Below, one piece after another: positions 1 through 64,000 of a stretch of 64,000 nucleotides of DNA. The stretch is from the NCBI RefSeq assembly GCF_031081985.1, contig NZ_JARWSK010000006.1, positions 186,001 to 250,000 of the forward strand, given 5' to 3'. The translations under genes and the position numbers were made by a program. The notes beneath the pieces were generated by a model. The model did no database searches and was not told the origin of the DNA. It was given only the letters and a program-made list of their open reading frames with translations. This DNA is from Komagataeibacter xylinus. GTDB lineage: Bacteria; Pseudomonadota; Alphaproteobacteria; Acetobacterales; Acetobacteraceae. Each line of letters starts with the position of its first letter. The first letter of the stretch is position 1.

Positions 1-1383
1 ATGGAGCAGGGCGTCCCAGTCATCGGGGCTGGTGGACGGGTCGGCTGGCATCTTGAAATGGTCGATGACCCAGCTTTCACCGCCGACGCCCCAGCCGCGC
101 ACGAAGCCCTCGAAATGGCGGGCCTGTATGTCGACCGCTGCGGTCATGAAGCGGACACCCGAGGGAACGGTGCCCATGGTCAGGGTCGCTTCCGCGCGGT
201 CAGCGATGACAGTGGCGTCGATACTGCCGACCGCCTTGGGTGGCTCGAAGGGCAGGCCCCAGCGTTTGACTGTCACGTCCTTGAGTTTCTGGACGGCTTC
301 TTCCTCGCCATTCTCGACTGCCCGGCGCGCCTTCTCCATTTCATAGGCGAGGGAGCCGATGCCGCCGATCACGAAGGGAGACATGGCGCCGGTGATCCAG
401 AACCCCGCGATCTCCTTGGCGACCAGTTCTCCGGTTATGTCACCATCTTCGCTGATGGTCTGACCCATGCCGACCCAGACGCCATCACGGTTCATGGCGC
501 GCCGCCATTTGTCCTCGATCAGGGTGCCGCAGCAGGGGCAGACAAGCCGTGCGGTTTCCTTGATCTCATCAAGCGGGGCATCTGCTGGCCAGTCCAGCGT
601 CATGACACGCTGGCCCATCGGGTTGGGCGAGGAATAGGCGTTACAGTTCGGGCAGGGCCAGTACCAGATGTGCCGGTCACTGTCCCGATAGAGGGACATG
701 ACCCCGTTCGTCCATTTATCCGGACTGGCGCCAGCTGCCATGTCTGGATGGCTTTCGGCCAGCACCATGGATTCATACATGAATGACTGCCGACGATAGC
801 TGGCCAGTTCATATGTATTGCCGCCGCAGGCATCCAGTTCGGTAATGATGACGCGTGGTGCGGATTTCTGGATAAGATTATTGTAACTGGCCGCCAGAAA
901 CTGCACCCACATGCCGGTGAATTTCTTGAAGTGCATGGAGTTGTCGCGTGGCAACTTCCCCTGCTTGTCTTTCAGACGCTTGTGGCTGTCGATCAGCGGA
1001 TTGATTTCTGCCTTTACATATTCCTCAATCATCGCATCGGTTGCGCTGTAGACCAGCATATCCGCCGGGTCTGCATCGATGGACTGGCACATCCAGTTCT
1101 GGCCGATTGCGGTCTTGCCGCTTCGTGCCGGGCCGACAACGGCGGTGGTCAGATGATTACGGCTGCTGAGCGCCCGCATTGGCCCGACCAGATAAGGAGC
1201 CTCATCATGGTTCCATCGCCCGACGTAACCGCCGCCACGATTATCCAGGTAGCGGTGAAGTGCGGCATAATCGGCAACATCTATCTGCTCTGGCGGCAGG
1301 AAAGCCTTGATGGCATTCGAGATGACCGCGCGCGGATCAGCAAACCTCACCTTAGACAAGGGCGTCGGGCTGGAGACCGTCAT
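1..1383 (-). CDS. Phage terminase large subunit, GpA-like (3' end cut by window edge)
   Basis: This is the ATPase/nuclease motor that packages phage DNA. It reads leftward and runs off the left edge, so only about the first 461 codons are present. I translated it from the complementary strand. It opens with an ADPRAVISNAIKAFLPP stretch typical of GpA-type terminases. A Walker A-like VVGPARSGKT follows near residue 90, and a Cys pair (CPNC) and a CPCC pair lie near residues 230-280. The chosen ATG at 1383 overlaps the small-subunit gene by about 30 bases. A GTG at 1350, one base after that gene's stop, is the main alternative. Head and portal genes would be expected to the left of the window. 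The family call is by motif and context; the nuclease domain is only partly visible. Confidence 0.85.
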   Translation of the reverse strand, partial: MTVSSPTPLSKVRFADPRAVISNAIKAFLPPEQIDVADYAALHRYLDNRGGGYVGRWNHDEAPYLVGPMRALSSRNHLTTAVVGPARSGKTAIGQNWMCQSIDADPADMLVYSATDAMIEEYVKAEINPLIDSHKRLKDKQGKLPRDNSMHFKKFTGMWVQFLAASYNNLIQKSAPRVIITELDACGGNTYELASYRRQSFMYESMVLAESHPDMAAGASPDKWTNGVMSLYRDSDRHIWYWPCPNCNAYSSPNPMGQRVMTLDWPADAPLDEIKETARLVCPCCGTLIEDKWRRAMNRDGVWVGMGQTISEDGDITGELVAKEIAGFWITGAMSPFVIGGIGSLAYEMEKARRAVENGEEEAVQKLKDVTVKRWGLPFEPPKAVGSIDATVIADRAEATLTMGTVPSGVRFMTAAVDIQARHFEGFVRGWGVGGESWVIDHFKMPADPSTSPDDWDALLH

Positions 1384-1996
1384 CTTCCGTCTCACCTATC
1401 TTCATGTCATCCAGCACCTTCTGGACAGCTGTGCGCTGCATGTCCGCCAGCTTGCTCTCAGCCTGCCGGATCATGACATCCGGCCATGACTGCTCGCGGC
1501 CCAGCTGGCGGATGAATACATTGATGTCCCGACCGAGGCGCCCGAATACAGACGTGAACAGGTCCTGCACTTCCTCGGCATTGACCAGCTTTCCAGCGCG
1601 CTCGGCCTGTTTCATCTGCAGGTCCTGCAGGCGCGCCAGGTCAAGCTGTTCCTTGATGGGGATGCGCGGGCCTGATGGCTGCGCGACAGGTTCAGGCCAT
1701 AACGTGAGCTGGAGCTTCATCAGCTCCGCGTCCCGATCTGCCTCTTTGGCGGCTTCTTCTTCCCGCCGGGCCGTGAGGAAGGCCAGAACCTCATCAAGAT
1801 GAAAGGTCCAGCTCACGCCGTTGCGGCCGCGCTCGACCACGGGAAATTCTGGCCAGCGATCTAGCCAGCTGGTCAGGGTCGGCAGCGATATCCGCAGCCG
1901 GTTGGCCAGTTCGCGTTTGTTGACGGTCGGACGAATGGCGGTGGCCTGACCATCCTGCGCTGCCTCATTGTCTGACAACAACACCAATGGAAACAC
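1352..1996 (-). CDS. Phage terminase small subunit, Nu1-like
   Basis: This is a DNA-recognition subunit of the packaging enzyme. The N-terminal part has a Nu1-type winged HTH: TVNKRELANRL, then SLPTLTSWLDRWPEFPVVERG. A charged helical C-terminal half follows (LARLQDLQMKQAERAGKLV), as in lambda Nu1-like proteins. The open frame extends upstream to 2248, but that extension is low-complexity Pro/Arg/His and unlike a phage protein. I therefore place the start at a GTG at 1996, four bases after AAAGG; another GTG lies at 1984. The 3' end overlaps the large-subunit gene. The pairing with a GpA-type large subunit directly downstream supports the call. Start uncertain by tens of codons. Confidence 0.75.
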   Translation of the reverse strand: MFPLVLLSDNEAAQDGQATAIRPTVNKRELANRLRISLPTLTSWLDRWPEFPVVERGRNGVSWTFHLDEVLAFLTARREEEAAKEADRDAELMKLQLTLWPEPVAQPSGPRIPIKEQLDLARLQDLQMKQAERAGKLVNAEEVQDLFTSVFGRLGRDINVFIRQLGREQSWPDVMIRQAESKLADMQRTAVQKVLDDMKIGETEDDGLQPDALV

Positions 1997-2237
1997 CAAG
2001 CCTTTGTAAAATTTATGAAAGTCAGAGACCTGACAGGGTGCGAACAGCTCGTGGCGCCTGACCCTCCCAGGAGGGACCCACAGGATTTCCCACCATGGCG
2101 GGGGAGGGGAGGAAGGTCTGGCATCGGCGTCAGATCGGGTTACATGACCGCCTCCATCACCATCCTCGCACACGCTATCCCGCAACGAAAAACGGCGTGA
2201 ACCCCGAAGGATGCACGCCGCCTCAACATAACAACCG

Positions 2238-2720
2238 CTATGCGGCAAAATGGGGAATTTGGGAAGTGAAAAATGCAGGCTGTGCGATTTTTCTGGCGAT
2301 GTCCGCTACGGCCAGCTGGTGCCATGACTTGGCCGTGTGATGGTCAATGTGCAGATGATTGGCGATCTTCCGCCATGTCCAGCGGTATCGATGCGAGATC
2401 GGATGCACGACCAGGCGCAGGCAGACCACCTTGCGCCAGTTCAGCCGGTCATCGCCGATCAGGCCGATCCATGACAGGGCTTCATCCATGCGCGTGATCG
2501 CGGCCGAGCCGGGGCGGGGTGGTCGCATGTCCTCGGCCGGGCAGGCGTTGATCCAGTCGAGGTCGGCATCCTCCAGCATCTCGGGCCATGCTACGCGCAC
2601 GCCGCCGGGTTTCAGGCCATGCGCGGGGAGTGCCGCCAGCGTGCATCCGGCCTCAAACAGCCGCTGGCCAACCACATCGGCCACGGCCAGACCCTCGGGG
2701 ATGGTGAGGGAAGGCCTCAT
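2238..2720 (-). CDS. DUF6362-like phage protein with HTH-like C-terminus
   Basis: A 160-residue protein whose central TRMDEALSWIGLIGDD and later WTWRKIANHLHIDHHTAKSWHQLAVADIA resemble DUF6362 proteins. Those are small phage and mobile-element proteins with a C-terminal helix-turn-helix-like segment. The start codon overlaps the stop of the upstream replication gene (ATGA at 2717-2720), so translation is probably coupled. It sits between the replication genes and the terminase genes, where a late-gene regulator or packaging accessory would be plausible, but no function is established. The roughly 240 bases between its end and the terminase small subunit contain no convincing gene. The family assignment is from recalled consensus, not from a search. 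Confidence 0.65.
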   Translation of the reverse strand: MRPSLTIPEGLAVADVVGQRLFEAGCTLAALPAHGLKPGGVRVAWPEMLEDADLDWINACPAEDMRPPRPGSAAITRMDEALSWIGLIGDDRLNWRKVVCLRLVVHPISHRYRWTWRKIANHLHIDHHTAKSWHQLAVADIARKIAQPAFFTSQIPHFAA

Positions 2721-3658
2721 GCCGCTGCCCGCGCACTGGCAATGAAGTCCTCGCGGCGCGGCTGGGGCGCGTCGCTGCCATTGGCTGCAGCCAGCACCCA
2801 CTGGCGGTGTGCTTCCACGTAGGCTGCTTCCGCCGCGAACTCAGCTTCCGTGGTGCAGACCAAGGCAGGGATGTCGCGGGTCTTGATCGCCTGCTCGATG
2901 GCAGCGTTGAAGTAGCCCATGTGTTTGATCGCGAGGCCTTTCTGGCGCTGGCGGTCGGTCACCTTGGCCACCACGTCCATCACCAGCCGCTCAGTCTCGG
3001 CAGCGTTCAGCCCCTCGGCCAGCGCATCGGCCACCCACTGGCGCACCTGCCCCCAGTTGCCGCGATCACGCGCCGGATCGAAACCGGCTGCCTCCCATGC
3101 CTTGCGCCCCAAAACCCTGAACACCGCATCAACGTCCTGTGCCGCAGGCTTAGCTTTAAGATTATTACTAACCTCTAAGCTAAGCTTAGGATCGTGGGTT
3201 TCGCGTTGGGTTTCGGTGGCCATGTCTTTTCCTCCTGCAATGCCCATGATGGCGGTGCGCTGGCGCGGATCGTGCTGCGGTTTCGGGTTGGCTTTCGTTG
3301 GCGGCCGTCCGCCCTTTTTCCCATTCTCACGCGCCGCCAGCGCCTTGCGTGATGGCATGAGCGCGCCGGGCAGCCCGATGGTGCCGCTGGCGGCATCGTG
3401 GGTTACCAGCTGGGTTTCGGCGTAGGTTTCCAGATGGGTTACCAGTTGGGTTACATCCATGCGCAACCCGACCTCGGCAATCTCGGCCAGCGTGGGCGCG
3501 CCGCCCTTGCCGGGCACCAGCACGCCGTCGGTGCCGTATTCGATGATGTAGGAGATGAGCTGCACCCATATCCCGATGGCGGCATGGCCCAGCGCGCGCA
3601 GGCGGATGTTGTGCGTCGCCATCTGGAGCATTTTCTGTTCGGTTGTCACGCGGGCCAT
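2717..3658 (-). CDS. Putative phage replication initiator (winged-helix N-terminus, origin repeats inside the gene)
   Basis: A 313-residue protein. The N-terminal ~90 residues (HNIRLRALGHAAIGIWVQLI, then PTLAEIAEVGL) look like the replisome-organizer winged helix found in phage initiators. A basic linker with GKKGGRPPTK lies around residues 110-125. A low-complexity stretch follows, then a helical C-terminal domain (residues ~170-290). The gene directly follows a second winged-helix-like gene and a DnaB helicase gene, which supports a role in loading helicase at the phage origin. Its own DNA carries 12-bp tandem repeats and an AT-rich stretch (see the origin entry), the lambda O arrangement. 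The function is inference; the repeats are directly visible. One base separates its ATG from the stop of the upstream gene. Confidence 0.7.
   Translation of the reverse strand: MARVTTEQKMLQMATHNIRLRALGHAAIGIWVQLISYIIEYGTDGVLVPGKGGAPTLAEIAEVGLRMDVTQLVTHLETYAETQLVTHDAASGTIGLPGALMPSRKALAARENGKKGGRPPTKANPKPQHDPRQRTAIMGIAGGKDMATETQRETHDPKLSLEVSNNLKAKPAAQDVDAVFRVLGRKAWEAAGFDPARDRGNWGQVRQWVADALAEGLNAAETERLVMDVVAKVTDRQRQKGLAIKHMGYFNAAIEQAIKTRDIPALVCTTEAEFAAEAAYVEAHRQWVLAAANGSDAPQPRREDFIASARAAA
3149..3458. other. Candidate phage replication origin inside the initiator gene
   Basis: The segment combines three 12-bp-phased repeat groups with an AT-rich stretch in otherwise GC-rich DNA. The AT-rich stretch is 3150-3187, about 70% A+T, with CTAAGCTAAGCTTAG-type short palindromes. 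The repeat pairs are GGGTTTCG at 3196 and 3208, and a weaker CGGTTTCG/GGCTTTCG pair at 3278 and 3290. The main array of five units is at 3399-3458. In phage lambda the origin lies inside gene O, as iterons bound by O next to an AT-rich unwinding region. The layout here is the same, with AT-rich DNA beside the distal repeat pair. Function is inferred from this layout and from the neighbouring dnaB. Confidence 0.5.
3399..3458 (+). repeat. Five tandem 12-bp iteron-like repeats
   Basis: On the + strand the cores GGGTT, GGGTT, AGGTT, GGGTT and GGGTT begin at 3400, 3412, 3424, 3436 and 3448, exactly 12 bases apart. The full units are TGGGTTACCAGC, TGGGTTTCGGCG, TAGGTTTCCAGA, TGGGTTACCAGT and TGGGTTACATCC. 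Because 12 bases equal four codons, the encoded protein shows a four-residue repeat (TQLV-THLE-TYAE-TQLV-TH). The same 12-base spacing recurs at 3196/3208 and 3278/3290. Confidence 0.85.
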
Positions 3659-3659
3659 G

Positions 3660-3944
3660 TCAGTAAGCTTTCAGGCGGTAGCCATTCCGGAAGGGCTCCA
3701 GAATGTCGAGCTGCACCAGCTGCTCGATTGCGGTGCCGACTTCGGCGGCATCAGCCGCCACAAGCCGGGTGAACTGTTCTTTGTCGGGTGCCGTGCGCAC
3801 GGGCGCGCGCAGTTCCGGCATGAGATCGGCCGCGTCGGTCAGCTCCAGCCACATGGCGCGGGCCGAGAGGCCAAGCAGCCGCCAGCGGCGGTCTGTCATC
3901 AGAACGCGGGCATGTTTTCCGGGGCGTTGACGCGGCGATTTCAT
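3660..3944 (-). CDS. Small winged-helix-like phage replication protein
   Basis: A 94-residue protein with RRWRLLGLSARAMWLELTDAADL followed by AADAAEVGTAIEQLVQLDILEP. That is the helix pattern of replisome-organizer-type winged helices and resembles the first 90 residues of the larger initiator directly downstream. It begins ten bases after the small membrane-protein gene, with AAAGGA provided by the end of that gene. It ends one base before the initiator ATG. It is likely a duplicated DNA-binding module or an accessory replication factor. I do not recognise a named family. Confidence 0.6.
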   Translation of the reverse strand: MKSPRQRPGKHARVLMTDRRWRLLGLSARAMWLELTDAADLMPELRAPVRTAPDKEQFTRLVAADAAEVGTAIEQLVQLDILEPFRNGYRLKAY

Positions 3945-3951
3945 TGCAAGG

Positions 3952-4140
3952 TCATCCTTTCCATCGGCCCCATTGGACGAGGACTGACAGCAGCCCGTAT
4001 CCCCATAGGAAACCGAACATCATCATGAGCGCGGCAGGCCTTCTGCCCGTCACCTCACATCCGGCAAGACCGCAGACCGTGCCCAGCAGGGCGGCGCGGC
4101 CGCAGTCGGCAATCGATGCCAGTACGCGATACCGCATCAT
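3952..4140 (-). CDS. Small hydrophobic phage protein
   Basis: A 62-residue protein with two hydrophobic stretches: around residues 17-30 (AALLGTVCGLAGC) and 37-56 (AALMMMFGFLWGYGLLSVLV). It could be an inner-membrane protein. Its ATG shares one base with the stop of dnaB (TGATG at 4138-4142), and its own end supplies the ribosome-binding site of the next gene. No family recognised. The tight packing in the replication operon is the main evidence that it is real. Confidence 0.5.
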   Translation of the reverse strand: MMRYRVLASIADCGRAALLGTVCGLAGCEVTGRRPAALMMMFGFLWGYGLLSVLVQWGRWKG

Positions 4141-5672
4141 CAGAACTCCGGCGCCGTAATGGTCCAGGCCGGACCGTTTTCACTCTCATCCACATCGCGG
4201 AACCATGTGGTCTCATCCTGGAACTGGAGTGCGCAGCCGCCGGTGGCGCCATGCCGGTTCTTGGCAATGAACACGCTGGCCTTGCCCCTGCTGTCGCGCG
4301 TGCGCTGGATCAGGCTGGCGCAGCGGGCGCTGTAGGCCTCATCCGTCTCGCGGTCATTGCGTGGGATGTTGCCGTCGCCCAACTGCTTGTTCAGGTAATA
4401 ATGGTCGCGGTGCAGGAACAGAACGGTGGCCGCATCCTGCTCCAGCGAGCCACTGTCGCGCAGGTCGGTCAGTTCCGGCCGCTTGTCCTCGCGCTTGGCG
4501 CTCTCGCGTGAGAGCTGCGCCAGGGCGAGCACCGGGATCTCCAGCTCACCGGCAAGGTTTTTCAGGTCCTTGCTGATTTCCGTCATCTTGTGCGTGAGGT
4601 TGAACGAGCGTGAATCGGTCGAGGCACTAAGCAGCCCGACATAATCAACCACGATCAGGTTCAGCCCCTGTTTCGAGCGCTTCATGGCGCGGGCCTGCGT
4701 GCGCAGCTCCGCCACCGTGATGCCCGAGCGGTGATCGATGCGCAGCGGCAGGCTGGCGGCAGCGTGCTCGCCTTCCTCCAGCTCGCGCCACTGGTAGTCG
4801 GCCAGCGGCTCGCGCTGCGTGGTGTCGGCATGGGGCGGAATGTCGTACCGCCGGCCGGTAAAGACCGACAGTGTGGAAAGACCGGCCCATGCGGCACCGG
4901 CACGCGCGCCCAGCTGGGCCGCGCGCATCTCGCCCGACCAGAACAGCACCGAATTGCCCGCCGCTGCCGAACGCACGGCAATGCCGAGCCCCAGCGCCGT
5001 CTTGCCCATGGCAGGCCGCGCGCCAAGCAGCGTCAGGTCACCGGCATGCAGGCCACCGGTCATGCGGTCGAGCGCCTTGTAACCCCACGTAATGCCCGCA
5101 AGCCCATCACCACGCTCGGCCGCAGCGCGCGCGTTGAGGATGGCCTGGCCAATGGCATCGCCAATCTGCACCGTGGGCTGGATCTCCACGCTGCCGGACG
5201 CGATGCGGGTGATGCGACTTTCCAGCATCTCCATCAGGGCGCTGTCGGGCCGGTCGCCGGGCATGCAGCACAGGTCAGCCGTCTCGGCACATACATCAAA
5301 CAGGTTGCGCCGGAACCACGCGCTGCGGATGGCGTGGGCATAATCGGCGGCGTTGGTAATGCCCACCATGCTGCCCAGCAGCGTGGCGAACACCTTGGCC
5401 GCTGTCATGTCGATGGGCAGCAGCGGGTCATTTTCAAACCGGGGGCGCAGCGTAATCGGATCGGCCACGTTGCCCGCCCAGATCAGCGTGCGCATGGCCG
5501 CAAAGATCGCGCCATGCAGCGGCACATAGAAATGCTCGGGCTGGAGGATTTCCTCCACGCGCCCGAACGCCTTGTTATTGGTCAGGATCGCGCCCAGCAG
5601 CGCCTGCTCGGCAGGGACATTGGTGGGGCGCTCGCGCATGGCGGAGCCAAACAGGGGAGCAGGGCCGTTCAT
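4140..5672 (-). CDS. dnaB: Replicative DNA helicase, phage DnaB type
   Basis: A 510-residue hexameric 5'-3' helicase. The N-terminal domain (about 1-125) contains PAEQALLGAIL near the start, typical of DnaB. The RecA-like C-terminal domain carries Walker A GARPAMGKT (217-225), Walker B LIVVDYVGLL, and the motif run QLSRESAKRE ... LTDLRDSGSLEQDA, the classic H3/H4 region of DnaB. The last ~90 residues are longer and more divergent than in host DnaB. The gene lies in the prophage replication operon, with an ATGA overlap to the upstream HTH gene and an overlap with the downstream small membrane protein. It probably works with the adjacent winged-helix proteins at the origin candidate at 3.15-3.46 kb. 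Confidence 0.93.
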   Translation of the reverse strand: MNGPAPLFGSAMRERPTNVPAEQALLGAILTNNKAFGRVEEILQPEHFYVPLHGAIFAAMRTLIWAGNVADPITLRPRFENDPLLPIDMTAAKVFATLLGSMVGITNAADYAHAIRSAWFRRNLFDVCAETADLCCMPGDRPDSALMEMLESRITRIASGSVEIQPTVQIGDAIGQAILNARAAAERGDGLAGITWGYKALDRMTGGLHAGDLTLLGARPAMGKTALGLGIAVRSAAAGNSVLFWSGEMRAAQLGARAGAAWAGLSTLSVFTGRRYDIPPHADTTQREPLADYQWRELEEGEHAAASLPLRIDHRSGITVAELRTQARAMKRSKQGLNLIVVDYVGLLSASTDSRSFNLTHKMTEISKDLKNLAGELEIPVLALAQLSRESAKREDKRPELTDLRDSGSLEQDAATVLFLHRDHYYLNKQLGDGNIPRNDRETDEAYSARCASLIQRTRDSRGKASVFIAKNRHGATGGCALQFQDETTWFRDVDESENGPAWTITAPEF

Positions 5673-5914
5673 GGCTGCTCATCCGTCCGGGCAGGAACAG
5701 GGTCGATTGGCTGGTACATGGTGACCGTGACCGGGCGAAAGCCCAGTGCCAATGGCACCGACTTTCCCAGCCCCTTGTGTCCATTCACCGCATTGGCCAG
5801 CGTATGCATGTTCAGGCCGGTTCTGGTGGCCAGTTTCTGCACGCCACCTGCCTCGCGCACCCGCGTGTTCAGCACGGTGTACATCTCGGTCGCCGTCAGC
5901 ATGGGGCCGCTCAT
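5669..5914 (-). CDS. Small HTH DNA-binding phage protein
   Basis: An 81-residue protein with a helix-turn-helix-like core: VREAGGVQKLATRTGLNMHTLANAVNG. A short C-terminal tail ends RPVTVTMYQPIDPVPART. The pattern fits a Cro/YdaS-like DNA-binding protein of the replication operon. The gene overlaps dnaB (ATGA at 5669-5672) and is itself overlapped by the upstream gene (ATGA at 5911-5914), so the three are probably co-translated. The exact role is unknown. Confidence 0.6.
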   Translation of the reverse strand: MSGPMLTATEMYTVLNTRVREAGGVQKLATRTGLNMHTLANAVNGHKGLGKSVPLALGFRPVTVTMYQPIDPVPARTDEQP

Positions 5915-6156
5915 GACGAACGCCTCCCGCTACGGAAAGAATACGTCACGCGCGCCCGGCCCAGATAGGTGCGGCCAGAGGACGTGATGGACACACTGAC
6001 CTGATTGCTCACCCCCAGCACCTGCATGCGCGAGCGCACAGCGCGGGCCGAGACGCCCATCTTTCGCGCCATGGTGGAAACCGAAACACCCATGCCCGCC
6101 ATCTGGCGCAGCATGGGGTCGAGCCTTTCCCAGTCAATCGATATGGCTGGCATCAT
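5911..6156 (-). CDS. Small HTH phage regulator
   Basis: An 81-residue protein beginning MMPAISIDWERLDPML. It carries an HTH of the sigma-region-4/GcrA-like kind: MAGMGVSVSTMARKMGVSARAVRSRMQVLGV. The open frame extends upstream to 6315, but the ATG at 6156 is preceded by a strong AGGAGAAG and the extension has no family-like features. The last codons overlap the next gene by four bases. It may regulate the replication operon or be a DNA-binding structural accessory; function unknown. Confidence 0.6.
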   Translation of the reverse strand: MMPAISIDWERLDPMLRQMAGMGVSVSTMARKMGVSARAVRSRMQVLGVSNQVSVSITSSGRTYLGRARVTYSFRSGRRSS

Positions 6157-6199
6157 CTTCTCCTGGCACAGGCCGGGCGCAGGCAGCGCCCCCGGCCCA

Positions 6200-6433
6200 T
6201 CAGTGAAACAGGTTCCGGCGCAGCCGAATCTTGAGGCGCGCAATGCGCTCAAGCCGTTCGGTCCTGCGCTCGAGAATGGCGGACTCCCGCAGTGCCCAGG
6301 CATCGAGCGTGCCAACGAGCAGGCGGAAAAACTTCAACACGATCCACGCGCGCCCCCGGCGCATGACCAGCACCAGGCACACGGGCACGCCAAAAACCGA
6401 CGCGCTGATCCAGATGTAAAAGGTGTGCGTCAC
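6200..6433 (-). CDS. Small membrane protein of the prophage
   Basis: A 77-residue protein with one N-terminal membrane segment (FYIWISASVFGVPVCLVLVM, about residues 5-24) and a strongly basic C-terminal half (RRTERLERIARLKIRLRRNLFH). Its topology would be N-out/C-in with a cytoplasmic basic tail. The start overlaps the stop of the upstream gene (ATGA at 6430-6433). No recognised family. A short GC hairpin (GGGCGC/GCGCCC at 6175-6191) lies just after its end, before the next gene. Confidence 0.45.
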   Translation of the reverse strand: MTHTFYIWISASVFGVPVCLVLVMRRGRAWIVLKFFRLLVGTLDAWALRESAILERRTERLERIARLKIRLRRNLFH

Positions 6434-7014
6434 AGCAGGTCCCGCAGTGCGGCCTGCCGCTGCCGGATGTTTTCAAGCCGCTGGCGGATCAGGGCATCCT
6501 CATGCCGCAGGCGGCTTTCTTCCTGCGCCAGGCGGGCTGCGCCCAGCGCGCGCACGGCCTGCCATTCGGCCAAGGTGACGGCACGCACCTCATGGTGCCA
6601 GCACGCGCGCACGCGGCGCACGGTAAAGCCGAGCGCACGCGCCACCTCGGCAAAGGCGCCAGCCAGCCCGAGCCGGTCGCGGCGCGCGCTGACCTCGGCA
6701 CTGACAAGGTTCTGGAACTCATCGCGCAGCGCATCGGCGCACATCTTAGATCTGGCCTCCCGATCCGGACTGGATGCACCCGCGCGCGCGGGTGAAATGG
6801 GCAAAACGTCCGAGCGCTCGGACAAATCGGCCAAAATACCCGCGCGCTCGGACAAAAACGGCAAAATACCCGACACCTCGGACGCCCTCCCTGACATCTT
6901 GATGGATGTCAGAGGGGCGTTTCCCTCGGGTAACGAGCAAGGCAGGGAAGGGCAGGCCGCCAGCGCGCTGGACACGCATGGAAAGCTGGCGGCCTGCCCA
7001 CCCTGAATGGACAT
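6430..7014 (-). CDS. Phage protein with N-terminal ten-residue repeats and helical C-terminus
   Basis: A protein of up to 194 residues. Residues ~44-75 form about three copies of a ten-residue repeat (SEVSGILPFL, SERAGILADL, SERSDVLPIS), encoded by a 30-bp DNA repeat. The C-terminal ~90 residues are Arg/Glu/Gln rich and probably helical, with a possible HTH (GAFAEVARALGFTVRRVRACW). Whether translation starts at 7014 or at an internal ATG (6897) is open, since neither has a clear ribosome-binding site. No family recognised. It is the first gene after the zinc-ribbon regulator, and its end overlaps the next gene by four bases. Confidence 0.45.
   Translation of the reverse strand: MSIQGGQAASFPCVSSALAACPSLPCSLPEGNAPLTSIKMSGRASEVSGILPFLSERAGILADLSERSDVLPISPARAGASSPDREARSKMCADALRDEFQNLVSAEVSARRDRLGLAGAFAEVARALGFTVRRVRACWHHEVRAVTLAEWQAVRALGAARLAQEESRLRHEDALIRQRLENIRQRQAALRDLL
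6781..6890 (+). repeat. 30-bp tandem repeat with 16-bp palindrome
   Basis: Units start at 6781, 6811, 6841 and (partial) 6871, each keeping a (G)CTCGGACAAA...GGCAAAATACC-like pattern; the first unit is the most diverged. The first junction creates the perfect palindrome GTCCGAGCGCTCGGAC at 6808-6823. The repeats lie in the coding sequence of the 6430-7014 gene and encode ten-residue protein repeats, so they could be a protein feature, a DNA-binding array, or both. Confidence 0.75.
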
Positions 7015-7029
7015 GACAAAGCACAGGCA

Positions 7030-7374
7030 TCACTCAGCCACCCTGCGGCACGGCGCGCAGCGGAACAGGAAGCGGCTTTCGGCCACAAACGGCGCCCGGC
7101 AGCGGCAGCAGGAGCGCTTGATGCGCTCTTTCTTCACCTTTGGCTCATATTCGGTGCCGAGGGCATCGGTGATCAGGTTCGAGGCCACATGGTTCGGCAC
7201 GCGCCCCTTGCGCCCGCATTGACGCAGATGCGTCAGGCCAAGGAACCCCACGCGGAAATTGACGGCCGAATAGGTCAGCCCCAGCCTGCGCGCGATCTCG
7301 GCATAGGCCAGCCCCTTGACCAGCAGCGGCACCAGCTCGGCCCGCGCCGCATCCCAATCAACCTTCGCGCCCAT
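7030..7374 (-). CDS. HTH regulator with C-terminal zinc ribbon
   Basis: A 114-residue protein. The N-terminal part contains WDAARAELVPLLVKGLAYAEIARRLGLTYSAVNFRVGFLGL, a GcrA/sigma-region-4-like helix-turn-helix. The C-terminal part has two Cys pairs (CCRCRAPF and FRCAPC) separated by about 12 residues, consistent with a zinc ribbon. Paired palindromes lie immediately upstream of its ATG (7376-7412) and could be its own operator. It heads a run of leftward genes, so it may control that operon. Function is inferred from fold only. Confidence 0.6.
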   Translation of the reverse strand: MGAKVDWDAARAELVPLLVKGLAYAEIARRLGLTYSAVNFRVGFLGLTHLRQCGRKGRVPNHVASNLITDALGTEYEPKVKKERIKRSCCRCRAPFVAESRFLFRCAPCRRVAE

Positions 7375-7375
7375 C

Positions 7376-7412
7376 AGGTATTCACCGATGAATACCTACC
7401 GTTACCGGTAGG
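7376..7412. promoter_or_regulatory. Two overlapping palindromes upstream of the HTH/zinc-ribbon gene
   Basis: AGGTATTCA (7376-7384), CCGA, TGAATACCT (7389-7397) form a perfect 9-bp inverted repeat. CCTACCG (7395-7401), TTAC, CGGTAGG (7406-7412) form a second, overlapping one. They start two bases upstream of the minus-strand ATG at 7374 and face the divergent gene at 7504. The placement suits an operator or a translational hairpin. Confidence 0.5.
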
Positions 7413-7503
7413 CGCGAAATATCCGCCCTTACGGGTCAGCCCATTGTCAGGCCGACCCGCGCGGACCACCATGCGGTTACCACACACAAACATGGAGGAT
7501 TCG

Positions 7504-7770
7504 GTGTCCGGCAACGTTATTGAGGAAAAGCCCTTCAAACGCCCCGAAACATTGGAAGAAAGAGTTGCCGCACTGGAAGCACGCAATGCTGCGCTGGAAG
7601 CCCTGGTATTCGGACTGCTACAGCGAGCATACACAACAAACGCCAATATGCTTGAACCCAATACGTCGGCACTTCTTTCGCGCGCCGACAAGACGACACC
7701 CATCCCGGCCGGAGAATGGGAGGCCGTCAAACGCGAAACCATTGCCCGCATCATGGCTCAATCCCGGTAG
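7504..7770 (+). CDS. Small coiled-coil phage protein
   Basis: An 88-residue protein on the plus strand, opposite to its neighbours. The GTG at 7504 has GGAGG five bases upstream; an ATG at 7492 in the same frame is less well placed. Residues ~12-32 (LEERVAALEARNAALEALV) form a short leucine-zipper-like coiled coil. The C-terminal part (PIPAGEWEAVKRETIARI) is helical. It resembles small oligomeric phage accessory proteins, but I recognise no family. Its last 20 bases overlap the end of the convergent gene at 7751-8458. Confidence 0.5.
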   Translation: MSGNVIEEKPFKRPETLEERVAALEARNAALEALVFGLLQRAYTTNANMLEPNTSALLSRADKTTPIPAGEWEAVKRETIARIMAQSR

Positions 7771-8458
7771 CGGGATTACGCGCCACACGTTCCGCGAAAG
7801 TCGCTTCCGCATATTCCATTGCGACTTTCAGTGTGTACAGCCACTGCACAGGGTCATCGACCGTACCCATGCCGATGGCGCGGAACACCTCACTGACTTC
7901 TGCAGGGTGGCTCAGCCATTCCTCATCCGTAAGAAGGCGACTGGGCACAACGGGCTTGTAATGCAGATCACGCGCATTCCGCCGAGCGACCGCTCTCATT
8001 TCCCTGCGCAGGGAGGGGAGAGATGCCTCCATCTGACAGGCATCAAGCGTGCCCAATCCGTTCTCCACGCCTCTTATAAGAGCGCGGAAACTGTCATTCT
8101 CCCTGGCGCGCTGATCTCGCGCCTCATCCCAGTCAGACGAAGGAGACTGCCCATGCATCCCATCGTCTCGCGCAGGCGCCATGGCAGTAATAGGGATCAT
8201 CCGCAACTTGACCAGCGGTTCATTCTGGGCGGCGATCCAGCACACATCAGGCCGACTTTCCGTAGCCTGATAAATGCCTTCGCCGTCCATCCATGCCACT
8301 CGCTCAAACCGCATGCGGCGCGGGCGGTCGAGCGCAATGTCAGCCCAGAACGCATGCGGCGTGCCCTCGGTTGGGCAGTGCAGATTAAGGGCATTGCCCC
8401 CGCTAGCCGCCTCAGTGAACCAGACGGCCTGTACATCAATGACGCGGATCGCGCTCAT
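7751..8458 (-). CDS. Hypothetical prophage protein
   Basis: A 235-residue protein with no motif I recognise. The N-terminal half is Trp-rich and globular (VWFTEAAS, AFWADIAL, RVAWMDGEGIYQAT), and a charged helical middle follows (SDWDEARDQRARENDSFRALI). Near the C-terminus is TDEEWLSHPAEVSEVFRAIG. The start overlaps the stop of the upstream 72-residue gene (ATGA at 8455-8458), indicating coupled translation. Length, codon use and packing support a real gene; function unknown. Confidence 0.55.
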   Translation of the reverse strand: MSAIRVIDVQAVWFTEAASGGNALNLHCPTEGTPHAFWADIALDRPRRMRFERVAWMDGEGIYQATESRPDVCWIAAQNEPLVKLRMIPITAMAPARDDGMHGQSPSSDWDEARDQRARENDSFRALIRGVENGLGTLDACQMEASLPSLRREMRAVARRNARDLHYKPVVPSRLLTDEEWLSHPAEVSEVFRAIGMGTVDDPVQWLYTLKVAMEYAEATFAERVARNPATGIEP

Positions 8459-8673
8459 GCCGCACCACGCTCATTATGACGGACACAGGTAAGGGAAAGA
8501 TGGAACATCAGCAGTTGCACGAATGCCTCCTGTGTTTCTCCGTAGGTATTCTGGTATCTTTTCTGTAATAACGACTGACATTCAGATGGCGACCTTGTCG
8601 CCAGGGCAGACCGAATATCATTGTCCGCATCAGCGATAATGCGGCGTTCGTAGGAAAGCGATCTATCAGACAT
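8455..8673 (-). CDS. Small hypothetical prophage protein
   Basis: A 72-residue, probably all-helical protein (SLSYERRIIADADNDIRSAL, then EAFVQLLMFHLSLTCV). Its ATG at 8673-8671 shares the palindrome CATG with the ATG of the divergent DUF4145 gene, so each gene's start region lies within the other. No clear Shine-Dalgarno precedes it. No family recognised. Coupling to the downstream gene through an ATGA overlap supports it. Confidence 0.45.
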   Translation of the reverse strand: MSDRSLSYERRIIADADNDIRSALATRSPSECQSLLQKRYQNTYGETQEAFVQLLMFHLSLTCVRHNERGAA

Positions 8674-9481
8674 GACTTTACAGCACGCTCATGATTTTCA
8701 GTTTAATTGCCCATGTTGTGGTGCAGAATATGTTACTTTTGGTGAAGTAAAGGTTGGAGAAATTTTGAACAAATCCGAAATTCCAACAACCAATACAATT
8801 AGTGCCTCTGAAGTGCGGGATACTCGCACACGTGCAAGCGTGAGGCCTCCTCTTCCAATTCCACATGGCGAGCGCCCTCGAGTACCAGCCAAACGGGAAG
8901 CAGTCGGAACTTGCAGAAATCCTGAATGTCTCCAAATGGTCGTTTTTCGCCTCAGAGCATCCGTTAATGTGCATGATCGAGGCATCGTATTTTTCGGCGG
9001 AGCTTCGTGGCACATAGACAGCACTGCCCCGATGCCGAGAAAAGCAACAGCATCTGAATTGCTTCCCGCTGACGTGCGTCAATGCATGCTTGAAGCAGAA
9101 CAGACGCTGCTCGCTCGCGATATCGCGCCCCGTATCGCGCGATCCGCGTTCCGTACAGTTTTGGATGTAGCAACAAAAGATATGGTCAAGAGAAACCCCG
9201 CATGCCTCGATGGCAAAGATCCATCGAAAATTACGCTCTTTAACCGTATTAATATTTTGGCTGATGCCAAACTTATTTCTCCAGAACTGAAGGTCTGGGC
9301 CCACGGCGTGCGCGGCATCACGAACGAAGACGTGCACACTGTCGAGCCGGTCAGCAAGGAAGAAGCGCAGGAAATTGCCGAAATTACCCGGCTGATCCTG
9401 ACCTACCTCTTTGAACTTCCTGAGCGGGTCAAACTGGCCAAGGCCGCAGCCGACGCCAAGAAAGCCGAAAGGAACGGATAG
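8672..9481 (+). CDS. DUF4145-like protein, probable prophage cargo gene
   Basis: A 269-residue protein. It starts with a Cys-rich stretch (FNCPCCGAEYV, and a second pair at GTCRNPEC around residue 80) that suggests a zinc-binding N-terminus. The C-terminal half (MLEAEQTLLARDIAPRIARSAFRTVLDVATKDM, then LNADAKLIS-like and DVHTVEPVSKEEAQEI) matches the pattern of DUF4145 proteins, often found in mobile islands with no known activity. It is plus-strand within a leftward gene block, has an AT-richer 5' end, and converges on cro with a five-base gap. AGGAAAG lies upstream of the ATG. This is what a lysogen-expressed cargo gene would look like, but no phenotype can be read from the sequence. Confidence 0.6.
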   Translation: MTLQHAHDFQFNCPCCGAEYVTFGEVKVGEILNKSEIPTTNTISASEVRDTRTRASVRPPLPIPHGERPRVPAKREAVGTCRNPECLQMVVFRLRASVNVHDRGIVFFGGASWHIDSTAPMPRKATASELLPADVRQCMLEAEQTLLARDIAPRIARSAFRTVLDVATKDMVKRNPACLDGKDPSKITLFNRINILADAKLISPELKVWAHGVRGITNEDVHTVEPVSKEEAQEIAEITRLILTYLFELPERVKLAKAAADAKKAERNG

Positions 9482-9486
9482 GGAAG

Positions 9487-9693
9487 TCACGCCGCACCTC
9501 GCTCTTGCGTTGTTTCGGGGCCAAAAACATCAGGACGGAGATCATGCGGGGTAAGACCGGCCATCTCGGCCACCGTGCGTGCATGCACAGCCGGGACCTG
9601 TTTCCAACCTATGACGGTAGCGTGATGGCGATTAACCGCCTTGCCAACCTTCAGGGGGCCGCCAGCTCGGCGGATGATCTCGCGGGTATTCAT
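9487..9693 (-). CDS. Cro-like HTH protein
   Basis: A 68-residue protein starting MNTREIIRRAGGPLKVGKAV and continuing NRHHATVIGWKQVPAVHARTVAEMAGL, a YdaS/Cro-type HTH. An ATG 30 bases further upstream exists, but the chosen start leaves the operator-containing intergenic DNA free. It is divergent from the XRE repressor; the 91-bp space between them holds three operator-like palindromes. TTGACT on the minus strand (9728-9723) lies five bases before operator A, matching the TTGACA-operator E geometry on the other flank. It likely acts as the early repressor that opposes the lysogenic repressor. Confidence 0.7.
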   Translation of the reverse strand: MNTREIIRRAGGPLKVGKAVNRHHATVIGWKQVPAVHARTVAEMAGLTPHDLRPDVFGPETTQERGAA

Positions 9694-9700
9694 AGGAACA

Positions 9701-9774
9701 TGTGGGACATTCCCACAATCCAAGTCAAGCTAAAATGTGGGGAAAACCCGCCCACGTGTTGGGGATATCCCACA
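9701..9774. promoter_or_regulatory. Left operator cluster (sites A, B, C) between cro and repressor
   Basis: Site A, TGTGGGACATTCCCACA (9701-9717), is a perfect 7-3-7 palindrome. Site B (9736-9752, TGTGGGGAAAACCCGCC) is degenerate on its right half. Site C (9758-9774, GTTGGGGATATCCCACA) keeps a perfect right half. All fit the consensus TGTGGGn-N3-nCCCACA shared with sites D and E. Site A covers the presumed cro promoter, and site C ends ten bases before the repressor ATG. The binding protein is presumably the XRE repressor, Cro, or both. Confidence 0.75.
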
Positions 9775-9784
9775 AGATAATTCC

Positions 9785-10120
9785 ATGACGAAAGATACCC
9801 CAGGCCACCGAATTAGAACACTTAGAGAACAAAAAGGTATGACGCAAGCCGCTTTGGCTGTAGAGTTCGGAATATCGAGGTCTCACCTCACGAAAATCGA
9901 GACGGGAGGCGATATGCCAGGACGACAGACATTGATGGCCGCATCGACTTTTTTTGGGGTTTCCCTTGATTGGCTGGCAAACGGTACTGGCGATCCGCGC
10001 CCGGCCGAGGCTACCAACGAAAAAGAGGCTCTACTTCTTTTCGCGTACCGTAATCTTCCAGAAGATGAGGCAGAGGCATACCTGCACTTGATGCTAAAAC
10101 GTAGCAAGCGGGATAGTTAG
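9785..10120 (+). CDS. XRE-family prophage repressor (short, no peptidase domain)
   Basis: A 111-residue regulator. The HTH spans about residues 8-62: HRIRTLREQKGMTQAALAVEFGISRSHLTKIETG, then STFFGVSLDWLANG. The short acidic/helical tail (EALLLFAYRNLPEDEAEAYLHLML) probably dimerises the protein. There is no S24/LexA-like protease domain, so SOS induction by self-cleavage is not expected. I chose the ATG at 9785 rather than the upstream in-frame start inside operator B. The gene lies between two sets of matching palindromic operators and is followed two bases later by a secreted-protein gene, probably in the same transcript. Confidence 0.85.
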   Translation: MTKDTPGHRIRTLREQKGMTQAALAVEFGISRSHLTKIETGGDMPGRQTLMAASTFFGVSLDWLANGTGDPRPAEATNEKEALLLFAYRNLPEDEAEAYLHLMLKRSKRDS

Positions 10121-10122
10121 CC

Positions 10123-10755
10123 ATGAAATATAACTTGACTTTGTGCCTGCTCGCTTCGTGTTTCGCTTCTATAACTGTATGCAATGCACAGACATCTCAG
10201 GATATCTGTGAAATATATAGATCATCCAAAGAGAATAGTAGCGATCTTATTAATAAATACCAGTCTGATGTAAGTGCGAATGATAGCAATGGCGTTAGGC
10301 ATGAAGCCTTGATTAGCTCAGATAAAGCCGCTCTTGACCGTGCCTTCTCATCGCGGAACGATACTATATATAAATATACCGCTAAGGGACAGGTCCAGAG
10401 TCTGGATGTCATAGTGGATAAGATTGACACGTCTGCTGAAGATTATGGAGATGGTGAGAAAAGCTACGCATATATTAATGCGCATATCTCGTGCGATCCT
10501 GAAATAGGTATCCTGATACCAAAAATCCCTGTTGATTCTCGGTGGAAACCACTCTTGTCATCATTAAATACCGGTGACTCGATAGAAGTGTCGGGGCGCT
10601 TTATCACCCATGATGAGGATGCCCAGCGGCCCGCAGATGCCATACAGTGGGCAGGTCCTCTCTGGGGCATATTTGGGGACCTTCGCTCAGAGGTATTCCT
10701 TGCGCCGTCACTGCAAATCAACCCAAGCAGGATGCAGCGACGCACAGAGCAGTAA
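10123..10755 (+). CDS. Secreted OB-fold-like protein, probable lysogenic conversion gene
   Basis: A 210-residue protein with a clear signal peptide (MKYNLTLCLLASCFASITVCNA, cleavage near residue 22). The C-terminal region contains a pattern resembling tRNA_anti-like/OB-fold domains: YTAKGQVQSLDVIV, then ISCDPEIG, then LNTGDSIEVSGRF. It begins two bases after the repressor stop, so it is likely expressed in the lysogen. Its DNA is markedly AT-richer than the rest of the window, suggesting separate transfer. A role in modifying the host envelope or excluding other phages is a guess from position and export. Confidence 0.6.
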   Translation: MKYNLTLCLLASCFASITVCNAQTSQDICEIYRSSKENSSDLINKYQSDVSANDSNGVRHEALISSDKAALDRAFSSRNDTIYKYTAKGQVQSLDVIVDKIDTSAEDYGDGEKSYAYINAHISCDPEIGILIPKIPVDSRWKPLLSSLNTGDSIEVSGRFITHDEDAQRPADAIQWAGPLWGIFGDLRSEVFLAPSLQINPSRMQRRTEQ

Positions 10756-10774
10756 GGTGATTAAAAATTAAATC

Positions 10775-10826
10775 CGTGGGATTACCCCACATATTTCCTT
10801 GACATAATGTGTGGGTTAATCCCACA
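10775..10826 (+). promoter_or_regulatory. Right operator pair (sites D, E) and early promoter -35
   Basis: Site D is CGTGGGATTACCCCACA (10775-10791). Site E is TGTGGGTTAATCCCACA (10810-10826). Both fit the TGTGGG-N5-CCCACA consensus of the left cluster. A perfect TTGACA lies at 10799-10804, five bases before site E, so site E would overlap the -10 region and site D would sit just upstream of -35. I see no good -10 hexamer at the standard spacing. This is the likely repressed promoter of the rightward int operon. Confidence 0.7.
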
Positions 10827-10860
10827 TTCCCCTCCATCACACCCGTGATGGAGGTTTCCG

Positions 10861-11145
10861 GTGTCAAAAATCACGATCATTCCCATCAGGAGAGGTCCGC
10901 CAGCAGGCACCCCTGATGCCCTGCAGGACATAATCATCCGCCGTCAGATGGCCGAAAGCGCCGTGCTGAACGCCCTGCCGCGCCAGGGCGCAGGCATTGC
11001 CCTGCTCATGTCCGAACGCCGCGCCCTGCGTGCCGCCACGGCCGAACTCAACCGGCAGATGGATGCCGAGGAAGCGGAACTCAACCGCATCGCCCGCCGC
11101 AGTGTGTCCCGCCACCTCACCAGCACCGGGCGAGGTGTGGCATGA
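10861..11145 (+). CDS. Small prophage protein, first gene of rightward operon
   Basis: A 94-residue protein starting with GTG, seven bases after TGGAGG. The central part is a predicted helix/coiled coil (LMSERRALRAATAELNRQMDAEEAELNRIARR). No family recognised. It lies directly downstream of the operator-controlled promoter at 10.8 kb and overlaps the next gene by four bases (ATGA), so it should be an early gene repressed in the lysogen. Confidence 0.55.
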   Translation: MSKITIIPIRRGPPAGTPDALQDIIIRRQMAESAVLNALPRQGAGIALLMSERRALRAATAELNRQMDAEEAELNRIARRSVSRHLTSTGRGVA

Positions 11146-11429
11146 CGCAGGACTTCACGCCCATCCCGCCTAGTCATCTGGTCGGCCTACTGTCCGATAC
11201 GGACCAGAGCGCAGCCATCAATGTCTATCGGCAGTTCCACACCAATTTTATGGCTGCCGAAACTTACAGGCACCAGGGCAGCCTGCAGGCAGCCCGTTAC
11301 ACCGCCCGCATTGCCGATGCCCGCCTCGAGGACCTCGAGCGGCTCATCATGGCCCCGTTCATGGTCGAAGGCCCCGAAATCGAGGCCGACCTGTACCGCA
11401 AGGCGCAGGCGGGGAGGGTGCAGTCGTGA
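11142..11429 (+). CDS. Small prophage protein
   Basis: A 95-residue protein, largely helical (SAAINVYRQFHTNFMAAETYRHQGSLQAARYTARIADARLEDLERLI). The pattern resembles small soluble helical phage proteins with no named family. It starts inside the stop of the previous gene, and its own TGA overlaps the GTG of the next, so it is part of a tightly coupled early operon. Confidence 0.5.
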   Translation: MTQDFTPIPPSHLVGLLSDTDQSAAINVYRQFHTNFMAAETYRHQGSLQAARYTARIADARLEDLERLIMAPFMVEGPEIEADLYRKAQAGRVQS

Positions 11430-11563
11430 TCCAGATCCCCGCTCACCAGGTTGACCGCATCCGCGATCATCTGCCCACCATGCCGGAAGTCATGGCCTGC
11501 ACGGCGCTGTGCTGCGTGGTGTGGGGCGGCCTTGTCCTGATCGTGCTGGAGGCGCTGCCATGA
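11426..11563 (+). CDS. Very small membrane protein in early operon
   Basis: A 45-residue reading frame I translated directly. It starts at a GTG that overlaps the previous stop (GTGA, 11426-11429) and ends with a TGA sharing one base with the next ATG. The C-terminal half is hydrophobic (ACTALCCVVWGGLVLIVLEAL), a single membrane span, after an amphipathic N-terminus. The perfect packing between both neighbours is the evidence that it is translated. Confidence 0.45.
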   Translation: MIQIPAHQVDRIRDHLPTMPEVMACTALCCVVWGGLVLIVLEALP

Positions 11564-12021
11564 TGGAAGCCCGCCAGCTCGATCTTGTTGACTACATTGC
11601 AGGCATCTCCGCGCCGCCCGCAGCGGCACCGCAGGAAAACCCGCTGGACCTGCTGCCGCGCCGCGCCAAGGCATGGGAGCGCATGGTCGCCCACGTTCCT
11701 GCCGAGGATGTCCGCATCAGTATCTCCACGACCTGGACCCGGGTTGTGATGGAGCAGCTGCGCGAGGACGGGCGCGGTGACTTGCTGTTCGCCACCGGCA
11801 AAATCAGATCCGACGACGTGCCACCCGACCTCATCTGGCCCGAGCCCTGCCGCCTCATCCTGATGACAGCCGCCAGCGCGGCCCGCATTCACGAACGCTG
11901 GTGCCTGGAGGAAGCCCCCGGCACCGGCCTCAGCAACACCTTCCGCTTTGCCCAGCAGCAGTATGCCGATCGCAAGGCCGTATCTCGGCAATTGAGCGCG
12001 CTGGTCGAGGAGAAATCATGA
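11563..12021 (+). CDS. Hypothetical prophage protein upstream of the methyltransferase
   Basis: A 152-residue protein (MEARQLDLVDYIAG at the start; LPRRAKAWERMVAHVPAEDV in the middle). The residues around IWPEPCRLILMTAASAARIHERW look helical. The ATG at 11563 was chosen over the upstream open frame because it abuts the previous gene and has GGAGG about ten bases before it. It overlaps the methyltransferase ATG by four bases. No recognised domain; early-operon accessory of unknown role. Confidence 0.5.
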   Translation: MEARQLDLVDYIAGISAPPAAAPQENPLDLLPRRAKAWERMVAHVPAEDVRISISTTWTRVVMEQLREDGRGDLLFATGKIRSDDVPPDLIWPEPCRLILMTAASAARIHERWCLEEAPGTGLSNTFRFAQQQYADRKAVSRQLSALVEEKS

Positions 12022-13475
12022 TCTTTGCAGCCACACTTTGCAGCGGTATAGGCGCGCCTGAAATGGCGATGCCCGGCTGGTGCTGGCGTTACTGCGCGGA
12101 GATCGAGCCGTTTCCCTTGCGTATGCTTGCCCGCAGGTTTCCGGCCTCGATCAATTTGGGCGATCTGCTGACAGAAGATTTCAGTGCCAGGGCATGCGCT
12201 CTTGGCCCCATTGATGTGTTGGTGGCTGGAACGCCCTGTCAGGATTTCAGCGTGGCCGGTCGCCGCACAGGGCTGGAGGGTGCGCGGGGCAATCTGACCT
12301 TGCGCGCGATCCAGATATACGAGGAGCATTGCGATGCAGCTCGATCTGCTGGACGCGGCGAACCGCTCTACGTCTGGGAGAACGTCCCAGGCATCCTATC
12401 CGATAAAACCAACGCCTTCGGGTGTCTCCTCGGCGCGCTTGCAGGCTGCGAGACCGCCCTCGTTCCGCCAGCAAGACAGCGCTGGACCCGGGCGGGTTTG
12501 GTTGCTGGACCCCGCCGAGCCATCGCATGGCGTGTCCTTGACGCTCAATATTTCGGCTTGGCCCAACGACGCGAGCGTGTGTTCGTTGTGGCAGGTGCTC
12601 TCGACGGACCCGATCCCGCCACAATACTTTTTGAGCCCGAAAGCGTGCCGGGGAATCCTGCGCCGCGCCGCTGCGAGGGGGAAAACATTGCCCCGACCAT
12701 TGCTCGCGGCTCTCCGGGCGGTTGCGTCTACGGCTTAGATGCTGACACCGTAGAGAGTCTGCAGGCGGAAATCGCTCCATGCCTGCAAGGGCAGCCGAAC
12801 CGCTCTTACCGGGCCGATACGGAGATGTTTATCCCGCTTGCGTATGGAGGGAATAACTGCTCCGGGCCATTGGATGTCGCTCCCGCCCTGAATGCCCATG
12901 GCGGTCCTGTGGGCCGTCTCGATTTCGAAAGCGAGGCATTCATTTGCGCGACATTGGATGCCTCTTATGGTCGCCTGCAGGGTTGCGCTGGTCAGGATGC
13001 CAGCCATGGGCATTCGCATCTGGTCCCGATGGCATTTGATTGCACCGCATCGGGCCAGAATGGCTTCGGCGTAGGCGAAATTGCCAGCACCATGCGCTCG
13101 ATGGGACGCGTTGGCAGCAATTCCAGCGGCGGTGGGCACCTGGCCGTCATGGCTCCCGTTTCCGTTGCCCCGCACGGCCGGGATGGCGGTAATCAGATCG
13201 AAATGGGAGATGACGTTGCGCACGCGCTGAGCGCCAGTCAGGGCGGATCGGACAAGCCCCATCTCCTGACCAGCGCCGTCCGCCGTCTGATGCCGATCGA
13301 GTGCGAGCGCCTGCAGGGCTTTCCTGACCATCACACAGACGTCCCGAACGGTAACCGGCCGGCAGCAGATGGCCCCCGATACAAGGCGCTGGGCAATTCC
13401 ATGCCCGTGCCTGTGCTGCGCTGGCTGCTGCGTCGGGTTGAAGAAGAAATTATAGCAAGAAAGGAAACGGCATGA
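12018..13475 (+). CDS. DNA (cytosine-5) methyltransferase, phage-encoded
   Basis: A 485-residue C5 methyltransferase that would methylate cytosine in a specific DNA site. The N-terminal SAM motif I is FAATLCSGIGAPEMA. The catalytic loop is GTPCQDFSVAG (Cys near residue 77), followed by the ENV motif (VWENVPG). Motif VIII is AQRRERVF. The last motifs are RRLMPIECERLQGFPD and YKALGNSMPVPVL. Between motifs VIII and IX lies a long ~200-residue variable region carrying the target-recognition domain. The ATG overlaps the preceding stop (ATGA); the longer open frame upstream is not needed. No restriction nuclease gene accompanies it, so it is probably an orphan protecting phage DNA or regulating genes. 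Confidence 0.9.
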   Translation: MIFAATLCSGIGAPEMAMPGWCWRYCAEIEPFPLRMLARRFPASINLGDLLTEDFSARACALGPIDVLVAGTPCQDFSVAGRRTGLEGARGNLTLRAIQIYEEHCDAARSAGRGEPLYVWENVPGILSDKTNAFGCLLGALAGCETALVPPARQRWTRAGLVAGPRRAIAWRVLDAQYFGLAQRRERVFVVAGALDGPDPATILFEPESVPGNPAPRRCEGENIAPTIARGSPGGCVYGLDADTVESLQAEIAPCLQGQPNRSYRADTEMFIPLAYGGNNCSGPLDVAPALNAHGGPVGRLDFESEAFICATLDASYGRLQGCAGQDASHGHSHLVPMAFDCTASGQNGFGVGEIASTMRSMGRVGSNSSGGGHLAVMAPVSVAPHGRDGGNQIEMGDDVAHALSASQGGSDKPHLLTSAVRRLMPIECERLQGFPDHHTDVPNGNRPAADGPRYKALGNSMPVPVLRWLLRRVEEEIIARKETA

Positions 13476-13696
13476 GCGACCTTGCCAATCATCCGATCCT
13501 GCAGGGCCTCGAGTTCGGGCGCGAGATCTACAGTATCGAGATCCACGGTAACGGCCTCGGCGACTACGTGGGCATCGTGCGCGAGGATGATGGCCCGTGC
13601 TGCATCGTATTCCGTGGCCCACTGGTGACCGAGAACGGCCGCAAGCTCATTCGGGCACGCGGCACGCAGGCCTGGCCAAAGGATAAGGAAACATGA
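13472..13696 (+). CDS. Small hypothetical prophage protein
   Basis: A 74-residue protein, predicted mostly beta (FGREIYSIEIHGNGLGDYVGIVREDDGPCCIVFRG). It overlaps the methyltransferase stop and the next start by four bases on each side, indicating translational coupling. No family recognised. Confidence 0.5.
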   Translation: MSDLANHPILQGLEFGREIYSIEIHGNGLGDYVGIVREDDGPCCIVFRGPLVTENGRKLIRARGTQAWPKDKET

Positions 13697-14004
13697 AAGA
13701 CGCATCGCGCCTTCCATACTGGCCGCGCGCTATGAGCGAGGAACTGGCGGCAGCCTATGCGGGCGGTATCAGTGTCACCACGCTCAGGCGCGAGGTGGCG
13801 GAAGGCCGGGCTCCTCGGCCACATCACATCTCCGGCCGTCGTGTCGTGTGGTTCATTGAAGAACTCGATGCCTGGCTGGATCGGATCAAGGGGCATAAGG
13901 CACCGAAAGTGCCCGAGACCAAGCAGACCCCAAACTCATGGGCTGCAGCAGCTGCTGCAGCTGCAGGAAAGACCAGTGGCCAACGTCGTTCTTCCTTACG
14001 TTAA
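13693..14004 (+). CDS. Excisionase/AlpA-like DNA-binding protein
   Basis: A 103-residue protein with a MerR-like winged HTH near residues 20-65: EELAAAYAGGISVTTLRREVAEGRAP, then ISGRRVVWFIEELDAWLD. That is the AlpA/excisionase pattern. A poly-alanine tail (residues ~84-92) is encoded by a CTGCAG-rich palindrome. Its 3' end overlaps the integrase gene by 29 bases. Position next to int suggests it directs excision or regulates int; in some phages such proteins only regulate. Confidence 0.7.
   Translation: MKDASRLPYWPRAMSEELAAAYAGGISVTTLRREVAEGRAPRPHHISGRRVVWFIEELDAWLDRIKGHKAPKVPETKQTPNSWAAAAAAAAGKTSGQRRSSLR
13943..13960. promoter_or_regulatory. 18-bp palindrome just upstream of the integrase start
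   Basis: CTGCAGCAGCTGCTGCAG is a perfect palindrome inside the excisionase-like gene. It ends four bases before the AGGAAAG ribosome-binding site of int and 15 bases before its GTG. In mRNA it could fold into a hairpin next to the int start. It also simply encodes a poly-alanine stretch, so regulation is speculative. Confidence 0.4.
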
Positions 14005-15085
14005 TACCTACCAGTCGCGTCGCAAGAAATATGCCTATTACCGCCGAGCGGGCGTGCGGCTGCGGATTACCGGAGAGGTGGGCACCCCCACGTTTTTCCA
14101 GTCCTATCAGGAAATCCATGAGCGGTTTGAACGCAATGAGCAGCCTCGCCCCGGCATTGTGTCAGGCAGCCTGTGCGAGTTGATCACCCGCTACCGTGCA
14201 ACACCCGAATGGACACAGCTCAAGCCCAGCACCCGCAAGGACTATGAGAAGTTTCTGCAGCCGCTGGAAGATGACTTTGGCACGGCTCTCGTGGCTGAAC
14301 TGGACAGGGCTGCCGTGCGTCTGGTCAGGGACCGATACGCAACCCGACCGGGCCGGAAGGAAGGGGATGATCCAATCCCCAGCCCCCGCCGCGCCAACAA
14401 AACCGTCTCGATGCTGTCGATTCTGATGAGCTATGCGATCGAGATCGGTATGCGTACGGATAATCCCGCCCTGCGGCCAAAGCGCCTCAAGACAGGACCG
14501 GGTTACCGTGCCTGGACGCGTGAGGAAATCCAGACCTTCCTGCGCGAAATGCCTGCCTTCCGATTGCCGCTGCTGCTGGCGCTTGGCACCGGACAGCGCG
14601 GCATCGACCTGATCGCCATGACCTGGAGCAGCTTCGACGGTGATGTCATTGAGGTTGTGCAGGAAAAAACAGGCGCCAAGGTATGGATCCCGTGCCACCC
14701 GGAACTGAAGGCGGCCCTTGAGAGGGAACTGACCCTGCGCACGGCGCAGACCATCCTGACAGGCGCTACGGGCAAACCGTGGGAACTCGGGCCATTTCAG
14801 ACCGCTGTAAGCAAGGCCATTCGGGGCGCAGGCCTGCAAGGCATCGTCTGGCACGGCCTGCGCGCTACAGCAGCCTCATGGCTGGCGGAGATGGGATGCA
14901 CGGAGAGGGAGATCATGTCGATTACGGGCCACACGACGGCCGCATCAGTGAGCGTCTATGTCCGCCATGCCGAGCAGAAAACCCGTGCCGTCAACGCCAT
15001 TGCCAAGTTCTCTGCCCGCGCGCTTGATGCAAGGGAGAAAGCGAGGGGAGTGACTAGCGTTTTTGAAAAGGGGGAAATCAAGTGA
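13976..15085 (+). CDS. int: Prophage tyrosine integrase
   Basis: A 369-residue site-specific recombinase. An N-terminal SAM-like core-binding domain (SGSLCELITRYRATPEW ... STRKDYEKFL) is followed by the catalytic domain. The active-site set is readable: Arg in LALGTGQRGIDL, HxxR in WHGLRATAA, His in ITGHTTAASV, and the nucleophile Tyr in SVYVRHAEQ. The open frame extends upstream, but the GTG at 13976 has AGGAAAG at the right distance and gives a family-typical length. It is the last gene of the rightward operon and ends 67 bases before the 3' end of tRNA-Met, the usual arrangement for an integrase acting on a tRNA att site. Confidence 0.93.
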   Translation: MANVVLPYVNTYQSRRKKYAYYRRAGVRLRITGEVGTPTFFQSYQEIHERFERNEQPRPGIVSGSLCELITRYRATPEWTQLKPSTRKDYEKFLQPLEDDFGTALVAELDRAAVRLVRDRYATRPGRKEGDDPIPSPRRANKTVSMLSILMSYAIEIGMRTDNPALRPKRLKTGPGYRAWTREEIQTFLREMPAFRLPLLLALGTGQRGIDLIAMTWSSFDGDVIEVVQEKTGAKVWIPCHPELKAALERELTLRTAQTILTGATGKPWELGPFQTAVSKAIRGAGLQGIVWHGLRATAASWLAEMGCTEREIMSITGHTTAASVSVYVRHAEQKTRAVNAIAKFSARALDAREKARGVTSVFEKGEIK

Positions 15086-15139
15086 CTAGCATCGGCTCCC
15101 TTAAAGGGCGGCATAATTCTGCTAAGTCCTTGGAAATCA

Positions 15140-15240
15140 ATCCTAACGCAAATGGTAGCGGTGGACGGATTTGAACCGCCGACCAAGGGATTATGATTCC
15201 CCTGCTCTACCGCTGAGCTACACCGCCATCGCGTTAGGAT
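15140..15240. other. Presumed attachment site region with inverted repeat flanking the tRNA
   Basis: The int gene abuts the 3' end of tRNA-Met, so the phage-host junction is expected within the tRNA 3' half (about 15153-15195). The other copy lies outside the window, so the core cannot be defined. The tRNA is also bracketed by a perfect 10-bp inverted repeat, ATCCTAACGC (15140-15149) and GCGTTAGGAT (15231-15240), each three bases from the tRNA ends. Their pairing would extend the acceptor stem in the precursor. Confidence 0.5.
15153..15227 (-). tRNA. tRNA-Met (CAT), elongator type
   Basis: The minus-strand sequence folds as a standard cloverleaf. The acceptor is GGCGGTG/CACCGCT, the D arm GCTC...GAGC, and the anticodon stem GGGGA/TCCCT around the loop ATCATAA (anticodon CAT). 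The T arm is GGCGG TTCAAAT CCGTC. The 3' CCA is encoded. The G1-U72 pair and lack of initiator features favour elongator Met; an Ile tRNA with lysidine-modified CAT cannot be fully excluded. It is the prophage integration target. Confidence 0.93.
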
Positions 15241-15404
15241 GAGTGCGGAATACCCGCGCTTATGGGGCAAGTCAACCCGTGTTTTCGCATTCGATTGCAA
15301 AACACATAAAAAAGCCCCGGATTTGGTACATCCACCCGATAGGGGGTACTAAGGCAGACCCACCCCTAAAACGGCAACAACCAGCAAAAGGCTGCGCATC
15401 CTTC

Positions 15405-16634
15405 GTGAAAACCGAATTCCTTACACTTCTGACCCGCATCAGGCACCTGTTCGGATGGTTGCCAGGACTGTTGTCCTCCATCCTCATGCTGTGTGTGGCC
15501 GGGCTGGTGGCGGAAATGTTCAGCCGGTTCATCACGAAACTCATCGTGCGCATACCGGGGCAGAAGCGCGGGGCCTTTGTGCGTTCGTTCACCATGGCCA
15601 TGCAGCGCCCGGTGCGCATCATGCTGGTTATCGTGTTTGTCGGCACCGCGCTGCCGGTGTCGGGCCTGCCCTATGACATCATGCAGGCCACCACCCACGC
15701 GCTGGTGGTGCTGTTCGTGCTCATGCTGGGTTATGCCGCCGTGGTGGCCACCCGCATCCTGTCCGATGCCTACCTCAAGCGCATCAATGGCAAGGATGAC
15801 AAGGACGACATCCTGCTGCGCACCCACATGACACAGGTGCGCGTGCTGCGCCGCACGAGCGACCTGCTGATCGGCCTGCTCACCATAGGGGCAGCACTCA
15901 TGACTTTCGAGCCGGTGCGGCAGTACGGGCTGAGCCTGTTTGCCTCCGCCGGTGCGGCGTCGCTGGTGGTCGGTCTGGCCGCTCGCCCGCTGCTGACCAA
16001 CCTGTTCGCGGGCATGCAGATCGCCATGACACAGCCCATCCGCATGGAAGACCTCATCATCATCAACGGGGACTGGGCGTGGGTGGAGGAAATCACCTCC
16101 ACCTATGTCGTGCTGCGGGTGTGGGACTGGCGGCGGCATATCGTGCCAATCTCGTATTTTCTTGAAAACACGTTCCAGAACTGGACCCATAATTCGGCAG
16201 CGCTGATCGGGGTGGTGTTCCTGCATCTTGATTTCAATGCGCCGATGGACCGCATCCGCGAGCGCCTGCGCGAGATCGTGCATTCAGCACCCTTGTGGGA
16301 TGGCAAGGAATTCGCAGTCCAGGTGGCCGACTGCAATGCCCATGTCATGACCGTGCGCGTGATTGCCAGCGCGCGCTCGGCCATGCAGAGCTGGGACCTG
16401 CGCTGCGAAATTCGCGAACAGATCATCGCCTTCCTGCGGGATGAATGCCCAGAAGCGCTGCCGCGTGAGCGCCTGTCGCATGTGGCATCCACCTCGGGGC
16501 TGGATGTGATGACGGACCCGGCCACGCTGTCGCCCCCGGTCAGGCGGCCGCCTCCGGGGGCCTATCTTGGCCCGCGCAATGGCGCGGGTGGTGGTGGCAT
16601 GGGGCACAGCGATGGCGGGCAGGGCCATGGCTGA
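15405..16634 (+). CDS. Mechanosensitive channel, MscS family
   Basis: An inner-membrane channel of about 409 residues. Four or five hydrophobic segments precede the MscS pore and beta region: LLSSILMLCVAGLVAEMF, VRIMLVIVFVGTALPV, ALVVLFVLMLGYAAVV, and LLIGLLTIGAALMTF. The pore-like helix is GLSLFASAGAASLVVGLAARPLLTNLFAGMQI, then RMEDLIIINGDWAWVEEITSTYVVLRVWD, the conserved beta domain. A His/Gly-rich tail ends the protein. I use the GTG at 15405; the frame is open to 15243, but those codons overlap tRNA-proximal DNA and look non-coding. The gene lies just outside the prophage and converges with uppP 15 bases downstream. Confidence 0.85.
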   Translation: MKTEFLTLLTRIRHLFGWLPGLLSSILMLCVAGLVAEMFSRFITKLIVRIPGQKRGAFVRSFTMAMQRPVRIMLVIVFVGTALPVSGLPYDIMQATTHALVVLFVLMLGYAAVVATRILSDAYLKRINGKDDKDDILLRTHMTQVRVLRRTSDLLIGLLTIGAALMTFEPVRQYGLSLFASAGAASLVVGLAARPLLTNLFAGMQIAMTQPIRMEDLIIINGDWAWVEEITSTYVVLRVWDWRRHIVPISYFLENTFQNWTHNSAALIGVVFLHLDFNAPMDRIRERLREIVHSAPLWDGKEFAVQVADCNAHVMTVRVIASARSAMQSWDLRCEIREQIIAFLRDECPEALPRERLSHVASTSGLDVMTDPATLSPPVRRPPPGAYLGPRNGAGGGGMGHSDGGQGHG

Positions 16635-16649
16635 GCCCGTGCGGGCCGG

Positions 16650-17492
16650 TCAGAACGACAGGTAGAGGAACGCGACCACGCCAGCACCCATGCAGTACCA
16701 GCCAAACGGGCGCAACGCCCAGTCCTCATGGTCGCGGAAGTAACGCATGAGGATGCCCGTGCACACCAGTGCCACGACACCGGCCACGATGGCGGCAATG
16801 ATGGCCATGTGCATCTGTTCGGGCTGGGGCGGGGCATGGCGCAGCTTCAGCGCCTCGAGCACGGTGGCGGCCAGAATGACCGGCTGCGCCATGAGGAAGG
16901 AGAAGCGCGCCGAATTCTCATGCGACAGCCCGCGCAGCAGCCCGCCCACAATGCACGCGCCCGAGCGCGACAGGCCGGGAAAGAAGGCAAGGCACTGGAA
17001 CAGCCCGATCACCAGCGCCTCGCCAAAGCCGAGGGAGGCGAGCGGGCGGTCGTTGTGGTGGCGCAGCGTGGCGCGCATGCGGTCTACGGCCAGGAGCATG
17101 ACGCCATTGAGGGTAAGGAAAACGGCTGCGTAACGCGCCGTGCCGAACAGGTTGCGGATGGCATGCTCGAACAGGCCGCCAATCAGCACGGCGGGCACGG
17201 TGGCCACGCACAACAGGGCAAGGATGCGGATGCTGTCCATCTGGCATGTCTCGCCATGACGGCCCGCAGCGCCGGTGAACAGGGCCACCCAGTCGCGCCA
17301 GAAAAAGACCAGAAGGGCCGCGCAGGTGCCCAGGTGCAGCATGACCAGCAGGGGCAGGAACATCTCCCCATGCAGGTCGAGTGGCCAGTGCAGCATGGCC
17401 GGCACGATGGCCGCATGCCCGAGGCTGCTGATGGGGAACTGTTCGGTCGCCCCCTGAATGATGGCAATAATGATAGCCTGAAGGAGTGTCAT
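16650..17492 (-). CDS. uppP: Undecaprenyl-diphosphatase UppP/BacA-like
   Basis: A 280-residue polytopic membrane enzyme that dephosphorylates undecaprenyl diphosphate to recycle the lipid carrier for peptidoglycan. The N-terminal motif IIQGATEQFPISSLGHAAIV matches the Q/E-rich BacA active-site motif, though SSLGH replaces the usual SSTGH. The second motif is FFPGLSRSGACIVGG. About eight hydrophobic segments follow the family pattern. The ATG at 17492 was chosen; the frame continues upstream without family features. It is divergent from the mlaD-like gene. Confidence 0.88.
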   Translation of the reverse strand: MTLLQAIIIAIIQGATEQFPISSLGHAAIVPAMLHWPLDLHGEMFLPLLVMLHLGTCAALLVFFWRDWVALFTGAAGRHGETCQMDSIRILALLCVATVPAVLIGGLFEHAIRNLFGTARYAAVFLTLNGVMLLAVDRMRATLRHHNDRPLASLGFGEALVIGLFQCLAFFPGLSRSGACIVGGLLRGLSHENSARFSFLMAQPVILAATVLEALKLRHAPPQPEQMHMAIIAAIVAGVVALVCTGILMRYFRDHEDWALRPFGWYCMGAGVVAFLYLSF

Positions 17493-17615
17493 TGTCCCCC
17501 CGTCCATGACGCAGTAGAATGAAAAGATAAGGCAAGATGTTGCGCCGCATTCCCCTCGCACTGCATTGCGGCAGCTTTCGGGACGGTGTGGCGCACAGGC
17601 GGGCAGGGAGCCAGC

Positions 17616-18074
17616 ATGGCACGGCAGAGAAGTGGGGCGATCATATGCAGCGGGCTGGTCCTTCTGGTGGCGGGCGGGTTCTGTATTTACGCCCGGGCCT
17701 CGCAAAGCGGTGGATCACATGATCGCTATCCCGTCATGGCGCGTTTCGTTTCGGCCAACGGGCTGAAAGTGGGCGCGGATGTTGACATGGATGGCGTGCC
17801 CGTGGGCCGCGTCACCTCCATTGCGCTCGACCCCGCCACCTACATGGCCAATGTGGGTTTTACACTCGACCGCACCGTGTTGCTACCGGAAGATACAGTC
17901 ATTTCAATCGGTAGCCCCACGCTCACGGCTGATACCGCCCTGATGGTCGAGGCCGGGCAGGCGCCGGGCCGCATCGCGCCAGGCACGGTCATTACCAATA
18001 CGCGCGAGCCGCTCAGCCTCGAGCAGCAGGTGAGCAACTACATTTTTGGCAATGGCGGACTGCCCAGCAATTAG
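17616..18074 (+). CDS. MlaD/MCE-domain protein
   Basis: A 152-residue protein with an N-terminal membrane anchor (GAIICSGLVLLVAGGFCIYA, about residues 7-26). One MCE domain follows (RYPVMARFVSANGLKVGADVDMDGVPVGRVTSIALDP ... ITNTREPLSLEQQVSNYIFG). MlaD forms a periplasmic hexamer that passes phospholipids between membranes. The length fits single-domain MlaD. No mlaE/mlaF partners flank it here, so it works with a transporter encoded elsewhere. The ATG at 17616 was chosen over an upstream in-frame one. Confidence 0.85.
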   Translation: MARQRSGAIICSGLVLLVAGGFCIYARASQSGGSHDRYPVMARFVSANGLKVGADVDMDGVPVGRVTSIALDPATYMANVGFTLDRTVLLPEDTVISIGSPTLTADTALMVEAGQAPGRIAPGTVITNTREPLSLEQQVSNYIFGNGGLPSN

Positions 18075-18286
18075 GGCCGCCCTTTCCATCGGGGCAGGAC
18101 GTCATGGTTGTGCTGGCGTGATGGACGTTATCTGCTTCTTTTATCAATGTTTTGTTTTAGGGCGTGTCTTGCATCAATCTTGATGGCTGGCATGTGAAGC
18201 AGCCTGCGGAACGCCCCTTACGCGGCACAATCTTGTCTTGTATTGCAGACAGGATCTGAAACCGCATTTCCTGTCTCGAGGTCGTG

Positions 18287-19450
18287 ATGACTGTGCCCCG
18301 GATTGATCCCTTCCATGCCATGACCATCAGCGCGCTGGCGCATGAACTGGCAGGCGAGGGGCGCAGCATCATTCATATGGAGTTCGGCCAGCCATCAACC
18401 GGCGCGCCCCGTGCCGCGATCGAACGCGCCCAGCACGTGCTCGCCACCGACCCCATGGGGTATTGGGAAAGCCAGGCGCTCAAGGCCCGCATCGCCCGGC
18501 ATTATCACGATAGCTATGGCGTCACCCTGGCGCCCGATCAGGTCATCCTGACCTGTGGTGCATCGCCTGCGCTGGTGTTGGCCGTGACTGTCAGCTTCGT
18601 GCCGGGTGCGCGCGTGGCCATGGCGCGGCCGGGTTACGTGGCCTATCGCAACGTGCTGCGCGCACTGCACATGGAACCTGTCGAAATTGCGTGTGGGGAG
18701 GCCGAGCGTTTCCAGATCAGCGCGCAGGCCATCGCAGCCCTTGACCCGGCCCCTGACGGGCTGATCCTGGCCAGCCCCGCCAACCCGACCGGCACCATCC
18801 TTTCAGCAGGCGAGATGCAGGCCATCATCGCGGTGTGCCGCGCGCGCGGCATCCGCATCATCTCCGATGAGATCTATCACGGCCTGAGCTATGGCGAACC
18901 AGCCCATAGCGTGCTGGAATATGACCCGCAGGCGCTGGTGGTGAACAGTTTCTCCAAATATTTCAGCATGGCCCCGTGGCGGCTGGGCTGGCTTGTCGTG
19001 CCGCCTGAAAAAGTGGAGGCCGCCCGTGCGCGCATGGGCAACCTGTTTCTTACCCCTGCGGCACTCAGCCAGCATGCCGCTCTTGTGGCGTTTGACTGCA
19101 AGGCGGAACTCGATGGCCACCTGGCCACCTACCGCCGCAATCGTGACCTGCTGCTCAAGGCCCTGCCTGAAATGGGCCTGACCCATATCGCCCCGCCCGA
19201 TGGCGCGTTTTACATCTATGCCGATATCCGCCACCTGACCGATGACAGCATCGGCTTCTGCACGCAACTGCTGCGTGATACGGGCGTGACCACCGCGCCG
19301 GGCGTCGATTTCGACCCCGTGGACGGGCGGCATTTCATCCGCTTCAGCTTCGCCGTATCGACCGACCTGATCGAGGAAGCCATCCGCCGCATGGTCCCGT
19401 GGTTTCGCGCGCAGGCTGAAAAGGCGCGGAACGCACCGCATACGGCCTGA
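18287..19450 (+). CDS. PLP-dependent class I/II aminotransferase
   Basis: A 387-residue fold-type I aminotransferase. The PLP-binding Lys lies in VVNSFSKYFSMAPWRLGW. LASPANPTGTIL and IISDEIYHGLSYGE are the conserved Asn/Asp/Tyr motifs, and the C-terminal Arg is in FIRFSFA. The family includes aspartate- and aromatic-aminotransferase-like enzymes; the exact substrate cannot be read off. GAGG lies five bases before the ATG at 18287; a GTG one codon upstream is also possible. A hairpin terminator follows the stop. The 212 bases upstream hold no other gene. Confidence 0.88.
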   Translation: MTVPRIDPFHAMTISALAHELAGEGRSIIHMEFGQPSTGAPRAAIERAQHVLATDPMGYWESQALKARIARHYHDSYGVTLAPDQVILTCGASPALVLAVTVSFVPGARVAMARPGYVAYRNVLRALHMEPVEIACGEAERFQISAQAIAALDPAPDGLILASPANPTGTILSAGEMQAIIAVCRARGIRIISDEIYHGLSYGEPAHSVLEYDPQALVVNSFSKYFSMAPWRLGWLVVPPEKVEAARARMGNLFLTPAALSQHAALVAFDCKAELDGHLATYRRNRDLLLKALPEMGLTHIAPPDGAFYIYADIRHLTDDSIGFCTQLLRDTGVTTAPGVDFDPVDGRHFIRFSFAVSTDLIEEAIRRMVPWFRAQAEKARNAPHTA

Positions 19451-19466
19451 TGCGGTCGGGCCTGCC

Positions 19467-19490
19467 CACGGCAAGGGGTGCCGTGCGTTT
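19467..19490 (+). terminator. Hairpin after the aminotransferase gene
   Basis: CACGGCA (19467-19473), loop AGGGG, TGCCGTG (19479-19485), followed by CGTTTAT. It lies between the convergent aminotransferase and ATP-grasp genes. The T-run is short. Confidence 0.5.
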
Positions 19491-19520
19491 ATACCCGCGA
19501 TGCATGGCTATCGCACGGAT

Positions 19521-20615
19521 TCAGTCGTTGAGCGGATAGGTGGCCATGAGTTTGCGCTGGCGCAGCCAGGCGCGCAGCATGGCCATCGCGCCGCTGCTCT
19601 TCCAACCTTCGCGGCGCTTCCTGGCGCCGATGCGGAAGGTCTCGCCATAATGCTCGAACTGCGTGGCGTAGGCTGCGCGCAGGGTGGTGCGGGCATCCCA
19701 GATATGGGTGGCCTCGGAGCCTACGCCGTTGATCTCGATGATCTGGAAATCCTTGCCCTCGCGCAGATGGGCGAGACTCAGGGCCTTGGCGTCGATGCGG
19801 CCAAAATGAAAATCGGGAATATCGCGCATGATGGCATTCACCCGCGCCGTGAGCGCGGGCGTGATGTCGTTCGTGCAGTCATGAAAGATCGAGCCCTTGC
19901 AGTGATTGCCCGCAAAGACCAGCGGCAGTGACTGCCCGGCGGGCGGCACTTCGTTCAGGCGCGGGCGCAGGCGGGGGATGTAGATGTGCGGCACAAGGCG
20001 GGTGCGCGGGTCGGCATGAAGCAGTTCCTCCACCGTGGACCGGCCATCGCCGGTCAGGCAGGGCACTTCCTTGTAGGTGAGCGAGGTGATGCGCCCCTCC
20101 GCCTCATCAGGGTGGCGGATATAGAATATGCCCACCTCATGCCCGTAGGGGATCAGGTGCTGGAGCATGACCGCAACCCCACGGCCAAAGGCGGCGAGGC
20201 CCTCGCGCAGGCTGTCGGCATCGCGCATGATGCGCACGCCCGTGCCGTTGCAGCCCACATCGGGCTTGAGCACGACGGGAAAGGTCAGCCCCGCCCGCTC
20301 CATGGCGGCCAGCGCACGGGCGGTGTCATTCTCGCCCGTGGTCAGCACCGCGTAGGGGGCGATCCACTGCCGCGCTTCATCGCCCGCCATGTCCAGGATC
20401 GAGCTCTTGCTCTCGCCACACAGCCCGCCGGTCTCGATGCGGGGGTTGGCGGCGGTGGGCAGGCTGAAATCGCGGTAGCGCAGCCCGAGCATGATCCAGT
20501 ACAGCACGATGGGGGTATAGAAGATCCAGCCGGGCCAGAACTCGAAGGCGGAAACCGTGGGGGCGGCAGGCCGCGCATCGGGCCGGGCGTTCACGGTGGT
20601 GGTGGTGTCGGTCAT
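19521..20615 (-). CDS. ATP-grasp ligase-like protein with N-terminal membrane segment
   Basis: A 364-residue protein. Residues ~24-47 (FEFWPGWIFYTPIVLYWIML) are a probable membrane segment, followed by NPRIETGGLCGESKS. The main body is an ATP-grasp fold of the D-Ala-D-Ala ligase/RimK kind: PVVLKPDVGCNGTGVRIM (ATP binding), HEVGIFYIRHP, and FQIIEINGVGSEATHIWD (metal-binding Glu/Asn). ATP-grasp enzymes join a carboxylate to an amine or thiol; the substrate is unknown. Its ATG overlaps the stop of the upstream DedA gene (ATGA at 20612-20615), which suggests a membrane- or lipid-linked substrate. Confidence 0.75.
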   Translation of the reverse strand: MTDTTTTVNARPDARPAAPTVSAFEFWPGWIFYTPIVLYWIMLGLRYRDFSLPTAANPRIETGGLCGESKSSILDMAGDEARQWIAPYAVLTTGENDTARALAAMERAGLTFPVVLKPDVGCNGTGVRIMRDADSLREGLAAFGRGVAVMLQHLIPYGHEVGIFYIRHPDEAEGRITSLTYKEVPCLTGDGRSTVEELLHADPRTRLVPHIYIPRLRPRLNEVPPAGQSLPLVFAGNHCKGSIFHDCTNDITPALTARVNAIMRDIPDFHFGRIDAKALSLAHLREGKDFQIIEINGVGSEATHIWDARTTLRAAYATQFEHYGETFRIGARKRREGWKSSGAMAMLRAWLRQRKLMATYPLND

Positions 20616-21190
20616 CTGGTCTCGTTACCCTGCAAACGTGCGATCATGCGGCTTATCAGAAGGATGGTCAGGACAAAACCGCCCATGCCCGCCCATTTCC
20701 ATGTTCCCAGATGATCGATCAGGAACTGCCCCACCTGCAGCGAGACAAGAAACAGCATGGTTGTCCAGATCAGCGTGGCCGCGATGGCGGCAATGCAGAA
20801 CAGCCCGAACCGGGCATGGAAGAAACCACACGCGGTATAAAGCGGCAAGCGGGCGCCGGGCACGAAGCGGCTGATGAACACGATGCGGAACACGTTGCGG
20901 TCGAACCACTTGCCCTCGCGCGCGCCGCCGGGCAGCGTGATCCACCGCCGCGCGGGTGGCCACAGGGCGGCCAGCCTGCCCATGCCATACAGCCCCATGT
21001 CACCCACCACGATGCCGATATAAAGCGCCACCAGCGCCACCCACAGCACCACATGGCCGGTGCGCACCTGCATGGCGGTCAGGATCGTGGCTGCATCCTC
21101 CAGTATGAAGGTGCCGACGATGATCGCCAGCGCCTGCATGAAGGGGGAGGCGCCCGCCGCGGCAAGGAAGGCGGTCAGCGACGCGGGCAT
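20612..21190 (-). CDS. DedA-family membrane protein
   Basis: A 192-residue polytopic protein. The SNARE-assoc/DedA motif FISRFVPGARLPLYTACG is present near the middle, with membrane segments before and after (LWVALVALYIGIVVGDMGL; FCIAAIAATLIWTTMLFLV; GMGGFVLTILLISRMI). DedA proteins act in recycling lipid carriers and in membrane homeostasis; several are polyprenyl- or phospholipid flippases. I chose the ATG at 21190; the frame is open to 21337. It is translationally coupled to the ATP-grasp gene. Confidence 0.82.
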   Translation of the reverse strand: MPASLTAFLAAAGASPFMQALAIIVGTFILEDAATILTAMQVRTGHVVLWVALVALYIGIVVGDMGLYGMGRLAALWPPARRWITLPGGAREGKWFDRNVFRIVFISRFVPGARLPLYTACGFFHARFGLFCIAAIAATLIWTTMLFLVSLQVGQFLIDHLGTWKWAGMGGFVLTILLISRMIARLQGNETR

Positions 21191-21457
21191 GTGGCGCGCT
21201 TTTGCATATCCGGGCAGGGCGGGCGGGGTAAACCGTGGCTGGGCAAGAACATGCCTTCTGGTCAGCCCGGCATGCGGGCAAGTAAAAAGATCGGCCATCC
21301 GTCCAACGCGGGGCGGCGTCCGGCGTTCTTGTTGCATGCTTCGCCTATGGTCACAAACGCGAAATTATGTCGCATAATGTATCGCGCCACCCGCCAGGGG
21401 GGCATCGCTGCAAGTCAGAGATTGAAACGGGCGTGGTGGCGTGGCACAGCATCTCAC

Positions 21458-22474
21458 ATGCTCGTACGTCGTCGCCTCCTTCATGTTGCAGCCGCCTCCC
21501 TTGCCGGGGCAGGGGCTGCGTGGCTGTCGCCCGCGCAGGCTGCGCGCCCCAGGCACCCCGCCGCACCGGCGGGTGGCGGCGATTACGCCAGCTTTCTCGC
21601 CACCATCCGGCGCGAGGCGAGTCGGCGGGGGCTGAACGCGCCCGCCGTGACGCAGGCGCTCGACCTGCAGGCGCCCAATGCGCAGGTGATCCAGCGCGAC
21701 CGTAACCAGCCCGAATTCCACCTGACCTGGGCGCAGTACCGCAGCCGCGTGCTTGGCGCGCGCAAGATCAGCGACGGGCGGACCGCCTTCGCCGCCCAGC
21801 GCAGCGTGCTCGAGCAGCAGGTGCTGACCCGCTACAATGTCTCGCCCGGCGCGGTGATGGGCATCTGGGGGCTGGAATCGGGCTATGGCGCCATGACCGG
21901 CAAATTCAACGTGGTCGATGCGCTGTCCACGCTGACCTTCGAGGGCAGGCGGGCGCAGTTCTTTCATGATGAACTTTTTCACGCGCTTACCATTCTCAAC
22001 GCGGGCGACATCACGCCCGAACTCATGCTTGGCAGCTACGCCGGTGCCATGGGGCAGCCGCAGTTCATGCCCAGCGCCTACGTGAAATATGCCGTTGATA
22101 TCGATGGCGATGGCAGGCGCGACATCTGGCATTCCATACCCGACATCTTTGGCTCCATCGCCAACTACCTGGCGGGTTCGGGCTGGGTGGGGGGCGAAAG
22201 CTGGGGGCAGGAAATCACCGTGCCCGACAGCGTGGCGCAATCCGAACTCGGCCGCACCCACACCCGCACCCATGCGGAATGGATGAGCATGGGCATCCGC
22301 CAGATGGGCGGCGCGCCCTTTGCCGACCCCGCCACGACCGGCGCGGTGCTGCGCCCCGATGGGCCTGAGGGCGAGGCTTTCATGGTCTATCGCAATTTCG
22401 CCGCGATCCGTCGCTACAATCCCTCCGATTTCTATGCGCTGGCCGTGGGCCTGCTCGGCAACGAAATCACGTGA
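21458..22474 (+). CDS. Lytic murein transglycosylase, MltB/SLT family
   Basis: A 338-residue periplasmic enzyme that cleaves peptidoglycan glycan strands. The N-terminus (MLVRRRLLHVAAASLAGAGAA ... AQA) is a secretion signal. The catalytic Glu is in GIWGLESGYGAMTG, followed by DALSTLTFEGRRAQFF and GSYAGAMGQPQFMPSAY, the MltB signature. The open frame extends far upstream, antisense to the DedA gene, but that part is not protein-like. The start overlaps no other gene. The stop overlaps the next open frame, and the carboxypeptidase gene begins 56 bases on, suggesting one cell-wall operon. Confidence 0.9.
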   Translation: MLVRRRLLHVAAASLAGAGAAWLSPAQAARPRHPAAPAGGGDYASFLATIRREASRRGLNAPAVTQALDLQAPNAQVIQRDRNQPEFHLTWAQYRSRVLGARKISDGRTAFAAQRSVLEQQVLTRYNVSPGAVMGIWGLESGYGAMTGKFNVVDALSTLTFEGRRAQFFHDELFHALTILNAGDITPELMLGSYAGAMGQPQFMPSAYVKYAVDIDGDGRRDIWHSIPDIFGSIANYLAGSGWVGGESWGQEITVPDSVAQSELGRTHTRTHAEWMSMGIRQMGGAPFADPATTGAVLRPDGPEGEAFMVYRNFAAIRRYNPSDFYALAVGLLGNEIT

Positions 22475-22530
22475 CGCCGCCCGTCACCCCAGCCGTGCGC
22501 GCGGCTGGCACCTACCGGACCAAGGACGCA

Positions 22531-23754
22531 ATGCACACCCGACGTTTCCTTCTGGCTGGGGCCACCAGTCTTCTTGTCTCCTCTACAGCGCTTGCCGCCC
22601 CCGCGGCCCGGCGCCGCCACCTCGCTGCCGGTCCGGCCGCTGTTGATGCGGCAGCGCCTGTCGTTGCGTCCTCGCCCGCCAACAGCCTGATCGGCCCGAT
22701 CGACACCATTGCGCGCTGGGCGTGCATTGTCGATTACACCACCGGCGCGGTCATTCTGGAGAAGGCGGCCGACGAGCGCATGCCGCCCTCATCGCTGACC
22801 AAGATGATGACCGCCTACATCGTGTTCAGCATGCTGCGCGCGGGCAGGCTGACGCTGGAGCAGATGCTGCCGGTCAGCGAGAAGGCATGGCGCATGCAGG
22901 GCTCGAAGATGTTCGTGCCGCTCAATGGCACCGTGGCCGTGTCCGACCTCATCCAGGGCATGGTGATCCAGTCGGGCAATGACGCCTGCATCGTGCTGGC
23001 GGAAGGGGTTGCCGGCTCAGAGGACCAGTTCGTCAGCCTGATGAACACGCAGGCAGCGCAACTGGGCATGACCAACACGCACTTCCTCAACGCCACCGGC
23101 TGGCCGATGGACGGGCATTACATGTCCGCGCGTGACGTGGCGACCATCGCCATGCACCTGATCCATGATTACCCTGAATACTACCATTTCTTCTCGGAAA
23201 AGAGCTTCCGCTACAACAAGATATCGCAGGAGAACCGCAACGCGCTGGTGGTCAAGGGCGTGGCCGACGGGCTCAAGACCGGCCATACCGATGCCGGTGG
23301 CTTCGGCCTGTGCGCCAGCGCCGAGCGTGGCGGCAACCGCGTGGTCATGGCCATCAACGGCCTGCCCAGCAGCAACGCGCGCGCCAATGAGGGCGAGCGG
23401 CTGTTCGAGTGGTCATTCGTCAATTTCGAGAACGCGACCCTGCTCCATAACGGTGCCGTGGTGGATCATGCCCCGGTCTGGCTGGGGCAGGCCCCCACCG
23501 TGCCGCTGGTGGCCACGCGTGATGTCACGCTCACCCTGCCGCATGGCTGGCAGAACCGGGTGCATGTGAGCATGGATTACCGCAGCCCCGTGGCCGCCCC
23601 CGTAACGGCGGGCCAGCAGCTTGGCGAGATGGTGATTGCCAATACGGGTCTTGCCGAGATCCGCATTCCGCTGGTGGCGGGTGCCGATGTGCCCCGCCTT
23701 GGCCTGATGGGCCGCGCCACGGCGGTGCTGGGCCGCAAGCTGGGGCATGGCTAG
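22531..23754 (+). CDS. D-alanyl-D-alanine carboxypeptidase, PBP5/6 type
   Basis: A 407-residue serine peptidase that trims the terminal D-Ala of peptidoglycan stem peptides. The signal peptide is MHTRRFLLAGATSLLVSSTALA. The penicillin-binding motifs are present in order: SxxK in MPPSSLTKMM, SxN in IQSGNDACIV, and KTG in GLKTGHTDAGG. A C-terminal beta domain follows (PVAAPVTAGQQLGEMVI). AAGGA precedes the ATG at 22531, which I prefer to the open frame start at 22471. tmk begins three bases after the stop. Confidence 0.92.
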   Translation: MHTRRFLLAGATSLLVSSTALAAPAARRRHLAAGPAAVDAAAPVVASSPANSLIGPIDTIARWACIVDYTTGAVILEKAADERMPPSSLTKMMTAYIVFSMLRAGRLTLEQMLPVSEKAWRMQGSKMFVPLNGTVAVSDLIQGMVIQSGNDACIVLAEGVAGSEDQFVSLMNTQAAQLGMTNTHFLNATGWPMDGHYMSARDVATIAMHLIHDYPEYYHFFSEKSFRYNKISQENRNALVVKGVADGLKTGHTDAGGFGLCASAERGGNRVVMAINGLPSSNARANEGERLFEWSFVNFENATLLHNGAVVDHAPVWLGQAPTVPLVATRDVTLTLPHGWQNRVHVSMDYRSPVAAPVTAGQQLGEMVIANTGLAEIRIPLVAGADVPRLGLMGRATAVLGRKLGHG

Positions 23755-23757
23755 GCC

Positions 23758-24393
23758 ATGACCGGCCTGTTTATTACCCTTGAAGGCGGCGAGGGGGCGG
23801 GCAAGTCCACCCAGGCGCGGCTGCTGGCCGAACACCTGCGCGCGCAGGGTCATGATGTCGACCTCACGCGCGAGCCGGGCGGCACGCCGGGGGCGGAGGC
23901 GCTGCGTGAGCTGCTGCTGTTTGGCGGGCATGGCCTTTCGGCCCGCGCCGAGGTCATGGCCCATTTCGCCGCACGCACCGACCATGTCGACCAGCGCATC
24001 GCGCCCATGCTGGCCCGTGGCGGCGTGGTGATCTGTGACCGCTTTACCGATTCAACCGAGGCCTATCAGGGCTACGGCCTGAGCCACGGCGACCCCGCCA
24101 TGCTGGGCCTGATCGCCACCCTGCGCGGCCTGGTTCCGGTGGTGCCTGACCTCACCTTCATGCTTGAGGTGCCCCCTGCGGTGGCGCAGGCCCGTCTGGC
24201 CGGGCGGGGTGATGGCCGCACCGACCGCTATGAGGCGGAAGGGGCCGCCTTTCATGCCCGCGTGGCCGAGGGCTTTGACACCATTGCCCGGCGCGACGCC
24301 ACGCGCTGCCGCCGCATTGATGCCAGCGGCACGACGCAGGACGTGCAGCAGGCCTTGCGCGACATCGTAACCCCGCTGCTGCCCCATGCCTGA
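23758..24393 (+). CDS. tmk: Thymidylate kinase
   Basis: A 211-residue kinase making dTDP from dTMP. The P-loop is GGEGAGKST (residues 10-18). The DR(Y/F) motif is CDRFTDSTEAYQGYG, and the LID-like region is RGDGRTDRYE. It overlaps holB by eight bases, the common alphaproteobacterial tmk-holB arrangement. Length is family-typical. Confidence 0.96.
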   Translation: MTGLFITLEGGEGAGKSTQARLLAEHLRAQGHDVDLTREPGGTPGAEALRELLLFGGHGLSARAEVMAHFAARTDHVDQRIAPMLARGGVVICDRFTDSTEAYQGYGLSHGDPAMLGLIATLRGLVPVVPDLTFMLEVPPAVAQARLAGRGDGRTDRYEAEGAAFHARVAEGFDTIARRDATRCRRIDASGTTQDVQQALRDIVTPLLPHA

Positions 24394-25348
24394 CCCGCGC
24401 ACCTGCCGCCGCCTGCTTGGCCATGATGCGGCGTGGCGGGAATTCCAGGCGGTCATGCGCACGGGGCGGCTGCACCATGCATGGCTGCTGGCCGGGCCGG
24501 AGGGCATTGGCAAGGCCAGTATGGCCTTTCTCATGGCGCGCGCCCTGCTGCGGGCCGAGGACCATGACAGCCCCGTGGGCCGCCGTGTAACTGCTGGCAC
24601 CCATGCCGACCTGCTGGTCATTGCGCGCGGCATGGATGAAAAGCGCAACCGCCTGCGCCGCGAGATCGTGGGTGATGACATCCGCCCCATTGGCGCCTTC
24701 CTGCGGCGCACGGCGGCCGAGGGCGGCTGGCGGGTAGTGATCGTCGATGGCGCGGAATACATGAACCGCACGGCGGCCAATGCCATTCTCAAGATTCTGG
24801 AAGAACCGCCCGAGCGCGCGATCCTGATCCTGACCACCGCCGTGCCCGGCCGCCTGCTGCCCACCATCCGCAGCCGCTGTCGGGTGCTGGGCCTGTCCGC
24901 CCTTGATGACGCGACGATGCGCGCGGTACTCGCCGCCATGCCCGATGCCCCCCCGGCTGATGAGATCGAGGCCATCATTCCGCTTGCGCATGGCGCGCCG
25001 GGCAAGGCGCTCGAACTGCTTGGCGGTGATGGTCCGGCCCTGTCGCAACTGGTGGCCGGGGTGATGGCGGGCACGGCAGGCGAGGGGGCGGAATACGACA
25101 TTGCCGCGCAGGTCACAAAACGGGAAAATGACTTTTGCGTCTTTTTCGATCTGCTGTGTGATGCCATATCTCAAAAGGCACGTGCCCTGGCCGCCGATAC
25201 GGACAGGGTGCAAACAGCGGATCTGCGCCCGGCCCGTCTGGCCCTGCTGTGGCAGGACATGATGCGGCTGCGCGCGGAAACCGAACAGTTCAATCTGGAT
25301 AAACAGCAGGCGGTCCTTACGGCCCTTGCGCGGGTGAGTGAAACATGA
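24386..25348 (+). CDS. holB: DNA polymerase III delta' subunit
   Basis: A 320-residue clamp-loader AAA+ subunit. The Walker A-like LLAGPEGIGKASMAFLMARALL lies near residue 35, followed by VIVDGAEYMNRTAANAILKILEEPP (the delta' sensor region) and LPTIRSRC. In the clamp loader, delta' carries no catalytic ATPase activity, consistent with degeneracy here. It is coupled to tmk upstream and to metG downstream (overlap of four bases). Confidence 0.93.
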   Translation: MPDPRTCRRLLGHDAAWREFQAVMRTGRLHHAWLLAGPEGIGKASMAFLMARALLRAEDHDSPVGRRVTAGTHADLLVIARGMDEKRNRLRREIVGDDIRPIGAFLRRTAAEGGWRVVIVDGAEYMNRTAANAILKILEEPPERAILILTTAVPGRLLPTIRSRCRVLGLSALDDATMRAVLAAMPDAPPADEIEAIIPLAHGAPGKALELLGGDGPALSQLVAGVMAGTAGEGAEYDIAAQVTKRENDFCVFFDLLCDAISQKARALAADTDRVQTADLRPARLALLWQDMMRLRAETEQFNLDKQQAVLTALARVSET

Positions 25349-26883
25349 CACGGCGCTACTACGTCACAACACCAATCTATTACGTGAACGGGGCGCCTCA
25401 TATCGGCCACGCCTACACCTCGGTCGCAGCCGACGTGATCGCGCGCTTCAAGCGGCTGGCGGGGTTTGATGTCTTCTTCCTGACCGGCACCGACGAGCAT
25501 GGCCAGAAGGTCGAGCAGGCCGCCGAGGCAAAGGGCATGCAGCCGCAGGCCTTCGCCGATGCGGTGGCAGCCGACTTCCGCGACATGTACGACACGATGG
25601 ACATCTCCTACGATGACTTCATCCGCACCACCGAGCCGCGCCATGTGCAGGCGGCGCAGGCGCTGTGGAAGAAGCTTGAGGAAAACGGCCACATCTACCT
25701 CGATGCCTATGAAGGCTGGTACGCAACGCGCGATGAATGCTTCTATGGCGAGGAAGAACTCATCGACGGTCCCGACGGTAAGAAGGTCGCCCCCACGGGC
25801 GCTGCCGTCGAGTGGGTGAAGGAGCCGTCCTACTTCTTCAACCTGTCCAAATTCGGTGACAGGCTGCTGGAACTCTATGAAACCCGCCCCGGCTTCATCG
25901 AGCCGCAGAGCCGCCGCAACGAGGTGAAGAGCTTCGTTAAGCAGGGCCTGCGCGACCTGTCCATCAGCCGCACCAGCTTCAACTGGGGCATTCCCGTGCC
26001 GGGTGACCCGAAGCATGTGATGTATGTGTGGGTCGATGCGCTGGCCAATTACCTCTCCGCCGTAGGCTATCCGGACAAGACGGCGGCGCGGTGGGATTTC
26101 TGGCCGCCCAACCTGCACCTTGTGGGCAAGGACATCCTGCGCTTTCACGCCATCTACTGGCCCGCGCTGCTCATGGCGGCAGACCTGCCACTGCCCGAGC
26201 GCGTGTTCTCGCATGGCTGGTGGACCATTGAAGGCCAGAAGATGAGCAAGTCGCTGGGCAACGTGGTGGACCCGCGTGACCTGGTGAAGACCTTTGGCCT
26301 TGATGCCATCCGCTTCTTCCTTATGCGCGAGATGCCCTTTGGCGGCGATAGCGACCTCAGCCGTCGCGCCATCATCTCGCGCATGAATGTCGAACTGGCC
26401 AATGACCTCGGCAACCTCGCCCAGCGCACGCTCTCGCAGGTCGCGCGCAACTGCGACGGCAAGCTGCCCGCGCAGGGCAAACAGACTGATGAGGACCGCG
26501 AACTGCTGGCTACTGCCAGCCTGCTGCCCGACATCATGCACCAGCAGATCGACCGGCAGGCCCTGACCGACGCGCTGGAGGAAGTGTGGAAGCTGATCCG
26601 CGCCTGCAATGCCTATATCGACCACCAGGCCCCGTGGAAGCTCAAGAAAACCGACCCCGAGCGCATGGCCGACGTGCTGCGCGTGCTCACCGATGCGCTA
26701 CGCATCATCGCCACCGTGCTCCAGCCCTACATGCCCGGCAGCATGGACAGGATGCTGACCCAGCTTGGCGTGGAAAAAGGCGAGCGGGATTTTGCAGCCC
26801 TCGACACCCCGCTGCCTGCAGGTTGCGTGCTGCCCAAGCCGGAGGGTGTGTTCCCGCGCTATGAGGAGCCGGAGGCATCATGA
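25345..26883 (+). CDS. metG: Methionyl-tRNA synthetase
   Basis: A 512-residue class I synthetase. HIGH is PHIGHAY (residues 18-24), and KMSKS is GQKMSKSLGN near residue 300. The anticodon-binding helical domain lies in the C-terminal third (PWKLKKTDPERM). The C-terminal EMAP-type tRNA-binding extension of E. coli MetG is absent, the shorter alphaproteobacterial form. It overlaps holB and tatD by four bases each, so the set is translated as one unit. Confidence 0.96.
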   Translation: MTRRYYVTTPIYYVNGAPHIGHAYTSVAADVIARFKRLAGFDVFFLTGTDEHGQKVEQAAEAKGMQPQAFADAVAADFRDMYDTMDISYDDFIRTTEPRHVQAAQALWKKLEENGHIYLDAYEGWYATRDECFYGEEELIDGPDGKKVAPTGAAVEWVKEPSYFFNLSKFGDRLLELYETRPGFIEPQSRRNEVKSFVKQGLRDLSISRTSFNWGIPVPGDPKHVMYVWVDALANYLSAVGYPDKTAARWDFWPPNLHLVGKDILRFHAIYWPALLMAADLPLPERVFSHGWWTIEGQKMSKSLGNVVDPRDLVKTFGLDAIRFFLMREMPFGGDSDLSRRAIISRMNVELANDLGNLAQRTLSQVARNCDGKLPAQGKQTDEDRELLATASLLPDIMHQQIDRQALTDALEEVWKLIRACNAYIDHQAPWKLKKTDPERMADVLRVLTDALRIIATVLQPYMPGSMDRMLTQLGVEKGERDFAALDTPLPAGCVLPKPEGVFPRYEEPEAS

Positions 26884-27677
26884 CCCGCACGGGACTGACC
26901 GACTCCCACTGCCATCTCGACCATTTCTCCGCTGAGGAAATGCCCGAAGTCCTGGCCCGCACGCGCGAGGCCGGGGTGGACGGGCTGGTGACCATCGGCA
27001 CAAGGCTGTCACGCGCGGCGCAGCAGAAGGCGCTCGCCACGCTCGATGCTCCGGAGCTGCGGGTATGGTGCACCATCGGCACCCATCCCGACCATGTGGA
27101 CGAGGAAGCGCTGCCCACGGGGGCCGAACTCGCGGCCATGGCGGATGACGCCCGCGTGGTGGGCATTGGCGAGAGTGGCCTGGACTACTTTCACGGCCAG
27201 GAGGACATCCGCCCCCGCCAGCAGGAAAGCTTTAGGGTGCATATCGATGCCGCCCGCCGCACCGGCCTGCCGCTGGTCATCCACACGCGCGAGGCCGATG
27301 ACGATACGCTGGCCATATTGCGTGACGAGACCGGCAAGCACGGCGCGTTTCCGTTCCTGATCCACTGTTTCTCATCCGGGCCGGACCTTGCGCGCGGCGC
27401 GCTGGAGCTGGGCGGGTATATCAGCTTCTCGGGCATTGCCACCTTCAACCGCGCGCAGGCGGTGCGTGACGTGGCGAAGGACGTGCCCGCCGAGCGGCTG
27501 CTGGTTGAAACCGATTCGCCCTATCTTGCCCCGGTGCCAAAACGCGGCAAGCGCAACGAACCGGGTTATGTGGCTTATACCGCCCGCATGCTGGCCGAAC
27601 TGCGCGGCATGGAGGATGCGGCATTTGCCGAGATGACCACGCGTAATTTCAGTCGACTGTTTACACGGGCGGTATAA
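26880..27677 (+). CDS. tatD: TatD-family metal-dependent hydrolase
   Basis: A 265-residue TIM-barrel hydrolase/DNase. The metal ligands are DSHCHLDH near the N-terminus, VGIGESGLDYFH, PLVIHTREADDD, LIHCFSSG and VETDSPYLAPVP. It follows metG with an ATGA overlap, as in many Alphaproteobacteria, and the MBL hydrolase gene starts four bases after its stop. The physiological substrate of this family is debated (3'-5' DNase or D-aminoacyl-related activities). Confidence 0.92.
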   Translation: MTRTGLTDSHCHLDHFSAEEMPEVLARTREAGVDGLVTIGTRLSRAAQQKALATLDAPELRVWCTIGTHPDHVDEEALPTGAELAAMADDARVVGIGESGLDYFHGQEDIRPRQQESFRVHIDAARRTGLPLVIHTREADDDTLAILRDETGKHGAFPFLIHCFSSGPDLARGALELGGYISFSGIATFNRAQAVRDVAKDVPAERLLVETDSPYLAPVPKRGKRNEPGYVAYTARMLAELRGMEDAAFAEMTTRNFSRLFTRAV

Positions 27678-27681
27678 CGGC

Positions 27682-28467
27682 ATGGACATGATCATACTGG
27701 GCTGCGGCGGTTCATCGGGCGTGCCCATGCTGGGCGGGCCGGATGGGGCAGGGGACTGGGGCGAATGCGACCCGACCGAGCCACGCAACCGCCGCACGCG
27801 GGCCTCCGTGCTGATTGATGACGGGCCGGGCCGCAGGCTGCTCGTTGATACGGGGCCGGACCTGCGCGCGCAGTTCCTCTCACAGCGCATCGGCATGATC
27901 GACGCCGTGATCTACACCCATGCCCATGCCGACCATATTCTGGGGCTTGATGAACTGCGGGCCATCAACCGCATCATCAACGGGCCGATTCCCATCTACG
28001 GCACGGCGGCGGTGCTCGACGAGATCCGTACCCGCTTCGATTACGCCTTCCGCCCCTGGACCCCGCCTGCCATCTTCCGCCCCATCTTCGACGTGAATGT
28101 CGTCAGCCTGCCCTCCACGCAGGTCATGGCCGGAATGGAAGTGCAGGTGTTTGCCCAGACCCATGGTCGCACCGAAACGCTGGGCCTGCGCGCGGGGCCG
28201 ATGGCCTACTGCACGGACGTGGCCGAGATGGACGCCCACGCCCTTGCCGTGCTGCGCGGGGTCGATACGTGGGTGGTGGACTGCTTCCAGCGCGCGACCC
28301 ACCCGTCGCATGGCTGGCTGGAGCGCGTGCTGCAATGGCGCGAGGTCATACAGCCGCGCCGCACCGTGCTGACCCATATGGGGCCGGATATGGACTGGGC
28401 ATGGATGCAGGCCAACCTGCCCGCGGGCGTCGAGGCGGCGTATGACGGCCTGCGCCTGACAGCATAA
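27682..28467 (+). CDS. MBL-fold metallo-hydrolase, PhnP-like
   Basis: A 261-residue metallo-beta-lactamase-fold protein. It starts with ILGCGGSSGVPMLGG and has the metal motif YTHAHADHILGLDELR, then the later ligands CTDVAEMD and HPSHGW. The PhnP/RNase Z-like subfamily hydrolyses cyclic phosphodiesters or phosphate esters. In Alphaproteobacteria a gene of this kind regularly follows tatD. A hairpin terminator follows. Confidence 0.88.
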   Translation: MDMIILGCGGSSGVPMLGGPDGAGDWGECDPTEPRNRRTRASVLIDDGPGRRLLVDTGPDLRAQFLSQRIGMIDAVIYTHAHADHILGLDELRAINRIINGPIPIYGTAAVLDEIRTRFDYAFRPWTPPAIFRPIFDVNVVSLPSTQVMAGMEVQVFAQTHGRTETLGLRAGPMAYCTDVAEMDAHALAVLRGVDTWVVDCFQRATHPSHGWLERVLQWREVIQPRRTVLTHMGPDMDWAWMQANLPAGVEAAYDGLRLTA

Positions 28468-28469
28468 GG

Positions 28470-28491
28470 ACAGCCTGCGGGCTGTTTTTTT
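28470..28491 (+). terminator. Rho-independent terminator of the tmk-to-MBL operon
   Basis: ACAGCC (28470-28475), loop TGCG, GGCTGT (28480-28485), then a run of T (T7 including the stem base). It starts three bases after the MBL stop codon. Confidence 0.8.
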
Positions 28492-28550
28492 GCCCCGCGC
28501 GGGCAGAAAGCGCACGAAGCCCGCGCGTAATGCTTGCCAGCGCCCGCTTA

Positions 28551-28567
28551 GCCCCCTAAGAGGGGGC
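28551..28567 (+). promoter_or_regulatory. Hairpin upstream of guaB
   Basis: GCCCCCT (28551-28557), AAG, AGGGGGC (28561-28567) forms a strong GC stem about 60 bases before the guaB ATG, with no T-run after it. It may be a 5' leader structure or attenuation element. No purine riboswitch consensus was recognised. Confidence 0.4.
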
Positions 28568-28613
28568 GCCAACGGTCGGTGACCCGAGGCGCGGGGTAGC
28601 CGCCATCTGCTGA

Positions 28614-30131
<1,518 letters not shown>

Positions 30132-30169
30132 TCCTGCCGGCCTTCCCCACAATAACGGTTCCCTGATTC

Positions 30170-31468
30170 ATGACACCCAGCGCACGGCTTTCCGCCGCCA
30201 TTGACCTGCTTGCCGCAATGGAGGCTACGCCGCAGCGCCCTGCCGATGCGCTGGCCAATGCCTTCTTTCGGGAGCGGCGTTATATTGGCGGCGGCGACCG
30301 CCGGGCCATCTCGGCGCGCGTGTGGCGTGTGCTGCGGCACTGGCGCAGGCTGCACTGGTGGATTGAGCGCGTGGGGGGGAAGGTCACGCCCCGCACGCTG
30401 GTGCTGGCCATGATGGCGCTCGACCCGGAGGCGCGTGAAAACCCGCAACACCTCTTTACGGGCGAGCGGTACGCGCCGCTGGGGCTGATCGGCTCCGAGA
30501 GCAGCCTGTACGCCCGGCTTGAAGGGCAGGGGCTGCTGCACCCCGACATGCCGCCCGCCGTGCGGCTGGAAGTGCCGGACTGGCTGCTGCCCCGCCTTGA
30601 GCGTACTTTTGGGGACGGGCTGGAAGCCGAACTTGCCGCCATGGATGGCGAGGCGACGCTTGACCTGCGGGTGAACCTGCTCAAATCCGACCGCCCTACA
30701 GCACGGGCCGCCCTTGAGGGCGAAGGCATCCATGCGGTTGATACCACGCTCTCGCCATGGGGGCTGCGGGTTGCGGGCCGCCAGCCCATTACATCATGCG
30801 CCGCCTTTCGCAGCGGGCTGATCGAAATTCAGGATGAAGGCAGCCAGCTTGTGGTTGCCGCCGTGGGCGCGCGGCCGGGCATGCGCGTGCTCGATTACTG
30901 CGCGGGCGCTGCGGGCAAGACGCTGGGCATGGCCATGACCATGGAAAACCGGGGGCACATCGTGGCGTGCGATGTGTCCGAGCCACGGCTGGAAGGTGCG
31001 GTGCGCCGCCTGCGCCGCGCGGGCGTGCACAATGCCGAGCGACACCTGCTGGTGGCGGGCGACCGCTGGGCGCGCCGCCGCAGTGGCAGCTTTGACCGCG
31101 TGCTGGTCGATGCGCCCTGCACCGGCACCGGCACATGGCGGCGCAACCCCGATGCCCGCCTGCGCCTGCGCGAGCGCGATCTTGTGGAACTGACCGAAAA
31201 GCAGGCTGCCATCATGGACCGCGCCGCAGCCCTGGTGCGGCCGGGCGGGCGGATGGTCTATGCCACCTGCTCCGTGCTGCGCGAGGAAAATGGCGATCAG
31301 ATCGCAGCCTTTCTGGCCCGCAACCCGGCTTTCTCGCTGGTCGTGCCCGATGGCGCGGATGATGACCTGCCTGCGGGGCTGAGCACGGATGGGCAGGTCA
31401 GCCTGACGCCGCGCCAGCACCATACGGATGGCTTTTTCGCCGCCATCATGCAGCGTGACGCGGGCTGA
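30170..31468 (+). CDS. rRNA (cytosine-C5) methyltransferase, RsmB/NOL1-NOP2-Sun family
   Basis: A 432-residue methyltransferase. The N-terminal NusB-like helical part is FRERRYIGGGDRRAISARVWRVL. The SAM site is VLDYCAGAAGKTLGMAM. The two catalytic Cys motifs are VDAPCTGTGTWRRNPD and MVYATCSVLREENGDQ. The ortholog usually methylates C967 of 16S rRNA, but other Sun-family targets cannot be excluded. It lies after guaB, an order seen in other Acetobacteraceae by my recollection. Confidence 0.88.
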   Translation: MTPSARLSAAIDLLAAMEATPQRPADALANAFFRERRYIGGGDRRAISARVWRVLRHWRRLHWWIERVGGKVTPRTLVLAMMALDPEARENPQHLFTGERYAPLGLIGSESSLYARLEGQGLLHPDMPPAVRLEVPDWLLPRLERTFGDGLEAELAAMDGEATLDLRVNLLKSDRPTARAALEGEGIHAVDTTLSPWGLRVAGRQPITSCAAFRSGLIEIQDEGSQLVVAAVGARPGMRVLDYCAGAAGKTLGMAMTMENRGHIVACDVSEPRLEGAVRRLRRAGVHNAERHLLVAGDRWARRRSGSFDRVLVDAPCTGTGTWRRNPDARLRLRERDLVELTEKQAAIMDRAAALVRPGGRMVYATCSVLREENGDQIAAFLARNPAFSLVVPDGADDDLPAGLSTDGQVSLTPRQHHTDGFFAAIMQRDAG

Positions 31469-31545
31469 AATCCGTTTTCCGAAAAATCTTTTGGTAATGC
31501 TTTTTAAGGAACTATTTGAAAGCAACTCATTGATAAAAAATGACA

Positions 31546-31622
31546 AAAGTTTTTGGGTGCCGCCTTTTTTCAAAAAGGCGGCGTTCTTTGAAACTTTCTG
31601 GCAAAAAGCGTCACCAAAAACG
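31546..31622 (-). repeat. Dispersed intergenic palindromic repeat, copy 1
   Basis: This is copy 1 of a family of about 80 bp. On this strand it reads AAAGTTTTTGGGTGCCGCC ... CACCAAAAACG. Its core GCCGCCTTTTT-TC-AAAAAGGCGGC (31559-31582) is a strong hairpin with a T-run on either strand. Copies 1 and 4 are in one orientation, copies 2, 3 and 5 in the other. The 611-base gap 31469-32079 after the rRNA methyltransferase otherwise holds no gene I can support: a possible eroded copy near 31480-31525 and the leader inverted repeat before the antiporter. Confidence 0.8.
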
Positions 31623-31972
31623 TCCTTATGATTGCTGGGTGTTTTCCGGGCTGATTTTCAAACAGTTTCTAAAAGGCAGCGTTTTCAGCAAGCTCCGGTC
31701 CTGAATCCGCCCTTCAGCCCAAACAGGCTTCACAACCCATGCACACCATCCCGCGCCCTGCCATGCGGGGGCACAGCTAGGGGGAATGCAGCCATCAACA
31801 AAGCGTCAGCACAACAAAAGAAAGTCAAATCGCGCCTGCGCGGTGTTTAACATTCGCGCCGTATTTTGTTGCGGCAAGAAATATTTTTGGCTTATCTATG
31901 ACAGGCTGGTTCTGGTTTCCTGCCTTGGGCGTTATTGTTGCACATATACAGTGTCGGGTGCCGAAGCTGACC

Positions 31973-32031
31973 GGATCATGGATGCGGCGCAGGGCAGGGC
32001 GGGCCTGAAAGGTCGCGGCCCTCCATGATCC
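31973..32031 (+). promoter_or_regulatory. Inverted repeat in the leader of the antiporter gene
   Basis: GGATCATGGA (31973-31982) and TCCATGATCC (32022-32031) are perfectly complementary, separated by 39 GC-rich bases, and end 48 bases before the antiporter ATG. They could form a long-stem leader structure. No known riboswitch class recognised. Confidence 0.4.
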
Positions 32032-32079
32032 ATTGGCAGGCTGGCACCGGCGCCATTTGCAACATTATGGGACATCGGG

Positions 32080-33939
32080 ATGCAGGCAACAAACCTGGCA
32101 ATTGGAATTCTGTTCGTGCTGGGCGGTGGCATTGCGGCCCAATGGGTAGCATGGCGTTTCAAGCTGCCTGCCATCGTGCTGCTGTTCGCCCTTGGGCTGA
32201 TCTGCGGGCCGGGGCTTGGCATCCTGCACCCGGCCACGGCCATCGGGCCGTATTTCCACCCGCTTGTTTCCATGGCCGTGGCGTTCATCGTGTTCGAGGG
32301 CGGGCTGGCGCTTGACCTGCGGCAATGGCGTGAATCGGGCGAGGGCGTGCTACGCCTGACGGCAGCCGCCCTGCCCATCAACTGGCTGCTCGGCTCGCTG
32401 GCCGCGCATTACGTGGGGCACCTGAACTGGGGCACGGCCTGGCTGTTTGGCGCTATTGTGGTGGTGACGGGGCCAACTGTGGTGCTGCCCCTGCTGCGCC
32501 ACACCAAGCTGCGGCCAAGGGTGGCGGCCTTCCTGCGGTGGGAGGCGATCGTGAACGATCCCATCGCTGCCATTCTGGCAACCCTGGTGCTGGAATGCCT
32601 GCTGATCAGTTCCAGCCACACATCCGATGCATCGCTTGCGGCGGTGGAAATCGGGCCGCACCTGCTGTTCGCCACCATGTTTTCCATCGGGTGCGGCATT
32701 TTTCCCGCGCTGCTCATCAAGTTCCTCTCGGCACGCGACCTGCTGCCCGAGATCCTGCGCATTCCCATGATCCTGGCCTTCGCCATGGGGGTTGCGGCCA
32801 TCTGCAACCTGCTCATGCAGGGCGCAGGGCTCATGGCGGCCACCGTGTTCGGCATGGCACTGGCCAACCTGCATGTGACCGGCATGTCGGAACTCCAGCG
32901 CATCAAGGAATCGCTGGGCGTGATCGTGGTCTCGTGCCTGTTCGTGCTGCTCACGGCGGACCTGCAGCGCACGGTGCTGGCCGAACTGTCCTGGCCGATC
33001 ATGGCGCTGACATTCACGGTCATGTTCGTGGTAAGGCCGCTGGGCATCTATCTCTCCACCATCGGGGCGAGCATGTCGTGGCAGGAGCGGCTGTTCGTGG
33101 GCTGGATCGCGCCGCGCGGCATCGTGGCCGCCGCCGTGTCCGGCGTGGTGGGGTTGCAGTTGCAGGAGGCCGGTTACGCCGGGGCCAACATGATCACGCC
33201 TGCCGTGTTCGCGCTGATCGCCTCGACCATGATCCTGCATGGCTTCTCGCTCAGGCCGCTGGCGCGCGCGCTCAAACTGACCCTGTCCGATGAGCCGGCG
33301 CTGGCCATCATGGGGGCCAATGCGTGGTCCACCAACCTCGCCCGCGTGGTGCATGACCGGGGGGTGCCGGTGCTGCTTGTCGATACGTATGCGCCCGCGC
33401 TCAACAAGGCAGCGGGGCTGGGCGTGCCTGTGCTGCGCGCCGAACTGCTCTCGGTCGAGGGGCAGGAAAGCCTGGAGGAGCGCCCCGCCGACTACCTGAT
33501 CGCCACCACGCCGGATGCCATTTATAACGGCCTGGTGTGCGCGCGCATGGCGCCTGACCTAGGGCGGCAGCGCGTGTTTCAGGTCAGTCCGGGCATAGCC
33601 AGGCTGGACCTGTATCACGGGCTGAGCCGGGATTCGCGCGGCAAGGTGCTGGGCGAGCCTGCGTGGAATTTCTCGCTTATCGATTCCCGCTACGCCCAGG
33701 GCTGGCGCTTTGGCAGCTATATTGCCGATGAAACCATAAGCGAAGCCCGGCTGACCGACGGCCCGGCCATGCTGTTCATGATCATCCGCAAGGGCACGGC
33801 GATCTGGGTTTTCTCAGCCGAGGATGCGATTCCGGCCGAACCGGCGGAAGGCGACATCATCGTGCTGTTCATGCCGCCGGGGCAGGATGTGAGCCAGACG
33901 GACCTGCCCGTGACTGATGGGCCTATACCGGCGGCCTGA
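32080..33939 (+). CDS. Cation:proton antiporter, CPA1/NhaP type with C-terminal Rossmann domain
   Basis: A 619-residue inner-membrane antiporter. The first ~390 residues have about 11-12 hydrophobic segments. Family landmarks are PAIVLLFALGLICGPGLGI, FIVFEGGLALDLRQ, VVVTGPTVVLPLLR and AIVNDPIAAILATL (the ND ion-binding motif), and GWIAPRGIVAAAVSGV. Residues ~405-520 form a TrkA-N-like NAD-binding domain (LAIMGANAWSTNLARVVHDRGVPVLLVDT) that could gate activity by nucleotide. The transported ion (Na+ or K+) is not determinable. It converges with the L,D-transpeptidase gene, overlapping it by 17 bases. Confidence 0.88.
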   Translation: MQATNLAIGILFVLGGGIAAQWVAWRFKLPAIVLLFALGLICGPGLGILHPATAIGPYFHPLVSMAVAFIVFEGGLALDLRQWRESGEGVLRLTAAALPINWLLGSLAAHYVGHLNWGTAWLFGAIVVVTGPTVVLPLLRHTKLRPRVAAFLRWEAIVNDPIAAILATLVLECLLISSSHTSDASLAAVEIGPHLLFATMFSIGCGIFPALLIKFLSARDLLPEILRIPMILAFAMGVAAICNLLMQGAGLMAATVFGMALANLHVTGMSELQRIKESLGVIVVSCLFVLLTADLQRTVLAELSWPIMALTFTVMFVVRPLGIYLSTIGASMSWQERLFVGWIAPRGIVAAAVSGVVGLQLQEAGYAGANMITPAVFALIASTMILHGFSLRPLARALKLTLSDEPALAIMGANAWSTNLARVVHDRGVPVLLVDTYAPALNKAAGLGVPVLRAELLSVEGQESLEERPADYLIATTPDAIYNGLVCARMAPDLGRQRVFQVSPGIARLDLYHGLSRDSRGKVLGEPAWNFSLIDSRYAQGWRFGSYIADETISEARLTDGPAMLFMIIRKGTAIWVFSAEDAIPAEPAEGDIIVLFMPPGQDVSQTDLPVTDGPIPAA

Positions 33940-34435
33940 CCTCGATTTCCGCAAGCCCCGCGGCCAGCAGGCGGCGCAGTTCAGGTTCGGGCAGGGCAAT
34001 GCAGCCTTCCGTGGGGCGGCCGCCCTTGGGGGGGAGATGGAGGAAGATGGCCGACCCCGCGCCGGAATGGACAGGCGCGTCGTTATAACCAAGCACCACC
34101 ACAATGTCGTAAACGTGATCCTCGCGCCACAGCCGCTCATGCCGGGCGGGGTGGGGCAGGGTGACATGGCGGTTGTAATCGGGGCTGGCGGGGTCATCGC
34201 ACCAGCCATCAAGCGGCGAGAGCGGCTCGACGGGCAGATGACAAACAGGTGATGCCACCCGGTCGGCGCGATAGAACACGCGCCGCAACGGCAGAATACC
34301 GGCGGGCGTGGCATGATCTCCCTCGATTTTGCGGGTTTTGATGCCGCCCGCGCCGATGATGGCGGGCATAAACTCGCGAATGCAATGCAGTTGTGCATCC
34401 AGCCCTGTATTCGTTTGCAAAATAGCGCGTATCAT
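33923..34435 (-). CDS. L,D-transpeptidase (YkuD-like) domain protein
   Basis: A 170-residue protein with the catalytic pattern HSGAGSAIFLHLPPKGGRPTEGCIALPE (His and Cys of YkuD transpeptidases). GNHC-like dyad residues fall in their usual order. The enzyme forms 3-3 peptidoglycan crosslinks or attaches proteins to peptidoglycan. No signal peptide is evident at the chosen start (GAGGA before the ATG at 34435), which is unusual for a periplasmic enzyme, although short cytosol-start forms of this DUF are common in Alphaproteobacteria. It overlaps the antiporter 3' end. Confidence 0.8.
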   Translation of the reverse strand: MIRAILQTNTGLDAQLHCIREFMPAIIGAGGIKTRKIEGDHATPAGILPLRRVFYRADRVASPVCHLPVEPLSPLDGWCDDPASPDYNRHVTLPHPARHERLWREDHVYDIVVVLGYNDAPVHSGAGSAIFLHLPPKGGRPTEGCIALPEPELRRLLAAGLAEIEVRPPV

Positions 34436-34602
34436 GAATTCCTCTGGATCGGGTCGTATTTATGTTATCTCCGGCCTCATCCGGCTGCATACGGCATTGA
34501 GGCCGGCAGGTCATGGGCCTGCTGGTCATGGGGTCGGGCATGAACAGCAAGACAGAGACCGGTTCGATAAAGGACCGGCCTTAAAGTGATGAAGAGGGTT
34601 CG

Positions 34603-35322
34603 ATGGCAGGAGCACGTCCCATACTGATAGCGGACGACGATCAGACTTTACGTCAGATGCTCGTTGAACAGCTACAGATTGATGGTGAATTTGAAGCGAT
34701 CGAGGCTGGCTCCGTCGCCGAAGCCTGGGAAAAGCTGCAGAAACCGGGGGCGCGTTTTGACGCGATCATCCTCGATGTATCCCTCCCCGACGGGGACGGG
34801 CGTGATTTCTGCGCCGACCTGCGGCGCAAGGGCAAGCGCATCCCCATCATCATCCTGACTGGCTCTGATGACGAGACGGATGTGGTGCGGGGCCTCGATG
34901 CGGGCGCCAACGACTATGTGGCCAAGCCGTTCCGTATTGCGGAACTCCTGGCCCGCCTGCGCGCGCAGATGCGTATTTTCGAGAACAGCGAGGACGCGGT
35001 CTTTGCCATCGGGCCGTATATCTTCCGCCCGTCGGCCAAGCTGTTGCAGGAAACGGCCAAGAATCGCCGCATCCGCCTGACGGAGAAGGAAGCGGCCATC
35101 CTGAAGTTCCTGTACCGCGCGGGCACGCGCCCCGTGCCCCGGCAGGTGCTGCTCAACGAGGTGTGGGGCTACAACGCGGCGGTGACGACCCACACGCTGG
35201 AAACCCATATCTACCGCCTGCGCCAGAAGATCGAGCCCGACCCCACCAATGCCAGCCTGCTGGTAACGGAAGGCGGCGGCTACCGTCTCGACCCCGAAGG
35301 CGGCAAGAGCGCCCTTGCCTGA
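34603..35322 (+). CDS. OmpR-family response regulator, orphan
   Basis: A 239-residue two-component regulator. The receiver domain (1-~120) has the acidic cluster ADDD, phospho-acceptor Asp in IILDVSLPDGDG, Thr in ILTGSDDE, and Lys in YVAKPF. The winged-helix DNA-binding domain is ~140-235 (RLTEKEAAILKFLYRAG ... HTLETHIYRLRQKIE). No histidine kinase gene is adjacent, so the partner is elsewhere. A strong hairpin follows the stop. Confidence 0.92.
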   Translation: MAGARPILIADDDQTLRQMLVEQLQIDGEFEAIEAGSVAEAWEKLQKPGARFDAIILDVSLPDGDGRDFCADLRRKGKRIPIIILTGSDDETDVVRGLDAGANDYVAKPFRIAELLARLRAQMRIFENSEDAVFAIGPYIFRPSAKLLQETAKNRRIRLTEKEAAILKFLYRAGTRPVPRQVLLNEVWGYNAAVTTHTLETHIYRLRQKIEPDPTNASLLVTEGGGYRLDPEGGKSALA

Positions 35323-35353
35323 ACCGGGGCTGCGTTGACGTGTGAATTATGAC

Positions 35354-35377
35354 GGGCCGCCCGGTTTCGGGCGGCCC
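35354..35377 (+). terminator. GC-rich hairpin after the response regulator
   Basis: GGGCCGCCCG (35354-35363), loop GTTT, CGGGCGGCCC (35368-35377), followed by GGTCGTGTTTG. A perfect 10-bp stem, with only a weak T-run. Confidence 0.65.
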
Positions 35378-35402
35378 GGTCGTGTTTGAGCCTTATAAAG
35401 AT

Positions 35403-35452
35403 AAAAGTTTCTGGTGAAGCGTTTTTCAAAAAGCTTCGAAAAACGCTGCCTT
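35403..35452 (+). repeat. Dispersed intergenic palindromic repeat, copy 5 (half copy)
   Basis: AAAAGTTTCTGGTGAAGCG then TTTTTCAAAAAGCTTCG, AAAAACGCTGCC. It matches the first half of copies 2 and 3 but lacks the GGCGGC hairpin half. It lies between the convergent response regulator and xth genes. Confidence 0.7.
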
Positions 35453-35456
35453 GCGC

Positions 35457-36251
35457 TCAGCCGTCGATATCGATCAGCACCGGCACATGGTCCGACGGCT
35501 TCTCCCAGTCGCGTGCAGTGCGCAGCACCTCCATGCCGCGCAGGGCAGGGCGCAGGTCGGGTGTGACCCATACATGGTCCAGCCGCCGCCCGCGGTTTGA
35601 CGCGCTCCAGTCACGGTTGCGGTAGGACCACCACGTATAGAGCTTCTCATCCGGCGGCACGAATTCGCGCATGGCGTCGATGAAGCCGGTCTGCTGCCAG
35701 GCCAGCAGGCGTTCGGTTTCCTCCGGTGTGTGGCTGACAATTTTGAGCAACTGTTTGTGGCTCCACACATCCTGCTCGAGTGGGGCGATGTTCAGGTCGC
35801 CCACGAGCACGGTGCGCCGCATGTCACGCGCGGAGAACCACTGGCGTGCCTCCTCCACAAAAGCGAGCTTGTGGGCGAATTTGGGATTCTCGACCGGGTC
35901 GGGCACGTCACCGCCCGCAGGCACGTAGAAATCATGCACGTCAATCGCGTCAGCCCCCGTGCCATGGCGCACGGCGATGTGGCGGCAGTCACCCTTTTCG
36001 CACCAGTCCGGCGTATCCTCCAGCACGGTTACGGGTTGGCGTGACAGGATGGCCACCCCATTATATCCCTTCATGCCACGAAACACGACATGCCCGAAGC
36101 CAAGGGCGCGCACGTCCTCAAGCGGGAACAGGGCGTCAGGTACCTTGGTTTCCTGCAGGCAGACGATATCGGGCGATGTGTCCTGGCACAGCCGGGCAAG
36201 CAGCGGCATCCGCAGGCGGAGGGAATTGATATTCCAGGTGACGATACGCAT
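35457..36251 (-). CDS. xth: Exodeoxyribonuclease III (AP endonuclease)
   Basis: A 264-residue base-excision-repair nuclease. It starts MRIVTWNINSLRLRM and has the metal/catalytic set CLQETKVPD, VGDLNIAP, DWSASNRGRRLDHVWVTPDL and PSDHVPV. The ATG at 36251 gives the family length; the frame is open upstream to 36401 without homologous features. It is transcribed away from the 380-bp region shared with uvrC. Confidence 0.93.
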   Translation of the reverse strand: MRIVTWNINSLRLRMPLLARLCQDTSPDIVCLQETKVPDALFPLEDVRALGFGHVVFRGMKGYNGVAILSRQPVTVLEDTPDWCEKGDCRHIAVRHGTGADAIDVHDFYVPAGGDVPDPVENPKFAHKLAFVEEARQWFSARDMRRTVLVGDLNIAPLEQDVWSHKQLLKIVSHTPEETERLLAWQQTGFIDAMREFVPPDEKLYTWWSYRNRDWSASNRGRRLDHVWVTPDLRPALRGMEVLRTARDWEKPSDHVPVLIDIDG

Positions 36252-36631
36252 ATCGGCTGCATTGCCGATCCGTGGCAGGCTGACAAGAATATTTTTTTCC
36301 CCACAGGGCGCAGCGCAGGACGAAAACAGGAACGAATGGCAAAAGGCGGCTGATATTTCCTGCAAAAATGCAATCCGCTCATCAGGACACACGGATGCCA
36401 TAATTTGTCCACCTGTGGGGTTGACAGCCCTGAATCCAGCCTGTCGTGGGGCGGATTTTTTTTCCGGCCTCCGGCTTGTCCAATATAATTGTTTGAAAAC
36501 AGTAGGTTGTTGTTAGTGATGTTTTTTTGGGCAATCCAAGTACAGGAACGGAAAACCGCCACCCGCACGTTTTTTTCGGCCCCTGCTCCACAGACTTATC
36601 CACATTATCGGTGGATGAACGGCTGCCGTCC
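36252..36631. other. 380-bp intergenic region with DnaA-box-like sites and AT-rich stretch
   Basis: Between divergent xth and uvrC. It contains a perfect consensus DnaA box TTATCCACA (36596-36604) and weaker sites (TTGTCCACC at 36405, TGCTCCACA at 36584, TTCCCCACA at 36297). An AT-rich stretch with T-runs spans 36463-36530, and a palindromic GTCCACCTGTGG lies at 36406-36418. No gene visible. It may be a DnaA-regulated promoter region or a replication origin; promoters for xth and uvrC must also lie here. Confidence 0.45.
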
Positions 36632-38518
36632 ATGACAACGGCCATTTCCGACGCACCAACCCGCCCGGTGGGGGTGGATGCGATCCACCACGCCCTGCGC
36701 ACCATGCCACAGGCGCCCGGCGTGTACCGCATGCTCGGCGAAAAGGGGAACGTGCTGTACGTAGGCAAGGCGCTGAACCTGAAGAAGCGCGTGACCTCCT
36801 ACACCCATGTCAGCCGCCTGACCGAGCGCCTGCGCCGCATGGTGTCGGAAACGCGCAGCATGGAAATCGTCACCACCCATACCGAGGCCGAGGCCCTGCT
36901 GCTCGAGGCCAATTACATCAAGCGCATGCAGCCGCGTTACAACATCCTGCTGCGTGATGACAAAAGCTACCCGTGGATCATGCTGACCGACCGGCACGAC
37001 TTCCCCCAGATCAGCAAGCACCGGGGCAAGCCGGTCAAGGGGGCCTCGTACTGGGGGCCGTTTGCCTCGGCCTGGTCGGTCAACCAGACGCTGAACCTGC
37101 TCCAGCGCACCTTTCTGCTGCGCTCGTGCTCCGATAGCGAGATGCAGGGCCGCACGCGCCCGTGCCTGCTGCACCAGATCCATCGCTGCTCGGCGCCCTG
37201 CACCGACCGCATCAGCCGCGAGGACTATGCCGAACTTGCCGCCCAGGCGCGCAGCTTCCTGGCGGGCAAGGACCCGGACATGCGCGAGAAGCTGGGCCTG
37301 GAGATGGAACAGGCCGCCGAGGCGCTGGAGTTCGAGCGCGCCGCGGCCATCCGCGACCGCATACGCGGGCTTTCGGCCCTGCAGCAGGATTCCAGCGTCA
37401 TCAACCCCTCCAGCATGAGCGATGCCGACATCATCGCCATCTGGCAGATTGCCGGGCAGTCCTGCATTCAGGTGTTCTTCATCCGCGCGGGGCGCAACAA
37501 CGGCAACCGGGCGTTCTTTCCCAGCCATGCGCGTGATGAGAACGCGCCCGACGTGCTCGCCGCCTTCATCGGCCAGTTCTATGATGACAAGCCCCCGCCC
37601 GCGCAGGTGCTCGTCAACCAGGACCTGCCGGAGCTTGACGTGCTCACCGCCGCCCTGAGCCTGCGCCGGGGCCGCAAGGTCGAGATCATTCACCCGCAGC
37701 GTGGCGAGAAGCGCGGCGTGATCGAGCATGCCGCCCTGAACGCGCGCGAAGCGCTGGAGCGCAGGATGGCCGAAAGTGCGGGCCAGGCGAAGCTGTTGCA
37801 GGGCGTGGCCGACCTGTTTGGCCTCGACGCGCCCCCCAAGCGCATCGAAACCTACGATAACAGCCACATCCAAGGCGCGAACCCCTATGGCGTGATGGTG
37901 GTGGGTGGCCCGGAAGGGTTTGAAAAACGCGCCTACCGCAAATTCTCCATCAAGGGGCCGGTCACGCCGGGCGATGACTTCGCCATGATGCGCGAGGTGC
38001 TGGAACGGCGCTTCCGCCGCGCGCTGAAGGACCGGGAGGAAGGCGTGCGCCCCGAGGACTGGCCCGACATCCTGCTGATTGATGGCGGGGCAGGGCAGTA
38101 CACCGCCGTGCGCGGCGTGCTTGATGAACTTGGCGTGACGGGCGTGACCCTGGTGGGCATTGCCAAGGGGCCGGACCGTGATGCGGGGCGGGAGTGGTTC
38201 CATACCGCCGACCGGCCGCCCTTCCAGTTGCCGCCGCGTGATCCGGTGCTGTACTACCTGCAGCGCCTGCGGGACGAGGCGCACCGCTTCGCCATCACCA
38301 CCCACCGCGCCGGGCGCTCCAAGACGCTGGTGCGCTCGGAACTTGATGATATTCCGGGCGTTGGTCCGGCACGCAAGCGCGCGCTGCTCAAGCATTTCGG
38401 CTCGGCGCGCGGCGTGCGGCAGGCTGGCCTGGGGGAGCTGGAGCATGCGCCAGGCATCAACCGCGACATGGCGCGGGTCATTTACGGTTTTTTCCATCCC
38501 GACTGGACAGAAGAGTGA
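36632..38518 (+). CDS. uvrC: UvrABC system protein C
   Basis: A 628-residue nucleotide-excision-repair endonuclease. The N-terminal GIY-YIG domain has APGVYRML and [18 protein letters not shown]. The UvrB-binding UVR motif is [16 protein letters not shown], and the RNase H-like C-terminal nuclease has [19 protein letters not shown]. The helix-hairpin-helix pair at the end is [20 protein letters not shown]. The ATG at 36632 was chosen. It leads the uvrC-pgsA-moaDE order conserved in Alphaproteobacteria. Confidence 0.96.
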
Positions 38519-38610
38519 GCGGCTGTCATGCAGATGTGAGCCTGCAACCTGCCTGACAGGCGTTATCAGTATATTGGCTTTCTCCCTTTCTTGGTTATAG
38601 CAGTATCAGC

Positions 38611-39210
38611 ATGCTTACCGACCTGCCCAACCTCCTGACCCTGTCCCGCATCATCGTGGTGCCGATCGTCGTGGCGCTTGTGGTCATCCACACGGCCCAG
38701 ACCGATTGCGCTGCCTGCGTGCTGTTCATCCTGGCGGGCATCACCGATTACTTTGATGGCAAGCTGGCGCGGGCGTGGAACCAGAATTCCGATCTCGGCC
38801 GCATGCTCGACCCCATTGCCGACAAGCTGCTCGTCGGTGCGTCGCTCATGGTCATGGCGGGGCTGGGGCGGCTGCCTTACGGGTGCCTGTACCCCGCCAT
38901 CATCATCCTGTGCCGCGAGATCCTGGTCAGCGGCCTGCGTGAATACCTTGCCGCCACCCGCGTTGGCCTGCCGGTGACGAAGCTCGCCAAATGGAAGACC
39001 GGCTTCCAGATGACGGCGATCGGCTTCCTGCTGGCAGGCGACAGCACGGCAGGACTGCTGCATATCGGCTGGCTGCCGGTCAATGTGCTCGGCGCCATCA
39101 TGATGTGGATCGCCGCCGCCCTGACGCTGATTACCGGGTGGGATTATGTCTCCACCGGGCTGCGCCATGTGGGGCGCGGCACCTCGGGCGCCACCAAATT
39201 ATCTTCCTGA
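38611..39210 (+). CDS. pgsA: CDP-diacylglycerol--glycerol-3-phosphate 3-phosphatidyltransferase
   Basis: A 199-residue membrane enzyme making phosphatidylglycerol phosphate. The CDP-alcohol phosphotransferase motif DYFDGKLARAWNQNSDLG, then RMLDPIADK, fits D-x2-DG-x2-AR-x8-G-x3-D-x3-D. Five or so hydrophobic segments follow the family pattern. It is 92 bases after uvrC; a short CTGCC/GGCAG-type hairpin lies in that gap. Confidence 0.95.
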   Translation: MLTDLPNLLTLSRIIVVPIVVALVVIHTAQTDCAACVLFILAGITDYFDGKLARAWNQNSDLGRMLDPIADKLLVGASLMVMAGLGRLPYGCLYPAIIILCREILVSGLREYLAATRVGLPVTKLAKWKTGFQMTAIGFLLAGDSTAGLLHIGWLPVNVLGAIMMWIAAALTLITGWDYVSTGLRHVGRGTSGATKLSS

Positions 39211-39296
39211 GCTACATGAAAAATTAACGCGCTTCATGGCTCATCGTCCCTGCGGGCCATGCGCCCGCCGGTTTGGCGAGGAGGCGAGGGAAGAGC

Positions 39297-39773
39297 GTGG
39301 TGCGCAATGCAATGGTGCTGTCATTGCTGGTGGGGCTGGCAGGATGCGGCGGGTTCGGGCCGATCTTCGCCGATAATGCCGAATTTCCCGGCAGCCTGCC
39401 CAATACGCCGCGCGCGGAAGGCGAGAACATGCGCCGCGTGAGCGGGCAGGCCCCGCAGGTGCTGCCGATCCTGCCGCAGGCGCGTAATATCTGGCCTGTG
39501 CTGCGCGATGGGCAGGCCACCCCGGCGGCGGGGCAGGCGGTAGCCGCCATCATGCCGGGCGGGATGGAGCATGACCTGCCTGCGGGCGGCGAGATGCAGA
39601 TTGGCAACGATGCGGTGGACGATGGGCCGCCCGGACACGTTTCCGCATTGTCTTCGGGGCGGGGCGCAACGCATAAGGACGCAGCGGATGCGGCGATCAT
39701 CGTGCCCAATGGCGATGGCACCGTAACCGCGGTCAGCGCCGATGGCACGGTGCATGAACAGCAGGCCCCCTGA
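39297..39773 (+). CDS. Small lipoprotein of unknown function
   Basis: A 158-residue protein with an N-terminal lipoprotein signal: VVRNAMVLSLLVGLAGCG, with lipobox LAGC and lipidated Cys near residue 17. The rest is Gly/Pro/Ala rich and probably disordered. The start is a GTG preceded by GAGGGAAGAG; the frame begins at TTG 39273 but with an unlikely basic stretch. It lies between pgsA and moaD on the same strand. No family recognised. Confidence 0.65.
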   Translation: MVRNAMVLSLLVGLAGCGGFGPIFADNAEFPGSLPNTPRAEGENMRRVSGQAPQVLPILPQARNIWPVLRDGQATPAAGQAVAAIMPGGMEHDLPAGGEMQIGNDAVDDGPPGHVSALSSGRGATHKDAADAAIIVPNGDGTVTAVSADGTVHEQQAP

Positions 39774-39828
39774 CGTGACCCGCCGCTGCGGGGCGCAGGG
39801 CCTGCCCTGAGTGGGAGAGAAAAGCGGA

Positions 39829-40083
39829 ATGCTACGCATTCTTTATTTTGCATGGCTGCGCGACCGCCTTGGCCGCTCCGGCGAGACGCTGCCCCTGCCG
39901 CAGGGCGCGCATAGCGTGCAGGACCTGATTGCCGCCCTGCGCGCGCGTGGGGGGGAATATGCCGCCATCTTCGCCAAACCTGAGCTGATCCGCGTGGCGG
40001 TGAACCAGAGTTTCGCCACGATCGCCGCCCCTATTGCCGCGCATGACGAGATTGCGTTCTTCCCGCCGGTTACAGGGGGCTGA
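39829..40083 (+). CDS. moaD: Molybdopterin synthase small subunit
   Basis: An 84-residue ubiquitin-fold protein that carries the thiocarboxylate sulfur into molybdopterin. It ends in the diagnostic Gly-Gly (FFPPVTGG). Residues MLRILYFAWLRDRLGRSGETLPLP are typical. A GGGAGAG precedes the ATG at 39829. It is seven bases ahead of moaE. Confidence 0.93.
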   Translation: MLRILYFAWLRDRLGRSGETLPLPQGAHSVQDLIAALRARGGEYAAIFAKPELIRVAVNQSFATIAAPIAAHDEIAFFPPVTGG

Positions 40084-40090
40084 GACCATC

Positions 40091-40555
40091 ATGCCGCGTG
40101 TCACGATCCGCGTTCAGGCCGAAGCGTTTGATAGCGCCCACGAAACCGCGCTGCTGCTGCGCGGGCATGAGGATGTGGGGGGAGTCGCAGCCTTTACCGG
40201 AATCGTGCGCGGCGGCGGCGGGCTGGTGGCGCTGGAACTCGAGCATTATCCCGGCATGACCGAATCCATGATGTGCCGCATCGCGGAATCGGCATGTGCG
40301 CGATTCGGGCTGGTGGGCTGCACGGTCATCCACCGGGTTGGCAGGCTGGCGGTGGGCATGCCCATCGTGCTGGTGCTGTGCGCCTCCGCCCACCGGGGCG
40401 CGGCACAGGAGGCCACCGCCTTCATGATGGACTGGCTCAAGACCAGCGCACCGTTCTGGAAACGCGAGGAATTTGCAAACGGGCACAGCGCCTGGGTCGA
40501 ACCCCGCGCGCAGGATGAGGCGGCCAAGGCACGATGGGGCAGCCTTACGGCGTGA
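40091..40555 (+). CDS. moaE: Molybdopterin synthase large subunit
   Basis: A 154-residue catalytic partner of MoaD. Typical motifs are VGGVAAFTGIVRG, LELEHYPGMTE and VGCTVIHRVGRLAVG, and the catalytic-Lys region is TSAPFWKREEF. The start is the ATG at 40091 rather than the open-frame start inside moaD. The pair makes molybdopterin for molybdenum enzymes such as dehydrogenases. Confidence 0.93.
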   Translation: MPRVTIRVQAEAFDSAHETALLLRGHEDVGGVAAFTGIVRGGGGLVALELEHYPGMTESMMCRIAESACARFGLVGCTVIHRVGRLAVGMPIVLVLCASAHRGAAQEATAFMMDWLKTSAPFWKREEFANGHSAWVEPRAQDEAAKARWGSLTA

Positions 40556-40652
40556 AGGGGGAGGGGAGAAAAATTAAAAAAAATAATCTCCCGTCAATCC
40601 GCTTGACGTAAGCTGGCCGCTGATTCGGAACAACGTTCCCCATTTTCCCGCC

Positions 40653-40699
40653 CTACATTATGTAGTGCAAAGCCGCATGAAATAGTCCATATATAGGGG
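40653..40699 (+). promoter_or_regulatory. Tandem NrdR-box-like sites upstream of nrdA
   Basis: CTACATTATGTAGTGC (40653-40668) and AGTCCATATATAGGGG (40684-40699) each match about 10-11 of 16 positions of the NrdR box (ACACTATATATAGTGT). They are 31 bp apart start to start, the three-turn spacing known for NrdR box pairs. They lie 83-129 bases before the nrdA ATG. The 226-bp region upstream of nrdA contains nothing else I can name. Confidence 0.6.
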
Positions 40700-40781
40700 C
40701 ATATCATAAAACCCCGTCCCACCACGCAGGCGCCCGAAAGGCCCTGCGTGCCTTGGCGCGGGCCGATTACGGAGAATGTAA

Positions 40782-42713
40782 ATGGTCCTGGATGACGTAT
40801 CCGGCGGCATGGCCGATCGTTCTGCCAACGAGGATGGGGCCGTTCAGGGAAAGGACAGTACGCCCATGCCTGACACGTCTGACATGCTGGACAGTGTGGT
40901 CCAGCTTCCCGGTCATCATCCCGTGCGCGTGGACCATTCCCGCGATGCGCTGCTCACGGCGTTTGGCAAGGCAACGCTCAACAACCGCTACCTCCTGCCT
41001 GATGAGAGCTATCAGGACCTGTTTGGCCGCGTAGCCTCGTATTACGGGGCCAACCCCGCCCATGCCCAGCGGCTGTATGACTACATCTCGCGGCACTGGT
41101 TCATGCCGGCAACCCCGGTGCTCTCCAATGGCGGCACCTCGCGGGGGCTGCCCATCTCGTGCTTCCTCAACGAGGCCAATGACAGCCTGCGCGGCATCGT
41201 GGACCTGTGGAACGAGAATGTGTGGCTGGCCTCAAAGGGGGGGGGCATCGGTTCCTACTGGGGCAACCTGCGCTCGATTGGCGAGAACGTGGGTCGTAAT
41301 GGCAAGACCTCGGGCGTCATTCCCTTCATCCGGGTCATGGACAGCCTGACGCTGGCCATCAGCCAAGGCTCGCTGCGGCGCGGCTCGGCTGCGGTGTACC
41401 TGCCGGTCTGGCACCCCGAGATCGAGGAATTCATCGAGCTGCGCCGCCCCACCGGCGGCGACCCCAACCGCAAGGCGCTCAACCTGCACCACGGCGTGCT
41501 GGTGTCGGATGCGTTCATGCGCGCGGTGGCCGATGATGATGAATGGGCGCTGCTCTCCCCCAAGGACAACACGGTCATCCGCAAGGTTTCGGCCCGCGCG
41601 TTGTGGATTCGAATCCTCACCGCGCGCATGGAACAGGGCGAGCCGTACATCATCTATTCCGACCATGTGAACAACGCGCGCCCCGAGCACCACAAGCTGG
41701 CGGGGCTTGAGGTCAAGACCTCGAACCTGTGCGCCGAGATCACGCTGCCCACCGGCATGGACCACCATGGCCGCGAGCGCACGGCGGTGTGCTGCCTGTC
41801 CTCGCTCAATCTCGAGACATGGGATGAGTGGAAGGATGATCCGCAGTTCATCGAGGATGTGATGCTGTTCCTCGACAACGTGCTGCAGGACTTCATCGAC
41901 CGCGCGCCCGACGACATGGAGCGTGCCCGCTACGCCGCCATGCGCGAACGCTCGGTCGGGCTGGGAGTCATGGGGTTCCACTCCTTCCTGCAGGCCAAGA
42001 ACGTGCCGTTCGAAAGCGTTGTGGCCAAGAGCTGGAACCGCAAGATCTTCCAGCACATCCGCGCGCAGGCCGATGCCGCCTCGCGCAAGCTGGCCGAAGA
42101 GCGTGGACCGTGCCCGGATGCGGCGGAATATGGCGTGATGGAGCGTTTTTCCAACAAGATGGCGATCGCGCCCACGGCGTCGATCTCGATCATCGCGGGC
42201 AATGCCAGCCCCGGCATCGAGCCGATCGCGGCCAATGTGTTCCTGCAAAAAACGCTGTCCGGCTCGTTTACCGTGCGCAACCGCCACCTTGACAAGCTGC
42301 TGACCAGCAAGGGTCGGAACACCAGCGATGTCTGGTCGTCCATCACGCTCAACAAGGGCAGCGTGCAGCATCTCGACTTCCTGACCCAGCAGGAGAAGGA
42401 CGTGTTCAAGACCGCGTTTGAACTCGACCAGCGCTGGGTGATCGAGCATGCGGCGGATCGCGCGCCGTTCATCTGCCAGGCGCAGTCGGTCAACATCTTC
42501 CTGCCTGCCAACGTGCACAAGCGCGACCTGCACCAGATCCATTACATGGCGTGGAAGCGGGGGGTAAAATCGCTGTATTACTGCCGCTCGCTGTCCATCC
42601 AGCGGGCCGATGCGGTGAGCGATGGCCAGGAAAAGCGCGACGTGACGCCAAAGGATGGCGGCAGCCCCCCTGCGACATCGGGCGATTATGAGGAATGCCT
42701 CGCCTGCCAGTAG
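40782..42713 (+). CDS. nrdA: Ribonucleoside-diphosphate reductase alpha subunit, class I
   Basis: A 643-residue enzyme reducing NDPs to dNDPs. The active-site Cys in LPISCFLNE, the SNLCAEI triad, the second Cys in AVCCLSSLN, and the C-terminal redox pair ECLACQ are all present. MAIAPTASISIIAGNASPGIEP is the substrate loop. It is shorter than E. coli NrdA and lacks an N-terminal ATP-cone, so overall-activity regulation by dATP at that site is absent. No nrdB (radical subunit) lies in the window. GGAGAA precedes the ATG. Tandem NrdR-like boxes upstream suggest repression when dNTP/ATP levels are high. Confidence 0.95.
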   Translation: MVLDDVSGGMADRSANEDGAVQGKDSTPMPDTSDMLDSVVQLPGHHPVRVDHSRDALLTAFGKATLNNRYLLPDESYQDLFGRVASYYGANPAHAQRLYDYISRHWFMPATPVLSNGGTSRGLPISCFLNEANDSLRGIVDLWNENVWLASKGGGIGSYWGNLRSIGENVGRNGKTSGVIPFIRVMDSLTLAISQGSLRRGSAAVYLPVWHPEIEEFIELRRPTGGDPNRKALNLHHGVLVSDAFMRAVADDDEWALLSPKDNTVIRKVSARALWIRILTARMEQGEPYIIYSDHVNNARPEHHKLAGLEVKTSNLCAEITLPTGMDHHGRERTAVCCLSSLNLETWDEWKDDPQFIEDVMLFLDNVLQDFIDRAPDDMERARYAAMRERSVGLGVMGFHSFLQAKNVPFESVVAKSWNRKIFQHIRAQADAASRKLAEERGPCPDAAEYGVMERFSNKMAIAPTASISIIAGNASPGIEPIAANVFLQKTLSGSFTVRNRHLDKLLTSKGRNTSDVWSSITLNKGSVQHLDFLTQQEKDVFKTAFELDQRWVIEHAADRAPFICQAQSVNIFLPANVHKRDLHQIHYMAWKRGVKSLYYCRSLSIQRADAVSDGQEKRDVTPKDGGSPPATSGDYEECLACQ

Positions 42714-42726
42714 GGCGAGGGAACAA

Positions 42727-42805
42727 GGTTTTTGGTGAAGCTTTTTTCAAAAAGCTTTGCAAAAACGCCGCCTTTTTGAAAAAAGGCGGCGTCCGGAAGC
42801 TTTTA
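42727..42805 (+). repeat. Dispersed intergenic palindromic repeat, copy 2
   Basis: GGTTTTTGGTGAAGC ... GCTTTGCAAAAACGCC, then the hairpin GCCGCCTTTTTG/AAAAAAGGCGGC (42768-42790), then GTCCGGAAGCTTTTATC. It lies between the convergent nrdA and methyltransferase genes and is probably a two-way terminator. It is opposite in orientation to copies 1 and 4. Confidence 0.85.
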
Positions 42806-42830
42806 TCTTTTGTCAGCCATACCACTTCGC

Positions 42831-43580
42831 TCACGGCATGAGCGGCATACCCTGTTCCAGAATGGCGCGGGCTTCTGGCGTAAAGCGGCCATCGGCCTCA
42901 TGCAGCACAAGGCCGGGCAGCATTTCGCTGCCCGCGCGTGAATTCGCCCGTCCCTGCACCAGCATGATCCGTGCGGCCTGCCCCGCGCGGGGCCAGAAAG
43001 GCAGCACCCTGATCCGGCCCAGTTGCGCGCCCTCCATGGCCGTGCAGCAGGCCGCCAGCAGGGTGCTGGGCAGGGCCAGCGTCAGCGTGCCGTGGTGGCG
43101 TAGCTGGGCGGCCATGGCGCGCACCCAGCCACCGAGCGCGCCAGTGGGCAGGCGGCGGGCAAGGTCGCGCTGGCTGTGCGGCGAGGCCGATGACTCCTGC
43201 CCATGCCAGGGCGGGTTGGCAAAGGCGTGGTCGATGCGGCGCAGGCCGGGGCCGGACAGCAGCGGGTCATCGGGCAGGGCAGGCAGGGTGGCATGGCGCA
43301 CATGCAGGTCGTGGCGATGGTTGAGCAAAAAGTTATGCCGGGCCAGCGCCGCGGTGGCGCCATCATGCTCCAGCCCGATTCCTGTCAGCCGGGGCACCCG
43401 ATTCGACAGGCAGAGCAGTCCCGCGCCCGCGCCGCATCCACCTTCCATGACGATCTGGCCAGGGCGTGCAGGCACGAAAGCAGCCATCAGAACAGGCTCA
43501 AGTCCGGTCCTGTTTCCGGTCGAAAACTGGCGATAGACCACCTTTCCGCCCAGCAGGTGGCCTGTGGTTACAGGGTCCAT
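42831..43580 (-). CDS. TrmN6-like tRNA(adenine-N6) methyltransferase
   Basis: A SAM-dependent methyltransferase of about 249 residues. MDPVTTGHLLGGKVVYRQ at the start and the SAM-binding VMEGGCGAGAGLLCLSNR are typical of the YfiC/TrmN6 group. The catalytic FANPPWHG stands for NPPY. The target is probably A37 of tRNA1(Val), by family only. The start at 43580 is chosen for family fit; the frame is open to an ATG at 43667, which would add a Gly/His-rich leader. It diverges from the polyprenyl synthase gene. Confidence 0.75.
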   Translation of the reverse strand: MDPVTTGHLLGGKVVYRQFSTGNRTGLEPVLMAAFVPARPGQIVMEGGCGAGAGLLCLSNRVPRLTGIGLEHDGATAALARHNFLLNHRHDLHVRHATLPALPDDPLLSGPGLRRIDHAFANPPWHGQESSASPHSQRDLARRLPTGALGGWVRAMAAQLRHHGTLTLALPSTLLAACCTAMEGAQLGRIRVLPFWPRAGQAARIMLVQGRANSRAGSEMLPGLVLHEADGRFTPEARAILEQGMPLMP

Positions 43581-43712
43581 GCCCGTGGGGGGGAGAGGCA
43601 GGTCATGTGCTGCTCCGTGCCGTGTGCCTGTGTGCTCCGGCTTGACCGTTATTCCAGCGCCGCCCATATACTCATTCTATGTTCATACATTCGGAACCGG
43701 GAGAGTAACCTT

Positions 43713-44789
43713 TTGGCCCTAGCAGTTAGTCTGCCGGAATCCGACGAAACGGCAAGTCAGAAAGACGAAGGGGCTCGCCGCCCGATGGCAGATGGATCAG
43801 AAGTCGCCCTGCGCGATCTGGCGGAATATCTTGCGGATGACATGGCGGCGTGCAACCGCGCCATTGTCGAGCGGATGGACAGCCCGGTCGCCCTTATTCC
43901 CCAGCTTGCAGCCCACCTTGTGGCCGCCGGTGGCAAGCGGCTGCGCCCGCTGCTGACACTGGCCTCCGCCCGGCTGTGCGGCTACGAACCCGATGCCACG
44001 CACCAGCGCCACGTGGCCCTGGCCGCCTGCGTGGAGTTCATCCACACGGCAACGCTTTTGCATGATGACGTGGTGGACGAGAGTTCGCTGCGCCGGGGCA
44101 TGGCCAGCGCCAATGCGGTGTTTGGCAACAAGGCATCGGTTCTGGTGGGGGACTTCCTGTTCGCCCGCTCGTTCCAGCTCATGACGGATGACGGCTCGCT
44201 CAAGGTCATGAATATCCTCTCGTCCGCTTCCGCCACCATTGCGGAAGGGGAAGTGCTGCAGATGTCCACGCAGAATGACCTCTCCACACAGATCGATCAG
44301 TATCTGGAAGTCATTCATGGCAAAACTGCGGCATTGTTCGCCGCAGCCTGCCGCGTGGGGGCCGTCGTGGCCGATCGGGGCGAGGCGGAGGAGCGCGCGC
44401 TCGAAACCTATGGCACCAATCTGGGCATGGCCTTCCAGCTCGTTGATGACGCGCTGGATTACGCCGCCGACCAGGCCCGCCTGGGCAAGACGGTGGGTGA
44501 TGACTTCCGTGAAGGCAAGATCACCCTGCCGGTGCTGGCCGCCTATGCCGCAGGCTCGGCGGAGGACCGTGCCTTCTGGCAGCGTGTGATCGAGGAAAGC
44601 GAGCAGAAGCCTGAGGATCTCGATCATGCCCTGCGCCTGATCGAGCAGACTGGCGCCATCCGCATCACGCTTGAGCGTGCAACGGAATATGCCGATGCGG
44701 CGCGTGAGGCACTATCCATCTTCCCGCCCAGCCGCCTGCGCCAGATGCTGCAGGATACGGCGAGCTACACCGTCAACCGCCTGCGTTAA
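43713..44789 (+). CDS. ispB: Polyprenyl (octaprenyl/decaprenyl) diphosphate synthase
   Basis: A 358-residue all-helical enzyme extending isoprenoid chains for ubiquinone. The two Asp-rich motifs are LLHDDVVDES and LVDDALDYA; the substrate Arg/Lys patch is GGKRLRPLL. The start is a TTG at 43713 with GGGAGAG seven bases upstream; an internal ATG at 43785 would shorten the N-terminus. The chain length (C50 is usual in acetic acid bacteria) cannot be read. Confidence 0.9.
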   Translation: MALAVSLPESDETASQKDEGARRPMADGSEVALRDLAEYLADDMAACNRAIVERMDSPVALIPQLAAHLVAAGGKRLRPLLTLASARLCGYEPDATHQRHVALAACVEFIHTATLLHDDVVDESSLRRGMASANAVFGNKASVLVGDFLFARSFQLMTDDGSLKVMNILSSASATIAEGEVLQMSTQNDLSTQIDQYLEVIHGKTAALFAAACRVGAVVADRGEAEERALETYGTNLGMAFQLVDDALDYAADQARLGKTVGDDFREGKITLPVLAAYAAGSAEDRAFWQRVIEESEQKPEDLDHALRLIEQTGAIRITLERATEYADAAREALSIFPPSRLRQMLQDTASYTVNRLR

Positions 44790-44833
44790 GCAGGCGGGGC
44801 GGCTTGCCCTTTCCGGAATCGTGAAATCAGAAG

Positions 44834-44915
44834 AAGTTTTTGGTGAAGCTTTTTTCCAAAAAGCTTCAAGAAACGCTGCTTTTTGAAAAAAGGCGGCGCC
44901 CGAAGGCTTCTACCC
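44834..44915 (+). repeat. Dispersed intergenic palindromic repeat, copy 3
   Basis: AGTTTTTGGTGAAGC ... GCTTCAAGAAACGC, then TGCTTTTTG/AAAAAAGGCGGC, then CCGAAGGCTTCTACC. It sits between convergent ispB and murI, and its last bases encode the murI C-terminus and stop. Confidence 0.8.
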
Positions 44916-45743
44916 TTTGTGTGCAGCAGCCGGGCTGGCGTCGAATAGCCTTGGCACGTCCTGTCCATAGCCCAGGGCCGACAGCCCCGGCCGTAGGGCC
45001 GCAAGATCACGCGGCGGGGCGGTAAAGCAGAACTGATCGGGCAGGGAAGAAGCGGGGCCGGTCAGGGCTGGGCACGAGGCCAGCACGCGGGTGACCTGCC
45101 GGGCCACGGCGGGCGCAGGGTCCAGCCAGGTGACATGCGGGGGACCTGCTTCACGCATGGCATCAAGCAAAAAAGTATAATGCGTGCAGCCCAGCCCCAC
45201 GACGTCGATTGCCGCGCCGCCGGGCTGCCCGAACAGGCCCGCGAGTTCCGCCCTGAGCAGGGCGGGGTCGGGCGGCGTGCCGCGAAAGGCGTTTTCCGCC
45301 ATGTCCGCCAGTCCGCGCGCGCCGTGGGCGAGCAGGGTGCAGTCAGGCGCAAAGCGGGCGCTGAGTGCCTTCAGGTAGGGGCGGTGCACGGTGGCCCGCG
45401 TGGCCAGCAGCCCGATCGTGCCAGTAAGGGTCTGGTCGGCGGCCCATTTTATGGGCGGCACGCAGCCCACGAAGGGCACGTCATAAGCAGCCCGCAGGCT
45501 GTCGAGCGCGAGCGTGCTGGCGGTATTGCACGCCACCACCACCACGCTGGGCTGCAGGCGATCAATCGCTGCCCCCATAAGGCGCACGATCCGCGCGCGC
45601 AGGAGGGTGTCGGGCTGTTCGCCGTATGGGAAGACGGCCGTGTCAGCCAGATAGTCGATCGGTATGCCGGGCAGGAGCGGGCGGAGCTGGGCTACGATGC
45701 CCAGCCCCCCAATGCCCGAATCGAAGGCAAGAACACGCGCCAT
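44910..45743 (-). CDS. murI: Glutamate racemase
   Basis: A 277-residue enzyme providing D-Glu for peptidoglycan. The N-terminal LAFDSGIGGLGIV, the first catalytic Cys in VVACNTAS, and the second in VGLGCTHY are present. Family-typical length. The stop codon and last residues come from intergenic repeat copy 3. The pyrE gene ends 15 bases upstream. Confidence 0.94.
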   Translation of the reverse strand: MARVLAFDSGIGGLGIVAQLRPLLPGIPIDYLADTAVFPYGEQPDTLLRARIVRLMGAAIDRLQPSVVVVACNTASTLALDSLRAAYDVPFVGCVPPIKWAADQTLTGTIGLLATRATVHRPYLKALSARFAPDCTLLAHGARGLADMAENAFRGTPPDPALLRAELAGLFGQPGGAAIDVVGLGCTHYTFLLDAMREAGPPHVTWLDPAPAVARQVTRVLASCPALTGPASSLPDQFCFTAPPRDLAALRPGLSALGYGQDVPRLFDASPAAAHKG

Positions 45744-45758
45744 CAGATGGCCCGTGGG

Positions 45759-46520
45759 TCAGGCCCCGGCATCACGCTTGGCCTTGAGCGCCAGTGCCTC
45801 TTCAGCACTGCCCACGCCGCCATGCTTGGCTGACCATGCACAGGGGTCTTCAAGGAAACGACGCACCTCGGCGGCATCCTTTTCCGAGAAATAGGGCTTG
45901 CCCGCGCAGGCTTCGAGCACATCCCACCAGGTGCACAGCGCATGCAGGCTGATGTCCATATCCGCCAGCGTGCGGTATGCGCCGGGGAAAACGCCATAGA
46001 AGAACACCACGAAGGTGTGGTCCACGATCGCGCCCGCCTTGCGCAGCGCGTTGGCGAACTGCACCTTCGATGAGCCATCGGTGGTCAGGTCTTCCACCAG
46101 CAGGGTGCGCATGCCCTCGGGCACATCGCCCTCGATCTGGGCATTGCGGCCAAAACCCTTGGGCTTTTTGCGCACATAGGCCATCGGCGCCATCATGCGG
46201 TCCGCAATCCAGGCGGCGAAGGGAATGCCCGCCGTCTCGCCGCCCACCACGGCGTCGATGCTTTCATAGCCGACATGGCGGCCGATCTTTTCCACCGCCA
46301 GTTCCATGATCTTCTGGCGCGCGCGGGGGAAGAAGATGATGCGGCGGCAATCGATATAGACCGGGGATTTCCAGCCCGAGGTGAGGGTGTAGGGATCATC
46401 GGGACGGAAGTTGACGGCCTTGATTTCCAGCAGCAGGCGCGCGGTCATGAGGGCTGCGTCGCGGTCCCATGCGGTTGTGCCTGTTGAAAGTCCTGCCCCA
46501 TTCCCCGTGGCGTCGTGCAT
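45759..46520 (-). CDS. pyrE: Orotate phosphoribosyltransferase
   Basis: A 253-residue enzyme converting orotate and PRPP to OMP. The PRPP motif is TLLVEDLTTDGSSK. YTLTSGWKSPVYIDCR and GETAGIPFAAWIADRM are typical. The chosen ATG at 46520 follows CAGGGT; the frame extends upstream to 46565. The long alphaproteobacterial form. Neighbour of murI. Confidence 0.93.
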   Translation of the reverse strand: MHDATGNGAGLSTGTTAWDRDAALMTARLLLEIKAVNFRPDDPYTLTSGWKSPVYIDCRRIIFFPRARQKIMELAVEKIGRHVGYESIDAVVGGETAGIPFAAWIADRMMAPMAYVRKKPKGFGRNAQIEGDVPEGMRTLLVEDLTTDGSSKVQFANALRKAGAIVDHTFVVFFYGVFPGAYRTLADMDISLHALCTWWDVLEACAGKPYFSEKDAAEVRRFLEDPCAWSAKHGGVGSAEEALALKAKRDAGA

Positions 46521-46724
46521 ACCCTGTCTCCGGCCAAATGAATTGCGTGTACTGAATGTCAGCACAGACGCTTAACCGCAACAGGGCGGAAAATCCATCG
46601 GTGTCCGGGCCAATGGGGGTGGAATTGCCAAAAAAAGGCCGCATCGGAAATATAACGTGACCCGATCAGCAGAGTGTGAGTGCTCGCGTACCTTGCCCCC
46701 ACGGGGTATTCGCTCTAGTATCTC

Positions 46725-46743
46725 AATATTAATAATCATTCTC
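46725..46743. promoter_or_regulatory. Fur-box-like site upstream of a small gene
   Basis: AATATTAATAATCATTCTC matches 15 of 19 positions of the classic Fur box (GATAATGATAATCATTATC). It ends four bases before the GTG of the 84-residue gene and includes a TAATAAT-type -10-like run, so it would overlap the promoter. Acetobacteraceae Fur specificity is not well known to me. Confidence 0.5.
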
Positions 46744-46747
46744 ACTA

Positions 46748-47002
46748 GTGGATCATCGCATCGTGTCTGTTGAAAACAGTCGCATCGCCCGCAAATGCGA
46801 GCGTGCCGTAATCACCGCCTACCAGGAACTGCGTGGCGTCGGGACAAGCGATGTGTCGGCTTTCCATGCCTGCACGACCCTCTACCGTATCCACCACCCC
46901 GAATCCTCGCTCAACGAGGCGCGGCGCCTGGTGTCGGAATGGATCGACCATCATGTCATCCAAAAGCGCCCCGGCCCGACTCCCGGGTGTGAGTGCGACT
47001 GA
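46748..47002 (+). CDS. Small conserved-looking protein, possibly iron-regulated
   Basis: An 84-residue protein of unknown function. The central part is helical (RIARKCERAVITAYQELRGVG; SLNEARRLVSEWIDHHVI), with Cys/His at CERAV, HACTT and HHPE and a C-terminal CEC. It starts at GTG 46748 or GTG 46763; no clear Shine-Dalgarno, so possibly leaderless. A Fur-box-like site lies directly upstream and a perfect terminator directly downstream, so it is a stand-alone transcription unit. No family recognised. Confidence 0.6.
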   Translation: MDHRIVSVENSRIARKCERAVITAYQELRGVGTSDVSAFHACTTLYRIHHPESSLNEARRLVSEWIDHHVIQKRPGPTPGCECD

Positions 47003-47029
47003 TCCATCCGGGCGAAGGATGTCATGCAA

Positions 47030-47067
47030 AAGGGGCAGGCTGCATCATGCAGCCTGCCCCTTGTTTT
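47030..47067 (+). terminator. Strong rho-independent terminator
   Basis: AAGGGGCAGGCTGCA (47030-47044), loop TCA, TGCAGCCTGCCCCTT (47048-47062), then GTTTTT. A perfect 15-bp stem after the 84-residue gene, also positioned to stop read-through toward gltA from the other side. Confidence 0.9.
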
Positions 47068-47161
47068 TACGACTGGGTTCCGCCCGTGAAGCGGGACCTG
47101 AAACGGCAGGACCATTTGCCGTGCCGGGCGGGCAATACCCCGTCCGGCACGGCTGTTTCAA

Positions 47162-48460
47162 TCAGGCCCGCTTGTCAAACGGCACGAAATCGCGCTCGGG
47201 CGAGCCGGTATAGAGCTGGCGGGGGCGGCCGATGCGCTGGCCGGGTTCTTCAATCATTTCCTTCCACTGGCTGATCCAGCCGGTGGTGCGGGCTACGGCA
47301 AACAGCACGGTGAACATGCTGGTGGGGATGCCCATGGCCTTGAGAATGATGCCGGAATAGAAATCGACATTGGGGTACAGGCTGCGCTTGACGAAATATT
47401 CGTCATGGATCGCAATCTTTTCCAGTTCGATGGCCAGGTCGAGCAGCGGGTCGTCCTTGATGCCAAGCTCGCCGAGCACCTCATGGCAGGTGGCCTGCAT
47501 GATCTTGGCGCGCGGGTCGAAGTTCTTGTACACCCGGTGACCAAAGCCCATCAGGCGCACGCCGCTTGTCTTGTCCTTCACCTTGGCGATGAATTCAGGG
47601 ATGTTGTCCTTGTGGCCGATCTCGGCCAGCATCTTCAGCACCGCCTCGTTGGCCCCGCCATGGGCAGGCCCCCACAGGGCCGCGATGCCTGCGGAAATAC
47701 AGGCAAACGGATTGGCGCCCGTCGAGCCCGCAAGGCGCACGGTGGAGGTTGACGCATTCTGCTCATGGTCTGCATGCAGGATCAGGATGCGATCCATGGC
47801 GCGGGCGAGCACCGGGTTGATCTTGTAGGGCTCGCTCGGCACCGCGAACATCATGGACAGGAAGTTCTCGGCATAGGACAGGTCATTGCGCGGGTAGATG
47901 AAGGTCTCGCCCTGCGTGTATTTGTAGGCCCAGGCCGCGATGGTCGGGATCTTGGCGATGATGCGCATGGCCGACTGGTAGCGTGTGGCAGCATTCGAGA
48001 CATCGAGCCCTTCATGATAGAAGGAAGACAGCGCGCCCACCGTGCCGCACAGGATGGCCATGGGGTGCGCATCACGGCGGAAACCGTTGAAGAAATTGCG
48101 GATCTGCTCGTGCAGCAGCGTGTGGTGCTTGATGGAATTCACAAACCCGTCGTACTGCGCCTTGTCGGGCAGTTCACCGTTGAGCAGCAGGTAGGCCACT
48201 TCCATGAAGGTGGCCTGTTCGGCCAGTTGCGCAATGGGGTAGCCACGATGCAGCAGCACGCCTTTTTCACCATCGATGAAGGTGATCTTGCTGGAGCATG
48301 ACGCGGTCTCGCCATAGCCGGGATCATAGGTGAATACGCCAGCCTGGGCAGGCAGCTTGCGGATGTCGACGACCTCCGGCCCCATCGTGCCGGACAGCAT
48401 GGGCAGTGCAACATCCTTGCCGTTTAGCGAGATTGTGGCAGTTTTTCCGGACTCGCTCAT
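47162..48460 (-). CDS. gltA: Citrate synthase, type II (aarA in acetic acid bacteria)
   Basis: A 432-residue enzyme condensing acetyl-CoA and oxaloacetate. The N-terminal domain ([22 protein letters not shown]) and catalytic motifs [12 protein letters not shown] and [14 protein letters not shown] are present; the final [13 protein letters not shown] is typical of Gram-negative type II enzymes. AGGAGGAG lies shortly before the ATG. In Acetobacter aceti the ortholog aarA is required for acetic acid resistance (Fukaya et al.). sixA/aarB follows 215 bases upstream on the same strand. Confidence 0.95.
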
Positions 48461-48675
48461 CTACAACTCTCCTCCTGGGGCCACGCCTGCGCTGGTGGGG
48501 CAGGGGGCCATGTCTCCAACCTCCGGGCATTCTGCCGTTCATGCGGCAGTTTATCGCTATGCCCAAATTATATGCCCGGCGTGCCGCACGGGGCGGCAGT
48601 CATCGGGCCTCGGGTCTGACGATAGGAACGAAACCCCCGCCGTGGCAATCCATGCCCCCCTTTGCCGCAATGACA

Positions 48676-49203
48676 TTATTGGCAAGACAGGGCGTTGAGG
48701 CGGATTTCATGATCGGTGGCGGAATTCCATGGTTTTTCGGCGGTAAAGCAGGCGATGGAGGCGGGCGGGAAGCCACGCTGCATCGCCTCTTCAAGGGGAG
48801 GCGGGCAATGCCGCGCCGCCCAGTCAAACACCAGGGCGCCCAAGGCCGGATTGTGCCCTAATACCATGATATTGCTTGTTTTATCGGAAATGGCATAGAG
48901 CATGTCACGCACCGTTTCGGCAGTTGCCTCATACAGTTCGTTCACATATCGGATATCGGGTTTCTGATCGCCATAAAATGATCCCAGCGCCGCAAGCGTT
49001 TCGACCGTGCGCCGCGCGGGGCTGACAAGCACCAGTTGCGGGGCAAAGGCCCGCGCCCGCGCCCGCAGCCACGCGCCCTGGGCGCGGGCGCTGTCACGGC
49101 CATGCGGGGTGAGCACGCGGTTGAAATCGGCCTGCGGGCCGATATCGCCAAACGCGGCGGGCGCGGCCTGGGCATGGCGCATGAGCACAAGCTGGCGGGG
49201 CAT
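48676..49203 (-). CDS. sixA: Histidine phosphatase SixA-like (aarB homolog)
   Basis: A 175-residue phosphohistidine phosphatase. RHG motif QLVLMRHAQAAP at the N-terminus, VLVSPARRTVETL, and VLGHNPAL (the second catalytic His). SixA dephosphorylates histidine phosphocarriers in E. coli. In A. aceti the equivalent gene (aarB/sixA) lies between aarA and aarC in the acid-resistance cluster; its exact role there is less clear. It ends eight bases after chorismate mutase. Confidence 0.88.
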   Translation of the reverse strand: MPRQLVLMRHAQAAPAAFGDIGPQADFNRVLTPHGRDSARAQGAWLRARARAFAPQLVLVSPARRTVETLAALGSFYGDQKPDIRYVNELYEATAETVRDMLYAISDKTSNIMVLGHNPALGALVFDWAARHCPPPLEEAMQRGFPPASIACFTAEKPWNSATDHEIRLNALSCQ

Positions 49204-49211
49204 GGCGGCGG

Positions 49212-49529
49212 TTACTGGCCTGTGCCCGCGGCAATGGCCTCATGGTGGCGAATGACCTCGCGGATGATGAAGGCCAGGAATTTTTCCGCAAAATCGGGGT
49301 CGAGATGGGCGGCGGTGGCCAGGTCGCGCAGCCGGGCTACCTGGCGTGCCTCACGCGCGGGGTCGGCGGGCGGCATGTCGTTGGCGGCCTTGAGCCTGCC
49401 CACCGCCTGCGTGTGGCGAAAGCGCTCGGCCAGCATATAGATCAGGGCGGCATCGATGTTGTCGATGCTGCAGCGCAGCTCTTCGAGCTTGCGCCGGGCT
49501 GCGTCCTGTCTGGCCTCGGTGGTGTTCAT
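49212..49529 (-). CDS. Chorismate mutase, AroQ type
   Basis: A 105-residue all-helical enzyme turning chorismate into prephenate. The helix pattern is LEELRCSIDNIDAALIYMLAERFRHTQAVGRLK, with the catalytic Arg/Lys, and AREARQVARLRDLA ... FLAFIIREVIRHHE. A single-domain form, not fused to prephenate dehydratase. It lies between sixA and the metallophosphatase gene on the same strand. Confidence 0.9.
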   Translation of the reverse strand: MNTTEARQDAARRKLEELRCSIDNIDAALIYMLAERFRHTQAVGRLKAANDMPPADPAREARQVARLRDLATAAHLDPDFAEKFLAFIIREVIRHHEAIAAGTGQ

Positions 49530-49574
49530 CGGTGTCCGCGCTCCTGCGTTGAAAAAAGAGGGATGAAAAAAGAC

Positions 49575-50384
49575 TTACAGCACCGGCGGGAGGTCGATCC
49601 ACGCCAGATGTCCCCCCTTGCCAGCCCCGGTATCGGTAAAGATGGCCCGCCCGCCCATGCGGCCATGGCGCACCCAGGGCCGCCCATCGGTGGAGCGGCG
49701 GTCATGCCCGCAATAGACCGTGTAGCCTGGCGGAATGTGATCGACCCAGTTCAGCCTGCGCTCGGGGTAGCCATCCTTCTGCATGCGGCCCGTCGTCTCG
49801 CCAAACAGGGCGCGTGACAGCAGGGGTGTTACCGTGCCCAGCCCCGGTGGCGGCAGTTCGCCCAGCATGCGGGCATGGAAGCCGCCATGCACGAATATGG
49901 ACTGCCCCAGCACGATCCATGCTGGCGCGCGCGCCAGATCGGCCAGCGCGCGCTGGTACACGTCGCTGTTCTCCTCGCGCAGGAAGGCGGTCAGCGTTTC
50001 CATCAATGGGGGGTCGCGGCGCATCTTGCGGCCCTGCAGCGCGCGGGCCAGCTTGCGGTCATGGTTGCCCAGTATGAACAGGCCGCGCCCTTCATCAATC
50101 AGGCGCTGCATCAGGCGGAATGCGCCCGCGCTGTCCGGCCCGTAATCCACCAGGTCGCCCAGTTGTATGACAAACCGGTCGGTCGCGGCGGCATGGCGGA
50201 AGGCATGCAGGTCGCCATGCACATCGCCCACCACGCGCAGGGGGCGGCCGGCCAGCAGCTCTGCCAGCGGGTGCGTGGGCAGGGCAGGAGGGGCCGGAGG
50301 CACGGTGGCTTCCCGCCCGGTAGCAGGCGGGAATATGGCATCCCGTGCCATGACAGGCCGATGGGAGGGAAATCGACGTCTCAA
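49575..50384 (-). CDS. Metallophosphoesterase, Ser/Thr phosphatase-like
   Basis: A 269-residue calcineurin-like phosphatase. The metal motifs are in order: VVGDVHGDLHAF, QLGDLVDYGPDS, ILGNHDRKLA, VHGGFHARML and YCGHDRRS. The substrate is unknown; ApaH- and PrpA-like enzymes share these motifs. The start may be the ATG at 50384 or at 50351. It is transcribed away from the 495-bp region before aarC. Confidence 0.85.
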   Translation of the reverse strand: MRRRFPSHRPVMARDAIFPPATGREATVPPAPPALPTHPLAELLAGRPLRVVGDVHGDLHAFRHAAATDRFVIQLGDLVDYGPDSAGAFRLMQRLIDEGRGLFILGNHDRKLARALQGRKMRRDPPLMETLTAFLREENSDVYQRALADLARAPAWIVLGQSIFVHGGFHARMLGELPPPGLGTVTPLLSRALFGETTGRMQKDGYPERRLNWVDHIPPGYTVYCGHDRRSTDGRPWVRHGRMGGRAIFTDTGAGKGGHLAWIDLPPVL

Positions 50385-52397
<2,013 letters not shown>

Positions 52398-52465
52398 GGG
52401 CCAACCGGTAACTGACGGGATGCGGTCAGGTACCGCCCCCGTCGTACCATATATCGGCAATCATT

Positions 52466-52546
52466 AAAGTTTTTGGGTGCCGCCTTTTTTCAAAAAGGCG
52501 GCGTTTTCTTTCAAAGCTTTCAGGGAAAAGCTTCACCCAAAACTTT
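52466..52546 (-). repeat. Dispersed intergenic palindromic repeat, copy 4
   Basis: AAAGTTTTTGGGTGCCGCC, hairpin GCCGCCTTTTTTCAAAAAGGCGGC, then a second weaker pairing around AAAGCTTT ... AAAAGCTT and CACCCAAAACTTT. It lies between convergent aarC and smc. Same orientation as copy 1. Confidence 0.85.
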
Positions 52547-52563
52547 CATTTCTTATCAATGCA

Positions 52564-55500
52564 TTATCTGGCGGGTTCGGCATCCACCATTTCGGTCGCG
52601 CGTTCGAGGTCAACCGACAGCACGCGGCTGACCCCGCGCTCCTGCATGGTCACGCCATACAGCCGGTCCATATGTGCCATGGTCAACTGGTGGTGGGTCA
52701 CGACAAGGAAGCGCGTGCCCGCTTCCGCCACCATATCGGCCAGCAGGGCGCAGAAGCGGCCCACATTGGCGTCATCAAGCGGGGCATCGACCTCATCGAG
52801 CACGCAGACCGGGGCCGGGTTGCAGCGGAACACCGCAAAGATGAGCGACAGCGCGGTGAGCGCCTGCTCGCCGCCTGAAAGCAGCGAGAGTGTTGCGAGC
52901 TTCTTGCCCGGCGGCTGGGCATAGATTTCCAGCCCCGCCTGAAGCGGGTCGTCATTGCCCACCATGCCCAGATGCGCGCGCCCGCCATTGAACATGCGGG
53001 CAAACAGCGCCTGAAAATGCTGGTCGATCTGCGAGAACACGGCCATCAGCCGCTCGCGCCCCTCGCGGTTGAGCTGCCCGATCATGCCGCGCAGGCGGGC
53101 TATGGCCGATTGCAGTTCGTCACGCTCATGCAAAATCGTGTCGATCTTGCCCGATGCGTCCTGCGCCTCAAGCTCGGCACGCAGGTTGACCGGGCCAAGC
53201 TCGTCGCGCTGGCGGGTCAGGCGGGCCACCTTGCGGCGCAGGCCGGTCTCGGCATTCACGCTCAGGTCAGTGGGCACCACGCCCGGCGGTGGCGTTGAAT
53301 CCGCCTGCAACTGCGCCAGCAGCACCTGTGCCTGTTCGCGCCTGCCTTCAGCGCGGACCACGGCTTCACGTGCCGCGGTCAGCACCTCTTCCGCCGTGCG
53401 GCGGCCCTGCTGCACTTCCGCCATGCGGGTTTCGGCCTGTTGCAGTTCCGCCATTGCCACGTCATGGCTGGCTTCATGCTGTGCCAGTTCGGTTGCAATC
53501 GCATCGCGCCGGGCACGGACGGCAACCGGCTGGGGGGCCACGCGCTCATGCTCGGCCCGGGCATTGCGCAGGCGGGTTTCGGCGGCCTCGGCTTCGAGGC
53601 TGGCCGCCTCCACGCGGGCGGTCCACTGCGTCATGTCCTGCGCCGATGCGTCAAAGCGCTGGCGCAGGGTGGCGTCCTCCGTGTGCAGGCGGGCCAGGGT
53701 CTCGCGCTGCTCGGTTTCCTGCGCGCGCAGGCTTTCGGCCTGTTCGCGCAGGCTGGCCAGCGCGTGTTCCAGCCCGCTCATGTCGGGCAGGGCTTCAAGG
53801 CGGGCACGGGCGGCGGCAACATCCGCCTCCGCCTGTTGCAACCCTTCGGCCAGATCGGCCATGCGGGCCTGCCGGGCTTCAAGCCGCGTACCGGTCTCGC
53901 GCATTTTCTGCTCAAGGGCTGCGCGGGCATTGCGGGCGTGCTCGAGCCGGGTCGTGGCCTCTTCCACCACGATCCGGGCCTGTTCCAGCGCTTGGGCCGC
54001 CTGTGTCGCGGCAGCGGTGGCCTGCCGGGCCGCCTCTTCGGCCAGAGCCGGGGCGGGCAGGGCGGCAAGCTGTTCGCGCCGGGTGGCCAGTTCCCGGCTT
54101 GCGGTGTCGTGGTCGTTTTCCAGCCGGGCCTGTTCGGGCAGCAGGGCCTGCAGGCGCGTTTCCGCCTCGCTGTGCCGGGTTGTTGCGGCCTGCAGGGCGC
54201 GGCGGGCCTGCTCAAGGGCTGATTCAGCCTGCTGATGGCGGGTCCGCAGCGCCTTTTCGACATCCTGCGCCTGCGTGGCCGCCTGCGCTGCCGCCTGCTG
54301 GGCGCGGGCAAGCTGGTCGAGGTCGGGCAGGCTGGCTTCCTGTTCCGTGGCGCGCGCGCAGGCGGCCTCGGAATCCGTCAGGGCCGCCTGGGCCGTGGCC
54401 TGCTGCACCGAGAGCGTGTCGATCTGGGCCGAGATGGTGGCGTGCTGGCGTGAAAGCTCGGCCTCGGCCGTGCGGGCGGTTTCCAGCGTGTTCTCGGCGG
54501 CCATGCGGGCGTTGCGTGCCGTCGTCAGGGCTTCGCCTGCGTGCTGGCGGGTGGTTGTGGCGGCCTGTGCCGCCTGTTCCAGCGCCGGGAGCGCGCCGCG
54601 CAACTGCGCGAGTTCCGTGCGCAGGGCGCGCAGGCGGCCGAGCTGTTTGAGCCTTAGCGCCGCGCGGTCGGGCAGGTTGGGGGCCTGTGTGTAGCCATCC
54701 CACCGCCAGAGTGCACCCTCGCGGGTGACAAGGCATTGCCCCGGCGTCAGGCTGGCCTGAAGGGGCGCGCCATCCATGCCATCAGGCAGCAGCCCGGCAG
54801 CACCGAGTGCCCGTGACAGGGCAGGCGGGGCTTCAAGCACGGTGGAAAGCGGTTTGATGCCCGCAGCCGGAAAGGGCGCGGGTGCGGCAGGCGGCAGGTC
54901 ATGCCATGAGCGCGGCGCCGTGCCCTTGACCACCGCCTCAAGCCCATCGGACAGCACGACCGCCAGCGCGGTTTCCAGCCCGGCGGGCACATGCAGGCTG
55001 TCGGCCAGCGTTGTGCCGTGGGCCGGGTCGGCCTGCGCCTCGCTGTGCAGCGCGCGGGCGAGGCCATCGGCTTCCGCCTCAAGACCCGACAGGCTGGCGC
55101 GGGCCTCTGCCAGGCGGCCGGCGCAGGCTTCATCTTCCTTTGTCGCGGCAACACTGGCCGCCTCGGTCGTGGCCATGTGCTGGCGGGCGGCTTCCAGTGC
55201 GGCGGCGGCAGCCTCTCGTCTGGCCACGAGCGCCTGCAGGGCCGCATCGGGCACGGCCTGCGCGCGCAGGCGGGTCATGCTGGCGGCGAGTGTATCGACT
55301 GCGTCGCTGGCGCGCTTGTGGGTGGCCCTGGCCGCGCGCAGCGCTTCCTCGGTGGCGGTGCGGGTGGCGCGGGCTTCCTTCAGGCGGGCATTGGCCTGAA
55401 TTTCGGCCTGTGTTGCCTGCGCTCGGGCCTCCTCCGCCGTGGCACGTTCGGCGCGGAGGCGATCAAGGGCCGTTTCGGCCTCGGTCGCACTCAGCGCCAG

Positions 55501-57099
55501 GCGCGTGCGCTCGGCCTCGGGCACAAGTTCGGCGCGGGCGTTGCGCACATGGTTGCCCAGCGTCGCCACGTCGCGCTCAAGCACTTCAAGCCTGCTGGCG
55601 GCGGTGGCGGCATCCTGCGTGGCCTGCGCATGCACGCGTAGGCTTTCGGTCGCGGCATTGCGGGCCAGGTCGGCCTGCAACGTGGCATCCGCATGGGCGC
55701 GGGTGGCGTCCTCGCGGGCTGTCAGGGCGGTGGCGGCTTGTTCTTCGGCCACGCGGATCTGTTCATCGTGGGAGGCAATGGCCTCTGCCGTTGGCATATC
55801 GGCTTCCAGCGCCGCAATCTCGGTGGCGAGGGCTGCGTGCTGCGTGGCAAGGCGCTCATGCGCGGCCGTGGCGGTGGCAAGCCCTTCGCGGGCCTGCGTT
55901 GCCTGCAGTTCCGCCTCGCGCATGGTGGTGGTGGCTTCTTCCACGCGGGCCGCCATCTCGGTTATGGCCTGTGCCAGCGTGGCGCATGCGGCCTGCGCTG
56001 CCTCGCGCAGGGCGGGCAGGGCGGAGAGGCGTTCTGCTACCTGAACCCGCTCGGCCTCGAGCTGCCCGAGCATGAGGGTGGCGTCATCACGCCGTGCAAG
56101 GGCCGCAGCCTGCACGCCTTCGCATTCGGCAAGGCGTGTCTGTGCCTGTTCCAGGGCTGCCTCGGCGCGGGCGAGTTCCTCGGCAATGGTTTCAGCGCGG
56201 ACCTTGAAGCGTTCGAGTGCCGTGCGCCGCGCATCGAGTGCCTCGCGCAGGGCGGGCAGGGCTTTTGTCACTTCGTAATCGGTGAGAACGGCGGTCTCGG
56301 CCATTTCCTCGGCGGCCCTGAGGTCGGTGCGCGCGGCATGCAGGGCTGCCTCGCCCTCGGTCACGCCCTTGTGGGCGCGGGCATGCAGCAGCGCCAGAAG
56401 GGCGGTTTCGGAGTCGCGCAGGCCCTGCGAGAATTCGCGGTAGCGGGCCGCCTGTTCGGACTGCTCCTGCAGGTCACCAAGCCGGGATTCGAGTTGCAGG
56501 CGCAGGTCTTCCGCGCGCGCGAGGTTGGCCTCTGTCGCGCGCAGCTTGAGTTCGGCTTCGTGGCGGCGGCCGTGCAGGCCGGTAATGCCGGCTGCTTCCT
56601 CCAGAATGGTGCGCCGTTCCTCGGGGCGGGCATTGACCAGCGCCGAGACGCGGCCCTGGCTGACCATGGCCGATGAGCGCGCGCCCGAGGCCAGATCGGC
56701 AAACAGGGTCTGCACGTCGCGCCCGCGCGTGGTGCGGCCATTGATGCGGTAGCCGCTGCCCGCGCCCCGTTCGGCCCGGCGGCAGACCTGAAGTTCATCC
56801 TGCCCGGTAAAGGGGGCGGGAGCGATTTCGGCGGCCCCTTCCAGCGTAAGCGTCACTTCCGCCATGTTGCGCGCGGCCCGCGCGGTGGTGCCTGCGAAGA
56901 TCAGGTCATCCATTTCGCCGCCGCGCAGGGCGCGGGCATTGGTCTCGCCCATGACCCAGCGCAGCGCCTCGACCACGTTGGACTTGCCGCAGCCATTTGG
57001 CCCGACGATGCCGGTCAGACCGGGCAGGATATCGACGGAGACCGGGTCGGCGAAACTCTTGAAGCCTGCGATGCGCAGCCGGACGAAACGGGCGGTCAT
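52564..57099 (-). CDS. smc: Chromosome segregation protein SMC
   Basis: A 1511-residue SMC ATPase, longer than the usual 1150-1200. N-terminal Walker A is GPNGCGKS (residues 33-40), and the head continues VMGETNARALRGGEMDDLIF. Two very Ala/Glu/Arg-rich coiled-coil arms flank a hinge around residues 730-830 (AVVLSDGLEAVVKG, PSLARLTPG-type segment GQCLVTREGALWRWDGYTQAP). The C-terminal head has the signature LLSGGEQALTALSLIFAVF, Walker B VCVLDEVDAPLDDANVGRF, and the D-loop. dsbA-like lies two bases upstream. The SMC complex partners (ScpA/B) are not in the window. Confidence 0.94.
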   Translation of the reverse strand: MTARFVRLRIAGFKSFADPVSVDILPGLTGIVGPNGCGKSNVVEALRWVMGETNARALRGGEMDDLIFAGTTARAARNMAEVTLTLEGAAEIAPAPFTGQDELQVCRRAERGAGSGYRINGRTTRGRDVQTLFADLASGARSSAMVSQGRVSALVNARPEERRTILEEAAGITGLHGRRHEAELKLRATEANLARAEDLRLQLESRLGDLQEQSEQAARYREFSQGLRDSETALLALLHARAHKGVTEGEAALHAARTDLRAAEEMAETAVLTDYEVTKALPALREALDARRTALERFKVRAETIAEELARAEAALEQAQTRLAECEGVQAAALARRDDATLMLGQLEAERVQVAERLSALPALREAAQAACATLAQAITEMAARVEEATTTMREAELQATQAREGLATATAAHERLATQHAALATEIAALEADMPTAEAIASHDEQIRVAEEQAATALTAREDATRAHADATLQADLARNAATESLRVHAQATQDAATAASRLEVLERDVATLGNHVRNARAELVPEAERTRLALSATEAETALDRLRAERATAEEARAQATQAEIQANARLKEARATRTATEEALRAARATHKRASDAVDTLAASMTRLRAQAVPDAALQALVARREAAAAALEAARQHMATTEAASVAATKEDEACAGRLAEARASLSGLEAEADGLARALHSEAQADPAHGTTLADSLHVPAGLETALAVVLSDGLEAVVKGTAPRSWHDLPPAAPAPFPAAGIKPLSTVLEAPPALSRALGAAGLLPDGMDGAPLQASLTPGQCLVTREGALWRWDGYTQAPNLPDRAALRLKQLGRLRALRTELAQLRGALPALEQAAQAATTTRQHAGEALTTARNARMAAENTLETARTAEAELSRQHATISAQIDTLSVQQATAQAALTDSEAACARATEQEASLPDLDQLARAQQAAAQAATQAQDVEKALRTRHQQAESALEQARRALQAATTRHSEAETRLQALLPEQARLENDHDTASRELATRREQLAALPAPALAEEAARQATAAATQAAQALEQARIVVEEATTRLEHARNARAALEQKMRETGTRLEARQARMADLAEGLQQAEADVAAARARLEALPDMSGLEHALASLREQAESLRAQETEQRETLARLHTEDATLRQRFDASAQDMTQWTARVEAASLEAEAAETRLRNARAEHERVAPQPVAVRARRDAIATELAQHEASHDVAMAELQQAETRMAEVQQGRRTAEEVLTAAREAVVRAEGRREQAQVLLAQLQADSTPPPGVVPTDLSVNAETGLRRKVARLTRQRDELGPVNLRAELEAQDASGKIDTILHERDELQSAIARLRGMIGQLNREGRERLMAVFSQIDQHFQALFARMFNGGRAHLGMVGNDDPLQAGLEIYAQPPGKKLATLSLLSGGEQALTALSLIFAVFRCNPAPVCVLDEVDAPLDDANVGRFCALLADMVAEAGTRFLVVTHHQLTMAHMDRLYGVTMQERGVSRVLSVDLERATEMVDAEPAR

Positions 57100-57101
57100 G
57101 C

Positions 57102-57725
57102 TCAGCGGGCCGCCGCTTCAACCTTCTGGGCAAACTGCTCGTAGGTCAGTTCCTGCGCCACCTGCTCCTTGTCATTGAAGCGGAAGGTGGGCGTGCCGTC
57201 GATCTTGTACTGGGCCTGGGCGCGGTCTTCCTCATCCATGATGGCATGGCGCAGCTTGTCGTCATGGACGGTCTGCTGGAACAGGTCGGATGACATGCCG
57301 GCCAGCGCCGCCATTTTCTGGATTTCGGCCTCGGATTCCGCCGGTTCCTTGCCAAAAGCCCAGCGATCCTGGCTCGACAGCAGTGCGAGCACGAACGGCT
57401 CGTAACGCTCTGGGGCCAGCGCGCGCGCGACCATGCAGCCGGTCAGCGCGATCTGGTCGAGCGGGAAATCACGGAAAATGTAGTACACCTTGCCCGTATC
57501 GATCAGCTTGCTGCGCACTTCGGGAAAGACCTCGGCGGCAAAACGCGCGCAATGCGTGCAGGTGAGCGAGAAGAATTCCTCCACATGCACCTTGGCCGCC
57601 GGGTTGCCCACGGCGCGGATGGACAGGCGCGGGTCTGCCGCCTGCGCCATGGCCCGGCCAGACAGCAGGCCGCCAGCCATGAGGGTGGGGGTAAGGGCAA
57701 GCAGGGTGCGGCGTGTGATGGGCAT
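57102..57725 (-). CDS. DsbA-family thiol oxidoreductase, periplasmic
   Basis: A 207-residue thioredoxin-fold protein. The N-terminal signal MPITRRTLLALTPTLMAGGLLSGRAMA has a twin-arginine start. The active site is SLTCTHCARF (CTHC), and the cis-Pro region is YKIDGTPTFRFN. Probably introduces disulfides or reduces periplasmic targets. GGAGAG precedes the ATG at 57725. It lies two bases ahead of smc and downstream of corC, separated from it by a strong hairpin. Confidence 0.9.
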   Translation of the reverse strand: MPITRRTLLALTPTLMAGGLLSGRAMAQAADPRLSIRAVGNPAAKVHVEEFFSLTCTHCARFAAEVFPEVRSKLIDTGKVYYIFRDFPLDQIALTGCMVARALAPERYEPFVLALLSSQDRWAFGKEPAESEAEIQKMAALAGMSSDLFQQTVHDDKLRHAIMDEEDRAQAQYKIDGTPTFRFNDKEQVAQELTYEQFAQKVEAAAR

Positions 57726-57823
57726 CAAGGTCACTCTCCGGTGGGGACAGGGGTGGGGCATGGCCCCGGCGGGGATCAGTATTAAGGCCGTGTGGGGCGT
57801 GCGTAAATCCATCATGCCCTTAT

Positions 57824-57855
57824 CGGATGGCGCGCCCGTTCGGGCGCGCCATCCG
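57824..57855. terminator. Perfect 15-bp inverted repeat after corC
   Basis: CGGATGGCGCGCCCG (57824-57838), TT, CGGGCGCGCCATCCG (57841-57855), directly after the corC stop on the minus strand. There is no T-run following it on that strand, so it could be an attenuator or an mRNA-stabilising hairpin instead of a classic terminator. Confidence 0.6.
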
Positions 57856-57856
57856 T

Positions 57857-58774
57857 TCAGGCCTGCTGCGGGGCTGCCTCGCGGGGCGGCAGGCGCACGC
57901 GCACGTGGCGGATATGGCGGGCATCCGCATCAAGGATGCGGAACACCATGCCGCTTTCATGCGTCACGATCTCGCCGCGCGTGGGCACGTGGCCCGCAAG
58001 GCGGAACACAAGGCCGCCCACGGTCTCGATCTCGGCCTCGCGCTCCTCGCGCGTGAGCACAGGGCCGACTTTTTCCTCAAAGGCGGCAACGGGAGTGCGG
58101 GCATCGACATCGAGCGTGCCGTCGGGCCGTTCGCGCATCATGCTCACGGTCGGTTCGTCATGCTCGTCGGAAATATCGCCCACGATGGTCTCGATCAGGT
58201 CCTCGATGGTGACAAGGCCGTCGATGCCGCCGTACTCGTCAATGACGAGGGCAAGATGCACATGCCGCAGCCGCATCTGCAAAAGCAGGTCGAGCACGGG
58301 CAGCTGGGGGGCGACCATGAGCGGCTGGCGCAGCAGCGGCTCCATGCGGAAGGCCTCCGATGTGCCGACATAGGCAATCAGGTCCTTCACATGGATCATG
58401 CCCACGATGTCATCAAGCTGGTCGCGATAGACCGGCATGCGGGAATGGTTTTCCCGCCGCATCATGGCCAGCGCCTCATCAAGGCTGATATCGACCGGCA
58501 TCGCCACGATGTCGGCACGCGGGATCATCACGTCATCCGCCGTGATTCCACGCAAGCGCAGCACGTTGGCGAGCAGCGCGCGCTCCTGCCGGTCGAGTTC
58601 GGAGGCGTGGGGATTGGCGTCATCCCCCGCCGCATCATCAGCTTCCTTGACCAGCGCGGCAATGGAATGGCGCAGCCCCGGTTCAGCCCGCCTGCGGCTG
58701 AACAGCGACAGGAATCCCTTGCCGCGCGACCCGGACGGAGGCTCCTCGTTGGCATCGGTGCCGGGGCGGCTCAT
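57857..58774 (-). CDS. corC: CorC/HlyC-type CBS-domain protein
   Basis: A 305-residue protein with two CBS domains ([53 protein letters not shown]) and a C-terminal CorC_HlyC domain ([21 protein letters not shown]). CorC family members take part in Mg/Co efflux or regulation; this form has no membrane domain. The ATG at 58774 overlaps the ybeY stop (ATGA). Part of the miaB-phoH-ybeY-corC operon. Confidence 0.92.
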
Positions 58775-59334
58775 GAGCGTGCCCCCCGCGTTACCATGCG
58801 GCCCGGCTTCCACGGGTTGGCAACGCCAAGGCCGGACAGGATGCGGGCCTCGAGCATTTCCATCTCGCGGGCCTCGCCGGGGTGGTGGTGGTCATACTGG
58901 GCCAGGTGCAGCACGCCATGCACCACCAGATGCGCCAGATGGGCCGCCATGTCGCGCCCTGCCGCCTGCGCCTCGCGCGCCACGGTCTCGAAGGCGATGA
59001 TGATGTCGCCGCCCCAGAGGCCGCCCGCGGCCGGGTATTCGAATGTCAGGACATTAGTGGGCTTGTTGCGTCCGCGATGCTGCCAGTTCATGCGGGCCAC
59101 CGTGCGGTCATCGGCCAGCACCACCGTGACCGGGCCGTGGCAGCCCGTGGCCGCGAGGGCCGCACGGGCCGCACGGTCAACCACGCGGGCAGGGTGGGGG
59201 ACGGCGCGGTTCCAGCGCCTGTCCGCCACCGTGACATCGGGGGCATCGCGCCCGGCCTTCAGGTCAGGCTGCATGGCCCGCCCTGCTGCGACCCCGCCCG
59301 CGTGGGCAGGGCCTGTGCTACTTCGAGGTTTCAT
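58771..59334 (-). CDS. ybeY: Endoribonuclease YbeY (16S rRNA maturation)
   Basis: A 187-residue metalloenzyme. The H3XH5XH zinc motif is HLVVHGVLHLAQYDH. NKPTNVLTFEYP is the family signature. AGGAG lies four bases before the ATG at 59334, which overlaps the phoH 3' end by 17 bases. YbeY processes the 16S 3' end and is needed for ribosome quality control. Confidence 0.93.
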   Translation of the reverse strand: MKPRSSTGPAHAGGVAAGRAMQPDLKAGRDAPDVTVADRRWNRAVPHPARVVDRAARAALAATGCHGPVTVVLADDRTVARMNWQHRGRNKPTNVLTFEYPAAGGLWGGDIIIAFETVAREAQAAGRDMAAHLAHLVVHGVLHLAQYDHHHPGEAREMEMLEARILSGLGVANPWKPGRMVTRGARS

Positions 59335-60472
59335 CGTTCTCCTGCTGCGACCGGGCGCGGTGGGGGCGGCGTTCGGCCCCGGCACGCTGGTCGTATGCCT
59401 CCACTATACGCGCCACCAGCGGGTGGCGCACCACGTCACGCGATTCAAATCGCATCATGCCGATCCCGGGCAGGCCGTCGAGAGTATCGACCGCCTCCCG
59501 CAGGCCGGATGTCACGCCACGCGGCAGGTCAACCTGGCTCAGGTCGCCGGTAATGACCATGCGCGTGCCTTCACCCATGCGGGTGAGGAACATCTTCATC
59601 TGGGCGGGCGTAGTGTTCTGCGCCTCGTCCAGAATGACAAAACAGTGCGCCAGCGTGCGCCCGCGCATGAAGGCGAGCGGTGCCACCTCGATCTCGCCCG
59701 TGCCCATGCGCCGGATCACCTGATCGCCCGGCATCATGTCATGCAGGGCGTCATACAGCGGGCGGAGGTAGGGGTCGATCTTTTCCTTCAGGTCGCCGGG
59801 CAGGAAGCCCAGCCGCTCGCCTGCTTCCACTGCGGGGCGCGACAGCACGATGCGGTCAACCTGGCCTGCCTGCAGCATGGCTACCGCCTGGGCTACGGCA
59901 AGGTAGGTCTTGCCCGTGCCTGCGGGGCCGAGGCCAAACACCATTTCCTGCCGGGCAAGCATGGCCATGTATTCGGCCTGGCCAACCGAGCGCGGGGCCA
60001 CGGGCCCGCGCCGGGTCATGATGGTGGGCAGGTCGGCAAGCGTCGGGCTGGCGGGGGGCGTGGCGGTACGGGTGTCGGGCATGGCGGGCAGTCCTCCCGT
60101 AGCAGGGCGTGGCGCGGGGGCCGAAAAGGCATGGGCGGCAAGCCGGATGGCGGTATCGACGGTGGCGGTATCGACCGTCTGCCCCACTGTCGCGCGGCGG
60201 TAGAGTTCGGTCAGCGCGGCCTGTGTCAGTTCCACCCGCTGGGCCGCACCCGTAATGGCGATGCGGTTGCCCCGACACGCCAGCCGGACATCAAATCCAC
60301 GTTCAAGATGCAGCAGGTGGCGGTCATGGTCGCCCACAAGCTGTGCCAGCAGCACGTTATCTTCAAACTGCATGGTCACGGTGCGGTCATTGGCCGCGGC
60401 CGTGCCACCGGGGGTACGCCGCCCGCCGCTGCGACGGGGGGCGTGGAGCGTGGATTGTGTCTGTTCTCTCAA
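59318..60472 (-). CDS. phoH: PhoH-like ATPase
   Basis: A 384-residue protein with a P-loop [18 protein letters not shown], Walker B-like [12 protein letters not shown], and the C-terminal [20 protein letters not shown]. The PhoH fold is a RecA-like ATPase/helicase; role in RNA metabolism, often coupled with YbeY. Start overlaps miaB (ATGA at 60469-60472). Confidence 0.93.
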
Positions 60473-61875
60473 GCCCTGTCTGTCTCCTCTGTCAGGACAC
60501 CACCAAGCGAGTTGGTGTACCTGTGGCGGATATCCACATTGGCGATCTGGCCGATCAGGCTGTCCGGGCCTTCAACGCTCACGGCCTGCAGCCATGGGCT
60601 CTTGCCCGAAACCTGACCCGGCTTGCGCCCCCGCCCCGTAAAGAGCACGGGCACCACCTGGCCTATGGTTGCATCATTGAATGCATCCTGCTGCACGCGC
60701 AGCATGGCCTGGAGTTCCTGCAGGCGGGCATCCTTCACGTCCTCGGGCACATGCATGCCAGCGCCTGCGGCGGGCGTGCCGGGGCGGGAGGAATACTTGA
60801 AGGAATAGGCCTGCGCGAAGCCGATCTCGTCAATCAGGCGCATCGTGTCGGCAAAATCGGCATCCGTCTCGCCGGGATGGCCCACGATGAAGTCAGATGA
60901 CAGGGCAAGGTCGGGCCGCGCCTCACGCAGGCGGGCCACGAGCGTGCGGTAGTCATCGGCCGTGTGCCCCCGGTTCATGGCCGCGAGCACCCGGTCGGAG
61001 CCGGACTGGACCGGCAGGTGCAAAAACGGCATGAGCTGCGGCAGGTCGCGATGGGCTGCGATCAGGTCATCCTCCATGTCGCGCGGGTGCGACGTGGTGT
61101 AGCGGATGCGCTCGATGCCCAGTTCACCGGCCAGCACGCGGGCAAGGCGGGCGAGGCCCCAAGTGCGGCCATCCGGGCCTTCACCATGGTAGGCATTCAC
61201 GTTCTGGCCTAAAAGCGTGATCTCGCGCACGCCGCCTGCCACGAGCCTGCGGGCCTCATCGATCACGGCCTGCGCGGGCCGGCTGCTTTCCGCCCCGCGC
61301 GTATAGGGCACGACGCAGAAGGAGCAGAATTTGTCACACCCTTCCTGAATGGTGAGGAAGGCGGAGCCGCCTGCGGGCGCCGCGCGGTCGGCGGGCAGGA
61401 AGTCGAATTTCTGCTCGACGGGGAAGTCGGTCTCGATCACCGCACCCGCCGCGCGGGCGGCACGCGCCACCATCTCGGGCAGGCGGTGATAGGTCTGGGG
61501 GCCGAGCACGATGTCGACATAGGGCGCGCGGGCCAGGATTTCCTTGCCCTCCGCCTGGGCAACACAGCCTGCCACCGCGAGCACGGTGGCCGCACCCTGC
61601 TCGGCGCGCGCCTCCTTGACCTTGCGCAGGCGGCCGAGTTCGGAGAACACCTTCTCGGCCGCGCGGTCGCGGATGTGGCAGGTGTTGAGGATGATCATGT
61701 CAGCCGCATCGGGCGTGCTCACGGCCCGGTAGCCGAGCGGGCGCAGCACGTCGGACATCCGCTCGCTGTCATACACGTTCATCTGGCAGCCCCATGTTAT
61801 GACATGAAGCCCCCTGGTGTATGAGGTGCTGGCTTGTGGCGTAGCCACGCCGGGGCGGGGAGACAGGCTGTTCAC
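60469..61875 (-). CDS. miaB: tRNA-2-methylthio-N6-dimethylallyladenosine synthase
   Basis: A 468-residue radical-SAM methylthiotransferase for A37 of tRNAs reading U-starting codons. The N-terminal auxiliary Fe-S Cys residues are [16 protein letters not shown] and VAGCVAQ. The radical-SAM motif is [16 protein letters not shown]. The C-terminal TRAM domain is [28 protein letters not shown]. It leads the operon. Confidence 0.95.
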
Positions 61876-62280
61876 GGGTCAGGTATCCTCAGGCATCATG
61901 GCGGGCACGCGCCCACGCAACGGGGGCAAGACATCGGGCCTTGCCTGCGCGCGGTCAAGAGGCTTGCCGCCGATAAAGCCGGGAACACATGGTCTGCCCA
62001 TCAACGCTCCTGGTGCGAAGGGTGGGGTGGCCGGATGCGGCCCCCCTGCCTGCTCAAGCCTGATCATGCCTGCCGGAATCGGGGGTATGTCAAGTCAGGA
62101 ACGCGGGCGTGGAGACAGTTTGCAACATCCCTGGCCCGTTTTGCCCTTCAATGCGACAAATTCGGAACTTATTAAGGGCAGGGCGTTAATATCGGTTTGA
62201 TCATGCATGGCGGGAATGGCAGACAATACCCTGTGGGCGACTGACCGCATGAAAGAAGACAGCAACAGGGGCAGCACCGT
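61876..62280. other. 405-bp intergenic region upstream of miaB and tamA
   Basis: Divergent space with no gene I can support; short open frames here lack homologous features. A perfect TTGACA on the minus strand (62093-62088), with weak -10-like sequence (CATGAT, 19 bases later, at 62068-62063), could be the miaB operon promoter. The AT-richer part at 62150-62200 may hold the tamA promoter. Confidence 0.4.
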
Positions 62281-64000
62281 TTGACAGGATTGCGTCATCT
62301 CCGCCTGGCAGCCAGTGCGCGGCGCGGGGCCGGTTATGTCAGCCTGTTCGCGGTCATGACGGTTCTCCTGCCGGGGTTGCCCGCGGCCTTCGCGGCTGAC
62401 CCGCAGGACTACACCACAACCATCCGCCCCACCGGCAATGCCGACCTCGATGCGGCGCTCAAGGCCTCTTCCGACCTGCTTTCGCTGCAGAAAACGCAGG
62501 CCGTCAGCCCCTTTGCCCTGACCGGGCGCATCCATAACGACTATTCCCGCCTGATCAGCGCGCTTGAAAGCTATGGCTACTACGCGGGCAGCATCACCAT
62601 CACCATAAGCGATGGCAGCCACAAGGGCGGCACGCCTGGCGATGGCGGGCAGGACGGGCGGGACCCCGACCTGCCGGAATGGATGCAGGCGCTGCCCGCG
62701 GGGCACAAGGCGCAGGTGAGCATTGCGGCAAGCACCGGCCCGCTGTTTCGCATCGGCACGGTCACGCTCAACCCCGACAAGGGGGACGCGCCCATCCACC
62801 TCAACCCTACCGAGGCCGCGGCCTTTGGCATGAAGCCGGGTGCGCCCGCACAGGCCGAGGCCGTGCTGACGGCGGGGGCGGCACTCCAGACCGCCCTGAC
62901 GGAGGAAGGCTACGCGCTGGCCCATGTCAGCACCCCGCAGGCCTGGCTGCGCCCTGCCACCCATACGCTCGACATTGCCTATACGGTGCATCGCGGCCCG
63001 GTGGTGAACCTTGGCGCCTTTGCCTTTGGCGGCCTGCAGCGCACGCATCCGGCCTATATCGCGCGCAGGCTGACCATTGCGCCGGGCGAGCTGTACCAGC
63101 CCTCACGCATCGAGCGCGCCCGGCAGGACATTGCCTCGACAGGGCTGTTTTCCGATGTGCAGGTCAATCATGGCGATACGCTCGCCCCTGATGGCTCCAT
63201 GCCGCTCGATTTCGGCTTTCATGAAGGCAAGCGCCACAGCGTGGGGGCGGAGGGCGGGTATTCAACCGACCTCGGTGGCCGCGCGGGCGTGACATGGACA
63301 CATAACAACCTGTTCGGCAACGCCGAGCGGCTGCGGCTGACCGCGCTCATCACCGGGCTTGGCGGCTCGGCGGAGCAGGGGCTGGGCTATGATTTCTATG
63401 CCGACCTGATGAAGCCCGATTTCGGCTCGCGCCAGCAGAACCTCAGCGCCCGCATCGAGGGCATCAAGCAGGAACTCTATTCCTACCGCCAGACCGCGCT
63501 GCTCGCGCGCATCGGCATCGTGCGCCACGTCAACCGGCACTGGAACGTGTCATTCGGCGGGCAGATCGAGCAGGAACAGATCGAGCAGATGCGCAACACC
63601 AACAGCTACTTCATCCTCTCGGTGCCGCTCACGGCCAATTACGACGGCACGGGCGTGGACAACCCCATCACGCCCGCCACCCATGGCGTGCGGATCGGGG
63701 CCAGCATCACGCCCTCGGCCTCCTTGACCGATGGCACCTCGTTCTTCGCCATCATGCAGGCCACGGTCTCGACCTATTTCGACCTCAAGCACTTTGGCCT
63801 CAGCCGCCCCGGCCGCAGCGTGCTGGCGTTTCGTGGCACCATTGGCAATGTGGAAGGGGCCTCGACCTTCGCCATCCCGCCCGACCAGCGGCTCTATGCC
63901 GGTGGCTCGGCCACGGTGCGCGGCTTCCGCTACCAGGGCGTTGGCCCGCAATTTGCCAATACGCGCTACGCCATTGGCGGCACCTCGATGGATGCGGGGT
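62281..64000 (+). CDS. TamA/Omp85-family outer-membrane assembly protein (3' end cut by window)
   Basis: The start of an outer-membrane barrel protein, translated directly since the frame has no stop before the edge (573 codons shown). A signal peptide (LFAVMTVLLPGLPAAFA, cleaved near residue 39) is followed by POTRA-like segments (LESYGYYAGSITITIS; GAALQTALTEEGYALAHVS; IERARQDIASTGLFSDVQVNHG). Barrel strands follow (VGAEGGYSTDLGGRAGVTWT), ending with the conserved VRGFRYQGVGPQF. I place the start at TTG 62281, nine bases after AGGGG; no in-frame ATG lies between the last upstream stop and it. A TamB partner would be expected downstream, outside the window. Confidence 0.85.
   Translation, partial: MTGLRHLRLAASARRGAGYVSLFAVMTVLLPGLPAAFAADPQDYTTTIRPTGNADLDAALKASSDLLSLQKTQAVSPFALTGRIHNDYSRLISALESYGYYAGSITITISDGSHKGGTPGDGGQDGRDPDLPEWMQALPAGHKAQVSIAASTGPLFRIGTVTLNPDKGDAPIHLNPTEAAAFGMKPGAPAQAEAVLTAGAALQTALTEEGYALAHVSTPQAWLRPATHTLDIAYTVHRGPVVNLGAFAFGGLQRTHPAYIARRLTIAPGELYQPSRIERARQDIASTGLFSDVQVNHGDTLAPDGSMPLDFGFHEGKRHSVGAEGGYSTDLGGRAGVTWTHNNLFGNAERLRLTALITGLGGSAEQGLGYDFYADLMKPDFGSRQQNLSARIEGIKQELYSYRQTALLARIGIVRHVNRHWNVSFGGQIEQEQIEQMRNTNSYFILSVPLTANYDGTGVDNPITPATHGVRIGASITPSASLTDGTSFFAIMQATVSTYFDLKHFGLSRPGRSVLAFRGTIGNVEGASTFAIPPDQRLYAGGSATVRGFRYQGVGPQFANTRYAIGGTSMDAG

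Follow-up and report, generated by a model that had tools for sequence, protein, structure and literature searches.

A candidate phage replication origin within a predicted initiator gene of Komagataeibacter xylinus

Introduction

The layout in which a replication origin lies inside the gene of its own initiator is already known, as in the phages lambda, P22, L and SPP1. For the lambda origin, the accessible part of PMC5043065 describes iterons within gene O, in the form of 19-bp inverted repeats, with an AT-rich region beside them; calculated from the coordinates, the four annotated iterons correspond to codons 117-145 of O, and inspection of the lambda sequence by eye reveals an AT-rich stretch followed by an inverted repeat. 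The same calculation for P22 places the annotated origin within gene 18, at codons 118-166; the DnaB gene is the neighbor of gene 18. SPP1 carries oriL in gene 38, where, in the accessible text of PMC6316719, direct repeats and an AT-rich unwinding element lie within the initiator gene. The origins of PICIs are arranged differently: as far as the available portion of PMC6092414 describes them, two iteron sets flank an AT-rich region, in an origin located 3' to the initiator gene. Our comparison with known systems also draws on the accessible parts of PMC8022706 and PMC7466680.

Here we describe a locus in a stretch of 64,000 nucleotides of Komagataeibacter xylinus DNA (the window), which is very probably a phage, now prophage, replication origin situated within its own initiator gene. 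A preliminary description of the window had proposed such an intragenic origin, and the proposal is supported by what is purely comparative evidence: the codons of one array of repeats are nearly fixed among related genes, while the same residues have mixed codons elsewhere.

Results

The predicted initiator and its surroundings

The predicted replication initiator gene is an open frame on the minus strand at 2717..3658, encoding 313 aa. In the AlphaFold model of the protein (mean pLDDT 78.9, pTM 0.39), a winged helix (residues ~1-114), with helices at 25-41, 57-64 and 69-81 and strands at 86-88 and 93-95, is followed by a linker (residues ~115-172; pLDDT <50 at 133-168) and a helical C-terminal part (residues 173-313). 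The model thus fits an N-terminal DNA-binding domain with a flexible linker; by the usual winged-helix layout, we take helix 69-81 to be the recognition helix.

The window protein had no match in Pfam at E<=1, in NCBIfam at E<=0.01 or in PHROGs at E<=0.1 (phrog_16304 came at 0.21). Among 20 members of its family, two matched phrog_13246 (replisome organizer; best E 7.6e-9) and 11 the unnamed phrog_32575, and weak matches of single members were to initiation or O-like PHROGs, namely phrog_270 and three O-like ones (E 0.0024 to 0.034). A profile search of PDB sequences led to the DNA-binding parts of Crp/Fnr-type regulators, with a best E of only 0.0089. Foldseek with the initiator model found nothing in the PDB at E<=0.001 (best E 0.16), many of the sub-threshold matches being DNA-binding domains of transcription factors; against viral models it gave three matches at E<=0.001, all with TM-scores <0.3, one of which is named replication initiation and membrane attachment.

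Upstream of the initiator in the direction of transcription lie a 94-aa protein, a 62-aa frame and a phage DnaB-type replicative helicase (4140..5672, minus strand; Pfam DnaB_C E 2.4e-68, with a PHROGs match), so that a phage dnaB does lie near the open initiator frame. The 94-aa protein (3660..3944, minus strand), directly upstream of the initiator, is a stand-alone protein resembling the initiator winged helix (17.7 and 22.8 bits with the family profiles; BLASTP against the initiator E 0.29), and it might act at the iterons, either as a competitor or as a helper. Downstream of the initiator are a DUF6362 protein and terminase genes. Relatives of four neighbors were counted in the 33 non-redundant initiator loci that span at least 3000 bases: DnaB is represented in 28 of them, the DUF6362 protein in 14, the 94-aa protein in 13 and the small subunit of terminase in 10; because flanks are short, missing neighbors in these counts may be cut-offs. 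No loader was recognised among the six window proteins scanned against Pfam and PHROGs. Further on, a host-type gene for an rRNA methyltransferase (30170-31465) suggests a prophage in a chromosome. The window also has a tRNA-Met gene at 15153-15227 and a C5 cytosine methylase gene at 11901-13475.

Repeated units and an AT-rich stretch in the window gene

Two arrays of 12-bp units, both read on the minus strand, lie inside the initiator gene. Array 1 (3395..3454), which we list as an iteron array on the grounds of codon conservation and motif enrichment, has five units: GTAACCCAACTG at 3454-3443, GTAACCCATCTG at 3442-3431, GAAACCTACGCC at 3430-3419, GAAACCCAGCTG at 3418-3407 and GTAACCCACGAT at 3406-3395. 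The spacing between all five is exactly 12 bp, as the preliminary description had it. The array encodes residues 69-88, which comprise the predicted recognition helix (units 1-3 and the first codon of unit 4) and the first wing strand. Array 2 (3191..3214), in the linker coding region, consists of two units at 3214-3203 and 3202-3191 (GAAACCCAACGC, GAAACCCACGAT), again 12 bp apart, and thus confirms a further pair that had been placed at 3196/3208. A third pair, claimed near 3278/3290 (GAAAGC at 3296 and GAAACC at 3284 when read on the minus strand), was rejected, since it is not kept even in near relatives; in L036 and L033, for example, it is disrupted by a synonymous AAA-to-AAG change. Of the repeats and AT-rich stretch first reported, then, the five units, the pair of array 2 and the AT-rich stretch stand, and the third pair falls.

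The AT-rich stretch, reported as lying beside the distal pair, indeed adjoins array 2: positions 3149..3190 have 33% GC, a value as low as which is found in just 0.27% of 42-base stretches in window positions 1-7000. It contains an inverted repeat on the minus strand (3148..3185; 9-bp arms at 3185-3177 and 3156-3148, with a 20-base loop), a candidate unwinding element or hairpin. Array 2 and the AT-rich arms together encode linker residues 149-171. Folded as single-stranded DNA, the minus strand at 3195-3140 gives -9.2 kcal/mol (z -1.88), a value as good being reached by 12 of 200 shuffles; taken alone, the inverted repeat of the window gene has p 0.18 (0.22 in an earlier run).

In the window, TGGGTTWC occurs 7 times versus 1.94 expected, with 6 of the 7 occurrences inside the initiator gene; none of 100 shuffles reached a count of 7. 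The 12-bp periodicity of the window gene is what its peptide repeat predicts: over 39 ORFs including the initiator, and with a protein-preserving null, the lag-12 match of the gene is 31 versus 28.4 expected (p=0.14), so that the single gene by itself is no proof of a DNA-level signal, and we rejected this statistic as evidence. A 7-mer-pair statistic (z 6.0 and 5.6 in two runs) was likewise rejected because other window ORFs also score high; over the 39 ORFs its mean is 2.73 (sd 1.94), and 3 of the 38 others exceed the initiator. Between positions 2000 and 6000 there is no exact DnaA box and there are six one-mismatch sites, of which the one at 3315 falls between arrays 1 and 2. GC skew in 2-kb steps has no clear switch at the site. 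A DnaA-trio reading of TAG/TAA runs was also considered.

Relatives of the initiator

Of 397 genomes of the bacterial family, 33 had a match in a protein search; one of these is the window's own. Profile searches, whose counts include matches to one domain only, gave 14 of 385 genomes of the class and 121 of 395 genomes of the order. Viral contigs contributed 6 loci in one search and at least 23 in another, with one common to both, and named genomes at least 8 loci, from Komagataeibacter, Acetobacter, Asaia, Gluconobacter and Ameyamaea. Three family members had no match in 50,697 phage records, and the window protein had none in 72,556 plasmid records, sets from which records very near the window may be excluded. 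The window's own genome has, on contig C9, a second, distant relative of the N-terminal part of the initiator (L050).

From these loci we removed three short or doubtful matches (L027, L073, L074) and six with truncated, shifted or incomplete frames (L008, L012, L015, L057, L077, L083); keeping one gene per 80% identity cluster then left 40 representatives. Codons were compared in the 27 of the 40 with the peptide repeat. Motif enrichment was assessed in 31, after removal of the distant genes without units (L018, L037-L043, L050); the inverted-repeat test used 37 genes (the 31 minus L030, plus 7 from further loci), the test of the bases following GAAACC 36 of those 37 (without L116), and the listing of motif variants 32 (the 31 and L026). 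The borders of the zones within the gene are approximate, having been placed with the help of a GG motif located by pattern. In L015 and L083 the array is crossed by a frame that is shifted in comparison with related genes, and the DNA units are still recognisable.

Constraint on the DNA in related genes

In homologues at 40-50% protein identity, ACC is kept at 4-codon spacing, mostly after GAA. Counting as array Thr codons those with another Thr four codons away within codons 55-95, ACC is used in 84 of 89, versus 102 of 275 Thr codons elsewhere in the same 27 genes (linker excluded; Fisher p 1e-23); the remaining five are the four ACT codons of L019 and a single ACG in L037, a gene without units. 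Glu preceding an array Thr is encoded by GAA in 59 of 60 cases, versus 172 of 433 elsewhere in the same genes (p 1.5e-20). Pooled over all 40 representatives, the figures for elsewhere are 157/404 for ACC and 269/659 for GAA. As the codon rows are related sequences, these counts are not independent events. For array 1, related phages thus keep a DNA pattern where the protein would permit other codons. Homologues with an intact protein repeat and a scrambled DNA repeat, which would have counted against the preliminary description, were not seen for array 1; its third pair did not pass this comparison.

Across the 31 genes, GAAACC/GGTTTC occurs 97 times in zone 1, the zone of array 1, versus 22.3 expected (the highest of 500 synonymous shuffles gave 34), and 51 times in zone 2, that of the linker array, versus 17.6 expected (highest shuffle 29); the rest of the gene has 16 versus 13.3 expected (highest shuffle 24). 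The enrichment is therefore confined to zones 1 and 2, and it involves both strands and more than one frame: the motif is translated mostly as ET, but also as xKP in zone 2 and mostly as xVS on the other strand of zone 1. Neighboring pairs 12 bp apart in zone 1 number 27 on the gene's plus strand and 13 on the other, and spacing in zone 2 is mostly 9 to 16, i.e. not tied to codons. After GAAACC, the C and the A are retained in the other frames of zone 2, each in 73% of 15 cases, and less well on the opposite strand of zone 1, in 18% and 51% of 43; outside the zones the values are 31% and 36% of 19. Both orientations of the motif are present in zone 1 of 16 of the 31 genes, frequently with GGTTTCC units preceding GGAAACC units; the array of the window gene runs in one direction only. 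The exact motif is absent from zone 1 in 3 of the 31 (L011, L021, L030) and from zone 2 in 5 (L010, L019, L021, L064, L079). Judged from these comparisons, in which the signal goes beyond chance, the repeated units inside the predicted initiator gene are under constraint at the DNA level.

A linker inverted repeat, behind array 2, also recurs in relatives with changed sequence. It goes beyond synonymous shuffles (p<0.05) in 15 of the 37 non-redundant genes, versus none of the 37 in an equal C-terminal zone; 16 of 37 reach this level in the N-terminal zone, largely because units face each other there. In an earlier run with 40 genes, the combined p was 1.4e-7. The arms vary by clade (GCTTAGCTT/AAGCTAAGC, ACTTACTTACTT/AAGTAAGTAAGT, TATCTTATCTAATC/GATCAGATAAGATA, CTCGCGCGCGGTACTA/TAGTAGCGCGCGCGAG); among the 15 significant repeats, those of L021 and L029 are built from the units themselves, and the arms are wholly or partly GC-rich in L072, L016, L020 and L115.

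Variants of the motif

In L019 (72% GC), zone 1 contains five copies of GAAACT and a single GAAACC, and zone 2 three copies of GAAACT and no GAAACC; all four array Thr codons of this gene are ACT, whereas the three counted elsewhere are ACG/ACC. In L021 and L026, which are mutually close, both zones are without GAAACC; GAAAGC is present in one copy in zone 1 and in three copies in zone 2. The latter case is weak, because there is only a single exact unit in zone 1 and eight more of the 32 genes likewise have GAAAGC in zone 2. Taken together, the two cases are suggestive of a motif that changes jointly in both zones. Relatives of L021 and L019 were sought in viral contigs, and none were found.

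Other repeats are seen in more distant or longer relatives. L135, L142, L050 and L018 have GGGGTTAACC-type palindromes in the linker region, in addition to AGAAGC runs in L135, L142 and L018; it looks as if other intragenic origins with different iterons exist. L123, L126, L138 and L030 are longer (365-392 aa as extracted) with a different N-terminus, and have AAACCCA units on both strands of the linker region. L129 (402 aa) has many GATACCCA and GTATCCCA units in its linker region, apparently another change of iteron.

Discussion

We propose that the initiator would bind GGAAACC(C/G)A-type units of both arrays via its N-terminal winged helix. By analogy with lambda, the two units beside the AT-rich inverted repeat, aided by the distal five-unit array, would strain and melt the AT-rich element; the melted strand may form a hairpin, and the C-terminal part of the initiator would recruit the phage DnaB encoded nearby.

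Could the units simply be a repeat in the protein, T-x-x-x-T along the recognition helix, written in preferred codons and without a function of the DNA? The 12-bp match of the window gene stays within the level of synonymous shuffles, as this explanation would have it. We nonetheless consider it very unlikely, since codon choice in the array hardly varies, unlike that for the same amino acids elsewhere in these genes, and since the motif is found in other frames and on the other strand as well; L019, moreover, uses ACT in the four array Thr codons only, and has GAAACT in zone 2 too. A regulatory role is somewhat easier to imagine, with the units serving as an operator for the initiator or for the small winged-helix protein in the absence of any origin: initiators often regulate themselves, and a protein resembling the initiator winged helix is encoded just upstream. 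This we still regard as improbable, because the units lie ~200 to 470 bases into the initiator frame, an AT-rich inverted repeat comes after them, and dnaB is close.

That the segment is bound by a host protein or used for packaging (pac) might be thought of because terminase genes are close. The units are, however, in the initiator gene and not in the gene for the terminase small subunit, and the motif is altered in both zones of L019, a gene from the same bacterial family, as would suit a reader encoded by the phage; there is hardly any chance, in our judgment, that this explanation is correct. An origin of phage replication is thus the reading we favor for the units and the AT-rich element.

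A more far-reaching possibility, which we put forward tentatively and which may well prove wrong, is that the origin encodes its own reader. The DNA of array 1 would then be both the codons of the recognition helix and the site that this helix is predicted to bind; the linker array would follow its changes, and the hairpin arms would change but stay complementary. The result would be a self-contained, specificity-switching module, spread through phages of acetic acid bacteria and their relatives. If this is true, a change of iteron can alter the helix, and a change of the helix can alter the iteron.

The locus adds an initiator family for which neither Pfam nor NCBIfam has a named model, together with a candidate origin, in prophages of vinegar and cellulose producers. 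The overlap between binding site and recognition-helix codons makes it a natural system for studying joint change of initiator and site, and it is a possible source of replication modules for laboratory plasmids. In a literature search that covered mainly freely accessible papers, no title dealt with such a phage origin in acetic acid bacteria.

Compared with known systems, the locus resembles lambda in that iterons lie near the middle of the initiator gene (here array 2 and the AT element, at codons 149-171), that an AT-rich element adjoins them, and that there is an inverted repeat at the AT-rich stretch in both. It differs in having direct units spaced at 12 bp, as opposed to the 19-bp inverted repeats described in the accessible part of the lambda source, in encoding a phage DnaB, and in having a second, larger array in the codons of the DNA-binding domain; the lambda and P22 annotations show no feature where array 1 lies here. 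Lambda O and P22 gp18 gave negative bit scores with two profiles of the family (A1, A3), i.e. we found no sequence relation. The term "lambda-type", used in the preliminary description, is thus apt for the layout and not for the ancestry of the protein.

With P22 (gene 18/gene 12) and phage L (gene 18), the locus shares intragenic repeats in the initiator and a phage DnaB gene close by; the comparison with phage L is one of layout. The annotated origin of P22, like array 2 and the AT element here, is near the middle of its gene. In P22 the repeat is different and dnaB lies downstream, whereas here it lies upstream. SPP1, compared by description only, is alike in its direct repeats and AT-rich element inside the initiator gene and differs in its separate loader and helicase, as far as the available text on it goes. 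With PICI origins, again within what the accessible part of their description covers, the locus shares two iteron sets and an AT-rich region; an assignment to the PICI type was rejected, since both arrays here are on one side of the AT-rich element, which they do not flank, and are intragenic. While the intragenic layout is thus familiar, what is new here is the initiator family without a named model, the short 12-bp units, the extra array in the codons of the recognition helix, and an inverted repeat that recurs with changed sequence.
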